A DNA stretch of 64,000 nt from Branchiostoma floridae (taxonomy: Eukaryota > Chordata > Leptocardii > Amphioxiformes > Branchiostomatidae): contig NC_049991.1 in assembly GCF_000003815.2 (NCBI RefSeq), forward strand, positions 3,397,667 to 3,461,666. Reading direction: 5' to 3'. A program made the translations under genes and the position numbers. Below the pieces are notes generated by a model that did not search any database, was not told the origin of the DNA, and worked only from the letters and a program-made list of their open reading frames with translations. Shown one piece after another: positions 1-64,000 of this stretch (the first letter of the stretch is position 1; every line of letters begins with the position of its first letter).

Positions 1-81
1 TTGTGGTTTGCGCACGCGTTAGTGAATGTACGCTTTTAATTCATTGGCATTGCCTTTCTAGTGTCATTATCATCTTCCCAG

Positions 82-234
82 GTGCGGGACCGTGTTTTTA
101 ATGAGCTGGACCGGGACGGAGACGGGCGGCTGGAGCTGCGGGAGTTTGTGGAGGGCGTCAGGAAGAACCCTGCCTTACTCAAGATGGTGGAGGAGGGCGG
201 AGACGACGACTGCACCGTGCAGAGACTAAAATAA
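82..234 (+). CDS. C-terminal exon of an EF-hand calcium-binding protein (recoverin/neuronal calcium sensor type)
   Basis: The exon follows a CAG acceptor ending at 81 and stays open to TAA at 232-234, giving 50 residues. It holds one complete EF-hand loop, DRDGDGRLELRE, with Asp at loop positions 1, 3 and 5 and Glu at 12, so calcium binding should be intact. The following FVEGVRKNPALLKM resembles the end of recoverin, GCAP and neuronal calcium sensor proteins, where EF4 is followed by a short helix (family knowledge). Upstream exons lie outside the window, so the exact family member cannot be named. The stop codon overlaps an AATAAA at 230-235. A calcineurin-B-like or other EF-hand protein is the alternative. 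Confidence 0.72.
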   Translation: MRDRVFNELDRDGDGRLELREFVEGVRKNPALLKMVEEGGDDDCTVQRLK

Positions 235-254
235 AAACTGGTTTTGACTGGACT

Positions 255-524
255 ATCCTCCTACGCAGGGACATCCAACAGCGAAACCGCCTGACTGGAT
301 GTACCCTGCTCTTTCAACCGTCACCATTAGTTCCTGACCGCCCTGCTTATGAATATTAATGAGCTTACCCTTATCCCTTTTGAAAACTGAAAGGTCTATT
401 CTCTGACTGGCTGACAGGTGGTTTGGGGGGGCAGGGGCGTCCACAGGAACTAAGAATGACGGTTCAAAGAGCAGGGTACATCCAGGCAGGCGGTTTGCTG
501 TTGGATGTCCCTGCGTAGGAGGAT
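255..524. mobile_element. Foldback/MITE-like element with ~82-bp inverted arms
   Basis: The arms 255-336 and 444-524 are inverted copies. The outer 27 bp are perfectly complementary (starting ATCCTCCTACGCAGG) and the rest differs by a few substitutions and one indel. About 107 bp of unrelated loop separates them. No convincing target-site duplication is visible. It begins 20 bp after the EF-hand stop codon, so it lies in or next to that gene's 3' UTR. Confidence 0.75.
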
Positions 525-534
525 GGATTTGACA

Positions 535-1300
535 AATTTTAACAAGACTGTAACACTACTTCTTCTTCATCCGAGGTAACTTATATCCGCTAGGAATTTA
601 CGGTCAGGGGTGTCAAGTTGACAACGGTGATTTCAAAATTTTGAAAATAATTGCAGCTTGATATGACAACGTATATAACGTTAGTTTCCCCCAATGTTTA
701 GTGAACATATCGCAACGGATATTGGCTATGCCGCGGATAAAGGTAGACCTAGCATTACTACCAGCATGTATCAAAGTTCATACAGATGAGCGTGTACATT
801 ACATTACTAGTATGTGACAATTAAACAAGCTGTTCTCCAACTAAAAACAAAACAAAACGTCACCGGAATCTAGTCTTCTTCAGATGTCTGATCCAATCGC
901 TCAGAACACGTGCCCTTATGTACGTGTGACGTCAGCAATGGGTCAAAGGTCGTTGGAAGTCGATATCGCCTCCCGGTGAGAAAGTTAGTCCGTGAAAATT
1001 CCGGTGAATCGATTTTGCTTGAGTTGCGGAACAGTTTTAGAAATTGTTCCAAATGGTTGTTCTACCATTGAATATTGTCATTCTTCGACCTCAGTCTATT
1101 GTTGCAATCAATTATTGATAATCAAGCAATATTCAATTGATCTGCCAGTGACCTGATATAATTGCTATAATCGTGTCATTTTTTGTACGTAAGTTCTACA
1201 GTAGGAACTATGATATGACAAATGGATATATGATATTTGTATCCCAATGAAAAACCCGATGTGCAAGTGACTTAGGGTAACCTAAAAAGTGTCTTCTTCC
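535..1300. other. Intergenic stretch, no gene seen
   Basis: AT-rich sequence with only short random reading frames. I see no exon, RNA gene or clear repeat here. Confidence 0.5.
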
Positions 1301-1304
1301 AATG

Positions 1305-1955
1305 GGGGTCCTGTTTTATCTGTGTTTGTGTGTTCGCAGCTGTAACCCAAAATCCTGTTTTATCTGTGTTTGTGTGTTCGCAGCTGTAACCCAAAATCCT
1401 GTTTTATCTCACAGTGTTTGTGTGTTCGCAGCTGTAACCCAAAATCCTGTTTTATCTGTGTTTGTGTGTTCGCAGCTGTAACCCAAAATCCTGTTTTATC
1501 TCACAGTGTTTGTGTGTTCGCAGCTGTAACCCAAAATCCTGTTTTATCTGTGTTTGTGTGTTCGCAGCTGTAACCCAAAATCCTGTTTTATCTCACAGTG
1601 TTTGTGTGTTCGCAGCTGTAACCCAAAATCCTGTTTTATCTCACAGTGTTTGTGTGTTCGCAGCTGTAACCCAAAATCCTGTTTTATCTGTGTTTGTGTG
1701 TTCGCAGCTGTAACCCAAAATCCTGTTTTATCTGTGTTTGTGTGTTCGCAGCTGTAACCCAAAATCCTGTTTTATCTCACAGTGTTTGTGTGTTCGCAGC
1801 TGTAACCCAAAATCCTGTTTTATCTGTGCTTGTGTGTTCGCAGCTGTAACCCAAAATCCTGTTTTATTTGTGTTTGTGTGTTCGCAGCCGTAACCCAAAA
1901 TCCTGTTTTATCTGTGTTTGTGTGTTAATCGTAGCTGTAACTCAAAATCCTTTTG
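1305..1955. repeat. Minisatellite of 44- and 48-bp units, about 14 copies
   Basis: The core CAGCTGTAACCCAAAATCC recurs at 1337, 1381, 1429, 1473, 1521, 1565, 1613, 1661, 1705, 1749, 1797, 1841 and 1885, with a degenerate copy near 1932. Successive spacings are 44, 48, 44, 48, 44, 48, 48, 44, 44, 48, 44 and 44 bp. The longer unit differs by a CACA insertion after TTTTATCT. Internal units are nearly identical and the last copies degenerate. The mixed lengths shift the frame, so short ORFs across the array are not coding. Confidence 0.95.
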
Positions 1956-1959
1956 AAGG

Positions 1960-4125
1960 GTTTGTTTGAATTTTCCTTGGCATATTGGTACAGTTGATAA
2001 TGATGTCCAACGGAACATTGTGACAATTTTGGACATAGGTGCAGTATGTTCAGGTAAACGTAGAACAACACCCCATCTAGAAAGTTGTGTTGGTATTATT
2101 CTATAATCTGGAAATGGTAAACAAAGGATTCTGAAAGATGCACTTTGTAATTTTGCCACATCTACAGCAGCCAACAAAAGCGCAATAATTCTGATAAGTG
2201 TAAAATGTGTTTGCTAATTCTGTCTTCGAAATAAAATGAAAAAAATAAAAAATCATGTGTGCCCTTGTAGCATTATATACTTCTTACAATATAAATGTTA
2301 TGTAGAAATTCACACAATAATAAAAGAGACCATTGTTGTAGAAAAGGTGCAAAGTATATTGCAGAGAGACTTTGCCAAACGGGCAGATACAGTACAATTA
2401 GGCCACAATGCATCACAATGGTGCATGTGCACCTGTAACTGTGATTTGGCTTATTATAACCCAGATGGTCTACAGTTCCTTATACAGTGAAACAGTCAAT
2501 ACACATGGTGTCAAGACTAGTCGCATTTGTACAATGTGTTTCAATATATATAATATACAATATATATTCATATTCTATATATACTCACCACTTACGATGT
2601 TGATAGTCAAGTTGTATTATGAAGTATTATGTCGTATACAACACTATGATATTGTACAGTCATGTTTCTGGTGAGAGTGTATAAAGCGTTTTACACGTTC
2701 ATCCACTGAAATTGTTACACGTGCACAAAGGAGTATGGAAAATGATATCAATAAGCAATACAAACTACTAGGCACAGCACACTGACATACAATTTTTCCA
2801 ACATTTTTCCTTGACAGAACACCTTATAAATTAATACAATGTATGAACTTGCAGTTGGTATTTTGTATCTCTGTTAAAGAAGTAGGCAAATCTAAACCAC
2901 CTTTGCAGCATCTCATATAAAAAGGTATTAATTTCATAGTTAAATGCAGCAAACTTTTAAACTGACGGGTTATATGTTTCATAAAATGTGCTAGAATATA
3001 GAAACAGTAAACAATGTTCATAATACTGGCCTGAAACACACAAAAATACTTTACGAACTAGCAAATTACTAGACCAAGATTTACTCTCCACTTGCTACAG
3101 CCTGAATACAATTAATACAATGTATTTATGCATCCTTAGCTTTACGGTGGTCTAAGTATGTAGTACTAAGTAAATTATACAGGATAGAAAAGGGTTTCTG
3201 CTTTTCACTTTACTTTGACTTCCAAGTTTTAAGTCAAATTACATTACTACAGAATAGATTGTCATGTCAAACAGCTATTTCACGAGCAACACAGAATATG
3301 AAATAGCAAGAATATTGAATAATGAAGGCAACATTTGGTGGACACATTCATAATGCTATATGATATCATACAATAGATGAACATGTACATGAAAAATATC
3401 ATATCTGACATTTAAGACGACATCTATCATAGGTTTGTATAGAAATGTTGGTACATGTATAACATTTCACGGAGATACCTTCCATTTTTTTAGCATTTGA
3501 CTTTGTGTAACTTGTAATTTCACAATTTGGAGTATTTTTTCAACACACACCTTATATCTTCACCATACAAATTATAATCCACAAAAGTAAAGGTTTTCAG
3601 TTTTGCTGTTGTCATTTTGCACTGATCGATCAAGTCAATGTCATTTTTATGTACTAGTATTTAGCTTGAGTGTATGTAACAGTTTACAATATATTAATAT
3701 TATTGCAAGTAACACAAAACACCAAAAAAAACTGCCTATTCAACACATGTCAAACCTTTGAGAGAATGAAATTTCACATTTAGCATTTCTGCTACGTTAC
3801 ATCATAAAATGTAATACAACACACCATACCAAGTTGATATATTCATATACAAAGACCGCTAAGTAAAAAAGAACACTTTCCTACTATCCACACAAATTTA
3901 ATGACTAACAAGGTCAACTTGTGTGTTTTCTTGCAGCAGAAACCGAAGGAGTCCTAACACCTTTAAGAAAATTGAAAACACTGTAGGGTAGATGATGCAT
4001 TATTCGATGGAGCCAAGTTATCAGGAGAGTCAATTCTCCCAACAACGAAAGTGCCAATCACTGAGCATGTTCTTCTCAGTCTGACTTTCTTTGGGAGAAA
4101 GAATATTAATTCCTTTCGCAGTTAT
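1960..4125. other. AT-rich intergenic region between convergent genes
   Basis: About 2.2 kb between the 3' end of the EF-hand gene and the 3' end of the NERD gene. Only random short ORFs, several short TA-rich tracts and no recognisable exon, tRNA or bounded repeat. Confidence 0.5.
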
Positions 4126-4133
4126 CTACAAAG

Positions 4134-4496
4134 CAGTGTTCTAGCCAGCCTGTCTTTTTTCCATCCCCTGGATATTGAACAGAAATCCTGTTGTCTTGAA
4201 GAGCCAGAGGCTTCCATGCGATGGTCCTAGGGGGGTCTGGAAAAATTTTCAAATCTACCACCCTCTGCTTTGCTATATATATATATATATCATATATTTC
4301 CTGCATTTTGAGGGGCACATTCTGCTGGTATGGTAGACATCAGCTTGGTTTAATGGCATCTGTGTTGAATTTCTGGAGATCTTTGCAAAATTTCATTATT
4401 TTGTTTTTCATTTCATGGAACAGGAAAAATTTTTTTCCGTCCCCAGCAGCAAAATTCTGTCAAAGGATGGAAGGATGGATGCTGGCTAGAACCCTG
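4134..4496. mobile_element. hAT-like non-autonomous element, CAG...CTG ends
   Basis: The ends are CAGTGTTCTAGCCAGC and, inverted, GCTGGCTAGAACCCTG. Flanking octamers CTACAAAG (4126-4133) and CTGTAAAG (4497-4504) agree at 6 of 8 positions, as expected for an old 8-bp duplication. An internal stretch on the minus strand (about 4215-4320) matches a module also present in the elements at 17873 and 28353. It lies 12 bp after the NERD stop codon. Confidence 0.7.
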
Positions 4497-4507
4497 CTGT
4501 AAAGGCT

Positions 4508-7500
4508 TTAGATACTGAGGGTGATTCTGTCGATGTCGTTGGCTGGAATCTTGGCGTCCGCCTCCTCTCCGCAGATGCGGAACACGATCTCTGCGTTGTA
4601 GGGCACATTGATGACACCGGAGGAGGAGTGCCAGATCCAGCCGGCACCGCCTCTGTCATACAGGGTCACAGAGACCTGCAAAATTAACAATACAACAGTA
4701 GATCAAATTCTATGGATCTGTGGGTCAGAGTTTGATTCTAGCTATGTCTTGGTGTGGACATGCTGTAAGGGATTGCATTCCTCATTTCAAATGGTAAATA
4801 CATGTAAAGATCGGTGGCCTTGTGTATGAGACTCAGTCTGAGCTTAGGTGCAATCCTCAAATGTCAAAACTCTGCATACAGAAGAAGAAGAGTATAGACT
4901 GAGGTGATCCGGTATGCTTAGCTAAAATATACTTTTTCGTTAGATAGTACATAAAGTGCAATGCTGCTGTGTTAAATATCTAAAAAAGCATCATGCTTTG
5001 TCCTATCGGCCACCACACCAGAAGACTATATATATATATGTATACATACAATATTTTGATGTTAATTAATTTCCCAACATGGGAAGTTTGTGAACAAATT
5101 GTTTTGTAAGAATTAGGAGACATGTATGAGTCAGATGCAATGGCCAAATGGGCAGAGTGTTTGCTTTGGATTCAGTATATCATGAGTTCAATCCCTAGGC
5201 AAGCAGTAACATCAAGATTTGATACATTCTAGGGCTGCTTTCACTGCTTAGCACTCAGCACTTGGGAAAGAGTATCTATCTAAACACACACCACTATAAT
5301 TGGACTGGCCCCTTGCTGCACTGATTGTACAAAGTTGCATGGCCCAGGGCTTCAGAAATAGAGATGGGCATTGCCCTATGCACCATCTGGCTATCCCGCT
5401 TTCAAGGCACATGTGCTTCCTTGTAGTATATGCATGTACACCATTTTCTATACATTTTCTATGTAGTACTACAAGTATAATGTCATGTACATTTTGTACA
5501 TGTACAAGTATAATGTAATGTACACATGCGCCCCCTACCTGTGGCATGTATCCCAGCAGGGCCCACATGGCGCTGACGTAACCGTTCCGCTGGTGGGAGA
5601 ACTCCAGCAGTTCCGTCTCCTTACGGTTCACAGTTACCTGTTTGCAGCTCTTGAAGTCTCCGATCAGTCTCTTCCCGCCGTGCAAGTCTACCACGTCCCA
5701 CGTTCCGATCGTTTTCAGGACATTCCGTACTTGGTCGATTTGTGCATAAGACAGTTGGCCTAGGAAAAGAATATGCATGATATGTTATGACATAGATAAT
5801 GCTGAGCACATCACAATCCCCATCTGTTGTGTTTGAATTTTAGTGTCCTGAAGATGATGCACTAAACATTAGTTCAGCTCAATCGGTTACGAGTAACATA
5901 CACAGGGTGTCTGCTAATTTACCAGTAACCATGGTGACAGCTGTCTGTTCCAGGTCATTGACCTTGTTTGTTTAGAGAAGGGGAACTGTTTTACAAGAAA
6001 ATAAAGAAATGGAGCATAAACATTATGTTTCCCTTGCCTAAAGGTAAACATAATATCAATAAACCGTAATGATATGTGTTATGGTTATATGGTCAATTAT
6101 CCCCCTTAAAATTAAAATCTTTCCCACATTACAGTATGGTGTATNNNNNNNNNNNNNNNNNNNNNNNNNNNNNNNNNNNNNNNNNNNNNNNNNNNNNNNN
6201 NNNNNNNNNNNNNNNNNNNNNNNNNNNNNNNNNNNNNNNNNNNNNNNNNNNNNNNNNNNNNNNNNNNNNNNNNNNNNNNNNNNNNNNNNNNNNNNNNNNN
6301 NNNNNNNNNNNNNNNNNNNNNNNNNNNNNNNNNNNNNNNNNNNNNNNNNNNNNNNNNNNNNNNNNNNNNNNNNNNNNNNNNNNNNNNNNNNNNNNNNNNN
6401 NNNNNNNNNNNNNNNNNNNNNNNNNNNNNNNNNNNNNNNNNNNTCTCCTAAATCAAAAGTATGAAGTACCTGTGAGTAAAGCTGGTGAGATAGCATCCGT
6501 TATCATACCGAGGTACGTTTGCTGGAATGACCCGATGAACTCTGCGCACTTGTCGTGCATGACGACCTGGGGATCGGACGCTATGCCGTCCTCCACGTGG
6601 AGGTGGGGGTTGAGTAACACAACGCGGGAGTGGAAGTATTTCTGTTTCAGTCCGCAGCCCGCCCGCAACATGTGATTTCTCAGTAGATTTGTCCTTACCT
6701 GTGTTTGACACAGAAATGATTGGTAAAAGTTTGTTTTCAACGTACATGTACATGTGCATTGAACTAGTACATTGTACACAATTAGCTTTTAATGTGTCTC
6801 ATCTATAGGCAAGACTGAATATTTCTCTTGCAACTTTAGGACTAGACATATAGTTACATAGTGATGGGTATTGTATCTGTTGAAGCATACAACAAGACAT
6901 TTAAACATCTAAAACAACTGTATACTAAGCGTAGGTAGTCCAGTGTTCCAATGTTCATTCTGTGCTTGTCGAAAAGAGCAAGAGGAATTTCACAGTACAT
7001 ATATCATCTGTCTTCTCTGTCAAGACCAGTATAAGCTCTTGGATTGAGATGACTTCCACTTTCTTTCAGACTTTCTTTCAATGACTTTCCACTAGTTATT
7101 TTAAATTGAGTTTCTTTCCTGATTAAACAGGTCAAAATAGTCTAATCTGCCTTTGGGCCTCCTCTNNNNNNNNNNNNNNNNNNNNNNNNNNNNNNNNNNN
7201 NNNNNNNNNNNNNNNNNNNNNNNNNNNNNNNNNNNNNNNNNNNNNNNNNNNNNNNNNNNNNNNNNNNNNNNNNNNNNNNNNNNNNNNNNNNNNNNNNTGC
7301 CCAAGGACTGTCTGACTCAAGGACCAATTTAGCTAGCTATAATGTTACCTATCAATCACACCGCTGCACAGTGACATTTTTTTTGTTCAAGTCTACCAAT
7401 TTTTTTTTTGCTTATTTGCTACATTGTATTGGTTTACTTGCATTTATGACAAGGACATCCTGTAGCTACTGAAATACAAAGAGTTAACCCTGTTGACAAA

Positions 7501-8577
7501 GACAATTACACAAGGAATTTAACATGAACCAAATAGATTTTTACAAACATTATTTTAAAGCCAAGTGGAATACAAACCTTTAGTTCTGCTACAACGTCGT
7601 GGTGTTGTATAACATAATCAACAGTGCCATTTCTGCCCTTCCCATTGGCCGACAGTCTTTTCTGTATCCAACTCTGTCCGTCCTGACCCCTCTCCAACTC
7701 ACCCGACCAGTTCTTCACTTCAATACAGTAAACACCATGTGCTGTGTGGGGAAAAAACAAACAAATAATGTAAACAACATGCCACATCAATTCAAGACTG
7801 TGATTGGTTAGAAATTCCAGTACATTTAAGTAACATTACAGTAGAGGGAATACAATTTACTAGTAGAGTGGACTCATTCCTAAGCTAACTGACACCCATC
7901 GCACTGTAGTCATTCCTCAGTAAGGGTGACTAGAGGCTTACATGTACAGTAGAGGGATTAGTAAGAGGAACAGGGACTGACATAGTAAGAGATACATTGT
8001 GTCAGTAATCACCAGTAGTATTTCAGCACTGTCAACACAGCTACCAACAGTAAAAGATTAGTAACAAGTACTCATACAAAATGTAGGAAAGCTAAAGTAC
8101 TTAGCATTAAAGGAGTGACAGTGAAGCTCAATTACTGAAATGTTCCTGAAATGTGACTGTCAGTAACTTAACAGTTATCGACAGTCACATATCAGTACTG
8201 ATAGTTTGCTGATAGCAAGAGGTTTTGTAACACAGGCTAAATTGTGTATGCATATTGTATATACTGGAGTTACCAAAAAAAACAACATTTTGATGCAATT
8301 TTTCAGTGTTCCATTATATTCTTAAAGGTCATCTAGAACGAACATTATACATACCTGTCAAAACTACAACATCTATCTCGTGTTTTCTCGTCTGAAACTC
8401 GTCAGGAACTCTAAGGTCACAGAAAATATCCCTGCTGTTCAACCCTCCCTCGTTCCTCAACCGTTCGACGAAGCCCGTCTCGCCGTCCCTCCCGGCGCGT
8501 ACGTGTTCCTCCTCCAGGTGTTCCCTGGGAGATGAGGCCTCGCTGGCCTGAACCAGTCGGTTACTGATCTTGAACAT
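4508..8577 (-). CDS. NERD-domain (nuclease-related) protein, 5 coding exons, 321 aa
   Basis: Coding exons (minus strand, 5' to 3') are 8577-8355, 7741-7578, 6698-6509, 5759-5539 and 4675-4508. All junction phases agree and the total is 966 nt including the stop. Residues about 30-130 form a NERD domain: GE (32-33), then HEIDVVVLT with Asp69, then YCIEVKNWSGEL with Glu82 and Lys84, which is the PD-(D/E)xK-like signature of this family. NERD domains are predicted nucleases, found mostly in bacterial and some eukaryotic proteins. The remaining ~190 residues (for example KYFHSRVVLLNPHL and TIGTWDVVDLHGGKRLIGDF) are the usual downstream region of an untitled NERD protein; I cannot name an orthologue. 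ATG 8577 is chosen because a clean acceptor (TTTTCCAG) lies 9 bp upstream at 8587, implying a 5' non-coding exon nearer the promoter at ~10.2 kb. Two assembly gaps fall in introns 2 and 3. The gene is divergent from POLD2. Confidence 0.8.
5135..5400 (+). repeat. tRNA-derived SINE-like sequence
   Basis: A head with a tRNA-like A box (ATGGCCAAATGGGCAGAGTG, near 5140) and B box (GAGTTCAATCCC, near 5184) is followed by a body starting CTGCTTAGCACTCAGCAC. The body recurs near 45990, also in an intron-like or intergenic setting. The strand is inferred from box order. It sits in intron 4 of the NERD gene. Confidence 0.6.
6145..6443. other. Assembly gap (N)
   Basis: 299 consecutive N in NERD intron 3. 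Reading frames reported across it are artefacts. Confidence 0.99.
7166..7297. other. Assembly gap (N)
   Basis: 132 consecutive N in NERD intron 2. Confidence 0.99.
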
Positions 8578-9435
8578 GGTTCACCTCTGGAAAAAAAATC
8601 AAATCTCATGAAATTGAACATATATGAAGCTCAAGTACCTCAGAATCTAATGTTTCATTGGAATAGACGGCTTGGAGGTAAACAGACTTTCCTCATTAAA
8701 AAAATTTGGCACGCAAATTGCCGTGAAATCTGTCAAGAAATGTGAATCACAGTTTTTGTGTTTTGCATTGTTGAAGCTACAGGCTTGGGAATGCCGTCCA
8801 CTGTCAGAAAGTTACACACACTGACACAGTTTGTTTTGATTGTGGAAGGTGTGTTGGTGTCTTTTGCCTAGGATCTCATTAAAAACTCATGATGAGGCAG
8901 TTTACGGGATGTCCAATTTTTACAAACCAACCACAGCTGCTGAGCAAGTAAATATATACTGAGCTAGTCACTCTACTTGGGATAAATCATGTGTCAGATT
9001 AAGAACGTCATCTGTTGACTAACACTGGAGTGTCCAAAGTAGCTGGTAGGTGTAAATCCGTGCCACAAACTTGTCTATCGGGTTGGCCAAGCGCCAACAA
9101 ATGTCACTTACTTTTAAGTTATCGCCTTATGAAAGCACAAATAAAAACATTTGAGAGTAATAGAAATAAACATGGTGCAGCCCAAAATAGTAAAAAGAAA
9201 AGAAATCACTAACATTGTCACATTATATATATCAATTTTAGTAATATTTCTTTGTTCGTCCAGAGAGGGGTTTAGATCTGTATGCAAAATGTATGATACA
9301 TAAGAAGAATTGTACGTAACGTTACAATAGCTGATTATTAGATTTAACAATTTCATTTCATTTTTTTGTATGGAGATTTTTTTCCATACACAGAAAAAAT
9401 GATTTGTAGACTATTCATTTATTATGTATTGGAGG

Positions 9436-9488
9436 CAGCCTGAAATAATTTTCTGTCCCGTCAAGGACTGGCTCTGGCTACAACCCTG
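9436..9488. mobile_element. 53-bp CAG...CTG mini-element with perfect 8-bp TSD
   Basis: ATTGGAGG at 9428-9435 and again at 9489-9496 flanks a 53-bp insert that starts CAGCCTG and ends GGCTACAACCCTG. The right end matches the end of the hAT-like element at 17873-18236, so this looks like an internally deleted relative. Confidence 0.72.
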
Positions 9489-10199
9489 ATTGGAGGACAA
9501 AACAAGTAAAAAGGTGTTTAATTATAATAGAAACAGTCACTAGTGTGTAGACCAATTGCCCCAATATGGCAAGTCCACAAAAACTGACCCTAGGGATTTA
9601 ACAAAGGACCCATAGCTCTACTTCTAAAAGGTAGCATAACGTAATTTGTGCATAAGCATTGCAATAGCTGTCAAAATTCCTATTTTACATCGTGCATCAA
9701 AACATTTCCTGCATTTCCCACGATTGTTGTCATAATGCCAACACTCGAGGGTCACGAAATACTGAGAATTTGATACCCCAAGATGGGGGTAATTAATTTT
9801 GGCGCCACGCAGCATTTTATTTTTTGTCAAACCCTTGTCTTTTTTCGTTATTGTACACATTCACAATGCCCAATGAACTTGTCAGCTTAGAAATGCAATA
9901 CTAAAATACGTGTTAATCTGTAACTATTGTATAAATGCAACATTTGAGCACGTAATAATAATTTTGAAGGGAAAGAACTACGCCACATACTAACTATACC
10001 CCCAGCTGCCGAAAGTAAACAAAGGCGAAAACGCGGCACAAAACGCTAAAAACTCACTCGTTCTGTCCTCTTCTCCAATTTTCACGTTACCCTGCTCCGT
10101 CAAATCATTGCCTCTATTCCTCCCCATATATTCTACCGCATATCAAGCCAAATTAAGGCTAAAATCGCCGAATTTGGTGTCGGAGGCTTCGAACCAAAA

Positions 10200-10500
10200 C
10201 AAAGGCTTTCCTTTCCAGATGTAAACAGTGACGCAATACGATATCCTCGCGCGTTGCATCATGGTTCTTTCTGACGTCATACTCTCGCGTAGCCCGAGAT
10301 TTGGGTGAGTTCTCGCGAGACTTGTGACGTCATAGTCAAGATGGCGGGAAAATCGAGCATGTAGACGTCAAGTTGTGGGTTTTCCTCGTTCTAGACTTCT
10401 AAACGTTAACGTGATTGTCGTAGACCACTTTTAGATAATTCTTAAGGTAGCGCGTCGTCTTAAGAGTCTCCTTGCTTTGTGTCAAGTGTCTAAGTCGTCG
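10200..10500. promoter_or_regulatory. Bidirectional promoter between the NERD gene and POLD2
   Basis: A CpG-rich stretch lies between two head-to-head genes. It contains CRE-type TGACGTCAT at 10272-10280 and TGACGTCA at 10325-10332, the palindrome TCTCGCGAGA at 10311-10320, and a YY1-type AAGATGGCGG at 10338-10347. These are established elements of TATA-less housekeeping promoters. The exact start sites cannot be read from sequence. Confidence 0.72.
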
Positions 10501-10506
10501 GTAAAG

Positions 10507-13500
10507 ATGTTTTCGAAGGACCCAAACGAAGAAGGCACTCTCTTGCAAGAGCCGAGCTCTGGAGAGTTTGCACAGTATGAAAGGGCCCAGTGTTCGTACG
10601 AAAACCTTTCCCAGCGTTTTATGTTGAAGCAGCGGAACTTTGGCAGGCAGTATGCACACATCTATGCCGTCAGACTGTGGGAGATGAAGGATAGATTGAA
10701 GAAGGCAGCAAAGAGAAAATGGGGTAGGTGTACCGTAGATCACGACTTATAATTTGTAATAGATAAGTAGTAAAGGTGCACGGGTCAGCCTTTTTACCGG
10801 AAAACAGAGGAAAACACAGTTAAACACCGGAAAACACATGAACGAGTGTATAATCTACTGAAATACATGTTTTGATGAGTTCGCTATGTTTTGCTACAGA
10901 ATAATCTACATATGGTCTAGCTCCAAAGGAACGGTATATTACATACACTGTTCCAAAGCGAGCCATACAAGAGATCCAACTTGAGTTCGCTGTTGCCTTT
11001 TTTCTGGACCGGCGAGTCGGACTCTTCTTCTCCCTACCTTAAAAAGGCACTTGTGAGTTGTGACAGTTCAATATTTCGGCGTTATGACCAAAGATCTTGG
11101 ACTGTGCCGCAAAATAAGAAAAATGCCCTTGGTGAAAGGGGGCGGAAGAGGTTATGGGCATTTTTCTTCCATATTAACAGTTTTTATACCACCATTTGGC
11201 AGGTTAATCCCTTTTCAAACAAACACTATAAGAAATATATGTTTATCTGGTTGTTTCAACTTCCTAGCGATCCATCAGAATGCTGGAAAGTGGCTGTGTA
11301 CGCCAAGGGGGTTTCCTCAAGCAGGCTCTGGATTGCCCACAAATCAGGCGGGTGCATATGCATGTCTATTAGTGTACGCATCCCCGATTTGGATTGGAGA
11401 CAGTACAGTACTACACAATTTAGGACAACAGTAGAAGCAGTGAATTTGAATANNNNNNNNNNNNNNNNNNNNNNNNNNNNNNNNNNNNNNNNNNNNNNNN
11501 NNNNNNNNNNNNNNNNNNNNNNNNNNNNNNNNNNNNNNNNNNNNNNNNNNNNCTTTGTTTTTCTCCGCTTATGTGGATTATCTTGGGGCTTCTGGACTTG
11601 TTTTTCGTCCGCCAACGCAGGTAAGTGCGTTCGGAAGGTAGGGAGTTGAAGAATCCGGCCCGCCGGGCCAGAATAAAGGCCCAGTGAACACAAGTTGGAT
11701 CTCTTGTATGGCTCGCTTTGGAACGGTGTATGTAATATACCGTTCCTTTGGAGCTACATATGGTCCTGGAATGAAGAAATCGTCAGAAAATGCATGAGAC
11801 GACGGACCGGACCGCCGCCACCCGGCGGCCATGTTTGTTTTCATTGCAGAATACATGTTGCGGGGTCTGATACTTTCACAACAAGACAGTCAGCTGATAC
11901 CTACCGAACTTCAGTGCAAAATCTGTTATATATTGGCATAGATATGATATATATGAATCTACTCGGATTGTGATAAGAATCTGTTTTCTGTATTTCTTAA
12001 TAAAGCTTGCTTCTTCTAGCCGTCAACGTTACATAATTTTCCACAATCAGCACGTCCAGTCCGCCGGGTGGCGGCGGCGGTCCGGCCCGTAGTCTCGCGC
12101 ATTTTCTGACGATTTCTTCATTCCAGGACCATATGTAGATTATTCTGTGGCAAAACATAGCGACCTGTCATGTTTACTCATCAAAACATACTGTATTTCA
12201 GTAGATTATACACTCCTTCATGTGTTTTCCGGTGTTTAACTGTGTTTTCCTCTGTTTTCCGGTAAAAAGGCTGACCTAAGGTGCACTTGTCAATGTAAAT
12301 TGTGGGGAGGGGGCTGGACTACTGTAAGTGCATTTAAGTTCGCGGAGATTTAATTTCGTATTCGGCCCGTTCGAAATAGTTCGATTTACATGAAGGAAGC
12401 CTGTGTGATACAACTTACTTAGAACCTGTGTGATACGGAAAGTTATCACACGCAAGTTAACACCCGTATTGAACGTTTTCGCGTCACAGGTATGACATAA
12501 AGCCAGGTATCAAGGTAGAAATTACAGTTAACAATATTATATTACAGTATACATTATATATAACGAGTTAGTGAGCACACCTTGAAAATGGTAATTAAAG
12601 GTACCTGGTAAACTGATTGAGATTTGCCCCCCTCCCCCTCTTCCCAACAGGTGTTGATGCGAAGAAACTGTCTGAGATGGAGACAGGAGAGACCTGTGTG
12701 GTGATCGGTACTCTCTTCAAACACATGGAGCTCAAACCCAGCATCCTGAAGGAAATCAGTGAGGAGGTCAGGTCAACTCTGCAGCTAAGAGTTGTTCTGT
12801 AAAGGTGGTATCCCACTGCACTTGGGGAACCAATCGAAAGATAACGAATTTCAGAGATAAAGAACAAATTTTTTAACGTTGTTTGTATTTTGATGTCTTC
12901 TAAGTCATACTTTTATGATTACGCAATATCTAAATTATAAAAAAAATAGCAAAAATAACACAACAGTGCCGCATTGAACGAACCCCGCAGTGCCGCACCG
13001 GTGCCCCAAGTGCAGTGAGATACCACCTCTACTGTGTCACGTAACGAAGAAGCAAGTTCACAGATTACTAGACATGCATAGTGAGATACATGGTGGGTGA
13101 TATGTCAAAGTTGAAGACCCCTGAGACATAAACAAAACATGTCTGGACATAGTATGAAGCATGCTGTAGACAAGAACTGTTTGCAAGTTTGGGTCATTGA
13201 CTTTGACATATTATCTATGATGCATTTAGATTTGCATGCACAATGAAAGGGGCAGATGCCCAGTTGACAAATTTTGACAGCATAAATGATAGTTCTGAAT
13301 TTTAGTATGACTATGAGTGTGCATGGAGAAAATTTGACCAGTGCTATGGGAGTGTTCCTACATTTATAGAGTATAAATCTGGAATCAAACTGTAATCAGT
13401 ATGATTTATGTCATATCAATGAATGCTATCAGCCTTATTGTTGTCTCATTGACAACAACTCTTAACTGCAATCTGATTCACTAAAATGCTGGGATAACAA

Positions 13501-16500
13501 TATGACAGGGACTTAAGTTCTGTAAACCAACGATATCACATAGACATACTGTACTCTAAAAACAGTAATACTGGTATGTCTGTACTGTTGTAGATATCTT
13601 CTGTTACTGTAGTTTAACATACTGATGAAACTATGAACAAACACGGACTGTACTTTTCCAGGAGGGAGCGATGCCCCAGCCACCCAGGGCTAAGTACACA
13701 GAAGATGCAGATAACTTAATCCTAGAGGATGAAGTACAGAGAGTATCACTGGCAGGGAAGCTGGATGTACAATCATCTGTCACAGGTAAGATGTTGTCAT
13801 GTCTCAGTAGAATCTTTTAAAATCCATCAAAATGTATTTCATCAAATTTCAAACTTTTCGCAAATTTTTCAGCATGTTTCCAACTCTTTGAAGTATCTAT
13901 TCTGTAATCCAAAAAAGGAAACGAATTTTCACTACATTTGGTAAAAGGTTGACCTAGGGAAGTGACATTTCAATGTGGTTGTTACCTCTTTAAGAATGGA
14001 AGTATTGCTTTCTATCTGTCCTAGTATCAGGGTTCTAGCTAGTGCATTTTAGCGTAGTTGGCCACTACGCTAAAATTTGTGACCCCTACGCTAAAATAAG
14101 GGCCACTACGCTAATTTTTAACTAGTGTAGTGGTGCTCTGCTGTCATTTGCTTGTTCAACAATGACAAATAAATGTCTGAACAATGAAAAATGATGATAT
14201 GCCACTCAAAACTGACCCCAAAATCCTAACTTTTAACTCTACATCTTCAAATCTCACTGTGGAAGGACCAATCTTCTGATTAGTCGCTTTGCTACCATGC
14301 CATTCCCACTACGCTGAAATAAAATCCTGGCTAGAACCCTGAGTATGTGTATATACCGTATATTCTCGAATAAAGTACGCACTTTTTTAACTTTTCAAAA
14401 TTGAAAAGGTGCTACAAGTTGTTGCCAAAGTTGGGGTGCGTACTTTATTTGAGGTCACTGCACAGAGAAATGGTAAAAAAAGCCTAAAATAAAGCAAGGT
14501 GGAGCTACACTTCTAGTAATGTTTCAAAACATGCACATTGTTTTTGTCTTGTAGTTGTCTAAACATGAAACAAAGAAATTGTCTAAACATGATTTACATA
14601 AGATTGGCATTTGCATACAATCCTTTTGAGTTAGTGACTTTGACTTGTACAACTGGTTTTTCCTGATTTCTTATACCAGTTCTCAGTGATTTTTATAATT
14701 TGCAGTAGGCAATTCACAAGTTCATAGAGACAATGACAGTGTAAATGCAGGTTATTTCATGCAAAATAACTGGTTGGGGTGCGTACTTTATTCAAGAATA
14801 TACGGTACTAAATAAGCATAACGTAATGTTCTGACTTCCGGCTGGTGAAACTGATACATTGGTATCTCAGCACTCTAACGTCTACTTGGAGATTGCATGG
14901 CAATGTCTGCTAGGTTTGTGGAGTTAGGCATTTTGTGTTCCTGTAGATCAGGACTTGTTGTGAAGTTAGGCAGGCATCAATGAGTGATTGAACTGTGGTT
15001 CAACTGAAAGTTTTTTGCTAAAAATCATTTGCTAACTAAGACAGATATTGTCTGTGAAAAAAAACAACAGTTTTATGATATTTCATGCAAAATAACCTGG
15101 GGAAAACATCATAAATTTGAATTTATCCAGTTAAAGGTCTGTTCAAAATTGGTGGAGAAGGGGTGCGTACTTTATTTGAGTTTTTCCATTTTACCTTTCA
15201 GTCCCAAAGATCTGTCTAAGACTTGTCCAAAATCAGGGGTGCGTACTTTAATTGTGGTGCGTACTTTATTCAAGAATATACGGTAGTTGGCCCGGGTCCA
15301 AATTTGTTCCCATAGGGTGAGGTGGCCTGTCCAGATTTGTTCCCATAGGCTGAGTTGGCCCTGGTCCAAATTTGTTCCAGGGCTGAGTTTGCTCCGGTCC
15401 AAAGTCGTTCCTTCCCCTCCACTCCCCCTGCACACTGAGTTGGCCTGGATCCAAATTTGTTTCAAGGGCATTCAGGAAATGATTGTAGCTGTTGATAAAG
15501 TCAGGGACCTGACTGTAGTCAGTGAAATGGACATGGTTGGATTACCTTTTCAAGGGATTTACAAAAATTGGATTTCAGAGATATTTATGACGTTTTTGTT
15601 TTCCTGTTTGTTCTATAGGCACCATTGTGGCAGTGTATGGAGCAGAAGATGAGTCTGGGAAGTTCCAGGTGAAGGATTTCTGCTATGTGGACATGCCTGT
15701 ACAGAACTCACTACAGACACCCGAGGAAGACAGGTTATTAACAATATCTCTCTTCATTAATGTACTACAGTCAAACCTGGTCAAGAAGACCAGTCAGGAA
15801 TGTGGTCTATGTGAACAGGGTGGTCAATATTGAATAGCCTTTTTAATGCTTGTGTGGATGGAAAAAAGAAGCTTTGGCCACATCCACATCAGTATAAGGA
15901 GTTTGTTGTGCAGCTAAAGCTGGGGTGTAGAAACTTGTACTTGTTTGCCATTGCACTACAATGTATAATGGCAAACAAGTAGTATTACACTATAATTCAT
16001 AGTGACAAACTAGAAACTTAATCCTATCACTATCAAATATTATCCAAGGAACAAATCACATTGGCCAGGTAGTTTTTATGTATCTCTAGGTCGTCACTTG
16101 TACAGTTTGATTGTACATTCATGCTGAATTATAGTTCTATATATCTAATCATCAAAAAAGGCTGCCCTAGTAAGTAGTTGGTAAAGTTTGCAGGTAAAAT
16201 GAAAGACTGAACAGGCTGTGTTCCTGTGTTTTAGGTTTGTTGTGCTTGTGTCGGGCCTTGGGATTGGCAGTAGCCAAGACAACCTGTTAGAGCTACAGCT
16301 ATTGGTCGACTTGGTCACCGGGCAACTGGGAGACATCGGCGACCAGAAGTCGGCAGCCAACATCGTCAGGGTCATCGTGGCTGGAAACTCACTCAGCGAG
16401 TCCACGCAGGACAAGGATTCACTAACGAAGGTACCGGTACTATTGTCAGTCAGTCTGTACAGACTCTGCACAGCAAAAAGGAACTAAATGACAATGGAGA

Positions 16501-19500
16501 CTATAGTACTCATTAATGTACATTATGGATACTGCTTGGTCAGTTGACACATTAAGTTACAACTACATGTAATAGAAAGTCTATCTAGTCCATCTAAGTC
16601 AGAGTGGCAGAGACTGTCATTCCTTTATAGGACTGTATAGTGGAAGTGGAAGCTTGCAGGATGCAAAGCACAGTGGAAAAAGATGAAGAAAGACTGAATG
16701 CATGTATAGGACTTTCTAAAGACTATAGATGCAGAATGCAGTGACTGATGATGGTGATGACTGTATAGCCAAAGCCAAACCTGTATGGCTGATATTAATT
16801 TTAGATTTTACCATGTTCAGTCAGGGCTCAAAATACCACCTGCATAATTTATTATGCAGGTTAGTGCAGGTAAAATTGGAGCTGTGCAGGTATTTCTGGT
16901 GTCTTCCTGCACCTAACCTGCACTGGCCCATGTACTGGCTTTTATACATAAATGTCATATGATGTAGGTGTATGTGGATTATTATTAGCTGTTGACTGTT
17001 GCCACCTTTAAAGTACAGAGGAATAAATAGCAATAATTGTGGTTCCTGAACAAATTTAGTATGATCCATACTTAATATAGATTCAGAGTGTGGCGTAGGT
17101 AAAATTTGTCTGGTGAAGGTAAATTTCAGTGTTACCTGCTCCAGTGCAGGTATGCAGAAGACAGTCTTTCAAGCCCTGTCAGTACTAACTGAAGGAAACT
17201 GTATTAATTTAAAGATTTCATTGCAAAAGTCATTGTACAATGCTGGCATTGAATGTTATTTATGTATGGTCTTCAGGCAAAGTATTTGTCGAGGAAAACT
17301 GCAGCTGGAAGTGTGGAGGCCATGAAAGTTTTGGATGACTTCCTTGTCCAACTGTCTGTAAGTATTCTATAGATTATCAATCTTGCTAAGCTGTGCTGTA
17401 AAAATAAGTGTAGCCATGTTGAGCATTCGTGCAAACAAAAGGTAAAGAATGTCTTAATGTATGCATGTCTACATCATGCTTATTACTGTGTTTTAGATAA
17501 TTAAATTGAATGAAATATGTATTATGTGACATATACAGTCATATGGAATATATATTAAGAGTTTGAAGCCATTTTACTCATGGAAATTTTTTCTTTCTGT
17601 AGTCCTGTGTTGACGTTGACGTGATGCCAGGAGATTTCGACCCGGCCAATCACGTTCTTCCTCAGCAGCCGCTACACCGCTGCATGTTCCCGCGTGCCAT
17701 GAAGTATCCCACAATGCACACTGTCCCCAACCCGTACGAGGCTGACGTTGGAGGGGTTAGGTGAGAACTTCACCATTGTTCACGAACCAATAGCGTACTT
17801 ACTGTAAATTTGTAGATTTTTGTGGTGGTTTTATGTTTGCGTTGTATGCTCCAGAAGACTGTCAGAAAGATTCAGGGTTGTAGCCAGCACCTGTCCTTCA
17901 GTCCTTTGAAGGAATTTTGCAGCTGGGGACTGAAAAAAGTTTTCCCCATTCCGTCCCCTGGGACAGACAAAAATTGATATTTAAAGATATGAAAAAACTG
18001 AAACCCATGTGTTCTTCTTCACCAAAACAGATCCCATTGAACAGCTTAGTCTACAAGCAAAATTTGCACCTCAAAATGCAGGAAATAGTGTTTCAGAGGG
18101 TCTTGATTTAAAAATTTTCTGGGACCCAGACCCCCTAGAAATGACGCGCAACGTCACACCATGCCTTCGGTGCTCGATAGGATTCCCATTCAAAATCAAG
18201 GGGACTGAAAATGATTTCAGAATGGCTACAACCCTGGAAAGATTATTATCTGAACAGCTTACATGTAGGTGTAGGCTAGGTTTACACAGCCTCCATGACA
18301 TTTTGCGCTACAACAGACTCCGATGGTATGACCACGTGCAAAGAATGGCCCATGACAACTGGCCAAGAAAGGTCATGAACTTACCTGTAGTGGGCCAGAA
18401 TCCTAGACTATTGCAAGACAGCCAACAACGAACTCTAAACAGGATAGTTAGAGTTTTTCGTGGTGGCTGCTTCATTGCAAACCCAAAAGCACCAAGCTTG
18501 ACCATATTTCCATGACAGTATATGGTGAGTGCTAAGATCTAAACTGGATCAAGATCACTGTTACTGTCAACTTTTGTCTTACTGATAATGTGTTCCAACA
18601 AATGTCCAAGAGAAAAAATCTATATTTCTTCTTTCAGGTTTCTGGGGACGTCTGGACAGAATATTGAGGACATTTACAAGTACAGCAGTCTGGAGAACTC
18701 TCTAGAAATCTTGGAGAAAACACTGACTGTGGGACACCTTGCACCTACGGCACCTGATACATTAGGTTAGTCTGGAGGGCATATACTGTATAGCCAATGT
18801 CTTTCTTAAAAAAACTACCAAAAATGCTTTTTCTTGTTTATCTTGTTTGGCTTCCTCACAGAAAATTTATCTTCCAGGAGGAAAATTATTCTGTCCCCAA
18901 GAAATGTTAGAAAAATGTGCTGGCCATGGGGCAAGCAAATTGTTTCTTGTTAAGTTTTTGAGAAAATTTGAGATTTGTTTTCTTGTATCTCTCAAAATGC
19001 CTTTTCTTGTTTATCCTGTTTTGCTTCCTCACAGAAAATTTATCTTCCTGGAAGAAAAAAAATTATTGTATTTCTTAAGAGTTGAATCTGGTTAGAAAAA
19101 AACCAAGAATTTCTAGAATTTTTTTCTTGTATTGTAAGAAAAAATAAGATTTTGCTTAAATGTCTAAAAAACATTTTGTAGTTTCTCATTTTGCTTGAAT
19201 TTTTTTCTACATTTTCATCCTGCAAGAATATTTTTCTTCATACAAGAATTGTCCATGGGGTAAGCAAAATAAGAAAAAAAATCATTTTTGGTATTGTGTG
19301 TCCTCATTTTCTTTTAAAAGGCAGTGGGTTATTATCCACTGTGTCTGAGCCCATCCTCTCATGCCACCACGTGCACCTTATACCTGCCCAAGTAACGTCA
19401 GGTAACCCGTCTTATACCTGGGTGGAGTGGGGAAAGTCGTGTTAAGTAATAGTGTCATTTCCAAGGGCACAACATTATCCGCTTTTGATGTTAAGTTGTT

Positions 19501-22006
19501 TCATTTCATGTATTTCATTTATTCTTATTATTATGACTCCAGGAAGAGTAGTGGCATGATTTTATGATGTACACTAATGGAAATTGCAGTAAAACAAACA
19601 AACAAACAAACAAACAACATCAAGCCAATTGCAAGAATGCCGGGAATTGAACTCATGGCATCTCAATCTCTTGTGTTTGATAGTCTACCCACTAGGCCAT
19701 TCCTGGTCACAAGACTTTAGCAAGGGGCAAAACATACGTCATGACTATGTGGTGTTGATGGTTGAGTGGTTAAGGCAGCCGATAGTTTCCTCACTCCACC
19801 TTTGTGTAAAAATTAGGGGGGGGGTACCGGTACAGAAGATTCAGGTCCAGGTCCGGTTCAGGTCCAGAAGATCAGGTCCAGGTTCGGACCTGGACCTGAT
19901 TCAGTATGTGAAAACTTGTGAATAGACGATACTCAAAGCAATGGTCCATTTTGCAACAAGGAAATCTGTTTTGCGGAGTATTGGACTTCCCTTGGCGTTA
20001 TAAAATCCTACAAGGCTAACTGCATCTGTACGATTGATTGTAAAACTTTGTAGAAATGACTATAGGCTCTACTCTACTTCGCTCTTGTTATTTTCTTCGA
20101 CCGGTAAGCCCCAAAATGTGTGAATGCCCGATCACATAATCTGTTCATTTTCCAATAGGTCCCACATCTGGTCCAACGAATTTTTTCAGGTCCGTTTTTT
20201 CTGGACCGGTCCATAAAGAAAAACCGGTTTTGTACCGGTACACCATACCGGTACCCAGCCCTAGTAAAAATGGGTACCTGACTTCAGTCTGGGAGGTACA
20301 TGTACATGTAAAAGGTGATGGTTGGAGAGAGATGGTCTCCACTTTCCAATACCGTACCCTAGACACATTGGATAACAACCCACTGTCCTTTTGGCCTTTA
20401 GAAAGGTTATGTTTTTTTCGATACGCACATGTACTAATTACAACTAATTTTTCTCACACAGGAAGTTACCCGTTCCATGAATCTGACCCATTTATCCTGA
20501 AGAGCTGCCCTCATGTGTACTTCGCAGGCAACCAGGCAAAGTTCCAAAGCAAGATTTTGGAAGGTAGGACTAAAAAACTTCTTTGACCAACAAATTAGTA
20601 TTTTTACCTCCATGAAATGTCATGGAGGTTATATTTTACCCAGCGTTTGTGTGTGTGTGTGTGTGTCTGTCTGTCAACAAGATAACTCAAGAACGGCTGG
20701 ATGGATTAGTTTCATACTTGGTGTGTTGGTGGGGTGCGATAAAAGCTAGAAGTGATTAGATTTTGGGCCCCCTAGCGGCTTCGCTTGGTACTGCAGCGCA
20801 ACTTCCGGTTTTGCTATCTCGTGTTCTGAACACGCTATGGTCACGATTTTTGAGTTTTAGATAGCTCTTGTGCTCAGGAATAAGTGACATAAGTGGCAGG
20901 GGCATTTTTGTCAAAAACTTCTGAAGAGGATAACTCAAGAAGGGAACAATGGATTTTCATGATTTTTGGTATGTAGGTACCTTAGACAATGTTGTACAAG
21001 GTAAGATACTAATTATGCAAAATAGGAGTACATTTGCATAATTAATGAGAATATTCTATCATGGCAGTTTTTTCAATGTATCTCTTGTCCCGGACATGAT
21101 ATAGTCTTGACATTTGGGTGGTAGATAGCTTGCAGTGTCATGACAAAGTGGGGCAGATTTCAGCCCCCTAACATGTCATTTCGGAACTGCAGGGGCGTTT
21201 TTATCAAGACTTTCCAAAGAGGATAACTGCAGAAAGTATTGACGGATTGGCATCATTTTAGGAGTGCAGGTAGTTTAGGCAAAGGTGTTCATAATGATAT
21301 ACATGTTATGTAAATGAGGACCTTATTTGCATAATTAATGAGGAAATTGTAAAATACCATTATTAGCAATAACTGGACTTCAATAAATGTAACACTTATT
21401 AATCATGATAGATGGAATATAAGCAGATACCATCATCATCGGTCGACGTGATCAAATGTAAACATGTTCGCACACGACGGGGTGATGCCGCCCCTTTCGG
21501 GGTGACATACCCTTTCGCTGGCTAATTACAAGACGGGGATGCGCCAGGTTCCAAATATGGTAATGAGGAACTTATTTGCATAATTTATGTAAAAATTGCA
21601 AAGCCGCATTATGTCTAATGATTGGAATTTTATACTTGTGACATGTGTACGTTAGTCAATGATGAACAACACAACGCATAAATTATGTTAATGTGTTAGT
21701 CAATTGCATGAAATTTACAAAAGCTCTAAATTTTCATGGAGGTATGAGGTCGCCGAACTCTAGTTTCATCTATTAAAGTTCTTGAGAAATCACACTAAGC
21801 ACTAAAATGTATGAAACAAGATATACAAGTACATTGTACATTCATGTTGTTGTTCAGGTGATGATGGACAGAGGGCGCTGCTTGTGACAGTACCAAAGTT
21901 CTCCCAGACCCAGTCCTGTGTACTGGTCAACCTCCGGACACTGCAGTGTGAGGTCCTACAGGTCCAGGCCACCTGGGACGAGGGTGACCAACCCATGCAA
22001 GAATAA
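10507..22006 (+). CDS. POLD2: DNA polymerase delta subunit 2 (p50, B-subunit), 10 exons, 461 aa
   Basis: Exons: 10507-10723, 12651-12766, 13662-13785, 15619-15733, 16235-16430, 17277-17357, 17603-17760, 18638-18765, 20462-20563, 21858-22006. The phases join into one 1386-nt frame including TAA. The protein matches POLD2 along its length: [18 protein letters not shown] near the N-terminus (OB-fold part), then [85 protein letters not shown] and [19 protein letters not shown]. The second half is the calcineurin-like phosphoesterase fold, which is catalytically inactive in this family. Length is close to the human 469 aa. It scaffolds the catalytic and PCNA-binding subunits of polymerase delta at the nuclear replication fork. 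Exon 4 uses a weak donor (GTTATT), but phase and homology support it. AATAAA at 22086-22091 is a likely polyadenylation signal. Confidence 0.95.
10918..11756. mobile_element. Second long-TIR element nested in the first, 9-bp TSD
   Basis: CATATGGTC at 10909-10917 and 11757-11765 flanks an insert that starts TAGCTCCAAAGGAACGG and ends in its inverted copy. The inverted arms extend roughly 140 bp (to about 11050 and from about 11620). The uninterrupted opposite arm of the host element (near 12125-12150) shows the empty-site sequence, proving the insertion order. Part of the centre is an assembly gap. Confidence 0.85.
11453..11552. other. Assembly gap (N)
   Basis: 100 consecutive N inside the nested transposon. 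Confidence 0.99.
12803..13028. mobile_element. Foldback MITE-like element in POLD2 intron 2
   Basis: AGGTGGTATCCCACTGCACT at the left matches AGGTGGTATCTCACTGCACT inverted from the right end (1 mismatch), with CTTGGGG continuing on both sides. It begins 36 bp after the exon 2 donor. No clear TSD. Confidence 0.7.
14028..14341. mobile_element. hAT5-like MITE, CAGGGTTCTAGC ends, 5-bp TSD
   Basis: AGTAT at 14023-14027 and 14342-14346 flanks ends CAGGGTTCTAGC and GCTAGAACCCTG. Near both ends the motif CACTACGCT(A)AA is repeated in both orientations. A second copy of the family lies at 34763-35051. In POLD2 intron 3. Confidence 0.82.
14356..14805. mobile_element. TA-flanked mariner-like MITE
   Basis: TA at 14354-14355 and 14806-14807 flanks ends CCGTATATTCTCGAATAAA and, inverted, CCGTATATTCTTGAATAAA, each followed by GTACGCAC. 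TA duplication is typical of the Tc1/mariner superfamily. Confidence 0.75.
15160..15283. mobile_element. Partial copy of the 14356 mariner-like MITE
   Basis: Three copies of GTGCGTACTTTA lie near 15162, 15238 and 15257, and the right end CAAGAATATACGG closes at 15283. The left terminus is missing or diverged. Confidence 0.6.
15284..15472. repeat. Degenerate ~40-bp tandem repeat
   Basis: Four to five imperfect units built on GTTGGCC..GGTCCAAATTTGTTCC with a variable CATAGG linker. In POLD2 intron 3. Sequences with GGCCTGGGTCCAAA also occur in the duplicated block at 47766-48063. Confidence 0.65.
16822..17178. mobile_element. hAT5-like MITE, CAGGGCTCAAAATA end, 5-bp TSD
   Basis: TCAGT at 16817-16821 and 17179-17183 flanks an element starting CAGGGCTCAAAATA and ending TCAAGCCCTG. 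GCAGGT/ACCTGC motifs recur near both ends. It is in POLD2 intron 5 and ends about 100 bp before exon 6. Confidence 0.78.
17873..18236. mobile_element. hAT-like MITE, CAGGGTTGTAGCC ends, 8-bp TSD
   Basis: GAAAGATT at 17865-17872 and 18237-18244 flanks ends CAGGGTTGTAGCC and GGCTACAACCCTG. It carries the shared module (CCTCAAAATGCAGGAAATAG near 18069). In POLD2 intron 7. Confidence 0.85.
19370..19475 (+). repeat. SINE-like dispersed repeat, 3' part
   Basis: TTATACCTGGGTGGAGTGGGGAAAGTCGTGTTAAG followed by a TTTCCAAGGGCACAAC tail recurs, diverged, near 56220-56365 and 60877-61035. In POLD2 intron 8. Confidence 0.55.
19630..19713 (-). repeat. tRNA-related SINE head
   Basis: On the minus strand the order is TGGCCTAGTGGGTAGACTAT (A-box like) and then GAGTTCAATTCCCGGCATT (B box). 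The spacing fits a tRNA-type RNA polymerase III promoter, but no cloverleaf closes, so it is a SINE rather than a tRNA gene. Confidence 0.6.
19814..20263. mobile_element. hAT-like element, TAGGGCTGGG family, 8-bp TSD (copy 1)
   Basis: GTAAAAAT at 19806-19813 and 20264-20271 flanks the element. The right end inverted reads TAGGGCTGGGTACCGG; the left is altered by a G-run to TAGGGGGGGGGTACCGG. Internal direct and inverted GGTCCAGGTCC-type motifs sit near both ends. In POLD2 intron 8; it interrupts a tRNA-like sequence (GGTTGAGTGGTTAAGGC near 19762). Confidence 0.85.
20607..21743. mobile_element. ~1.1-kb non-autonomous DNA element in POLD2 intron 9
   Basis: ACCTCCATGAAA at the left is inverted at the right as TTTCATGGAGGT (ending 21743). 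The left end also forms its own hairpin ACCTCCATGAAATGTCATGG. Internal phrases such as GATAACTCAAGAACGGCTGG and GGGCCCCCTAGCGGCTTCGC occur; a related fragment lies at 54860-55030. No coding capacity is seen. Confidence 0.6.
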
Positions 22007-22099
22007 CAACATATTCCCTTAATAAGCCAGTTCATAAATTGTGTGTAATTCAAATGTATGTCAAGTTGATGGTTTCTGAGACAGAAATAAAACATGAAT

Positions 22100-22960
22100 T
22101 AAGCATGGTCTAAACATGTCTTTTTACAAAGAAGGGGCTTTGATTTTTGACCTTGTGCATGTGTTGAACTGGCTTATTGTCTGTTCTGCTGTGTACTTGA
22201 AAACCCAAAACAAAATGGTCTTATAGAATGTAAATTGAGCTTGTTTAAGCTGATGAAAAGAATACATGTAAGACAGACTCTATTTTTCTTATGGCCTCTT
22301 CGGTTTGTATACAGTAGTAAAATAACACAGGTGCCGATAGCGACAAGGAAGCATAAAGAAAGGAGTTACATTCACGGGAGTTAAGTGACACTTGAGAGGT
22401 ATATTGTACACATGTATACATGTACATGTATCTGTATGACAATTAACTTTAGACTGAAGATAACTAATTGGCATCATTAAAGATATACTTAGTCTATAAT
22501 TGTTGTCACAAATTAAGTAATAGAAATGAGCAGATCATAGATTGCAGAATTCTGTTGGAATAAAGATAATATAAATCTTAAACGGTTGTGTTTTTTTTTT
22601 ATCTATCCACTGCAAATACTATGTCTACCTCCTATACTCATCATCATCATTGTAGATCCTACATTGAGAAAAAACAGTGTTCTGATGTTTTTCTGGCTAG
22701 TAATAAAAATAACTAATAATAACTAATAAAAATATATTTACAATCAACAACAAAAGTTCTAACCTTTGAAAGTTTTATTCCAGGTGACAATTTCTACAAC
22801 CTTCCACAAAAATACAGCATCTCTAACAATGTATATATACAAGTACAGTGCCAGTGGTGTGATCTGGAATCCTGTATTTTTGAAATATTTCAATCTGTTG
22901 GTGGAAGAGCTAGTTGGATGTTAACACTTGAATAATAATACTGCTGGAGCCAAAGTCCTT
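22100..22960. other. Intergenic, downstream of POLD2
   Basis: AT-rich sequence after the POLD2 polyadenylation signal. Nothing coding seen. Confidence 0.5.
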
Positions 22961-22965
22961 AACAT

Positions 22966-23177
22966 TACTGTAAATGCAGAAACTTTTGCGGTGGTTTAAT
23001 GTTCCCAGTTTTCGCGGTGGTCGCTTCATCGCGAACTTTAAACCACCGCAAAAATTTTTCCATGGCAGTACGAGACTACAGTGCATGGTGCTATCGCGAA
23101 CTTAAAACCAAAGCGTAATGTCCTTTTTCCCGCTACCACGAAATTAAATCCCAGCGAACTTAAATTCTTTTACAGTA
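22966..23177. mobile_element. TACTGTAAATGCAG-family MITE (copy 1)
   Basis: Ends TACTGTAAATGCAG and TTTTACAGTA, with several CCGCGAA/TTCGCGG-type motifs inside in both orientations. Related copies lie at 35280-35467 and 37696-37907, and single ends near 12320 and 26208. Confidence 0.72.
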
Positions 23178-23179
23178 CC

Positions 23180-25095
23180 AAGAATATGAATGTAGAGATT
23201 CTTATGAAATATGAAATGGTAGTTTGACAGGCATAGTGTACCAGACTGTCATTGTAAAGTACATGTATGTACATTTACATCGTTACACGTTACATCGTTG
23301 TAGTATACATAATCTATGCAAATGATCTCTCCGTTTCAATGATTTGATTACAGTTGGGCTTGTCAATTCAGCACGAGTCATTCTAGTAAACATGACATCA
23401 TTGCACTTGCCAATAATAAGCTAGTTCATGCTTTGATCTGAGCATGCCCATTATGATGCATTATGGGTAATATGTCAGTTAAATGCCTGTTACATGAAAC
23501 TTTTACATTTTACAAATTAGAAGCCTCGTGCACGCACAGATAAAAAAGTGGACCAGCTTTTACATTGTAAAGTTATCACAGCAAGTTTATAAAACTTGCA
23601 TTTACAGCGAGTTGTGTATCAGACATTCAACTTAACATGCAATTTAGCTAGTTTGGTGCACATTATACGCTGCACAGATTTTTCATGCAGCTAGTGTTCC
23701 CTCAAAAAGTGTTCTTTACATTGCAAAATTTGCTTTCATCTCATAGGCTCCTAGAATCACATTTTATTGCACCTAATATAAATCTTGTTACATTACACAA
23801 AAAATGGACGCATGTTATTGTATGCCTACAAGCACCAATAAGCAAAAGCAAGCAAAAGAAATATATATCTGGATTGTGTTCTTTGAAGTAGCTAGTGTTT
23901 GTATAAATGTCTTCATGGCAATTTTCTTATGTCTCCACAGCATATAGACTCCCTGTACAGCTATTTTGTACACATAATAACCCAAAAAGTTAGACATGTG
24001 CAATACAAATTGTATTGCAAACCATGTCAAAGCATTTTGTATGCCTACAACAAATTGTAGATTTGTAGGGTCACTAGCAAACCTGCACTAATATGCATGG
24101 ACATTTGTACACAAAAAGCAAAAAATAAAATATATACCATAGAGTGATCAACTATATATACCACAAAGCTAAATTCACAAGCATGTATAATGCTATATTT
24201 AATTTTTTTTTGGAAGCCTTTGGCTAAACAAAACATTCTGTAGTATATTAAAGGAATTGTCCATAAAAAAAATTTTCAGCCACACCCCCACTTAAATTTT
24301 GGTACAGTCTCACATAAGTTTGTGGGTAAAGACGTAAAACAATAATTTCACAATGCATATCTGAAAAGTGCAGCTATAATTTCAAGATTCAAATTATTTC
24401 AATAATTATTTGACAGAGAGCCTTCTTATCGAGTACAATATAATGTAGTTGACAAGATATTTTGATCGAAAAAAAACGATGTTTTCTGACAGTCATACAA
24501 CATCGAAGCAAGGTCATATTTCATACTCTATCTGTTTTCAATATACATGTATACTTAGTCTTTTATTCACCTTTTCCCCAGTCTATATAAAACCTTGAAA
24601 ATTTTACTTTCAGTTGATATTTCTTGAGAGTGAATGGCCATAATTCAGATAGAAAATGTTTAGATGGTTCAAAAACACTTGTGAAGTAGTAATTTCCTAT
24701 TGTATGAAACTACATTGTATATAATTGTGTCTTAACATACGCACACAATGACACTTTCTTAACTATACATTACAGGCACCAACCTATTTCATATATACCA
24801 TATATTTTTTTGCCTGTGAAATACATCTATAAACGCAATGCTATTGAACAGAGTGGTCCACAATCTCAATTTGGTGAAAATCATTTGAAGAAAAGAATTC
24901 GTCATTGCCATTTCAATTTTAAAGCACCACTACATAACATTTTGCAACCAGTGTACAGATATTTTGTTTACAACAGGGGGTCTATTTTGAGATGGTTTCA
25001 GAAACTCAGCAAACCTTGTTTTTGTACAGCTCACAAAGACCAGAAATACAAAAAAAACAATGCAAATATTCTGAAAAGTGGTAACTGTAACAGTT
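23180..25095. other. AT-rich intergenic region, probably including the SLC35A1 3' UTR
   Basis: No exon or RNA gene seen. Because SLC35A1 is transcribed toward this region, its 3' UTR must fall here or just to the right, but no single polyadenylation signal stands out. Confidence 0.45.
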
Positions 25096-25096
25096 G

Positions 25097-25277
25097 TACA
25101 GTCAAACCTGTATTAGGGGCCACCTCTACAGAGGGGCCACCTGTCCATAGTGGCCACTTTTTGTCGGTCCTTGGGTATTTTATATACAAGTTGCCACCTC
25201 TATACAGAGGCCACCTGTCTATAGCGGCCAAATTTGTCCGGTCCCTTGAGTGGCCGCTACAGACAGGTTTGACTGTA
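25097..25277. mobile_element. TACAGTCAAACCTG-family MITE
   Basis: TACAGTCAAACCTG at the left and CAGGTTTGACTGTA at the right are perfect inverted ends. The interior has two diverged copies of GGCCACCTCTA...GGCCACCTGTC. TA at the ends suggests a Tc1/mariner-type duplication. Diverged partial relatives lie near 31418 and 31897-32370. Confidence 0.78.
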
Positions 25278-25886
25278 CATGCATGTACATGTCATTCATT
25301 TGTACAGGATTTCTTCTCTCAGACTGGAGTATGTCCAAGCTTTTGGCCAAAATGTTACAAGTCATATATAGTGGAGCTTCAACATGCTAAATCTTTAGGT
25401 GCTAAAGATTTACTTCATTCAAAATTTCATGATTTTGTACAATCTACAAGGTTTTTTCAAAACCTTTTCCTGTGCTGCCTAAATCTGTAACATTACCAAT
25501 ACTTTTTGATGCCATTTAAAGACTCTCTTAGGGTGTTATAAGTTCCCATTCACAAATTTATCTCTGCAGCAAGGGTCTCTGCAAAGCCCCCTATATTACC
25601 CCAAAAGTAGCTGCCATCTAAAAAAAAAGAACAGGAAACTAAAAATCTCACTTCACCTTTTACACCCTTTTCCCCACAATTTTGTAAAATAAACAAAAAC
25701 AACAATCGATTAGACAGTTGTGGCCCTATATGGAACAAAAATTATGATCATTCCCAATCTGGCATAAAAAATTCACCCACCAAATTTCTATGTGATATAT
25801 CTACCACTAAACACATAAGGATAATTTCATAAAGTCGATATGAAAAGACATCAAGGTGCAGTACTGGATACTACCACAAGGTGGCC

Positions 25887-28800
25887 TCACACATTCTGGG
25901 CCGTCCCACTTTTCCTAGCGGGGAGTTTTTCCGTGTTGGTTTTGGGAAGGCCGTACAAAAAGATGGCGGCTATGACGAGACTGGCGCCCAAGACGAACAT
26001 CCATCCGACGACGAGGCCCATGAACATGATAGAAGCGACGGTAGACAACACGATAGCCGCAGCTGCCGCGAAACCTTTCATGATGTTGTCGGTGTACTTC
26101 ACTACAATGGATGTGTAGATGCCACCACCGCTGCCTAGCACTGTTGGGAACAGTAAAATATAGTCATTAGATCCAAAGAACTGCTGTGTGACCTGTAGTG
26201 GTGTTACTGTAAAAGGGGAAATGTTTGCGAGGATTTAATTTCACAGTAAGGGTCGGAGAAAACTGAGTTTTTGTGCTGGTTTTAAGTTCATGGATGAAAC
26301 AAGGGGGGCAGTGTGTTGACGACAGCACTTTTAGGATAAGAGCAAGACATGAGATAGTTGCTTCACAACTGCTTGAAGCTCGGTATGGTCAATCACTGTA
26401 CAGTCATGTAGTACTTCATAACAACAAATTTGTAGAGACCAGCACCACTGCCTTGCATGGTTCGGATAGACAACAGGGCTCGAAATTCATTTTTGGGATT
26501 AGGTGCACTGGTGTACCTAGCTTAAAAAATTGGGTGCACCAAAACATTTTTTGGTGCACCACTTACATGTAAATCTAAGTAGAATGTAAAAAAACCCACA
26601 AAACTTAGTTACTAGCTACCAAATTCTTAAACAAGTAACATGACAGACTTTTTTATTATCTTTCTAACACTTAAATGTCAAGAATATGATGTATACTAGT
26701 ATACATGATATCTTTCCATACATAAACCTAAGAAAATATTTGGGTGCACCCTGTGCACCCACTGAAAAAAATTGGGTGCACAGTTCCAATTTTGGGTGCA
26801 CCTGGGTGCACATGCACCCAGTATTTCGAGCCCTGGACAACAAAATGAGATATACAGCACAACTGCTTGAAGCTCTCTGTGGCCTTTTACTGTACTTCAC
26901 TACAACAGACATGTAGATGTCACTACCGCTGTCTTGCACTTATACTTACATACGACCAGCCAGACGAGGGGTGTGTAGCCGTATAAGAAGCCGTTCTCCC
27001 TGACATTTTGCCAGTCGTGCATGACCACGCCCAGGAAGGCACTGAGCATGCCCCAGGTGTACATCTGCACGTTCCGCACCCACAGGGAGGTGTCCGAACC
27101 CTTCAGCAGTTTCTCAAAGTAAACCCCTAAAAACAGAGTTAAAAACGCAAAGGTTCGAGTTAGGTTTTTGTTAGGTGTTATTATACATTTTGTGATTGAA
27201 CATTCTGTAGTGCCAAAGTAATACGTTAGTCATTGTCGTGAATTAAAAGTGGAGGAGTAACCATGAAAACTGAGAAAAAACAAGAATATTTCAGTTCAAA
27301 TTTTCAAGATGTACATCATTAATATATTTTTATACAGGGCTAAGGCCACACCAATTTAATTTCTTGGTTCACGGATTTTTTCATAAAAAATAAGGAGCGA
27401 GAGGGCGAAATAAAAATAAAAATTGTAAAATGGTTGGGGTAAAGGTAACGGCTAATCCAAAACATAAAGAAAAAAAGTTTTCAGCTTGAAAAAAGTACAA
27501 AAACACTATTACTGTACAGTAATAACACCTGTTCGTTGAAAATTACAAAAGTAGCATCAGTTTTTATGTTTGCTACACCAGAAAGTTGGTGAATGGTTTC
27601 ATTAATGGTGAAAATTTGCTGAGTGGTAATTTTCATTTTTATTTTTTTCCTCAAAAAATAGGAGCGAGCAAATCCGTGAACCAAGAAATTAAATTGGTGT
27701 CGCCTAAGGCATGGCAGCTCATTCACTGTGACAGTCATAAAACGAAGCAATAAATTCACAGAATTCAGAATCCTTATTGTACATTTTAATTATTTCATTC
27801 ATGTATGAAATTAAAAAATAAAACACAACAGCAGAGAAGTTTAGAATCTTCAAGGAAATCTGGTACTCAATTTCAACAAACCTGCAAATCCTGAGCAGAA
27901 GACGGCAATGGTCAGAGCAGTCAGGCCCACAACATAGCTTCCCTCAGTTCCGGAGGTGTGGCTCACTGCCTCTCCTCCTATGCCCTGAAGAAACAATTGT
28001 GTTATTATTCTTATACATAAGGCCAATGTCTTACTCAGAGTCTACGATTTTTAAGAGGATTAAGAAGGGTACAATCTCATGTAACACAAAATCCATGCAT
28101 GAATTGTTATTTGGGCCAGTTCACATGAGGAAAAATCCCTTGACGTACGTCAAAGTCGTCTGTCTTTGACAAACAACCCGTTTTTTGCTTCATGCTTCAT
28201 GTGACCAGACCACGCGCAGGGCTCGAAGTTAACTATGTCCCGATGTCCCGAGACCACTAAAATTTAGGCCGGGACAACTGAAAAATCTTTTTGGGACACT
28301 TTTGGGACAATAGGAAAACGAATCAACATCAGAATGTCCGATCTCCCCGCGGCAGGCTTTTAGCTAGCAATGCGTACAGCCGTACAATGTACGGCCTTCG
28401 CTAAAAAAATCGCAAAATGTACGCCCTGTTTTTTGGATATACGCCTTTGGTACGCCCTTATTTTCCCCCGGAAACTTCGCTCGAAGTTCAAATTCGCCGA
28501 TTCCGGCGCACCGAGCCGCCATTTTGGGTGATTCTACCTCAAGTCTCGCGCAATCTCGCACTCACTCACATCTCGCGAATCGCGAGAGTCACACCCCATT
28601 GGCCATTTCGGCGTGACGTAGCGCGCCCAGGCGCCATTATTGGTGGAATATCTGATATCCCCGCTGTTTTCGCGGGAAAAATCACGCAGGGAAGCGTAAA
28701 AACTTTGATTTGTTTACGAAAACTCGTCGAATGCCTGAAGTCATTGGTGATAAGTACATGTATAGGATTTTTTTTGGAGGTTTTTTTTGCTTGTTTGTCG

Positions 28801-31800
28801 GCGGAATGTGGGAAAAATAACAGCTAATGTGACGATGACATACTGGGGAGGGGGGCGGTGTCGGCACTGAATTCGTAGAAAATGTTGAACGGAGGTCGCG
28901 ATTTTTTCACGGTAACTTGAGATATTACTTAAGTTTGTTGCAGTCTTTATTTTTAAAATATTGATAAATGGATGAGAAAATTTCGCTTAATTTGCCCTTG
29001 GAACACATCTTTTCTGCTATATATTTTCAATCAATTAAATGTTTGTACACATTTTTCTGTACTGTGTAAAGTTACAACGGTGATGTTACAGGCTACAAGT
29101 AACTTTTCAGTGCATTTATTTTCAGCTATGTTCTTAACAGAGTAGATACACAAAAGAAATATAAGATGTACCTGGCAGTCCTGGCTACACTTTCTCCTCT
29201 GTTGGTTTGCAGATTTTCTTGTAGACTTCTTTAGCTTGCTGTTGTTATATATGTAACAGTCAAGTTTCACCTTTAGCTGTAATGTTAATTTACTCTCCCT
29301 GATTGTATGTATTAACTCATGAAACATTATATTGTAAGGAATCAGTGTTATATTACTTGAAAATTACCTCATGTATTCTTTAAGCCATACCCACCTCAAA
29401 TCAAGAACACATACCTCCCATTCTCAGGACAAAAGTAGTTTTGCAGCAAAGACAAAAATTTGGCTATATTCTACTTCAAAATGCAGGAAATAGCATTTCA
29501 GAGGCTTTAAATTTCAAAATTTTCCGGGGGAAGATACCCCCGGACCCCCCTACAATGCTCGCGCCTTCGGCGCTCATCGCGCGGCTCTGCCGCACAGTGC
29601 GGAAAGTACAACACATTACAGATATACACCCTAAAAAAATTCCTAGCTAAAAGCCTGCCCCGCGGTTGTCAGGCGTGCGTACTCTGACTTACAGTTGTTG
29701 CAATACATAATTTCTGAAAATAGGGTTGGGACAGTCCATCCTCACTTCGGGACAGTTGAAATTTATTTTTGGGACAATGCGGGACAGTAGGGAAAAAAGT
29801 TAAGTTTGAGGCCTGCACGCGGCATTGGCGACAGATATTTCATAACAGTTTTTTTACAGATATTTTTACAATGTGGGGCTCAGCGAGAGTCCCGGGTCCG
29901 TGTGTGTGAATAGAAAGCTGACGGACGACTTTGGCATATGTCATAATGTTGTACAACCAGAAATTTTCCTCGTCTGAACCTTCCCTTAATAAAAATTGGG
30001 ACTGCATTTTTCTCACTATAAGGCCACCTAATGGCGGGAAGTACATGTAAAACCAGTAATTACTACCCTAAGGATGGTAGCAAAAAGACTACATTGGCAA
30101 TCTCATGCATGGCTGTGTGCAAAGAACTTTGTTAACTATATGATTTTTGTGAACTTTTGTTAACAGTGAGAGGGAAAATTGTTAGCATACCTGGACTAAA
30201 ATGACGCCACCTGTTAGAACAAAAACTGCGATCCACTGCATACTGCTGAGACTTCGGCCCAGCATCATCACAGACAACAGGGCCGTACATGGGATCTTCA
30301 TCTGGTATGTCACCTGGGAAAATGGTTTGAGGAAAGAACAAAGCTTAGTACACCTGATCAAGTTCATGTACATGACATTGCACAATTATGGTAGTATTAG
30401 CCATAGGTACCATTTGTGTGCATCCAACACCAGTATGCTGCATGATTTTGTCTGTGTGTGGTGCTTTAGGCATTTGCATCATGTGCTCTAGATCTGTAAT
30501 AGAAACAACAGTTACTGTCTCGTGTTTTGTAAATTTTTTCTTAATTGGGAAATTTTGCTCATCTACATGTACAACAGTAGGTCCAGGTTTTGCTAGGGAG
30601 GGCAGAAGAATTTGTATTTTTAACATTTGGCAAAATCTGTGACCTTTGACCGTGTTTTACCCTGTAATTGGCCACTTAACTCTTTCTCATTGGCTGGGCT
30701 ATTTCATTAGGACAAGGAGTCAAATTTTGTAGCTGATGCCAATCTCCTGACTGTTAGTGTTACAAGTTCTTTAAAATGCTGGTGTTAATGACAACCTACT
30801 ATTTCACGTTGCACCCAAAACAAATTCAACTTTGCAGGGTTTGAAATGTAGGTACATGTACTGTAAATGTGTTTTGAAGTGATACATGGCTTACATTTTG
30901 TAACTATATGTTCCAATAGAAAATTCATTTGGTGGTCACTCCCCTTCAGAAATCCAAGACCCAGTGTTACACTGTAAAAGCCCATACCTGGTATGTTGCT
31001 GCGTCCAGGTTACTGAGTCCGATAAACGTCATGTTGTTCTGGATGGCGTATACGATGGACGGCACGCTCATCTTCAACATTTCCATGGGCTTCCCGACGA
31101 TATTCCCTTTTAGTTCCTGTGTAACTTTTCGTATACTGCCCTTATGCTCTTTCAGGAGGATGCACAGTGTGAAAAACATCTTGGCGCACTCGGTGACGAA
31201 AACCGTGGTGGTGGAGTAGTACCGTACGCCTTCGACAGTCCTCGTGTAGCGCATCAGTACCGTGTACGATGCCGCCATGACAGTCAGCACTGCCAGGCAG
31301 TACAGCTTGAATACCACCGACGCCCCCTCTGAAACAGGACAAGAACTGCAGTTAGAATAGCACACATGGCTCTAGATCTTGATCTATCTAAGTGTTTATG
31401 TTCCAGCATATACAAAGTACAGTCAAACCTACTACAATGTATATTGGTGGCCACCTCTTATGTACATGAGGCCCACCTGGCCAATGTGATCACTTTTCTG
31501 TGGTCCCTTAGATTATTTTACCTTTTGACACAAGCATTAGAAAAATACAAGAATCTTGTTTATAAATTACTCTAGTGACCACATGTCCGCATACTAGTCT
31601 GGTTCCCTGTGTGGCTTTGAGTACATTAGACTGAATACAACTTATAACTTGAAATACAATTATTTTTTCTGCATACCTTCATTGGTTTAAGTATCATTCA
31701 AGATCATCAACTTCCAATAAACCATACCTGAACCACTCAGATGAAAAGACAGATCTTCAGAAGTATAAAGTGAAAACTCACGGTCAAATAGTTCAATTGT

Positions 31801-33828
31801 TGGATTTAGTTGGAAACAATCATTATGACATCAAAACATATATACCCAGTACCAGGACCAGTGCAGGTAGATATCAGAAATACCTGTTTTTTGCATTGTA
31901 CTGTGAGTCAAACTTAGCCGAGTAACCACCTACAGTAGTGCAGGCTGCTATCAGAGGACACATTGAAACAGTCAGGCTCATTTTTACATAGTTCTCCCAT
32001 TTGGCAAGCAACCAACTGCCTTGCTCAACTAGCAACCACTTTTTTTTGCAGTCCCAAAGGCTCAATCACCCTCCACCGAACAACCAAAATTGATTGACAG
32101 CAGCTAACAGCCATTTTAAATAAGGATTTCTGTTGGCACCATGGGGTTCTTTTATTTGGGTTTGTTATGTTTTGGCAATGTTGAAAAGTTACCCCAAAAA
32201 TAAAAATAACAAAAAAAAGCTCCTGTTTCTGACTTGTCTAGTTTTCTTTTCCATCTAACCATGATTTCCAACCATTCAACAAACCAACCAATCAGGAGCA
32301 ACCACCTGTCCTCAGTACCCATATTTGCTCAGTCCCTCCAGTGGTTGCTTACGACAGGTTTTGACTGTATTACATTTACGGTGAAAACAATATTCTAAAG
32401 TACATTAGTCAAAAAAGAGAGACATTTGCAGTGTAATAAATTCCCATAAAACTGCCACAAAAGTTTAAAGATTTACAGTAAATGACTTGAACTTTGGATT
32501 CAAGATAGCACCTTAATTGATACATATGGTACTCATTACTATAACAAAGTGCCAAGGACAGGCAATGCCAAAGGCATGAAGTCACTGAATAAGAGATAAG
32601 GACTGTGGTTCCAAGGACTTTAGCCTTAGAAAACTTTCACTATGAACATGCTTAGTTTTTTAAATTATGGACGATATAACAGTTTCTCAATTTGTTACTT
32701 TTGTGATGCCTTGAATACAGCTACAGTGTTTTGTTGTGTTGACACACAGTAGTTATATAGGACTTTAGAGACAGCTAAATTTTCAGACCAAATTTTCTGT
32801 GGTAGCACCTTATTTTCTATATTAAGTACAGATAAGCTGACTTTAGATGTGGCAAACAGTAAATACAAGAAGTGTAACAGCGGACTGTAAGGTTTGATCC
32901 ACTCACACTGGGAAGGACCCTTACTCGACAAGTGTGGTGGGTTCTTTAACGTACTCAAGGTGTGGCTCTCCTCACAAAAAGGGACCTTAAGGGCTTTATC
33001 ACTTCAGACTGAGCAGAAATTTTTCATTCCGAAGCTAGGTCCTAATTTTTGTTAAAGTTAAGTGAGGAAATACATGTAGGTGCAAAGTGCGTTTTTCAAG
33101 AGAACAACATTTGGGCCTACAGGGGGTATGATTCCCAGAAAAATTTAGTATTCTACATTCAACACAAGCTCAACCACAAGCACAACCAACTTGCCACCTT
33201 TTTTGTCAACACTATTCGGTACAGTTTAACTTCCTCCATCATTTGATTAGAAAGTCAAAAGACCTGAGTTCACAGCCAGGCATATCAGGTCACTTTGTTT
33301 TGTCTACAAGTTGCTCATTGGATTAAGTATATATTACAACTGGCACTTTCTAACCAACATTCTGTCAGATTCGTTTAGCTCCAAACTGATTAAAAACAGC
33401 ACATCAAGACAGGTTTTGAACACACACAAATTACGTCAAAGATGTATACTGATGAGAAAAGCACCTATATACTGTGTCTATTCCGCATCATCCTTCAAGT
33501 TGGTCCCAGCCTTCCTGCGGGTCTTCGCCAATCGTACTCATTTTGGCTGGTACCTAATACGGAGTACTGTACACCGTATTGTATTCCATATGTATCTAAA
33601 CGCACTGGTGACAGACTATTCTAAATGGAAGACAATCAGAGGACTAAACTGGAGGAATAAAAAATAATATCTAGACTACTGATGTCATCCAAGAAGTTAA
33701 TTAAGATAGTAAAAGCCTAAGATCTAGAGTTACTTCAGACCTTTCTTAGCGGTGCCAGCGGATCCCTTGCCTGCCTCTTCAGTGCCATTAGCAGTGTTAG
33801 CTGCTGCGTTTTTTGTAGAATCTGACAT
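25887..33828 (-). CDS. SLC35A1: CMP-sialic acid transporter-like nucleotide-sugar transporter, 6 exons, 361 aa
   Basis: Exons (minus strand): 33828-33741, 31328-30988, 30313-30191, 27984-27882, 27126-26950, 26140-25887. Phases join into 1086 nt with stop. The protein follows SLC35A1 closely: VVFKLYCLAVLTVMAASYT, RYTRTVEG, SVPSIVYAIQNNMTF, LSNLDAATYQVTYQMKIPC, CSGFAGVYFEKLLKGSDTS, LWVRNVQMYTWGM and TSIVVKYTDNIMKGFAAAAA. This family imports CMP-sialic acid into the Golgi lumen in exchange for CMP, through about ten membrane helices. The N-terminal ~30 residues are a polar, Ala/Thr-rich extension longer than in the human protein. Exon 1 uses a weak GTCTGA donor; phase supports it. Specificity for CMP-sialic acid rather than UDP-sugars is inferred from closest resemblance. 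Confidence 0.9.
26474..26835. mobile_element. hAT5-like MITE, CAGGGCTCGAAAT ends, 5-bp TSD
   Basis: GACAA at 26469-26473 and 26836-26840 flanks ends CAGGGCTCGAAAT and TTTCGAGCCCTG. About ten GGTGCAC/GTGCACC motifs cluster near both ends. In the last intron of SLC35A1. Confidence 0.85.
28217..29815. mobile_element. hAT6-like element, CAGGGCTCGAAGTT end, 6-bp TSD, host of a nested element
   Basis: CACGCG at 28211-28216 and 29816-29821 flanks an element with ends CAGGGCTCGAAGTTAACT and AGTTAAGTTTGAGGCCTG. GGGACA/TGTCCC motifs are clustered at both ends (28239-28310 and 29727-29790). In SLC35A1 intron 3. Confidence 0.82.
28353..29657. mobile_element. hAT-like element nested in the 28217 element, perfect 8-bp TSD
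   Basis: CCCCGCGG at 28345-28352 and 29658-29665 flanks ends CAGGCTTTTAGCTAG and CTAGCTAAAAGCCTG. Length is 1305 bp. Its left third is CpG-rich (about 28490-28690) and its right third carries the module shared with the elements at 4134 and 17873. No transposase is recognised. Confidence 0.85.
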
Positions 33829-34059
33829 GCAACCAAGGAGGGAAAGGAAAGTGCTTTAGTGTCAAATTTATGAGCAGTGGAAAACTTTAAAACCTAATGA
33901 TGCAAATAAATGGCAATCTAACTGTTTGAAAGCTTACATTATAAATCATGCAGTAACTGTTGATTACTACATGCATGCTACCATTCGATGTTAATATGTA
34001 ATGTACTTGGATAGTGTTAGTTCACCTTCACCCGAAGCCTTCTTCTTAACCTATTTACC

Positions 34060-34565
34060 ATAAACTTGGTACTTAAAAGACTAATACAGAAGATAGAAGA
34101 TTATAATAACTTCTATTTCTAATTCTTAAAACACTCAAGACAACTTTTAAGTCTTAAGGTCAACACAACTTCTCTTGGAACACAATTTTTCTCTTAAGAC
34201 TCTTAAGATTGCAAAACTTTAACTCTCAAAAAACAAAAACAAATTTGAACTCTTATCAAGATCAACGTAACTTTTAAACCAGAATTTCTAACTATATGTA
34301 TAACTATAAGTCTTCAAGTTAACACAACTTTTAACTCTTAAGTTAAACACAATATTTACGTCTTAAGGTTACCAAGATATAGTTAATCCTTAAGGTTAAC
34401 ACAACTTTTAAGTAGTAAGCGAGGTTGACATAACTTTTAACTCTTTTAAGAGTTAAAAGGGAAACAAATTTTTTCTTTTAAGGTTAACATGAGTTTTCAC
34501 TGTAATGTTAACACATTTTTTTAAACTTTGATTTTTAAGGTAAGATAAATTTCAAACTCTTAAGA
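34060..34565. repeat. Degenerate AT-rich tandem array with CTTAAGGTTAACACAACTTT-type units
   Basis: Variants of AACTCTTAAG and TTAACACAACTTTTAA recur every ~20-40 bp for about 500 bp, upstream of SLC35A1 exon 1. Too diverged for a single unit length. Confidence 0.65.
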
Positions 34566-34762
34566 TGGTACGCCTATTTATAGAACTATATAGTGTAAGA
34601 TCTCCACACTCTTTCCAGGATATGTCAAACATTGTCTCATTGGCTAATGCAAGAGTATACAACTTATAGCCAGACTGTATGGATTAGTAGCTGTAACCAA
34701 AGAGATCACACTACCACCTTATACACACACAATGACACCACTTTCCTTTTCACCTGACATTG

Positions 34763-35051
34763 CAGGGTTCTAGCTAGTGCATTTTAGCGTAGTGGGCCAC
34801 TACGCTAATTTTTAACTAGTGTAGTGGTGCTTTGCTATCATTTGCTTGTTCAACAATGTCTAATCAATGTCTGAACAATGAAAAATGATATGCCATTCAA
34901 AACTGACCAAAAATCCTTCAAATTACATGTGATGTTAACAGAGTGCCAACTTTTAACTCAACATTGTCAAAATCTCATCAATCTCCTGATGGGTCGTTTT
35001 GCTACCATGCCATTCCCACTACGCTAAAATGAAATCCTGGCTAGAACCCTG
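34763..35051. mobile_element. hAT5-like MITE, second CAGGGTTCTAGC copy, 5-bp TSD
   Basis: CATTG at 34758-34762 and 35052-35056 flanks ends CAGGGTTCTAGC and GCTAGAACCCTG. Highly similar to 14028-14341, with a short internal deletion near the left end. Confidence 0.85.
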
Positions 35052-35279
35052 CATTGATCTCAGAGAGATAATAGACACAAGATGCCCTTAAGGTAAAGAA
35101 CTCCAGACACCTAACTTCAAAGAGGGTGGGCTTGACTTCTGATTTGTACAATACGGACACAAATGGAGCTCTGTTCAAACTTAAGCCTTGCCTAAGGGTT
35201 GCATATGCTGTATAGCTACATGCACAACTTACTACAAGTGAAGAAAAGGGCAACAAAATGTCAACTTGAAGGTATTGTA

Positions 35280-35467
35280 CATGCAAAAATTGTTTGCAGT
35301 GGTTTTATGCTCGCATTTTTCATGGTGACCACCGCAAACATTTTTCCACTATAGTATGACACTGCAGTCTATGGCCCTACTGCAAACTTAAAACAAAGTT
35401 CTGCGAACACTCCATTTTCTCGCTACCGTGAAAGTAAATCCCCGCAAAATTAAATGAATTTACAGTA
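35280..35467. mobile_element. Diverged TACTGTAAATGCAG-family MITE
   Basis: The right end AATTTACAGTA and internal GAAAGTAAATCCCCGC match the family; the left end is degraded. Confidence 0.55.
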
Positions 35468-35469
35468 AC

Positions 35470-36945
35470 TTGACAGATTTACTGTAGCATTTACTGTAAA
35501 TCAGGAAATTTTCTGGTTGGGTTTTGCTTTTGTGCTTTGATAATTATCAGTGGTACATGATGTAGCTCTACCTCAAATCTATGGCAATGCAAATGTCTCC
35601 CTTGTATGACAACTATTGTAAAGAATTGTTCCAACAGTGTATTAAAGGCATACTACGCAGTTTTTTGCGCTCAAATTTGAAATATTCTAGAATTAAGAAA
35701 TATCAGATTTACTACTACTTTTTGTCACTTTTTGACACTTTTGTGTCATTATTTCACGTTTGCAACGTAAAGGATTAGCCTACAAACATTCCGCTCTAGG
35801 CACCCTGTAACCTTGTGTCCCCCCAAGTTAGACCCTCCAGGTCTTGCTTGCCACAGGTAGGTCCCCCGGGGTGGGGTAATCAGTTAGCACATGCATGGCA
35901 GACTGCAGATAAAGAACACAATTGAGATCTTCTTTGGAAACACCTATATCTAATCATTCTAAAATAGCATATAATCATGAACTTATTAGTCTATTTTGTA
36001 GGATATCAACAAGCTAAGGTCATATTCCCTTCAAAACTGCAAGAAACCTTGTACAGAAAGCTTGTCTACTGTACTCAGAGGAACTGTCAACTGGCCCCCC
36101 ACTGGGAAGCCAGGCTGATAAGCAAGAAACAACAACACACAGAGGCAGTAACCAGCCTGTGCCCATCTGTTTCTTGGAAGTCAAAGATCACAATTTTTAT
36201 ACATCATGCTTATGTGGTGCATTGATGTCGCAGCATCTCACCATGAATATTGGTATACGCAATGCTATAGGGTTGATTGAGCTAACAATGTAAAGAAAAA
36301 GTTGGAAAAGCTACTTTTTGTTTTGTTCAAAAATCCCGTAGTATATACACTGTAAAAAAACTCCTTTTTTGTACTTGATTTAATGCACAAATGCAAAATA
36401 AAACCATTACATTTGTATGAGAGTAAATGATTTTTTTCAGCACTGGCAGACAAGAATTAGTTCCATATAGCCTGTAAACTTAAATCCAGCTGTATAGCTA
36501 TAACACCACCGCCCTAAAAAAAACTGAAACACCAAAACAAACATTCCAATTCAGCCCTACTCTACCCAGGGTTATACACTTGTATTTGTCCTTAGCAAAT
36601 ACTAGTATTCAAAGTCTTTGTTGCCATCTTAGCTATTGATTTTACTGCTAAAAGGCTCAGTCAGTCCTTGGTCAGTCTAAAAGGCTCCTGAATGAAAAAA
36701 AAAAAATTCAAGACAAGGCCTAACTAACTCATGTTCAGGTTCAGGTCCGGATTCAGGTTCAGAGGTTTAGGTTTAAGTTCAGTCTGGACTGGAACCCATG
36801 GCAAACATATACAAAATATGCCATCGCAAGGACGTTGTACAATTCTTGTGACCGGGACTTTAACATATAGAATCCGGCAGGCATAATCATACTTATCTAA
36901 AGGACAGGGTACCAATATGTCATGTGTGTGATAGCTTTTTTCCGT
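35470..36945. other. Intergenic, no gene seen
   Basis: Random short ORFs only. A fragment near 36735-36785 repeats CAGGTTCAGGTCCGG motifs related to the TAGGGCTGGG hAT family. Confidence 0.45.
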
Positions 36946-36958
36946 CAATGGTCTAGAA

Positions 36959-37386
36959 TAGGGCTGGGTACCGGTACAGAAAATTCAGGTCCAGGTCTGG
37001 TTCAGGTCCAAAGGATCCGGTCCAGGTCCGGACCTGAACCTGGACCTGATTCAGTATGACTCATACCAATGGTCCATTTCACTACCAAGAAATCTGTTTG
37101 GTGGGGTATTAGACTTACACTGGCGTTTTAAAACACTACAACGCTAACTGCACCTGTGCGATTGACTGTAAACCTTGGTAGAAATTACTATAAACTCTAC
37201 TCTACTTCCCTCTTGTCATTTTCTTCCAACTGCAAGCGCCAAAACGTGTGAATGCCTGATAAAATGATATGTTAATTTTCGGTCCAACATCCGGTCCACC
37301 TAATTTTTTCAGGTCCAGTTTTTCTGGACCGGTCCAATAAGAAAAACCGGTTTTGTACCGGTACGCTGTACCGATACCCAGCCCTA
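36959..37386. mobile_element. hAT-like element, TAGGGCTGGG family, 8-bp TSD (copy 2)
   Basis: GTCTAGAA at 36951-36958 and 37387-37394 flanks ends TAGGGCTGGGTACCGG and CCGATACCCAGCCCTA. Most intact of the three copies. Confidence 0.88.
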
Positions 37387-37695
37387 GTCTAGAACAAAAA
37401 GAAGACTACTAGATACTCTATAGGAGAGAGACAGCTTTTTACATTTTGTCCATTTCCCATTTTGTGTACAGGTACACAGCACTATAGCCATCGGTGATTT
37501 CATCACATCCTCTCAAAGATGTAGTGCTAGTAAGGTGTACCTAGATACCCGGATACCATCTTCATTCCCATGAAGTCGTACGTCATGTTCGAGTATTCCC
37601 ACTTATTATCTAAAGTCTGGATTTGATTGAAGTACTAGTAGTTTGAGTTTCTAACTGACTGCGGTAGAACATTCCAGTCTTTGACAGCTGTGTAA

Positions 37696-37907
37696 TACTG
37701 TGAATGCAGAAATGTTCGCGGTGGATTAATGTTCGCGGTTTTCGCGTTGGCCATTTCACCGCGAATTTAAAACCACCCCGAACATTTTTCTAGGGCATTA
37801 AGATACTAGAGTGCATGGTGCTACCGCGAAATTAAAACCACCGCGAAAAGTCCTTTTTCCCGCTACCGCGAAATTAAATCCCCGCGAACTTAAATGCATT
37901 TACAGTA
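37696..37907. mobile_element. TACTGTAAATGCAG-family MITE (best copy)
   Basis: Ends TACTGTGAATGCAG and TGCATTTACAGTA, with at least six CCGCGAA or TTCGCGG motifs inside. Probably TA target duplication. Confidence 0.78.
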
Positions 37908-37909
37908 CT

Positions 37910-39230
37910 AAATGTCTGCCCTGCATAGCTATTCCCTGCTTCAACTATAAGACTTTGGCTTCTTATTTTACCCTCAGCGTGACTGGTGAAGAGCATACCA
38001 GTACTGACTTAGTTGGAACTGTACAAATACATAAGCTTTAGGTGCCACGTAGTACTTGTAATCTTAGTAAGTACTGGGATACTTGAATGCATTTTAAACA
38101 CGTCCAATTTTTGTCTGTGTTGTTGCTCTAGACTACACTTTGTTTCAAGGAGTTAACTAGCAAAATTTGGGTAATTAAGTCAGCTAATTGCCCTGATTAA
38201 TGTGTTGATTGTAGACAAGTACATGACTCTGCACGCTAACAGAAATATTCTTATTCTTAATGTCCTTCAACCCCTTCACAATTTAATTACTGTAAAGCTT
38301 AGAATGTTCACACTAGTTTTACTTTGTGGTGACCACTCCACCGCATATTCATGACACTGATAATAAAGGTTTCCAACATATTGCCAACGTATTGGAGAAT
38401 TGTTTCAATGACGTGTACTTTAAAAATCGCAAAAAAACAATGGCAAAAGCACACTTGACAAACAATCAGTAATACTGAGCACTGTAAAAGAGCCCAACCC
38501 AAAAAAGAGGATAGGCTATAATGCTAAGTAAAAGGGGTTATACACTCCATTTGACAAAAACAAAACACTTTCATTCAGTTGACCTGTCAAAGCGACTGTG
38601 TTTGCCATAAGGCTAAAAAAATCACCCACCCTTCTTAATTTAAAAAAATAAAATGATGGCTAGAAAAAAGTGGGAAAATTACTATGGTTATGTAACATCA
38701 ATTATATCGTTCTGTGAACCAGAATATATTTTCCTGCACTGATTTTGCCAGAGGGCATATTTTTTACCGTCAAAAATCTCAGCAATTGTATATAATTATT
38801 TTCCTTATACTTAATCACAATGGACTCCAGTAACGTTGAACAAATCTTCTAGCCAATTGTTAGGCTATGACTATGAGTTTCTTTGTACTTATTGATCGTT
38901 TAGTGCGAGCTGGAACAGGTTTAGTTCAAACTGTAGTGTTGTATACCTGTCCAACCTGTTACCCCAGTATGTACAGGCTGCTGACGTGTTGGGCTAAACT
39001 CAATAAATGAGTGGGGAGGGGGGCACAAGCGGCGACTACAAAACTACGCCTTTAAACTACAAAAGAACACTCAAATTAAATCTCCCATGTTATAACACAC
39101 TGATTTTAACTAGTCAGTGAGATATCATAACATAAAGCGGCCAAAAATAATCGTTTTCTTGTCTAGAAACCGCCCGGAAATTTGATAAATGAATTTTCGA
39201 CGCTCGAGCTGTCGACAACTAGTACGGTAT
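37910..39230. other. Intergenic, no gene seen
   Basis: AT-rich sequence with no supported exon or bounded repeat. Confidence 0.45.
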
Positions 39231-39374
39231 GTTTCTACGGCTAGCATCGCTTCACCGAAGGAGGAATATAAGTTATACTTAACCCCTGGTATGCCAAGGG
39301 GTTACAGAAGGTAACCACATCGCGTTAGGCTATGCTAGTGGAAGGAAAATATGGTTAAACCGGGAAAATGTTAG

Positions 39375-39445
39375 GACTAATAAGAGAAATCTTTTATACG
39401 CACCCGCCATGTTGGAAACCTGCTCCTCCCACAATGCTCCGCGCG
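39375..39445 (-). promoter_or_regulatory. Possible SLC35A1 promoter
   Basis: On the minus strand a YY1-like CCAACATGGCGGG (near 39400-39412) is followed by TATAAAAG (about 39391-39398), close to a local CpG-rich patch. It is the only promoter-like patch between the SLC35A1 start codon (33828) and the MBL gene. A 5' non-coding exon would be needed to link it to the gene. Confidence 0.3.
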
Positions 39446-39531
39446 CCCACTATTTTTATCCTCCCAGGGGAATAGAGGGAAAGTAACAGGTGTCATCATA
39501 GACAACATGGACGGTCCCAGACAGACAAATA

Positions 39532-39935
39532 AGGCCACATCAAGTAAATTGTATGGATGACATCCTATGCAGACTGTAAAAATAATGAGATAGCGCAAAA
39601 AAAGAACTATGGTTAATAAAGATAAAAAAATTAGAGACACCATTATTGTTTATTGCCTATTTAAACGTCTTAACAAGATTTGAAGTGACAAAAATATAAA
39701 ATGTGGCATCACAACTAACAAGGCATTCATTCCTAGGCCTGTATTAAGGAAGCGAACTAGTGTAGTAAAAGTGATTGATACTAGTGTGGTACACTGGTAT
39801 CGCTTGTCAGGTTGGCAACTACATTCATGGCTTCGATATTGGTGTCACTTTTACAACTATGAAACAAGTTTCACTTCTGCAACTATAGTCATGGCTACCT
39901 CCCTAGTGTCACTTCAACAAGAATCTGACCATCCC
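39532..39935. mobile_element. One-ended fragment of the AGGCCACA...GGATGACATC element family
   Basis: AAGGCCACATCAAGTAAAT followed by TATGGATGACATCC matches the inverted right end of the element at 51473-51975, and the tail (39750-39930, repeated TAGTGT..GTCACTTTT motifs) matches its interior. The other end is absent. Confidence 0.55.
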
Positions 39936-41025
39936 TGAAGAAGAACAACATCTTGTTGTTGTTTTTTCCCCTTTTAGTACCCCCAAGGTCCTAGAAAGAT
40001 GCATGCCAGAATGAGTTATAAAATTTCATTTCCTGTCGTGCTATATGCATTCCGTTGCCTTATTGGAAAAGGGATGGACAGGGAGAAATTCACAATAATG
40101 AATTAACAATAAATTCACAAAGACTTTTATAATTTGACGGAAGTATTACATGTAGATGTTCATACACATAACACAATTCGAAGTTGTCGAATTTTTCGCA
40201 TATGAATGCTAGTGAAGAAGTTCTGTGCGATGAAGTGATACCATTAAACACGAAAATGTCACATTTTCCTTTATTCAATATTTCAATCACGGGATAGATG
40301 ATAATTGCGTGCAGTATTGGTAAGCTCAAACTTCTAGTACATCTCACGAAAAATGTTAATGACTGAATGTATCATCAAGCAACGAGTATAATGTTGATAA
40401 GGGATTGCTTGCTATATTTCCTCTATATTTTCAAGAATAAAGAAACAACAATTGTGTACGACATTAACAAGCTTAATCGTAGTTTGACATATCTTGAAAA
40501 AATACATTATGTATCAAAACTTGCTGAATTGCACAATTGGAATCAAGCATAACTATCTTCACCGCATGGCTTATGTCACCGTTAGATGATTACTTTTAAG
40601 AATTAAATGGCTTTTCTCCTACTTATTAGTATTTTCAGGGAGTACGAGGGGTATTTCACCTTAGTTATGACGTCATTTCATACACTGACTTCCCGTTTTG
40701 GATATCTGTTTATAATGATTTTACACTATGAACGAGCTCTCAATCTTTATTCACATTGCACTAGAATGTTGTATTGTAATTACTAATGGTGCGTCAAGAA
40801 CAATATTACAATATGTATAAAGTACTGATAGTAAATCTTGTCTAATTTGTGAACTTGGTGAAAATATGAACGTTGACGTTATTAACATTTATGATCAGTA
40901 TAGAAAATAAACATACAGCTTTTCAGCGCCGTTTGGTAACCAATAAGAACAATCAACACTAAGATAACGTAGTATGAACTAAGAACCATTGGCATACATG
41001 GGGAACTCATTCTTAGGGGCTTTTT
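39936..41025. other. Intergenic, no gene seen
   Basis: AT-rich with no supported coding region. It should include the 3' UTR of the MBL-fold gene at its right edge. Confidence 0.4.
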
Positions 41026-41031
41026 TATTCG

Positions 41032-44000
41032 TCAGTTCTCGGAACACTCCTTTTGCCCCGACCACAGTGTGTAGTACTGTCCCCGCTGTAAGGGCCTGAG
41101 TGAGCTGTCCTCTGTTGTATACTCTGCTGTGGTGCCGTACCCTATCACGTACACGGCACCGGGCTTCTTCTACGTATATGAGGAAATATAATTAACATAG
41201 CATACATGTTATTTACATGAAAGTTCATCTGTGTTGGTAAAAGACATTATGAAAAAAAAAACTTCGCGCAATGGACCCGTCTACTGTAGCTACGTGATGT
41301 TGGAAACACGTGACTGACAGGGTCGAAGGTGCCAGATAGCCTGTGTCGCCCCCCGTCTCTGTTCAGTGTTGCTGCAGTCACGTGTTTCCGATGTCACGTC
41401 CACGAACTGCAGTAGACGGGTCCATTCCGTAGTCAAAGCTGGGTAAAAATTTGGATAAATCCCAACTATCTTTACTATTGGCAAAGTTTGATTTTTTAAA
41501 CACGTATATGTAATGACATACATGCAATGGCATGGCGTGTTTCCAACCGAATTCGATATTAACTTCAACAATTGAATTAAGAAAGCACGGATAGATTAAA
41601 AAAAAATACATTCCATAAAACTCACCTCTCGGGTTTTCAAGTAGGCTGAAATCTCATCAAACTGAAAGAAAACAAAACGACATACAAATACGTATAAACG
41701 TGTGATAGGTGTTAAAGTTTATTCTGAAAAAAATTGCAATAAACGTTTCTTTAGTTCAAAGTTTGGCCTCGACTTGGCTCATTAATTTCAATAAGGCCAT
41801 GTTGATTTGATTATATGGATGACATCCTCTGGGAACTCCAAAATTGATGCGAGCGAGCGAATAAAAAAAAAGTTTGGCCAAAAAAAAAGTTGCCCTCAGT
41901 ATGAAATCAAAGTGGCCAGGAAGGTTAAACATAGGACTAAACACACATAGTATGGTATACCAACAGTTAGGTGTGGGGAACAGTACATCATACAGGTGCA
42001 AAACATTTTTTTTCTTGGACCAATCCGAAAAGAACAGACCTGAAAAAAATCAGAGGAACAGGTTTCGCCAATTACAAAATAGACACACTATGCCGGCAGG
42101 CATTTGGGGTCTTACCGGGGGCCAAGGAGACAACAGAAGTCAAGTAGAGTTTATTGTCAATTGTACCAAGTTTCTACAGTCAAAGGAACAGAGACAGTTA
42201 GCCTTTATTACATGGAGATAAGATTTTAAAATGCCATTGGGAGTCCAATAATCCACCAAACAGATTCCCTTGTAGCAAAATTGACAAATTACCATTATTT
42301 TGAGTATTGTCAATTCTCAAGTTTCCACAGACAATCAGGTCCAGGTTCAGGTCTGGATCTGGAAATGATCCTCTGGACCTGATCATGAACATATACCTGA
42401 ATTTTCTGTACTGGTACCTCTCCCAACCAACAATAGATTTTTTTTTTCTTTCTTTCCTTTCACATCTTATTCTTTGACTTTATTTTGGCATTCTATGGCT
42501 TAGTTATTTGTTTTCTGATCCTTTTTTTCAATCTATGGAATATTTGTGCTCATTTTACAGCTGCTTTACAGCTGCTTTGTGTGGTCAAAAACTTTTTTTT
42601 TTTTTGGAAACGGCCGAAAATTGGTGCGAGCGCGGATGTCATCCATATAATCAAATCAACATGGCCTAAGTACATTAGAAAGTCACAGTACTCAATACAA
42701 ACATATTTGTGTGTGCGCTATAAAAGCTGTCAAAATCTCCTCAAAACGATGATTCAAACAGTAAACGCGCTCTACTTTGTAAAGCTTAGAGTTGTCCTGT
42801 CTCTTGCTAAATCTTGAAACATTATCTCTTAACGACAGAAGAAGAAAACATCGACATGTCATTAAAAAATATCAGGACAAATACACCTCACCGACGCGTG
42901 CCATTTTGAGGACGGGGTCCGACCGTCCACCACCACAATCGGGGCCTCGAAAATTCTGTCGTACAACTTCGGCGTGAAGCCGGAATCTGCCGAGAAGCCG
43001 AGGATCAGTTCGTCCTTATAGTAAAGCAGAAATCCTGAAAGAGTACAAAAGGCGTCAGAATGTCTGTACTAAAACATTCTCAACAAAAGGATACTGAATC
43101 AGATTATTACTATGAAATTATCATTATTAATTACTTTTGCTAACTAATTGCGCTTACGTCGACAATTATGTTTTAGTCTAGACGTACGTATTGTATTGCA
43201 TTGCATTGCATTGTATTGTATTGTATTGCATTGTATTGTATTGTATTGTTAAGTCTTCCATACCGTAGCATGGTAAGTCGTGCTGACTCTCAACTGCCTG
43301 GAGTTTGAAATTCTTGACGACATCAAGATACATGGGGTCACCTTCGGGGTCACAAATCAGCCAATCAGCTATGTCATCCTAATGATTAACATGAAGGATG
43401 CAATGACGTCATCAATGCGAGGAATGCAGTAATTTTATAGTTGCAGATACTTCCAGGAAAGTATACACAAAAATCATTCCTCTTAGTAGCGTTCTTGCTG
43501 TTTGTATTTTTACAACACTCTGATTAAAAGCAAGGAAAATATATTACAGTGGAAGGCTTTTAGCACCAAGGACAGTGCTTAAATGAGCCCTAAACTCCAC
43601 AAGAGGGATTTGTTTTCCAATAGATACCGATCTTAGGAAATAAGACACACATTATACGATAAAGCATGCTACAGTGAACAGTGGACCACGGCTTAACGTC
43701 CCGTCCTATGGATTGCAACCCTTTCCGGTAGCGTGCGCGCCGGGTTTCTATCTAGTTCCAGAGGCAGAGCCGCTAAACAGTGGACCACATAAGCCACCCG
43801 CCAAACAAACTATTGAAATGATCATTCAAAGTTTCCTCGGTAATACGTATCTTCCAACACTTTTATCAAAATAAGTTTTAAATGGAAGGCATTCAGCACC
43901 AAGGACAGGGAGAATACAAGGTACTATTTCCAACGGTTTCAATAGGGGAGGGTTTGCTTGTACTAAAACTTACGGGTGGTATCTGATTCGCCATCTCGCT

Positions 44001-45798
44001 CAAACGATGGACCTTGAGCGGCTCTTGAACCTTGGGTCCGCAGAAGAGTTTGAGCTTCGGCTTGCCGGCCAGCAGGCGTCTCTGTGCGGCTCCTCCCAGT
44101 ACCAGGGGCAGCTCCCCCGCGTGGTCACTGTGGTTGTGCGTTATGAACATCGCATCAGGGAACTTCTCAGGGTCTGTGGTGAAGAACGTTGATTTTGAGA
44201 TGATTATGAGTTGCAAATCAATAACTAATGCTTCTGTCACAATTGGACAAAGGGGCCCCGCCGGGTAGTTTGCGGGCTGTGTTTTTAATGCATTTTCGGG
44301 CGTGACCCCTAGGTGTTACCCGCCGGACGTCCTATGGCTACCGGTCTATTTTCGGGCATGGCCGGGCCCCGGGATTTTCGTAACTGAAATTAAAATCAAC
44401 CCGGTACTCGGCAACAAATAGACGCCATGACCTTATCGGGAAAACAAATGCCGAGTGGTGCCGTTTGGTTGACAGCTAATGGGAGGCCAAACCCAGAAAA
44501 GTGGAAACCTCAGCTCGATCTAGCATAGAATCGCCTATCTATTGTTTTCTTTAGGTAAAGCCTATTTTCTAATTGACTGACAGTTGGCTAGGAAAAATTC
44601 TCTATGAGAAGAGAATGTTAAAAAAAAGTTTCAAGAAAACAAAAGTACATGTATGATGGGTTAGACACGTCTACGAGAATACAGTGTTTTAAAAAGATGA
44701 ATAACTAAATCATAGGCAAACAGCAACATCTCTTCATTTTCAATATTATATAGGAATACAAATGGTCAATCATCCTATTGAGAAAGTAGTGAAAATAATC
44801 CTTACTTATTGAGTGCAGAAGAGACTGTGTGACGCCCAGCCCCGCGTCCACCAGTAGTACAGGTGTGGAGTTGTGCAGGATCACCATGGAGGAGCTGGGT
44901 TCTCCCGTCATTACGGCTGTGGGGAGGACAACATTACATTACAAGAGCGACCTCTATCGGTATTGCTTATTACTGCAGCTCATAGCACTATCATGACTTT
45001 CCAGGACCCTTTGTCTTGTATCTAAATTCATATAGAGCTTGTTTGTTTGCTGAGGCGGCGGCAGCAAATTTTGAATGAGGACGAAATGATATTAATGCTG
45101 ACCGAATTTTAAGCATATGGAGTCATACATACTTCCCCAGAAAAGTTTTGAAAGCTTGACCTCTGAAACGCCTTTCCCTGAATTTTGTGGGGCACATTTT
45201 GCTTGTAGTATGAGCTACGTTTGATGACATTTCTACAAGTGAAGAAATATACAAGGCTTTAAGCTTGACTCTTTTTGACAAACATATCTTTAAGGGAAGG
45301 GATACCGTGTAGCTTACATTAAACAAGGGACTTACATGTATCCGAATCTATCTGAGCATTTCTAAGGGCACAACATGAGAAGGAAGCTGCACTAACCACA
45401 TGGGTACCTTGCTTTCAATACGGCATTTGTCCATCATAGTAACTTCTGAGTAACACATACTAGCTTTAATGTTTATACTATTTCAAAAATAAAACTGTAA
45501 TTGTTCAATTGAAAGATAAAGTACAGTTACCTGTCAAGCCCTTGCCGGTTCCAAGACAGAGTAGTTGGATGACGTCACAATCTTGAGACACCTCCCCGCA
45601 CGGTTTGACGTTTTCGTCTGACTCGGAAGTCTCTGGCTTAGTCTGTGGTAGAATGTTAGAATGTTTAAACTTGTTACTGTTATAATTGCTATTTTGTGGG
45701 CAAACGATTACTCTATCTTCGCAGCCAGACGCTGAACCGTGAGGATTTTCAATAGGTGGGGCTAAATCGCAAGAGTCAGGATCGGAGCGAGCTGCCAT
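41032..45798 (-). CDS. RNase Z-like metallo-beta-lactamase-fold protein, 7 exons
   Basis: Exons (minus strand): 45798-45531, 44916-44806, 44173-43974, 43378-43264, 43034-42892, 41661-41626, 41169-41032. Phases join into 1011 nt (336 aa plus stop). The order of motifs is that of RNase Z-type MBL hydrolases: LGTG (82-85), LLVDAG with Asp113, THNHSDHAGELP with His139, His141, Asp143 and His144, then VESQHDLPCYG with His226, LGFSADSG with Asp248, and SSKWHAS with His277. The usual final LTHFS-type histidine appears as VIGYG. Such proteins are metal-dependent hydrolases of RNA, DNA or small phosphoesters; the substrate here is unknown. Residues 1-70 are polar and unlike the fold. ATG 45798 is the first Met of the exon, but TGC-CGA just before it is in frame with an AG acceptor, so this exon may instead continue from the SIR2-like gene upstream. 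Confidence 0.78.
41270..41426. mobile_element. Foldback MITE in an MBL-gene intron
   Basis: AATGGACCCGTCTACTG at the left is perfectly inverted at the right, and GGAAACACGTGACTG is also shared by both arms. About 50-60 bp arms around a short loop. It lies 100 bp from the last exon. Confidence 0.75.
41794..42667. mobile_element. AGGCCATG-ended TIR element hosting a nested hAT copy
   Basis: AGGCCATGTTGATTTGATTA and its inverted copy (ending 42667) are perfect, followed by TATGGATGACATCC on the left and its inverse on the right. A TSD is not clear. Single ends of the same family occur at 46680-46716 and near 62345-62380. Confidence 0.75.
41968..42426. mobile_element. TAGGGCTGGG-family hAT copy 3, nested, degraded
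   Basis: CCAACAGT at 41960-41967 and CCAACAAT at 42427-42434 match at 7 of 8. Ends TAGGTGTGGGGAACAG and GTACTGGTACCTCTCCCAA align to copies at 19814 and 36959, with extra internal sequence. Confidence 0.65.
43186..43250. repeat. (ATTGT/ATTGC)n microsatellite
   Basis: About 12 pentamer units mixing ATTGT and ATTGC, in an intron of the MBL-fold gene. Confidence 0.9.
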
Positions 45799-45989
45799 TC
45801 GGCACTAACTCAGGTGACCCCAATACGACTGTCACAAGGGCCTGGAGTAGTTGCTATTCGACGCAAAATACTGGTACATAAAATCTATATAGACAAAATA
45901 AAAGCGAGATGATAACCATTCTAAATCTATTTCAACTCAACGTTATATAAAGCTATTTGAAGCATATGGCTTTCGTGGTACTGTTTCTC

Positions 45990-46125
45990 TGCTTAGCACT
46001 CAGCACTAATAAGGAAGAGTATGGCAGCTAAACACACTTCACTACCAGCGGACTAGCCCCCTGCTGCTTGCACAAATGTGTGGCCCAAGGGCTACAGAAA
46101 TGGATAAGGGCACCAACCTTCAGCA
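45990..46125 (+). repeat. SINE-like body fragment
   Basis: CTGCTTAGCACTCAGCAC and the following ~120 bp match the body of the SINE-like copy at 5235-5400. It sits in the short interval between the SIR2-like and MBL modules. Confidence 0.55.
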
Positions 46126-46182
46126 TCTGTTACAGATGTACGGACAACTTTCTAACACTATCATTCACATACGACAAACTAC

Positions 46183-49100
46183 CTTCTCAGTGGGTGAATC
46201 CAGCTGTTTGGCGCCCGGGTTGAGAAGTTGGGCCAGAGACGGAAGGTCCAGGTCAACATTCAGGAGGGACAGGCTTCCTCTCTCCTCTATACCGCGCTGC
46301 TTCGCTGGCACAACTACAAAATGTCTTGTCTGCGAGAAAAAAATACACCAAGAATATCAGCTGTTTTCACGGGAAGTTATTAGATTTATTTTCATCCGTT
46401 TCCAACAATAACAAAATACAGTAAGTCGTACAAAGGTGCTGCGAAATAAATGAATATATGATGTAGGTTGCAAAAATTGTCTATGGTAAATGGATACTAT
46501 ATTCCATAATGCTAAAGCCAATTCTAAAGTAAAAGTATTGTTCTTTATATCAAACTCTGTGGATTTAGTCATTCGTTTTATCTTCCTGACCGCTAAATAG
46601 ATTTCATAATGAAGCAAATTTTGCCAAACATTTCTATTTTACATGTTACATGCTTGCATCAGTTTTGGGGTTCCCAGAGGATGTCATCCATATAATCAAA
46701 TTAACATAGCCTAGTTGACATTTTACAGCATACTAGTAGGTGTAAATGATTGTTTTTATGTGGCTAAATACGAAGATTTTAGTGTTTGAATTATAAGTTA
46801 TGATTTGTGTTTCTAATGACAATGTCGACTGTTGTCCACACATATCATGTGATTGATGTAAAAGTGTGCCCTGCCTTGGAATTCTCAGCAAACCGCTGGA
46901 GGACGCTGCTGTACAGTGGCAGGTCAGGGTCGCAGCCCAGAAACAGGACGGACCGCTCATTGAACAGCTTTTCCAAGAATCTGGATTCCTCCCCGTCAGA
47001 CGTACACAGTTCTTCCACCCTCTTTCTGGTGCCCAACTTTAGAAGGAAAACAGATTGCGAAAAAAACATTTTAACGTCTTTGCGAATTTATGTAAATCCA
47101 TATTACGTCATGATGACGCCATCAATAATAGTGGTACCACTCCAATTAAAAATCGAATTTCTAGGATAGAACTTAGGCACAAATCAATGGATTTTGTCTC
47201 ATAAACGTGTAGAATACAAGCTCATACAAAAGAAAAGAAGCATAGAATTCATAAATATACAAAATGGACAAAGAATGCTTTAGTATGTCGTTTGAATAAG
47301 GTATGTACAAGAATATTAGTCAGAGTACTACGTTTTCTATGATATGACTTTCCATTTTAAAATTCTTTTTAGAAATCTTTCATCAATATTTCTCTACATA
47401 CCGTTGCCCTTGCGTGAAGACTCGAATCCCCGAAACACTTGACGATGACGTCATGATGTAAAGTCGGCCATGTTGAAGCCAGAAGGTTCAACTATGGATA
47501 GAAGCAAAAACGACTCAGATATTTATCTGAAAGGGCCGTGCAAGCGCACACCATAGGGTATAAAAGCTTTTAAAGATAAGGTTTGCTCGTGGAGTGACCC
47601 CGTCCAGCCAGATAAAGCGTTTTACTGTTGGTACTAACCATTGTTTCGTATTTTTCTGTTTGTTTGTTTGTTTGTTTGTTTGTTTGTTTGTTTGTCTGTC
47701 TTGGTGTGTACACAAGTTTGTGTTCGCTGCGCCTACTAAGGTTGGTCCTGGAGACGGAAAATGGTGCAACTGGAGACTTGTAGGATGGGAACGCTGGTTT
47801 GGCCTGGGTCCAAAGTTGTTGCCGTAGGCTTGTTCCTGTTGTTTGTCATCTTTTCAGTCAAACAAGTATGAAATGCTAGCTTGTGGTAATTTGAGGAATG
47901 AATTCACTCTACTTGCAACTGGATACTTGTAGGATGGGAAAACTGGTTTGGCCTGGGTCCAAAATTGTTGCCCCAGGCTTGTTCTTATGTTTGGCATCTT
48001 TTAAGTCGAACAAGTATGAAATGCTAGGTTGTGGTAATTTGAGGAATGAATTCACTCTACTTAACAAGCACATATATCAAATGCTAGTATACCTGGTCAA
48101 GCCTGAGAGATTCCCCCACAATGCCCTGCGGTGCCCAGACCAGCCGCTCCACCAGACAGTCCATGTTGGTGGTGAGGATGATGGGAAACCTTCCCAGGGT
48201 TCTCAGCGCGGCGTGAGACAGGGACGGCCGGTCCCCAAGTCGCTGTAAGTAGTCTTCTTCTAGTTTCTTCAACTTTTCCGTGCTTATTCCGGATTCATCC
48301 TATATGAATATGGATAGTTCAAACAAGACCACTGTATAAGCTAAAGGAGCCATCTACACCAAATCTTTACAACCATATCTGAATAGAGACGGCGGGCGTA
48401 ATAGAATTCCTACAACCTATGATCCACTGCTCACTGAGTCACGTGTTCTATCTGCATAACGTGTCGTCACGGCAGCAGTGGATTGACAAAGACTGGTGCT
48501 GTTCAGTCGAACATTTGGGTAAGTCCAATGTTTGTGTTGGATACTACAGTTAAACTAGTTCAAGAACACCACTGTGTGTCTGGGGCAAAGGATACAAAAA
48601 TGAACGCCTTACTGCAGTACCAATGTCCCCCGTAAGGAAGCAAATAATCAAACGCCGGATCAACGATACCTATTGCTATCTACGTGTCAAATATCATCGT
48701 AATACACCTAGCGGTTCTAGATATTTCGCCAGACACGCACACAGTAGAAACGATATCTCAGTTTTTCGTGGAGGTAAAAAGTGCTTTTCTTTGTTAAAGA
48801 TAACTTTTGAAAGTTTGCCGTGACCACTTTATTTACCACCTGCCTATTAGATCTATTATCAAGTACGGATACATACATGGGATTGAATTATTGAAAAAAA
48901 TGCTTGCTACGCATGTTACAATTTGGAGTTCTTTTATAGAATTCCAATAGTAGCTATGCAAGTGCACATATATTTCTAAACGCAAGTCGGCGTTGCTGTA
49001 CCGCCCCATGAAAGCGTGTCAAATTTGAACCCGGAAGTAACAAAATACAGTCTTGAACTTTGGGACGTGATCTATCGTGCTATGAAGATAGCTACCGAGG

Positions 49101-49377
49101 TAAATCATGCAGTACAAAATGTATTGACTTTTGTCAAAGATTTGACAATGCTGTAAGTTTTATTCCACCTACTAAGTCTATTTTTTTATCGTCTTACAAG
49201 AAAATCTCAAATTTTACATACCTGAATTCTGGTCCACCAGTCACCGAGTGTTGCTGGCTGTGGAAGAGCCGAAATCTTTTCTCCAAGGAACAGAACCAGT
49301 TTCTCCTCCTTAAGGGCCTCTCTTAAGACGCGTAGGGCTGCCAGGAGACCCTGATTTACCTGCCCAGGTGAGCTCAT
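46183..49377 (-). CDS. SIR2-like (probably degenerate) protein, 5 exons, at least 254 aa
   Basis: Exons (minus strand): 49377-49222, 48299-48093, 47491-47402, 47036-46875, 46329-46183, all phase 0 (156, 207, 90, 162 and 147 nt). The frame has the SIR2-type order: LVLFLGEKIS (28-36) where active enzymes have Gly-Ala-Gly-x-Ser, FPIILTTNMD (90-99) with the conserved Asn97 and Asp99, DVIVKCFGD (135-143) where the catalytic His-Gly should be, then SVLFLGCDPDLPLY and HFVVVPA. SIR2-like domains bind or hydrolyse NAD; the FAM118 proteins of animals are relatives and are the closest guess. The His-to-Phe change at 141 argues against ordinary deacetylase or NADase chemistry. The intron after exon 4 appears to begin with GC rather than GT. 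If exon 5 is terminal, the frame runs on to TGA at 46165-46167; otherwise it may splice into the MBL exon at 45798. Confidence 0.7.
47653..47697. repeat. (TTTG)n microsatellite
   Basis: Eleven uninterrupted TTTG/GTTT units in an intron of the SIR2-like gene. Confidence 0.92.
47766..48063. repeat. ~150-bp tandem duplication
   Basis: CAACTGGAGACTTGTAGGAT (47768) to GAATTCACTCTACTT repeats at about 47918 to 48062 with roughly 10% differences. It abuts exon 2 of the SIR2-like gene. Confidence 0.85.
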
Positions 49378-49379
49378 GA

Positions 49380-51470
49380 TGTTAAGTGTTCCTGTTCTCT
49401 CTTCACCTGAGTGAAGTCGCTAAACAAATATCGATAGGCATCAGTGAACTGTTTTGGGGATTGGGCCGTCCAAAGATGGATTTTTATGGGGGTGTAACTA
49501 GGGTGATAATTTTCTTTTCTTTATACGTTACAAAGACATTTATTTTCAGGGTAAAATAAACATTCAAATACCATAATTGTCCTTTAATTATATTTCATTT
49601 AAGTGGGGAAAAATCAGTTTACTCGATTGTCAAAAGATCCGGCACAGCTCCAAATTTCTTTATTGTTCACGAATTTTATAAGTGTACACGGACTGTACGT
49701 TAATTATCGGCTACACATGGACCATAAGCATATTGTGGGTGCATTCTCCACCCCCTCTCCCTATCAACACTAATTTGTCCCGTTACGTGTCACTTGAACC
49801 TGTATTGTTTTCTACTGAATGGTTTCTGTGGGACTTTCGAACGTTGGACGCCCCCTCATTGCCGTGCGCTGACTCACAGAGGGTAGAGGTTTCACTATCA
49901 ACCGTACGTGCCGTCTGAGAAAGGGCGGCTAGGTTTCGTTCGTAGAACTGTTGACAGACTGTCGGGGACAGGGTTCACCATTGGGGAGGCTTGTACAAGT
50001 CACGGGCCCGCTATCGCTCGGTGACAGTTGGCGACTTCAGGTATGTCAGCTGTACTCTTAAAATCAGATCTTGCAAGGAGGTTTTTGACACAGCAACTGT
50101 TGTGCTATTTTTTTTACCATCCAAAGGGGGAGGGGGGTTGGCGACCGTAACTATATTTCTCTCAACAACGGTTCAAAGATTACGTCAGAATAATAAGTTC
50201 AAGTTGGTACAACTGTCTATCATTTTCGTTATCCGCTATCAATAAAGGGATCCAAGTCTTTGTTTTGGCGTACAGTTTTTTTGTTTTGGCCCGCCCTAAT
50301 TATTTGGAACAATAGATTGAGTAAATAGGTTCATAACCTAGCCTAACCTGTACTTGTTGTATTACAAAGGAGGGCGTTTTAAGTTGTAATGTTGCGGTTC
50401 TTCACGGAAAAAAAGCGAGATCTTTACCGAATCGAGCACACCCTATCCTGTTGGCGTTAATGGTGTAGTATCCGGTTACGTAATACTATGATGTCATTAT
50501 TTCCACTTTCTCTACTTCCTCTTTTCGGTAAAGTTCAAAATAACCGACGTGGTTTTCGTTACACTTCACTGAGCCCCATTGAAAGAGTATTATTCAAGAG
50601 GGAAATCTGGACTGTGAGAGTGGTTAGTTTTGTCAACGGTTTTTAAGGTAAGGAATTATGGTGCGTTTTACGCTTGTAAAATTCTGTTGTAACAGATTTG
50701 TTTTGTGTATGTACGTGAATGCACGCTTATCTCAGAATAGCTCCAAGAACAGCTGATATCTTGGTATTAAATTTTTTTTATTCCACCAAGAAAAAATATG
50801 GTCAGCTCGACAGACATGTTTCTCGCTAGTTACACGTTATTCATGCATTGTTATCAACGTTGATCAATGTTGTGACTTGTGTCAAACAAAGCTATTATAC
50901 ATGTACATAAAGCCCACACTATGTGGCTGGCTACTCTAACATTCTGTATCCACGGTGTTTTGACCACGGAAGTGGCATGTTTGTGTTTGTACTAGCTTTC
51001 AAAGCCCATGTTGTAAGCAGGAAACACGCGTCGTACTTGCCAAAGAGAACAATGTTACAATAGTTAAAGATCTAGGTCTACAATGGACAAGGCAATTATT
51101 GTTCGTTACATGTCATTTAATCGTAATGTAAGGGGACTCCAGCCAGAACAGAATCGAAATTCATGTAACACAGGACATTTTTATAAAAGAAACAACAACA
51201 AAATAACACAAAGGTGGGGTCTTTCCAAACGTCTTGGTTCAATCGTCACTATTCTACTATAGTAATTTGATGTTCCATAGAGGAAACAAAGAAGAAAATG
51301 TAGGAATTGGACAAATTTCAAATTTGTAACATTTCACATTCTACAACGTTTGCATATCACTAGTAAATGATAAGATATACCGGTGGACATGTGCTTTATA
51401 ATCGTCAGATTTTCGTGTATATTCTATCTTTATTGGGAGTTTACCAGGGCGTATATGTTGTCAGTTATCA
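49380..51470. other. Intergenic between divergent SIR2-like and death-domain genes
   Basis: No coding exon is supported. Promoters of both genes should lie here. A GTTTTTAAGGTAAGG at 50639-50653 looks like a donor and could end a 5' non-coding exon of the + strand death-domain gene, but nothing confirms it. Confidence 0.4.
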
Positions 51471-51472
51471 TT

Positions 51473-51975
51473 AGGCCACACCAAGTAAATCTTATGGATG
51501 ACATCAGCGCGCGCATTAATTTTCGCCTGATTTCAGAAAAAAAAACAATGATTTTTTTTCTTCTGCAGGGATGGTCAACATGGCGATAAAGTACCAAAAT
51601 GAGCAAATATATTGTGTTGTAGCCTAGTAATTGTACTTGTAGAAGTGACACTTGCGAGGTACCCAGGACTGTAGTTGTAGAAATGAAACCTATTGGATAG
51701 TTGTAAAGGTGACACCAATATGGAAGCTATGAGTGTGGTTACCAACTTTGTTGGTGATGCCAGTCTACCACACTAGTATCACTTTTACCACACCAGAACA
51801 TGTCTTAAATACAGGAATGAATGCCTTGTCCGCTCTGGTACCATTTTTACAACAGCCTATTTTTGAAAATGTAGCCATCTTGTTTTTTTCCGCCCATTTT
51901 GTTTTTTTTCGCCCTATCGCACTATTTTTGCAGTCTGCAGAGGATGTCATCCATAAAATTTACTTGCTGTGGCCT
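51473..51975. mobile_element. AGGCCACA-ended TIR element
   Basis: AGGCCACACCAAGTAAAT...TTATGGATGACATC at the left is inverted at the right (GATGTCATCCATAAAATTT...GTGGCCT). Relative of the 41794 and 39532 sequences. The interior has repeated GTGACAC/AGTGTCAC motifs. No coding capacity. Confidence 0.72.
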
Positions 51976-52524
51976 TAGCGTGTTTATCCGCCACTCCTAA
52001 CTCCAGTTTGTGCACCTGTTGTGTGTGCACCGTAACAGTGTCTGCCTGATGCGCCCCTCCAACAGGAAATGTCTTTGCGCTGACTGACCCCAGAAATACC
52101 GCACCTGTTTTGATGTCCTTGTATGTGGGGCAGACTAGGAAGCGATGTGACTTTATGTGCCGTGACAAAGGAGAAAATCACATGATCTGCTATATGATTC
52201 TACATTATATGCCACGGCACACTGTTCTTGTAATTGATCCAAGCACAATGTTAGAAGGCTATGACGTAACGTCGCAAATCCGCTGTGGCAGTGCAGCACG
52301 AAAATCGATAGGCCAACTAGTTTGCGGGCTCGAATTTATATTTTCGGCAGTAATAGAATTTCTATTACTGCCAAAAATATCATTTATAGAATACATCTGT
52401 TACCGGTATCCAAAATGTTAGTAATACGTACGTCGATGTAGGTTAGACATCCAGGTAATAAGATACGCCAAAAATGGTTACTCAAGCAACTGGATATGGT
52501 TTTGAAACGGCACAGGCAGTTTAA

Positions 52525-53590
52525 GGCCTGTGACACCTGTAGATTCTCAGTCGAGCAGTTATATGGCCATAACTTTTAATGTAACCATCTGTTTTCAACA
52601 ATTTTTGGCCAGTTAACGTAATTCACCCATATTCAAAATATGATGACAAGAAAATTGTGGATCCTCACTGTTTTGGGTTTAGAAAACCATTTTTTGGTAA
52701 AAAATAGGGATGCTATTAAAATGGGTCTGTGCCCACTATGAAATGATTGTCTAACTAAGTCATATTTTCTGGAGTAATAGATTATATCTCTGTGATATCT
52801 AATATGCCTGGGGATCTTGCCGCTATACCTAGGTAAGGCTTCATTTTGGGGCAAAAACAGATTTTTTTGACAATTTTTGGGTATTTTTCGTACAAATATC
52901 AATACAGCCACGGAAATAAAAGATATTGCAAGAAGACCCGCTTGATTTCCGAAGGTCTGAGGCTTAATGAACCAAAATCTGCACAAAACTCGTAATAAAA
53001 CTGGTGCCCTGATGTGGGCAGGGGCCGACGAAACACTACTTACCCTACAAGAACTGCGTCCAAAGACATGTTTGACTGTACGTAACATTAACCGATGGTA
53101 AAATATGAATGTTTTATGTCTGTATCTGTTAAATCGCTGTAGTATCAATGCGAAATTTCGCAAGCAGTTAGCCTTATAAGGCATCAGTCAACTGCCATAC
53201 AATCATTATGGGCTAGAAATATCGATTTATAGCATTATTTTGCTGTTTCCTTGAAGTATGAGCGCCTCGCTGTTTTCCCGCCACTCCACACCCCGGGAGG
53301 TTGGAACACATGTTCGGACTGTACCACTTGCAGCTCTCGCGGGGGTGCCCTTTTGTTAACCGCTTCTAGTTATGTGGATATTTGATAAATACTAGATCAA
53401 TATCTTTAACACTCAACATTAATAAGTCTTAAAAAGTAGTTAGTGTAACCCATACATCGTAAGTTCCTGTTTTCGCAATGTAACATTAGATACTGACATT
53501 GGACCGTTCTAAAAACACTCCGGCCCGGCGGGGTTACCTAAGGTCACGCAGTGGTTCGAATTTCATGTTCGACCAAAATTGTCACAGGCC
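52525..53590. mobile_element. TTAA-flanked element (piggyBac/Kolobok type), 1066 bp
   Basis: TTAA at 52521-52524 and 53591-53594 flanks ends GGCCTGTGACA and TGTCACAGGCC (perfect 11-bp TIR). TTAA target sites are characteristic of piggyBac and Kolobok elements. A 183-codon open frame on the minus strand (52633-53184) resembles no transposase I know and is probably incidental. Confidence 0.72.
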
Positions 53591-53595
53591 TTAAA

Positions 53596-54330
53596 GTGCC
53601 CGTGGGTCATACGTAGTAATACGTGATTACATAATCGGGTAGCCTATAAATCCATGCACGGCCGAAGCTCGTAACGGTAATACAAAGTTTCCCCGTACAA
53701 TATTTGCATACATAGTGTCTGGCTGTCTGCAACCTGCTACGCCTTAAGCCATTTTGACGAGTAACAAATCATCAGAAGGCTTACGGGGCTCAGAACGGAT
53801 GTTATGTCTGCAAGTGAATGAAAACAACGACTTCCTGACATCGACCAATATCAGCAAGGGACAGTCCGTTATTCACCACGAAGTGAGCTACCCGAAATCT
53901 ACAAGAAAGATTCAGTGATCCTTCATAAAGCATTGAACAGCTGTTGCACATGTATATTAATATGTTAACAAAGACAAAGTAATCTCTAAATCCAGGGGAT
54001 GTAGCCCTGGCTGGAATTTGAGGCCACAAATTTGTCCCGGATATACCGCGGGGGTACCTCTCGGTCTCGTCGTTTCACGATGAGTTGACGGCATTTAGTT
54101 GTTGCCGGGCCTGGGTTGATTTGAACTACGTGTTAAAAAATCCAGGGGCCCGACCGTGACCCAAAATAGCCCGGGAGCTACAGGGTGTAACTGTTCCACG
54201 GGGCCACGTACCGGTCACCTGCGATACAACAGAAAAACGGCCCATCCCATAAACTACCCTGAGGGGGCCCTCTTTCCAAATAAAAACGTATGATTACATG
54301 GCTTCATCATATTTGCCTGGTTTTCCCACA
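53596..54330. other. Upstream of the death-domain gene, nothing coding
   Basis: No exon or repeat with clear ends. Contains the final intron or promoter preceding exon 1 of the death-domain gene. Confidence 0.4.
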
Positions 54331-54340
54331 GTAACAGACA

Positions 54341-57300
54341 ATGGACCCAACGATGGCAGACGTGATGAAAATACTGATAGAAGCTTGTTTCGGGGAGAAC
54401 AGCGCAAAGTACAGGAAAACAGAAAAGGGTCTGAGGCAGATACTGCAGACAGAGTACAACGACAACATCGAAAACTTCAGACAGCGTTTTGTCCAGCCAA
54501 CATTGCAGCTGTTGACAACTCTACAAAACCAGGTATGCCTTTTGTTTGTTCCATATGGATCCATTCGAGATCCTGTTTGTTTCTTTGTTTGTTTATTGGT
54601 TTGTCTTTATGTGCAAGTTTGTTTTTGCTGGCCCGGGTCCAACTATCAGTAGCTATAGATCTAGAGTGACAGGAAGTCAGTGAGAGGAAAATGGCTTCAA
54701 AGGACAGACTTGTTTCCTTTGCCAAGAAGGTTTTCGGTAGCGCAAGTGTGAGTATGTGTGAGTGTGTTTGTGTGTGCGTGTAGATGATTAGCTCAGATAA
54801 CTCTATAAGGCCTGGGTGCAGTGTTAGTTTGTGGGTAGGTCTTGATGAAATCTTGAAATGGTGAAATTTTTGGGCCCTAGTGGCTTGTTACGGTACTGCA
54901 GCGGAACGTCCGGATTCGATATCTGGACACGCTATGGTCGTGATGTTTGAGTGATAGGTAGCTCTTGGGTTAGGTTTGTTGTAGTTCTGGGCCCATAGCG
55001 GCTCTTTTGGATCTGCAGGATCCGGTTTCAAACTTTCAAACAAAAGAGAAAACCCTGCTAATATCATATATGATTTTGCCTTTGTGCTCAGGGAATCCCG
55101 GTTTCTACACCCAAATACCAACTAGTACACCTGGTTTCTCCTGACATCACATATGAGGCAGGTGATATGTTCTTTCAGGTAAGCTGATGTGCTTTTACAA
55201 TAAGTCATTGATAGTTTTTTACACATGACACAGGGTACCAGTGAATAAACCAATTAAGTAAGTCCCAAAAATAATAGTGTACATAACACCACAGAACCGC
55301 CTATCGAATTTCAATTCTACAATACAGATATTCTTTCAGCCTCTCCATTTAATAACATAGTTTTCCGAAAGTAAAGAAGAAAAACTGATTTTCAGTTCCT
55401 AATTATATAGATTCTATGCTACATGTCACATAAAGGCAGCTAGTATTAAGTTGCTATTAGTTATTTGTTGTTAGTCATTTGCCGTTGTATTCATAATCCT
55501 TTAAACGTTGATGCATTTATTCAGTTCTTATCTGTGTTTCTGTTATCACTGAAATTACCAATATTCTTCTTGCGTGTTGTGTTGTATTTATTGGTTGCTA
55601 CATAGTTAAATAGTTTTGGTAAATTAGACGGGTACACCACGTATAGATTGTAATTCTTTCGGCAATTACGTCGCTATACAGTTAATGTTAAGTTCGGATT
55701 GCACCGATAGTATTTGTTTCATTTTATACTGATGAAGGCGACAGACGTTCGTCAAAACTTTCACTGAAGAATTAAAGAAGGTTGTGTAACGAGGAAGACT
55801 TTCTTCAACATCTCTATGTATTTTTCAGGTGGGACAGTCAAAACCCGGAACCCTGTCACTCAAGTTCACCAAATATGACAACGTCCGAAACGTCATCAGA
55901 CTACAGAACTCACACGTTCCCGAGAAGGACTACCGGACAGCATTTACCGACCAGTATCTCCAGGACCTTCGGACGCTGGCTAGCAACACTGGCAACATCG
56001 GGGATGTGCTGATGAGAACGTGCATCGTCATCACCAAGGATGGGGCGGTGGCGAGAGTTGGAACATCCAGCATTATGGAAGAGGTTGGTACCTTTTTGAT
56101 GACGCCTCAGGGGCTAGTGTACATGTAACAGTAAAATGTGCGTCCGTTTGGAAAGAATTTCCAGAATTCGATAGGAATTTCTGGGATTTTTCGATTTGCT
56201 TTATGGGAGACACTGCACTCAAGTTAGTATTTTTTAACAGTGCCACATACAAGGTACAGACAGAAGGTAAAGGTAGTATTTTACCTCACCAACCGAAGTC
56301 AGGGACCCATCTTTACAACTGGGTGAAGTTAGAAAGGTCGTGTTAAGTGCCTTTCCCAAAGGGAACAACGTCTGGGCACGAACACAAATTCACACAAATA
56401 AACAAAACAAAAAGATTTTCACGAAGCGACATCACATTTCTATGCATGTAAAACTGTCCATAGTCAAGGACTTTACTTCACTCACACATTTGGTACAATA
56501 TTCCTTACAATCGTTCGATAATAAGATGGCATGTAAGAAAATACCTGTTCACTTTTATCACAAGCTTGGTTTATTCTTGTTTTCTTTTAGACAAATATGA
56601 ACGTTATCGGCAATATGACCCCGGAACAGAAAAGCGCCATTGCAGAGAAACTGGACAAGGAGCCGGTACTGAGGACATCGGGCGATCGGGACGACTGGCT
56701 GGCTCTGGCTGAAAGGCTAGAGGCTGAAGAAACCTTAGAGGAAGGATTCAGAGCGGTAAGTTTTTTTTTTCTTTGCTTTAAGACAGATTAACAAGGACAA
56801 TGATTCACTGCCCTTAAAGGTATTAACTTAATATTTCAACAGTGCCATGTACAATTTACTACAAAGGACAGATTGTGAAGATATTCGCATAACCTTTTCA
56901 TAACCTTTTGAGCCCATCCCTCTCCACCGTCGTCGAACCAAAGTCCCGTTTTTTGCATTGCCGCGCCAGCGGCAATGCCTTATGCCCACTATTTACATGG
57001 TTGGATGGTTGGATGGATCAATGGTTCAAGCAATGTTAACCCAGCCCTTCCAAAGCCCCTTCCAAAGGCCCTTCTTTTTGCTGGAAGGTGACAGTTCAAA
57101 ATTAGTAATGACCATTCGATACAATGACCATACTCATATGTAGTTGACCCCTAAGGGTACACAAACATTAGGGAGACAAGCCAATCCACTGGACCACGCT
57201 CGCTCGCGGCTAATCGCTCGCTCGCTCACTCGCGGCTAATCGCGGCCGAGTTTCATGGCTTAGTTAGACAATGGTACATTCCAGGCGAGTATTAAAACTC

Positions 57301-60134
57301 TCTTCTAGACGCATGTTACTGTATGTGGTCCAGCGTAATAAATCTACGCTTTAACTCACCATGTTTAGATAAAGATATATCACAAATTGCATCAGAGGGA
57401 ACTTATTTTGTAATGAAAAATAATGCATATTCATTCAAGGGTCAAAAAGTTTTACAAAACCTGTTTAATGTGCCAATAATTCATGTGACATAAATTATGA
57501 TAATGAGGTAAAGTTCCAATATCCCCTTTTGCTGCATTTCCTACTGAAGTCGCTAGGTGTCGCTCTCAGCAGTTCAGTCATAAAATACGCGGCAATGCAC
57601 AGCTTTTCTTAAAAGATTTCTTGTTACACCAGAGCCGGGCTGAAGTGAGGAAAGTCGTCCAAAGTGCAATTCCAAGGTCACGACATGCATGACAAATACC
57701 CTGCAGTTATGCTACACGACTCCACAAATTCTCTCTCATGAATGAAGATTATGTTTTGATTGGCATTTTAATGTTTTCTTTTCATACGCAATGTATTTGA
57801 TCTGATTGAGTATTCGGACACTATTTTTCGTCAAATATGTTGCGCTTTTCTAGTACATAAGCTCTAACCTTGTTTTCTTCTTTACACCTAAGAAAATGAA
57901 CGCATGCACCACACCTGGCAGTCCTACGATGAAACTACTTGAGGTTCTGGGAAGACGTGACCCAAGATATCCCACTACCCGTCTTCTAGACCATCTCAGA
58001 CAGATGGGAAGGAACGATGCCGTCGATGCCTTCAACCATGCAAAAGAAACGAAAAGAAAGAAAGGTATCTTAAGTCTTTATCTGTTGTGTCACTATCGGA
58101 CAACGCTAAAGTTTCCCTTTTCCTCCATGGTAGTCCTTTATATTCATCTGTTGTTTACTCCAATATTCTGTTAACAACCCAAAACTTCATCACTGTAACT
58201 AAGCGTTTTTAAAACACAGTTGCCCTGGCATTTTTTGTAATTTGTCCAATTATTTCATCATTGGCTGGAAAACTGGACTTGCGTTTATCTTTTCTTGTCA
58301 TACTATGCACAATGCATTATTTTCTGTCTGACGTGATTTTCATTTGCTTTTCATTCGTACTTGATTTCTCTTCGTAAAAAAATGTATGCTTTTTTATGTA
58401 AGGGGTAGCGTCAAAATAAGTCTTGTACTTGAGTGCGCCACCTCTTTGTCATATTGTATTATTGTTTAAATGTTTGTATAAAAAAAGTTGTGGTGTACAG
58501 GCTTTGACGTCATTGTGTTGATATTGTCTTCAGCTTGCAATCATATTATGTTGTCTTTTAGTTACAGATTGGCAGAGGACCCGCTCACAAACAGTTGATT
58601 TGGTACGTTGGTTTATTGATGCTTTAAATAATTTCATACAGATATCATGATTAATGTCTTACTGACTGAAAGAAATTTTTCTAACATCAGACAAAAATGA
58701 ACAGAGACATTGGGTAACCGGTCGTTTCGTTAGATTGTCAGTTCGCTACAGGCGTTTCGCCACAAGATAGAAGTTGTTTCGCTACTTAGCACTAGTTCCA
58801 TCTATAGGGTACACAAGGTACTTGACAAACCTGAAATGTTGTTTCACTGAGAATATGCACTTGATCTTCATTCGGACCTAGATACTGTTATTAGCCTAAA
58901 TCAAGCCCATTTGTGCCATCTGGCAAGTGTTCGCTCAGTATTGTTTGTTACATAACTTTTTAAAGAGATAGTAGAGAGCCATATATTCATTGAATTATCA
59001 TTGGCATTGGGTATTGAGGAATTGAATTTCATACATTTATCTCAGGGTGTGCAGCTGCGAGTGCAAACTCTGAAGCTCTCCAAGCAGGAGTCTGGGTCGG
59101 ACCCTGGTGTTCCAGACACCGCCGAAAGGCTGCACTCGGACGCGGAGGAATGTCTCAGGAAAGTTCAGCGGAGCAACACGATGCCCACAACAACACAGGT
59201 CCAAGAACAGACAAGCGTGCCGGTACAGTCAGTGTCAAGCACGGTAGCTACACAGCCGCAAGAACGACAGCCAACAAGTGTTCCGGTACAACCCATGCCG
59301 AACACGGTACCTACACCAGCACAACAACGACAACCAACAAGCGTTCCGTTACAGCCAGTGTCAAACACGGTACCTACACCACCGCAACAACGACAACCAA
59401 CAAGCGTTCCGTTACAGCCAGTGTCAAACACGGTACCTACACCAGCACAAGAACGACAGCCAACAAGTGTTCCGGTACAGCCAGCGTCCAATCCGGTACC
59501 TACACCACCGCAACAACGACAACCAACAAGCGTTCCGTTACAGCCAGTGTCAAACACGGTACCTACACCACCACAAGAAGGAAAGCCAACAAGTGTTCCG
59601 GTACAACCCATGCCGAACACGGTACCTACACCACCACAAGAACGACAGCCAACAAGTGTTCCGGTACAGCCAGTTTCGGACCATACCATAGAACCGTCCT
59701 ATCCTCAACTGGTCAGTCAGCCTCAAGAGCAAGTGAGTGAATCAATTACAGTCGACATTCACGCAACCGTGACCACACCAAATGACCTCCAGTTCCCACC
59801 GTCCACCGACCTCCTTGCCAACCCTGCGTATCCAGAAGTCGAGGCTGCCGTCGCAAACTCCCAAAGAACATGCCAAGATCCACAACCCATAGCCACCCAC
59901 GAAAACCCGGCAGCAACAACACAAAACGTCAAAGCTCGCCAGAACTGCGAGCTTGAAAACAATCCTAGCTACCCGGCCGTTAGCGATGCAGTGATTGGCC
60001 CGATAGAGTCTGTTCAGCTGCCGTTGGAGACGGGGGATTTGAATAGCAATGGTGCTACGGGATTGGTGGGTCAGAAGGCCACATTAACCAATCAGGAGTA
60101 CCCATCTGTGGAACGTGCAGTTCAGTCAAACTAA
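54341..60134 (+). CDS. Death-domain protein with Pro/Gln/Thr repeats and NPxY-like tail, 7 exons, 666 aa
   Basis: Exons: 54341-54532, 55092-55178, 55829-56083, 56591-56755, 57893-58064, 58562-58602, 59046-60134; phases join into 2001 nt with TAA. ATG 54341 follows an acceptor at 54331, so a non-coding 5' exon is likely. Residues ~187-283 form a death domain: DDWLALAERL (212 on), SPTMKLLEVLGRRDPRYPTT, then LLDHLRQMGRNDAVDAF. Death domains mediate homotypic assembly in apoptosis and innate immune signalling. Residues 1-178 (ITYEAGDMFFQVGQSKPGTL, GDVLMRTCIVITKDGA) are well-formed but not recognised. Residues 359-513 are eight 21-residue repeats starting TSVP. The tail has EPSYPQL (520), NPAYPEV (563), NPSYPAV (610) and NQEYPSV (653), the last three followed by an acidic/AV motif. 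No signal peptide or membrane segment is seen, so it is probably a cytoplasmic adaptor. The 41-nt exon 58562-58602 is the least certain. Confidence 0.72.
54860..55035. repeat. Fragment related to the 20607 element
   Basis: TTTTTGGGCCCTAGTGGCTT, GGTACTGCAGCGGAAC and CACGCTATGGTCGTGATGTT resemble 20761-20870. It sits in intron 1 of the death-domain gene. Confidence 0.55.
56215..56370 (+). repeat. SINE-like repeat copy
   Basis: CAGTGCCACATACAAGGTAC, CCGAAGTCAGGGACCCA and GAAAGGTCGTGTTAAGTGCC match, in order, the copy at 60877-61035, and the 3' half matches 19370-19475. In intron 3 of the death-domain gene. Confidence 0.65.
56957..57602. mobile_element. Possible short-TIR element
   Basis: GCATTGCCGCG at the left and CGCGGCAATGC at the right are perfect 11-bp inverted ends. 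A GCTCGCTCGCGGCTAATCGC mini-array (57187-57245) lies inside. No TSD was found. Confidence 0.4.
59211..59676 (+). repeat. Coding 63-bp minisatellite (eight 21-aa repeats)
   Basis: The codons for TSVP recur every 63 bp at 59211, 59274, 59337, 59400, 59463, 59526, 59589 and 59652. Variation is mostly in the P/L, V/M and Q/E positions. Alternative frames across the array are open because of the repeat, not because they are genes. Confidence 0.93.
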
Positions 60135-60139
60135 AGGAA

Positions 60140-62440
60140 GATAAACTGAAGTGAAATATTGAATTGTGTAATATCTGAGGAATAATCAACAAAAATATAA
60201 TATGCTCTTGTCGTGTCAACCGTTTTGTGAAAGATTTTGTGTATTGGACTGCCTTGTGCAAAATAGACATGTACAGTATTTCTTTAACAACTTAAGGTTT
60301 GGGACTGCATCTGTAAGCAGCGACACCTATATCTGCAGTACAATGTGAACAAGAATCTAAATTGTCTGCCGGTTGGGCAGCTATGTCGTCATTAGACGGA
60401 GCCATGTAGAAATGTACATACATGTATATGTGAGAGGTATTGAGTGTCAATCAATGCAAAGTTACTTTTGAGAACTGTTGTAATATTTCCTTTTTTGATA
60501 GTTTGTTAACAAAATTTTCTGGCGTTGACATGTTGGTTGAATAATTGTTTTATTGTGTGTATCTTACCATCCATGTGTTTTATTATGTATAGTATCTTCT
60601 TCTTTCATTACTGCTGAGCCTCTGTAACAGGGATTACTAGCAGAATCTTGCTATCAGACGGGACAACCAACAGCCGAAAAATAAGTGTCAGACTTTCTAC
60701 GTGTTCAAGCCGCCTTAACCCAACGGGGTAAGTGCTGTTATAATAAGTACGCCTTTCCTTTTTTCTGCGATCGTGTCGACGTGTGGCAGCTGTAGGGCTA
60801 TTGTGTCTCAGCCTTCATGATCAAGTTTTAATATTTGCTTTGGAACAGACGAGGGCATGCGGCACTGCAGTCAAGTTAGGTAGTAACTTATTTCAACAGT
60901 GCCGCATACAAAGTACAGACATAAGGTAAAAGTGGTCTTTTATATCCCCGACCGAAGTCAGGTACCCATTTTACACCTGGGTGAAGTGAAGAAGAATGTC
61001 GTGTAAGTGCCTTTCCCTATGACACAATTGTGCAACGTGTATACTATTGGCATAAACCTCTGTCTGGAGCTGAATCAAGAGACTCTTTATCAATCGAGTG
61101 ACTGGAACATGGTGGAAAGGTCGTCAAGTCAAGTCAAGTCGAACGAACAGGTATTCTCACGAGAAACATCACGAGAGTCACACTGAAGTGGTGTGTTTGT
61201 TCCTGGGAGGGACGCTATGACAAGGTCCACGCATTCGCGTGATGATCACATGACTGAACTTTGCTTAACACGAAGGGCGCTGGGATCGATTTTGCACGAA
61301 CAAGTATGGCTGCCGTATGCATACATCGTTACTTTTAAAGTCTATGCCTGTCAATCTTGTGGACTATACCTGACATATCTGCCGTGGTACTGTCGCGAAA
61401 TCCGAATTCCTAGGTCCTACAGTTTCTATTCAAAGACAGCTGTCACTAACTGCCCTTATCACTAACTGTTAAGGGCTTGATAATGGTTGGTAGCTTTTGA
61501 AACGCTACAATGTTGAACCGGGCCATATTCTGTCATGCTATCTACAGGACTACACATGTGTTTTGGTGTGCTATGTAAAAGCACTAAAGAATTGATGCAG
61601 GAATAAACAAAAAAATACAATACGAAGCTTCTATTCACTTGTTTCAGAAGATACAAATACAACATCAAAAGGAGGTAATTGGTACAACAAACTCCTCCTA
61701 TTTGACCCCATATATAGTTACACGCCCTTCACTCATTCTGATCATCCAACAAACTCACAATATCACAGATTAATGCCTTAACTTATGATTCTATGAATTC
61801 ATTACCTTTGCCAACCAGTCGACGTCGCCACATGACATATCTAAAATTTATATAATTTTAAGTATCCCTGCATTTACGAACATATCAGAAGAATAGCGGT
61901 ACTCATCAATAGTTACAAGAACACAAACAACGGCAGCTTTGCAAAATCACAGTTTAGGCCATGTGAATTCGGGATCCCAAAACTGATGCAAGCGTACGTA
62001 AAAGTTTACAATTTACCTTCATGATTAAATATAAGTGTTTAGGGAGGTTAAACAAATGATATACCGAACAATAGATTTTTTTAACTTGAAAGTTTATCTG
62101 TGTTGGTAGAAGTCTTCTTGAAATAGTTGAATTTGGATGAGTCCAATTTTGGTGTTAGAAATTACAGTTCAACTATTTCAAGAATAGATTTTTTCTTCAT
62201 TTTTCTTTCAGATCTTCTTCTTTGACTTTGGAATTGACTTTGGCATTTATATCCCCTTTTTCAATATCTTGTGTTGATTTTGCAAAGCTGCTTTGTACGA
62301 TTTACAGGATGGTCGAAACGATTTAAAAAGCCTACGGACGAAAATTAATGGATGCGTGGATGTCAATCAAATCAACATGGCCTTCTATTTAAAAAAACAC
62401 AGGCATTCTGAAATAGAGACGTTCAGGTTTCTTTAAACTG
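60140..62440. other. Intergenic between convergent genes
   Basis: Holds the 3' UTR of the death-domain gene, a SINE-like copy at 60877-61035, a short hairpin at about 62110-62190 (TTGAAATAGTTGAA / TTCAACTATTTCAA) and a single AGGCC-family end near 62345-62380. No exon seen. Confidence 0.5.
60877..61035 (+). repeat. SINE-like repeat copy
   Basis: Matches 56215-56370 in the same order of blocks (CAGTGCCGCATACAAAGTAC, CCGAAGTCAGGTACCCA, GTCGTGTAAGTGCCTTTCCC). Confidence 0.65.
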
Positions 62441-62453
62441 TCGTTGGGAAGTC

Positions 62454-63164
62454 TCATTCTTCGGGGAGGAAATAGCAAGTCTTGATTACCTTTATCTCCC
62501 GCTCATTATCTGTTTGCACTTCGAAATATCCTTGAAGCTTGTATGTACTACCCTCATAATGGAATGAACCAGTCCACTGTCCATCATTACCGCTCTGCAA
62601 ATGATCTGAGCCCTCGCCATTTTTGAGATAATCATCAAATGCCTCTTTTAGCTTTTCCTCTAGCAAGGCGTCAGTCCAGATTCCTGGATCATACACAGTT
62701 TTGAAAGTGGGAACAAACTTAAGGTTAATGCAGTTCTTTGAGAGACGTCGAGCCCGCCCTAGTTTGGTCTCTCCACACCTCAAGCCTGGCTGATCACCTC
62801 CAGCAGCGGCTGCACCTCCATTGTTATTTGGTTGTAGGTGTTCATCGCTTTCTTCTTCTTCACTACTTGAGGTGGCTTCATTTCTTGGTGGACTTTGTTG
62901 TCGCTTTCTGCCCTTGGCTGGTTGCTCCTTTTGGGGAACATGTGGTATCTTTACATCTTTTCTCCAGGACAGATAGACCCCATAGACTCCAGTCGGAAGC
63001 CCGTCTTCATTGGGAAGCGTCTCTACTTCAGCTAGGACGACACCGCTTGCCACGGCCGCGAGCATACATCGAAGGCAATGACATGCAGTGATCTTTGAAT
63101 GGCGATCGTCGACCATCCATTCATGCATGTGATTTATAGCATATTCGTATTTCACCTCATTCAT
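62454..63164 (-). CDS. Unrecognised 236-aa protein, single coding exon
   Basis: An uninterrupted frame from ATG 63164 to TAA at the low end. A TAG lies in frame just upstream of the ATG, and a strong acceptor (TTTGTCTTTCCAG) ends at 63231, so a non-coding exon probably precedes it. Three parts are visible: residues 1-75 with a Cys cluster (CHCLRC at 28-33); a low-complexity hinge, about 76-125, with KGRKRQQ and an EEEESDE acidic run; and a compact C-terminal part, about 140-236, with VPTFKTVYDP, GQWTGSFHYEGSTYKLQG and IKVIKTCYFLP. The ending beta-strand-rich pattern, closing on a Tyr/Pro, faintly recalls small RNase-like folds, but I would not assign it. No signal peptide or membrane helix. 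Basic plus acidic patches would suit a nuclear protein. Confidence 0.6.
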   Translation of the reverse strand: MNEVKYEYAINHMHEWMVDDRHSKITACHCLRCMLAAVASGVVLAEVETLPNEDGLPTGVYGVYLSWRKDVKIPHVPQKEQPAKGRKRQQSPPRNEATSSSEEEESDEHLQPNNNGGAAAAGGDQPGLRCGETKLGRARRLSKNCINLKFVPTFKTVYDPGIWTDALLEEKLKEAFDDYLKNGEGSDHLQSGNDGQWTGSFHYEGSTYKLQGYFEVQTDNEREIKVIKTCYFLPEE

Positions 63165-63866
63165 TATTGTTGGCTAATTGCCTCACTTGTCCACGTTGAA
63201 GGATCTCTAGTTGTTGAAGCTGGCACGCCCCTGGAAAGACAAAGGCAAGGTCAAGTTGTTTCTGCCTCTTATGTTTGTTCGTCGTAGGAGAGCTGTCCTC
63301 AGAAACAAAGATATGTAGGACGTGTCGACGTTTTAGATAATTTTCTAATAAACAGACGAGTAATAAATTGACAGTCATTTTCACGTCATCACATTAAGTT
63401 TATTTTTCTTTCCGCAATCTTTCAGAGCATGTACTAGTCTTAAAGTTCAGCAACTTTGCCATGCATTTAGTAACTTGCCAGTAATTTCCATATATTACAC
63501 TGCTGTCCAATATGTCAACCATTAGTAACATTTTGCGTACTTCCAATAGCTACTCTGAAATTGCACATTGCACATTTGGTAATGCATAGGTTTATTTTTG
63601 AAAACATGTCATGTTACACTGTCCTATCCGTTGCCTGGCGCTTGGACACAAATGTTTGACTCACCCAAACCCACCGTTCTTGAACTGTTTTCCAACAGTG
63701 CACTCCGACGCTACCACTGTCACATGACTGTGCGTTGTGTAAGGTTTGAAGTCCACGAACACGGCACGCGACGTTTTACACACTTGCGCTACTGTGTCTC
63801 CATATGTTTGTTGGATGACGTGTTTCCCGATAGTGAGCAAACAAAGACGAGGTGTTGACTTGCAAA

Positions 63867-63883
63867 ATGGCTAGAGTAGTCAG
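63867..63883 (+). CDS. Possible first coding exon of a gene running off the window
   Basis: ATG at 63867 opens MARVV and meets a good donor (CAG/GTAGGG) at 63884. The 200 bp upstream is locally CpG-rich. Too short to identify. Confidence 0.25.
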
Positions 63884-64000
63884 GTAGGGAACTAGATTAT
63901 AGGTGCCATGCTGAGATCATTATTTCCGCAAAAGACGTAGTCCGAAATTCTAGGATGTGAGGTTTTAGTGGAGGACCTTGTTTCTAGTATGATGTTGAAG

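Follow-up and report, generated by a model that had tools for sequence, protein, structure and literature searches.

A predicted gene joining SIR2-like and MBL domains in the lancelet Branchiostoma floridae

Gene structure

The stretch of Branchiostoma floridae DNA analysed here (64,000 nt of contig NC_049991.1, positions 3,397,667 to 3,461,666 of the forward strand) is referred to as the window, and all positions are given in its coordinates. On the minus strand, between 49377 and 41032, it probably holds a single 12-exon gene whose predicted product of 538 amino acids fuses a SIR2-like domain to an MBL domain, a reading to which we assign, from the sequence, a probability of about 72% (Table 1). 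Spliced in silico, the 12 exons remain in frame throughout and contain no internal stop. In the predicted protein, a SIR2_2-type domain (residues ~25-245) is connected by an acidic linker, about 30 residues long, to an MBL domain (~276-538). The five SIR2-like exons (49377-46183) each begin and end in phase 0, and the seven exons that follow (45642-41032) encode the linker and the MBL domain. The splice sites of all 12 exons lie at or above the 85.6th percentile of the 3,589 AG or 4,004 GT sites on the same strand, as scored with matrices of approximate values; donor scores, including that of the GC donor of exon 4, leave out the first two bases.

Table 1. Exons of the predicted gene and the intron at the domain junction (window coordinates).
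Feature	Position	Strand	Content
Exon 1	49222..49377	-	ATG at 49377; SIR2-like N-terminus, FLGEKIS vs FAM118B IGTGIS; donor at 99.8th percentile
Exon 2	48093..48299	-	SIR2-like; TTNMD motif
Exon 3	47402..47491	-	SIR2-like; KCFGD vs FAM118B HIHG
Exon 4	46875..47036	-	SIR2-like; FLGCDPD; apparent GC donor AAG/gcaggg opens intron 4 (46874-46875)
Exon 5	46183..46329	-	End of SIR2-like domain; phase-0 donor AAG/gtagtt, 95.9th percentile
Predicted junction intron, 540 nt	45643..46182	-	Contains repeat copy 46112-45984, AG 45804 and ATG 45798
Exon 6	45531..45642	-	Linker TKPETSESDENVKPCGEVSQDC and first MBL strand (VIQLLCLGTG); no Met
Exon 7	44806..44916	-	MBL; VDAG
Exon 8	43974..44173	-	MBL; metal motif HNHSDH
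Exon 9	43264..43378	-	MBL; conserved His in SQHDL
Exon 10	42892..43034	-	MBL; conserved Asp in SADSG; VVDG; KWHAS
Exon 11	41626..41661	-	MBL; 12 codons
Exon 12	41032..41169	-	MBL; VIGYG; TGA stop, with poly(A) signal AATAAA just after it at 41029

The junction between the two domains

A first-pass annotation of this DNA had proposed that the SIR2-like and MBL modules form one fused gene, joined through an AG acceptor at 45804. The sequence favours the fusion, and the junction is here replaced by the acceptor at 45642. As that annotation stated, exon 5 is SIR2-like and ends in phase 0, after which the intron opens with a donor (46182) that resembles the other donors of the gene in score. This donor pairs in phase 0 with the acceptor CCACAG/ACT at 45642, and the pair joins both domains in an open frame. 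The acceptor stands at the 94.3rd percentile of AGs, the remaining ten acceptors of the gene ranging from 85.6 to 99.8, and the resulting intron is within the size range of the other ten (229-1230 nt). It had also been claimed that exactly one AG keeps the MBL frame open; this proved incorrect, as seven phase-0 open AGs are present between 46160 and 45545 (45804, 45669, 45642, 45636, 45630, 45621 and 45591), among which 45642 scores far best. By our own estimate, a phase-0 open acceptor this good would occur by chance in about one-third of such seven-candidate gaps, so that more weight falls on codon composition and on the absence of a Met from exon 6 than on the splice scores.

The 52 codons between ATG 45798 and 45643 have a codon log-odds of -16.5 bits, which is below each of 487 coding windows of the model (minimum -1.1), where the codon table derives from the 538 codons of the same gene model and the coding windows overlap. 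The signal is strongest next to the acceptor, the adjoining 26 codons (45720-45643) being lower than 513 of 513 coding windows, while the 26 codons at 45798-45721 are borderline, with 20 of 513 windows equally low. One-third (33%) of 390 open 52-codon frames in other introns score as high as this stretch or higher. The short exons 3 and 11 of the model are also slightly negative with the same table (-0.11 per codon), and the GC content of the gap is in places like that of exons, for example 0.56 at 45816-45760. Since the stretch 45798-45643 scores as intron-like, the coding part most likely begins at 45642. Exon 6 then lacks a Met yet carries the first MBL strand, so that an upstream coding exon ending in phase 0 is required; the nearest SIR2-like exon with such an end is exon 5.

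A fused gene that uses acceptor 45804, and consequently has a linker of about 84 residues, is highly improbable. The acceptor is in phase 0 with an open frame, but it reaches only the 35.6th percentile of AGs, in agreement with the poor quality first ascribed to it, and the extra codons look non-coding, worst where they adjoin 45643. A start at ATG 45798 was likewise tested and rejected.

Two adjacent genes, a SIR2-like one ending at TGA 46165 and an MBL one with its start at ATG 45798 or in a small exon further upstream, are an unlikely alternative. The frame of ATG 45798 is open into the MBL domain and TATA-like strings occur at 45949, 45947, 45891 and 45889, but none of the 487 coding windows scores as low as the 52 codons that would follow this ATG, and the base at -3 is C. 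A stand-alone MBL gene would need a further 5' exon because exon 6 has no Met. Two candidates with a donor score above -1 were found in 46182-45690, both from ATG 46126: one of three codons running to a good donor (46126-46118; donor 46117, score 1.8), which speaks for two genes, and one of 27 codons running to a weak donor (-0.4). A separate MBL gene might also begin with an exon upstream of 46182 or at the Met of exon 7. The 366 bp between the read-through stop and ATG 45798, an interval first given as about 370 bp, would moreover have to accommodate a 3' UTR, a poly(A) site and a promoter without AATAAA or ATTAAA. The lack of minus-strand AATAAA between 46165 and 45798 had been pointed out before; it holds, and extends to 45643, but is weak evidence because 73% of 1,270 overlapping 522-nt windows on the same strand likewise lack this signal. 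The rare variant poly(A) signal AATAGA at 45931 could act as a weak signal for a separate SIR2-like gene.

Chimaeric transcripts can arise from tandem genes that have good splice sites. Two genes with occasional read-through splicing from 46183 to 45642 would yield the fusion as a minor product, an arrangement that we consider improbable and that overlaps with the preceding one, such that their odds are not additive. It too needs a separate MBL start, and 46182-45690 offers no convincing candidate.

The gap itself had been described as mostly SINE-like. Judged by matches within the 64-kb window, just 129 nt (46112-45984), about one-third of the gap, have a counterpart elsewhere (5370-5239, 76% identity).

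The SIR2-like domain

The Pfam family SIR2_2 (PF13289) matches residues 92-216 with 40.5 bits, above its gathering cut-off of 24.5. The nearest solved member is human FAM118B (9r3e, 9r0p), to which the phmmer match is weak (19.6 bits, E 0.0038, best stretch 135 residues); the FAM118 clade is characterized, in a passage of PMC12700824, by at least 41% identity to the human FAM118s. The same paper names H206 and N163 as the active-site His and Asn of FAM118B and states that changing either residue prevents NAD-processing by a FAM118A/B mixture (PMC12700824). In the lancelet domain the Asn is kept (Asn 97, in TTNMD) and the His is replaced by Phe 141 (KCFGD vs HIHG). TTNxD, FLGC and the HF..V end strand are common to both proteins. 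The lancelet domain differs in that GEK (FLGEKIS) replaces GTG (IGTGIS), in a weak 2-bit stretch of the alignment, that the active-site His is Phe, and that, in the gene model, an MBL domain is attached to it.

The MBL domain

Pfam matches to both Lactamase_B and Lactamase_B_2 were obtained for the C-terminal part, which appears from its sequence to be of the class II phosphodiesterase/RNase Z type. Residues 341-346 (HNHSDH) conform to the HxHxDH zinc motif, which is named for Apyc1-like phosphodiesterases in a part of PMC9117128. The domain was compared with relatives found by alignment-based pattern scans, in which an MBL relative was encoded by 19 of the 493 stretches matched in viral contigs and at least 39 relatives were found in prokaryote genomes (39 of 592 stretches among the matches listed). 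Both scans only sample the MBL family because they seek short patterns. Together with five annotated records these make up 63 loci (the prokaryote ones among the matches listed), many of which carry HxHxDH by construction of the search.

The lancelet domain keeps His 428, Asp 450 and His 479, positions at which 61, 62 and 60 of the 63 relatives, among the matches listed, have His, Asp and His, respectively. The last His ligand ('motif 5') is replaced by Gly 503 (VIGYG) where 60 of these 63 listed relatives have His. Val 469 is found where the His of HDC or HEC is present in 40 of the 63 relatives among the matches listed.

Two known enzyme groups resemble the domain in different ways. With Apyc1/YhfI-type class II cyclic-nucleotide phosphodiesterases it shares HxHxDH and the later conserved His and Asp; the PDB structure of Apyc1 aligns over residues 7-185, and 20 of 25 phage records align over 95-98% of the domain at about 24% identity. 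It departs from them in HDC, which is VDG, and in the last His, which is Gly, and its score of 37.7 bits is far below the NCBIfam equivalog cut-off of 400 (NF041851). RNase Z provides the best PDB match by E-value (1y44, 1.5e-07, residues 4-100), but the scores against the NCBIfam RNase Z equivalogs are 33.5, 31.9, 22.4 and 17.8 bits for cut-offs of 252, 292.95, 398 and 363, respectively. The PxKxRN-like loop is an RNase Z motif; the lancelet domain is without it when compared with L005, an unannotated frame that we take to be RNase Z-like.

Searches for related proteins and fusions

The limited prokaryote and virus searches revealed no SIR2-MBL fusion among the matches listed. When the SIR2 part was compared by tblastn with the 63 MBL loci among the matches listed, nothing was obtained at E ≤ 1. 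The MBL frames of these listed loci measure 207-508 aa from stop to stop. Of the longer ones, which include L003, L024, L040, L061 and L062, the frame scanned with Pfam, L003, proved to be a beta-CASP enzyme with no SIR2. Single-protein scans of viral contigs gave no relative, neither with the MBL query nor with a query of SIR2, linker and partial MBL. The SIR2 part had no match in plasmids (E 0.1) or phages (E 1) and none in NCBIfam; PADLOC returned one weak SIR2 match (E 0.027), and plasmids contained three weak MBL matches. Within the 64-kb window, tblastn for paralogues gave only chance-level matches (E ≥ 1.5) besides the gene's own exons. Among the open-licence PMC papers found by literature searches, none describes a SIR2-MBL fusion in its title or the opening of its abstract.

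Possible function

Both domains look altered in the active site. Together with the open frame maintained over 12 exons, we infer from this that the protein has been retained for a role in binding or assembly, or for an altered reaction, and that the gene has not decayed. Tentatively, neither domain may be a standard enzyme, and the SIR2-MBL pair may sense or buffer a nucleotide signal. The SIR2-like part, in which GEK stands in place of GTG and Phe in place of the active-site His, would serve as a nucleotide-binding or assembly module. In the MBL part, HxHxDH is retained along with the conserved His and Asp, but the last His ligand is lost; this part could therefore be a phosphodiesterase that is weakened or works with one metal, or else it could bind nucleotides. 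The signal handled by the pair would be NAD-derived or a cyclic nucleotide.

The vertebrate SIR2_2 proteins FAM118A and FAM118B are presented in PMC12700824 as NAD processors related to the antiphage sirtuins of bacteria. Fusion of a SIR2_2 relative to an MBL domain of the phosphodiesterase type would suggest a physical link between NAD and cyclic-nucleotide signalling, and two fused domains that are both apparently catalytically altered would be unusual within one protein. A more speculative scenario, which we regard as doubtful, is that, in an animal lineage, an antiphage-like sirtuin of the FAM118 type was fused with a cyclic-nucleotide phosphodiesterase of the Apyc1 type and that a key residue was then lost in both active sites, leaving a protein of two domains that would sense nucleotides or act as a sink for their signal in innate immunity. 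If true, this sensor or sink would have been built from both sides of the bacterial/phage nucleotide-signal arms race.

Repeats and neighbouring features

Several repeats are located in the introns of the predicted gene. Intron 10 contains, at 41794-42667, perfect 34-nt terminal inverted repeats spaced 806 nt apart, and a third copy of the arm with two mismatches is found in intron 4 (46679-46712); the element looks like a member of a small non-autonomous DNA transposon family. Intron 2 harbours a 148-nt direct tandem repeat in two copies with 91% matches (47765-48062).

Rfam and ARAGORN searches of the window returned nothing. The exons that neighbour the predicted gene have an animal-like character. 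Elsewhere in it, an open frame of 392 codons (58956-60131) without a Pfam match includes a 63-bp minisatellite of about seven copies (59211-59674), and a 44/92-bp minisatellite, whose 44-bp unit is repeated about 14 times, lies at 1309-1951. Exons of a nucleotide-sugar transporter (PF04142, two frames) are present on the minus strand at 25890-31371. On the plus strand, frames at 10435-12799 match PF18018, the OB domain of the DNA polymerase delta subunit, with the first of them falling just short of the cut-off, and an EF-hand frame (PF00036) is situated at the window edge (40-231).
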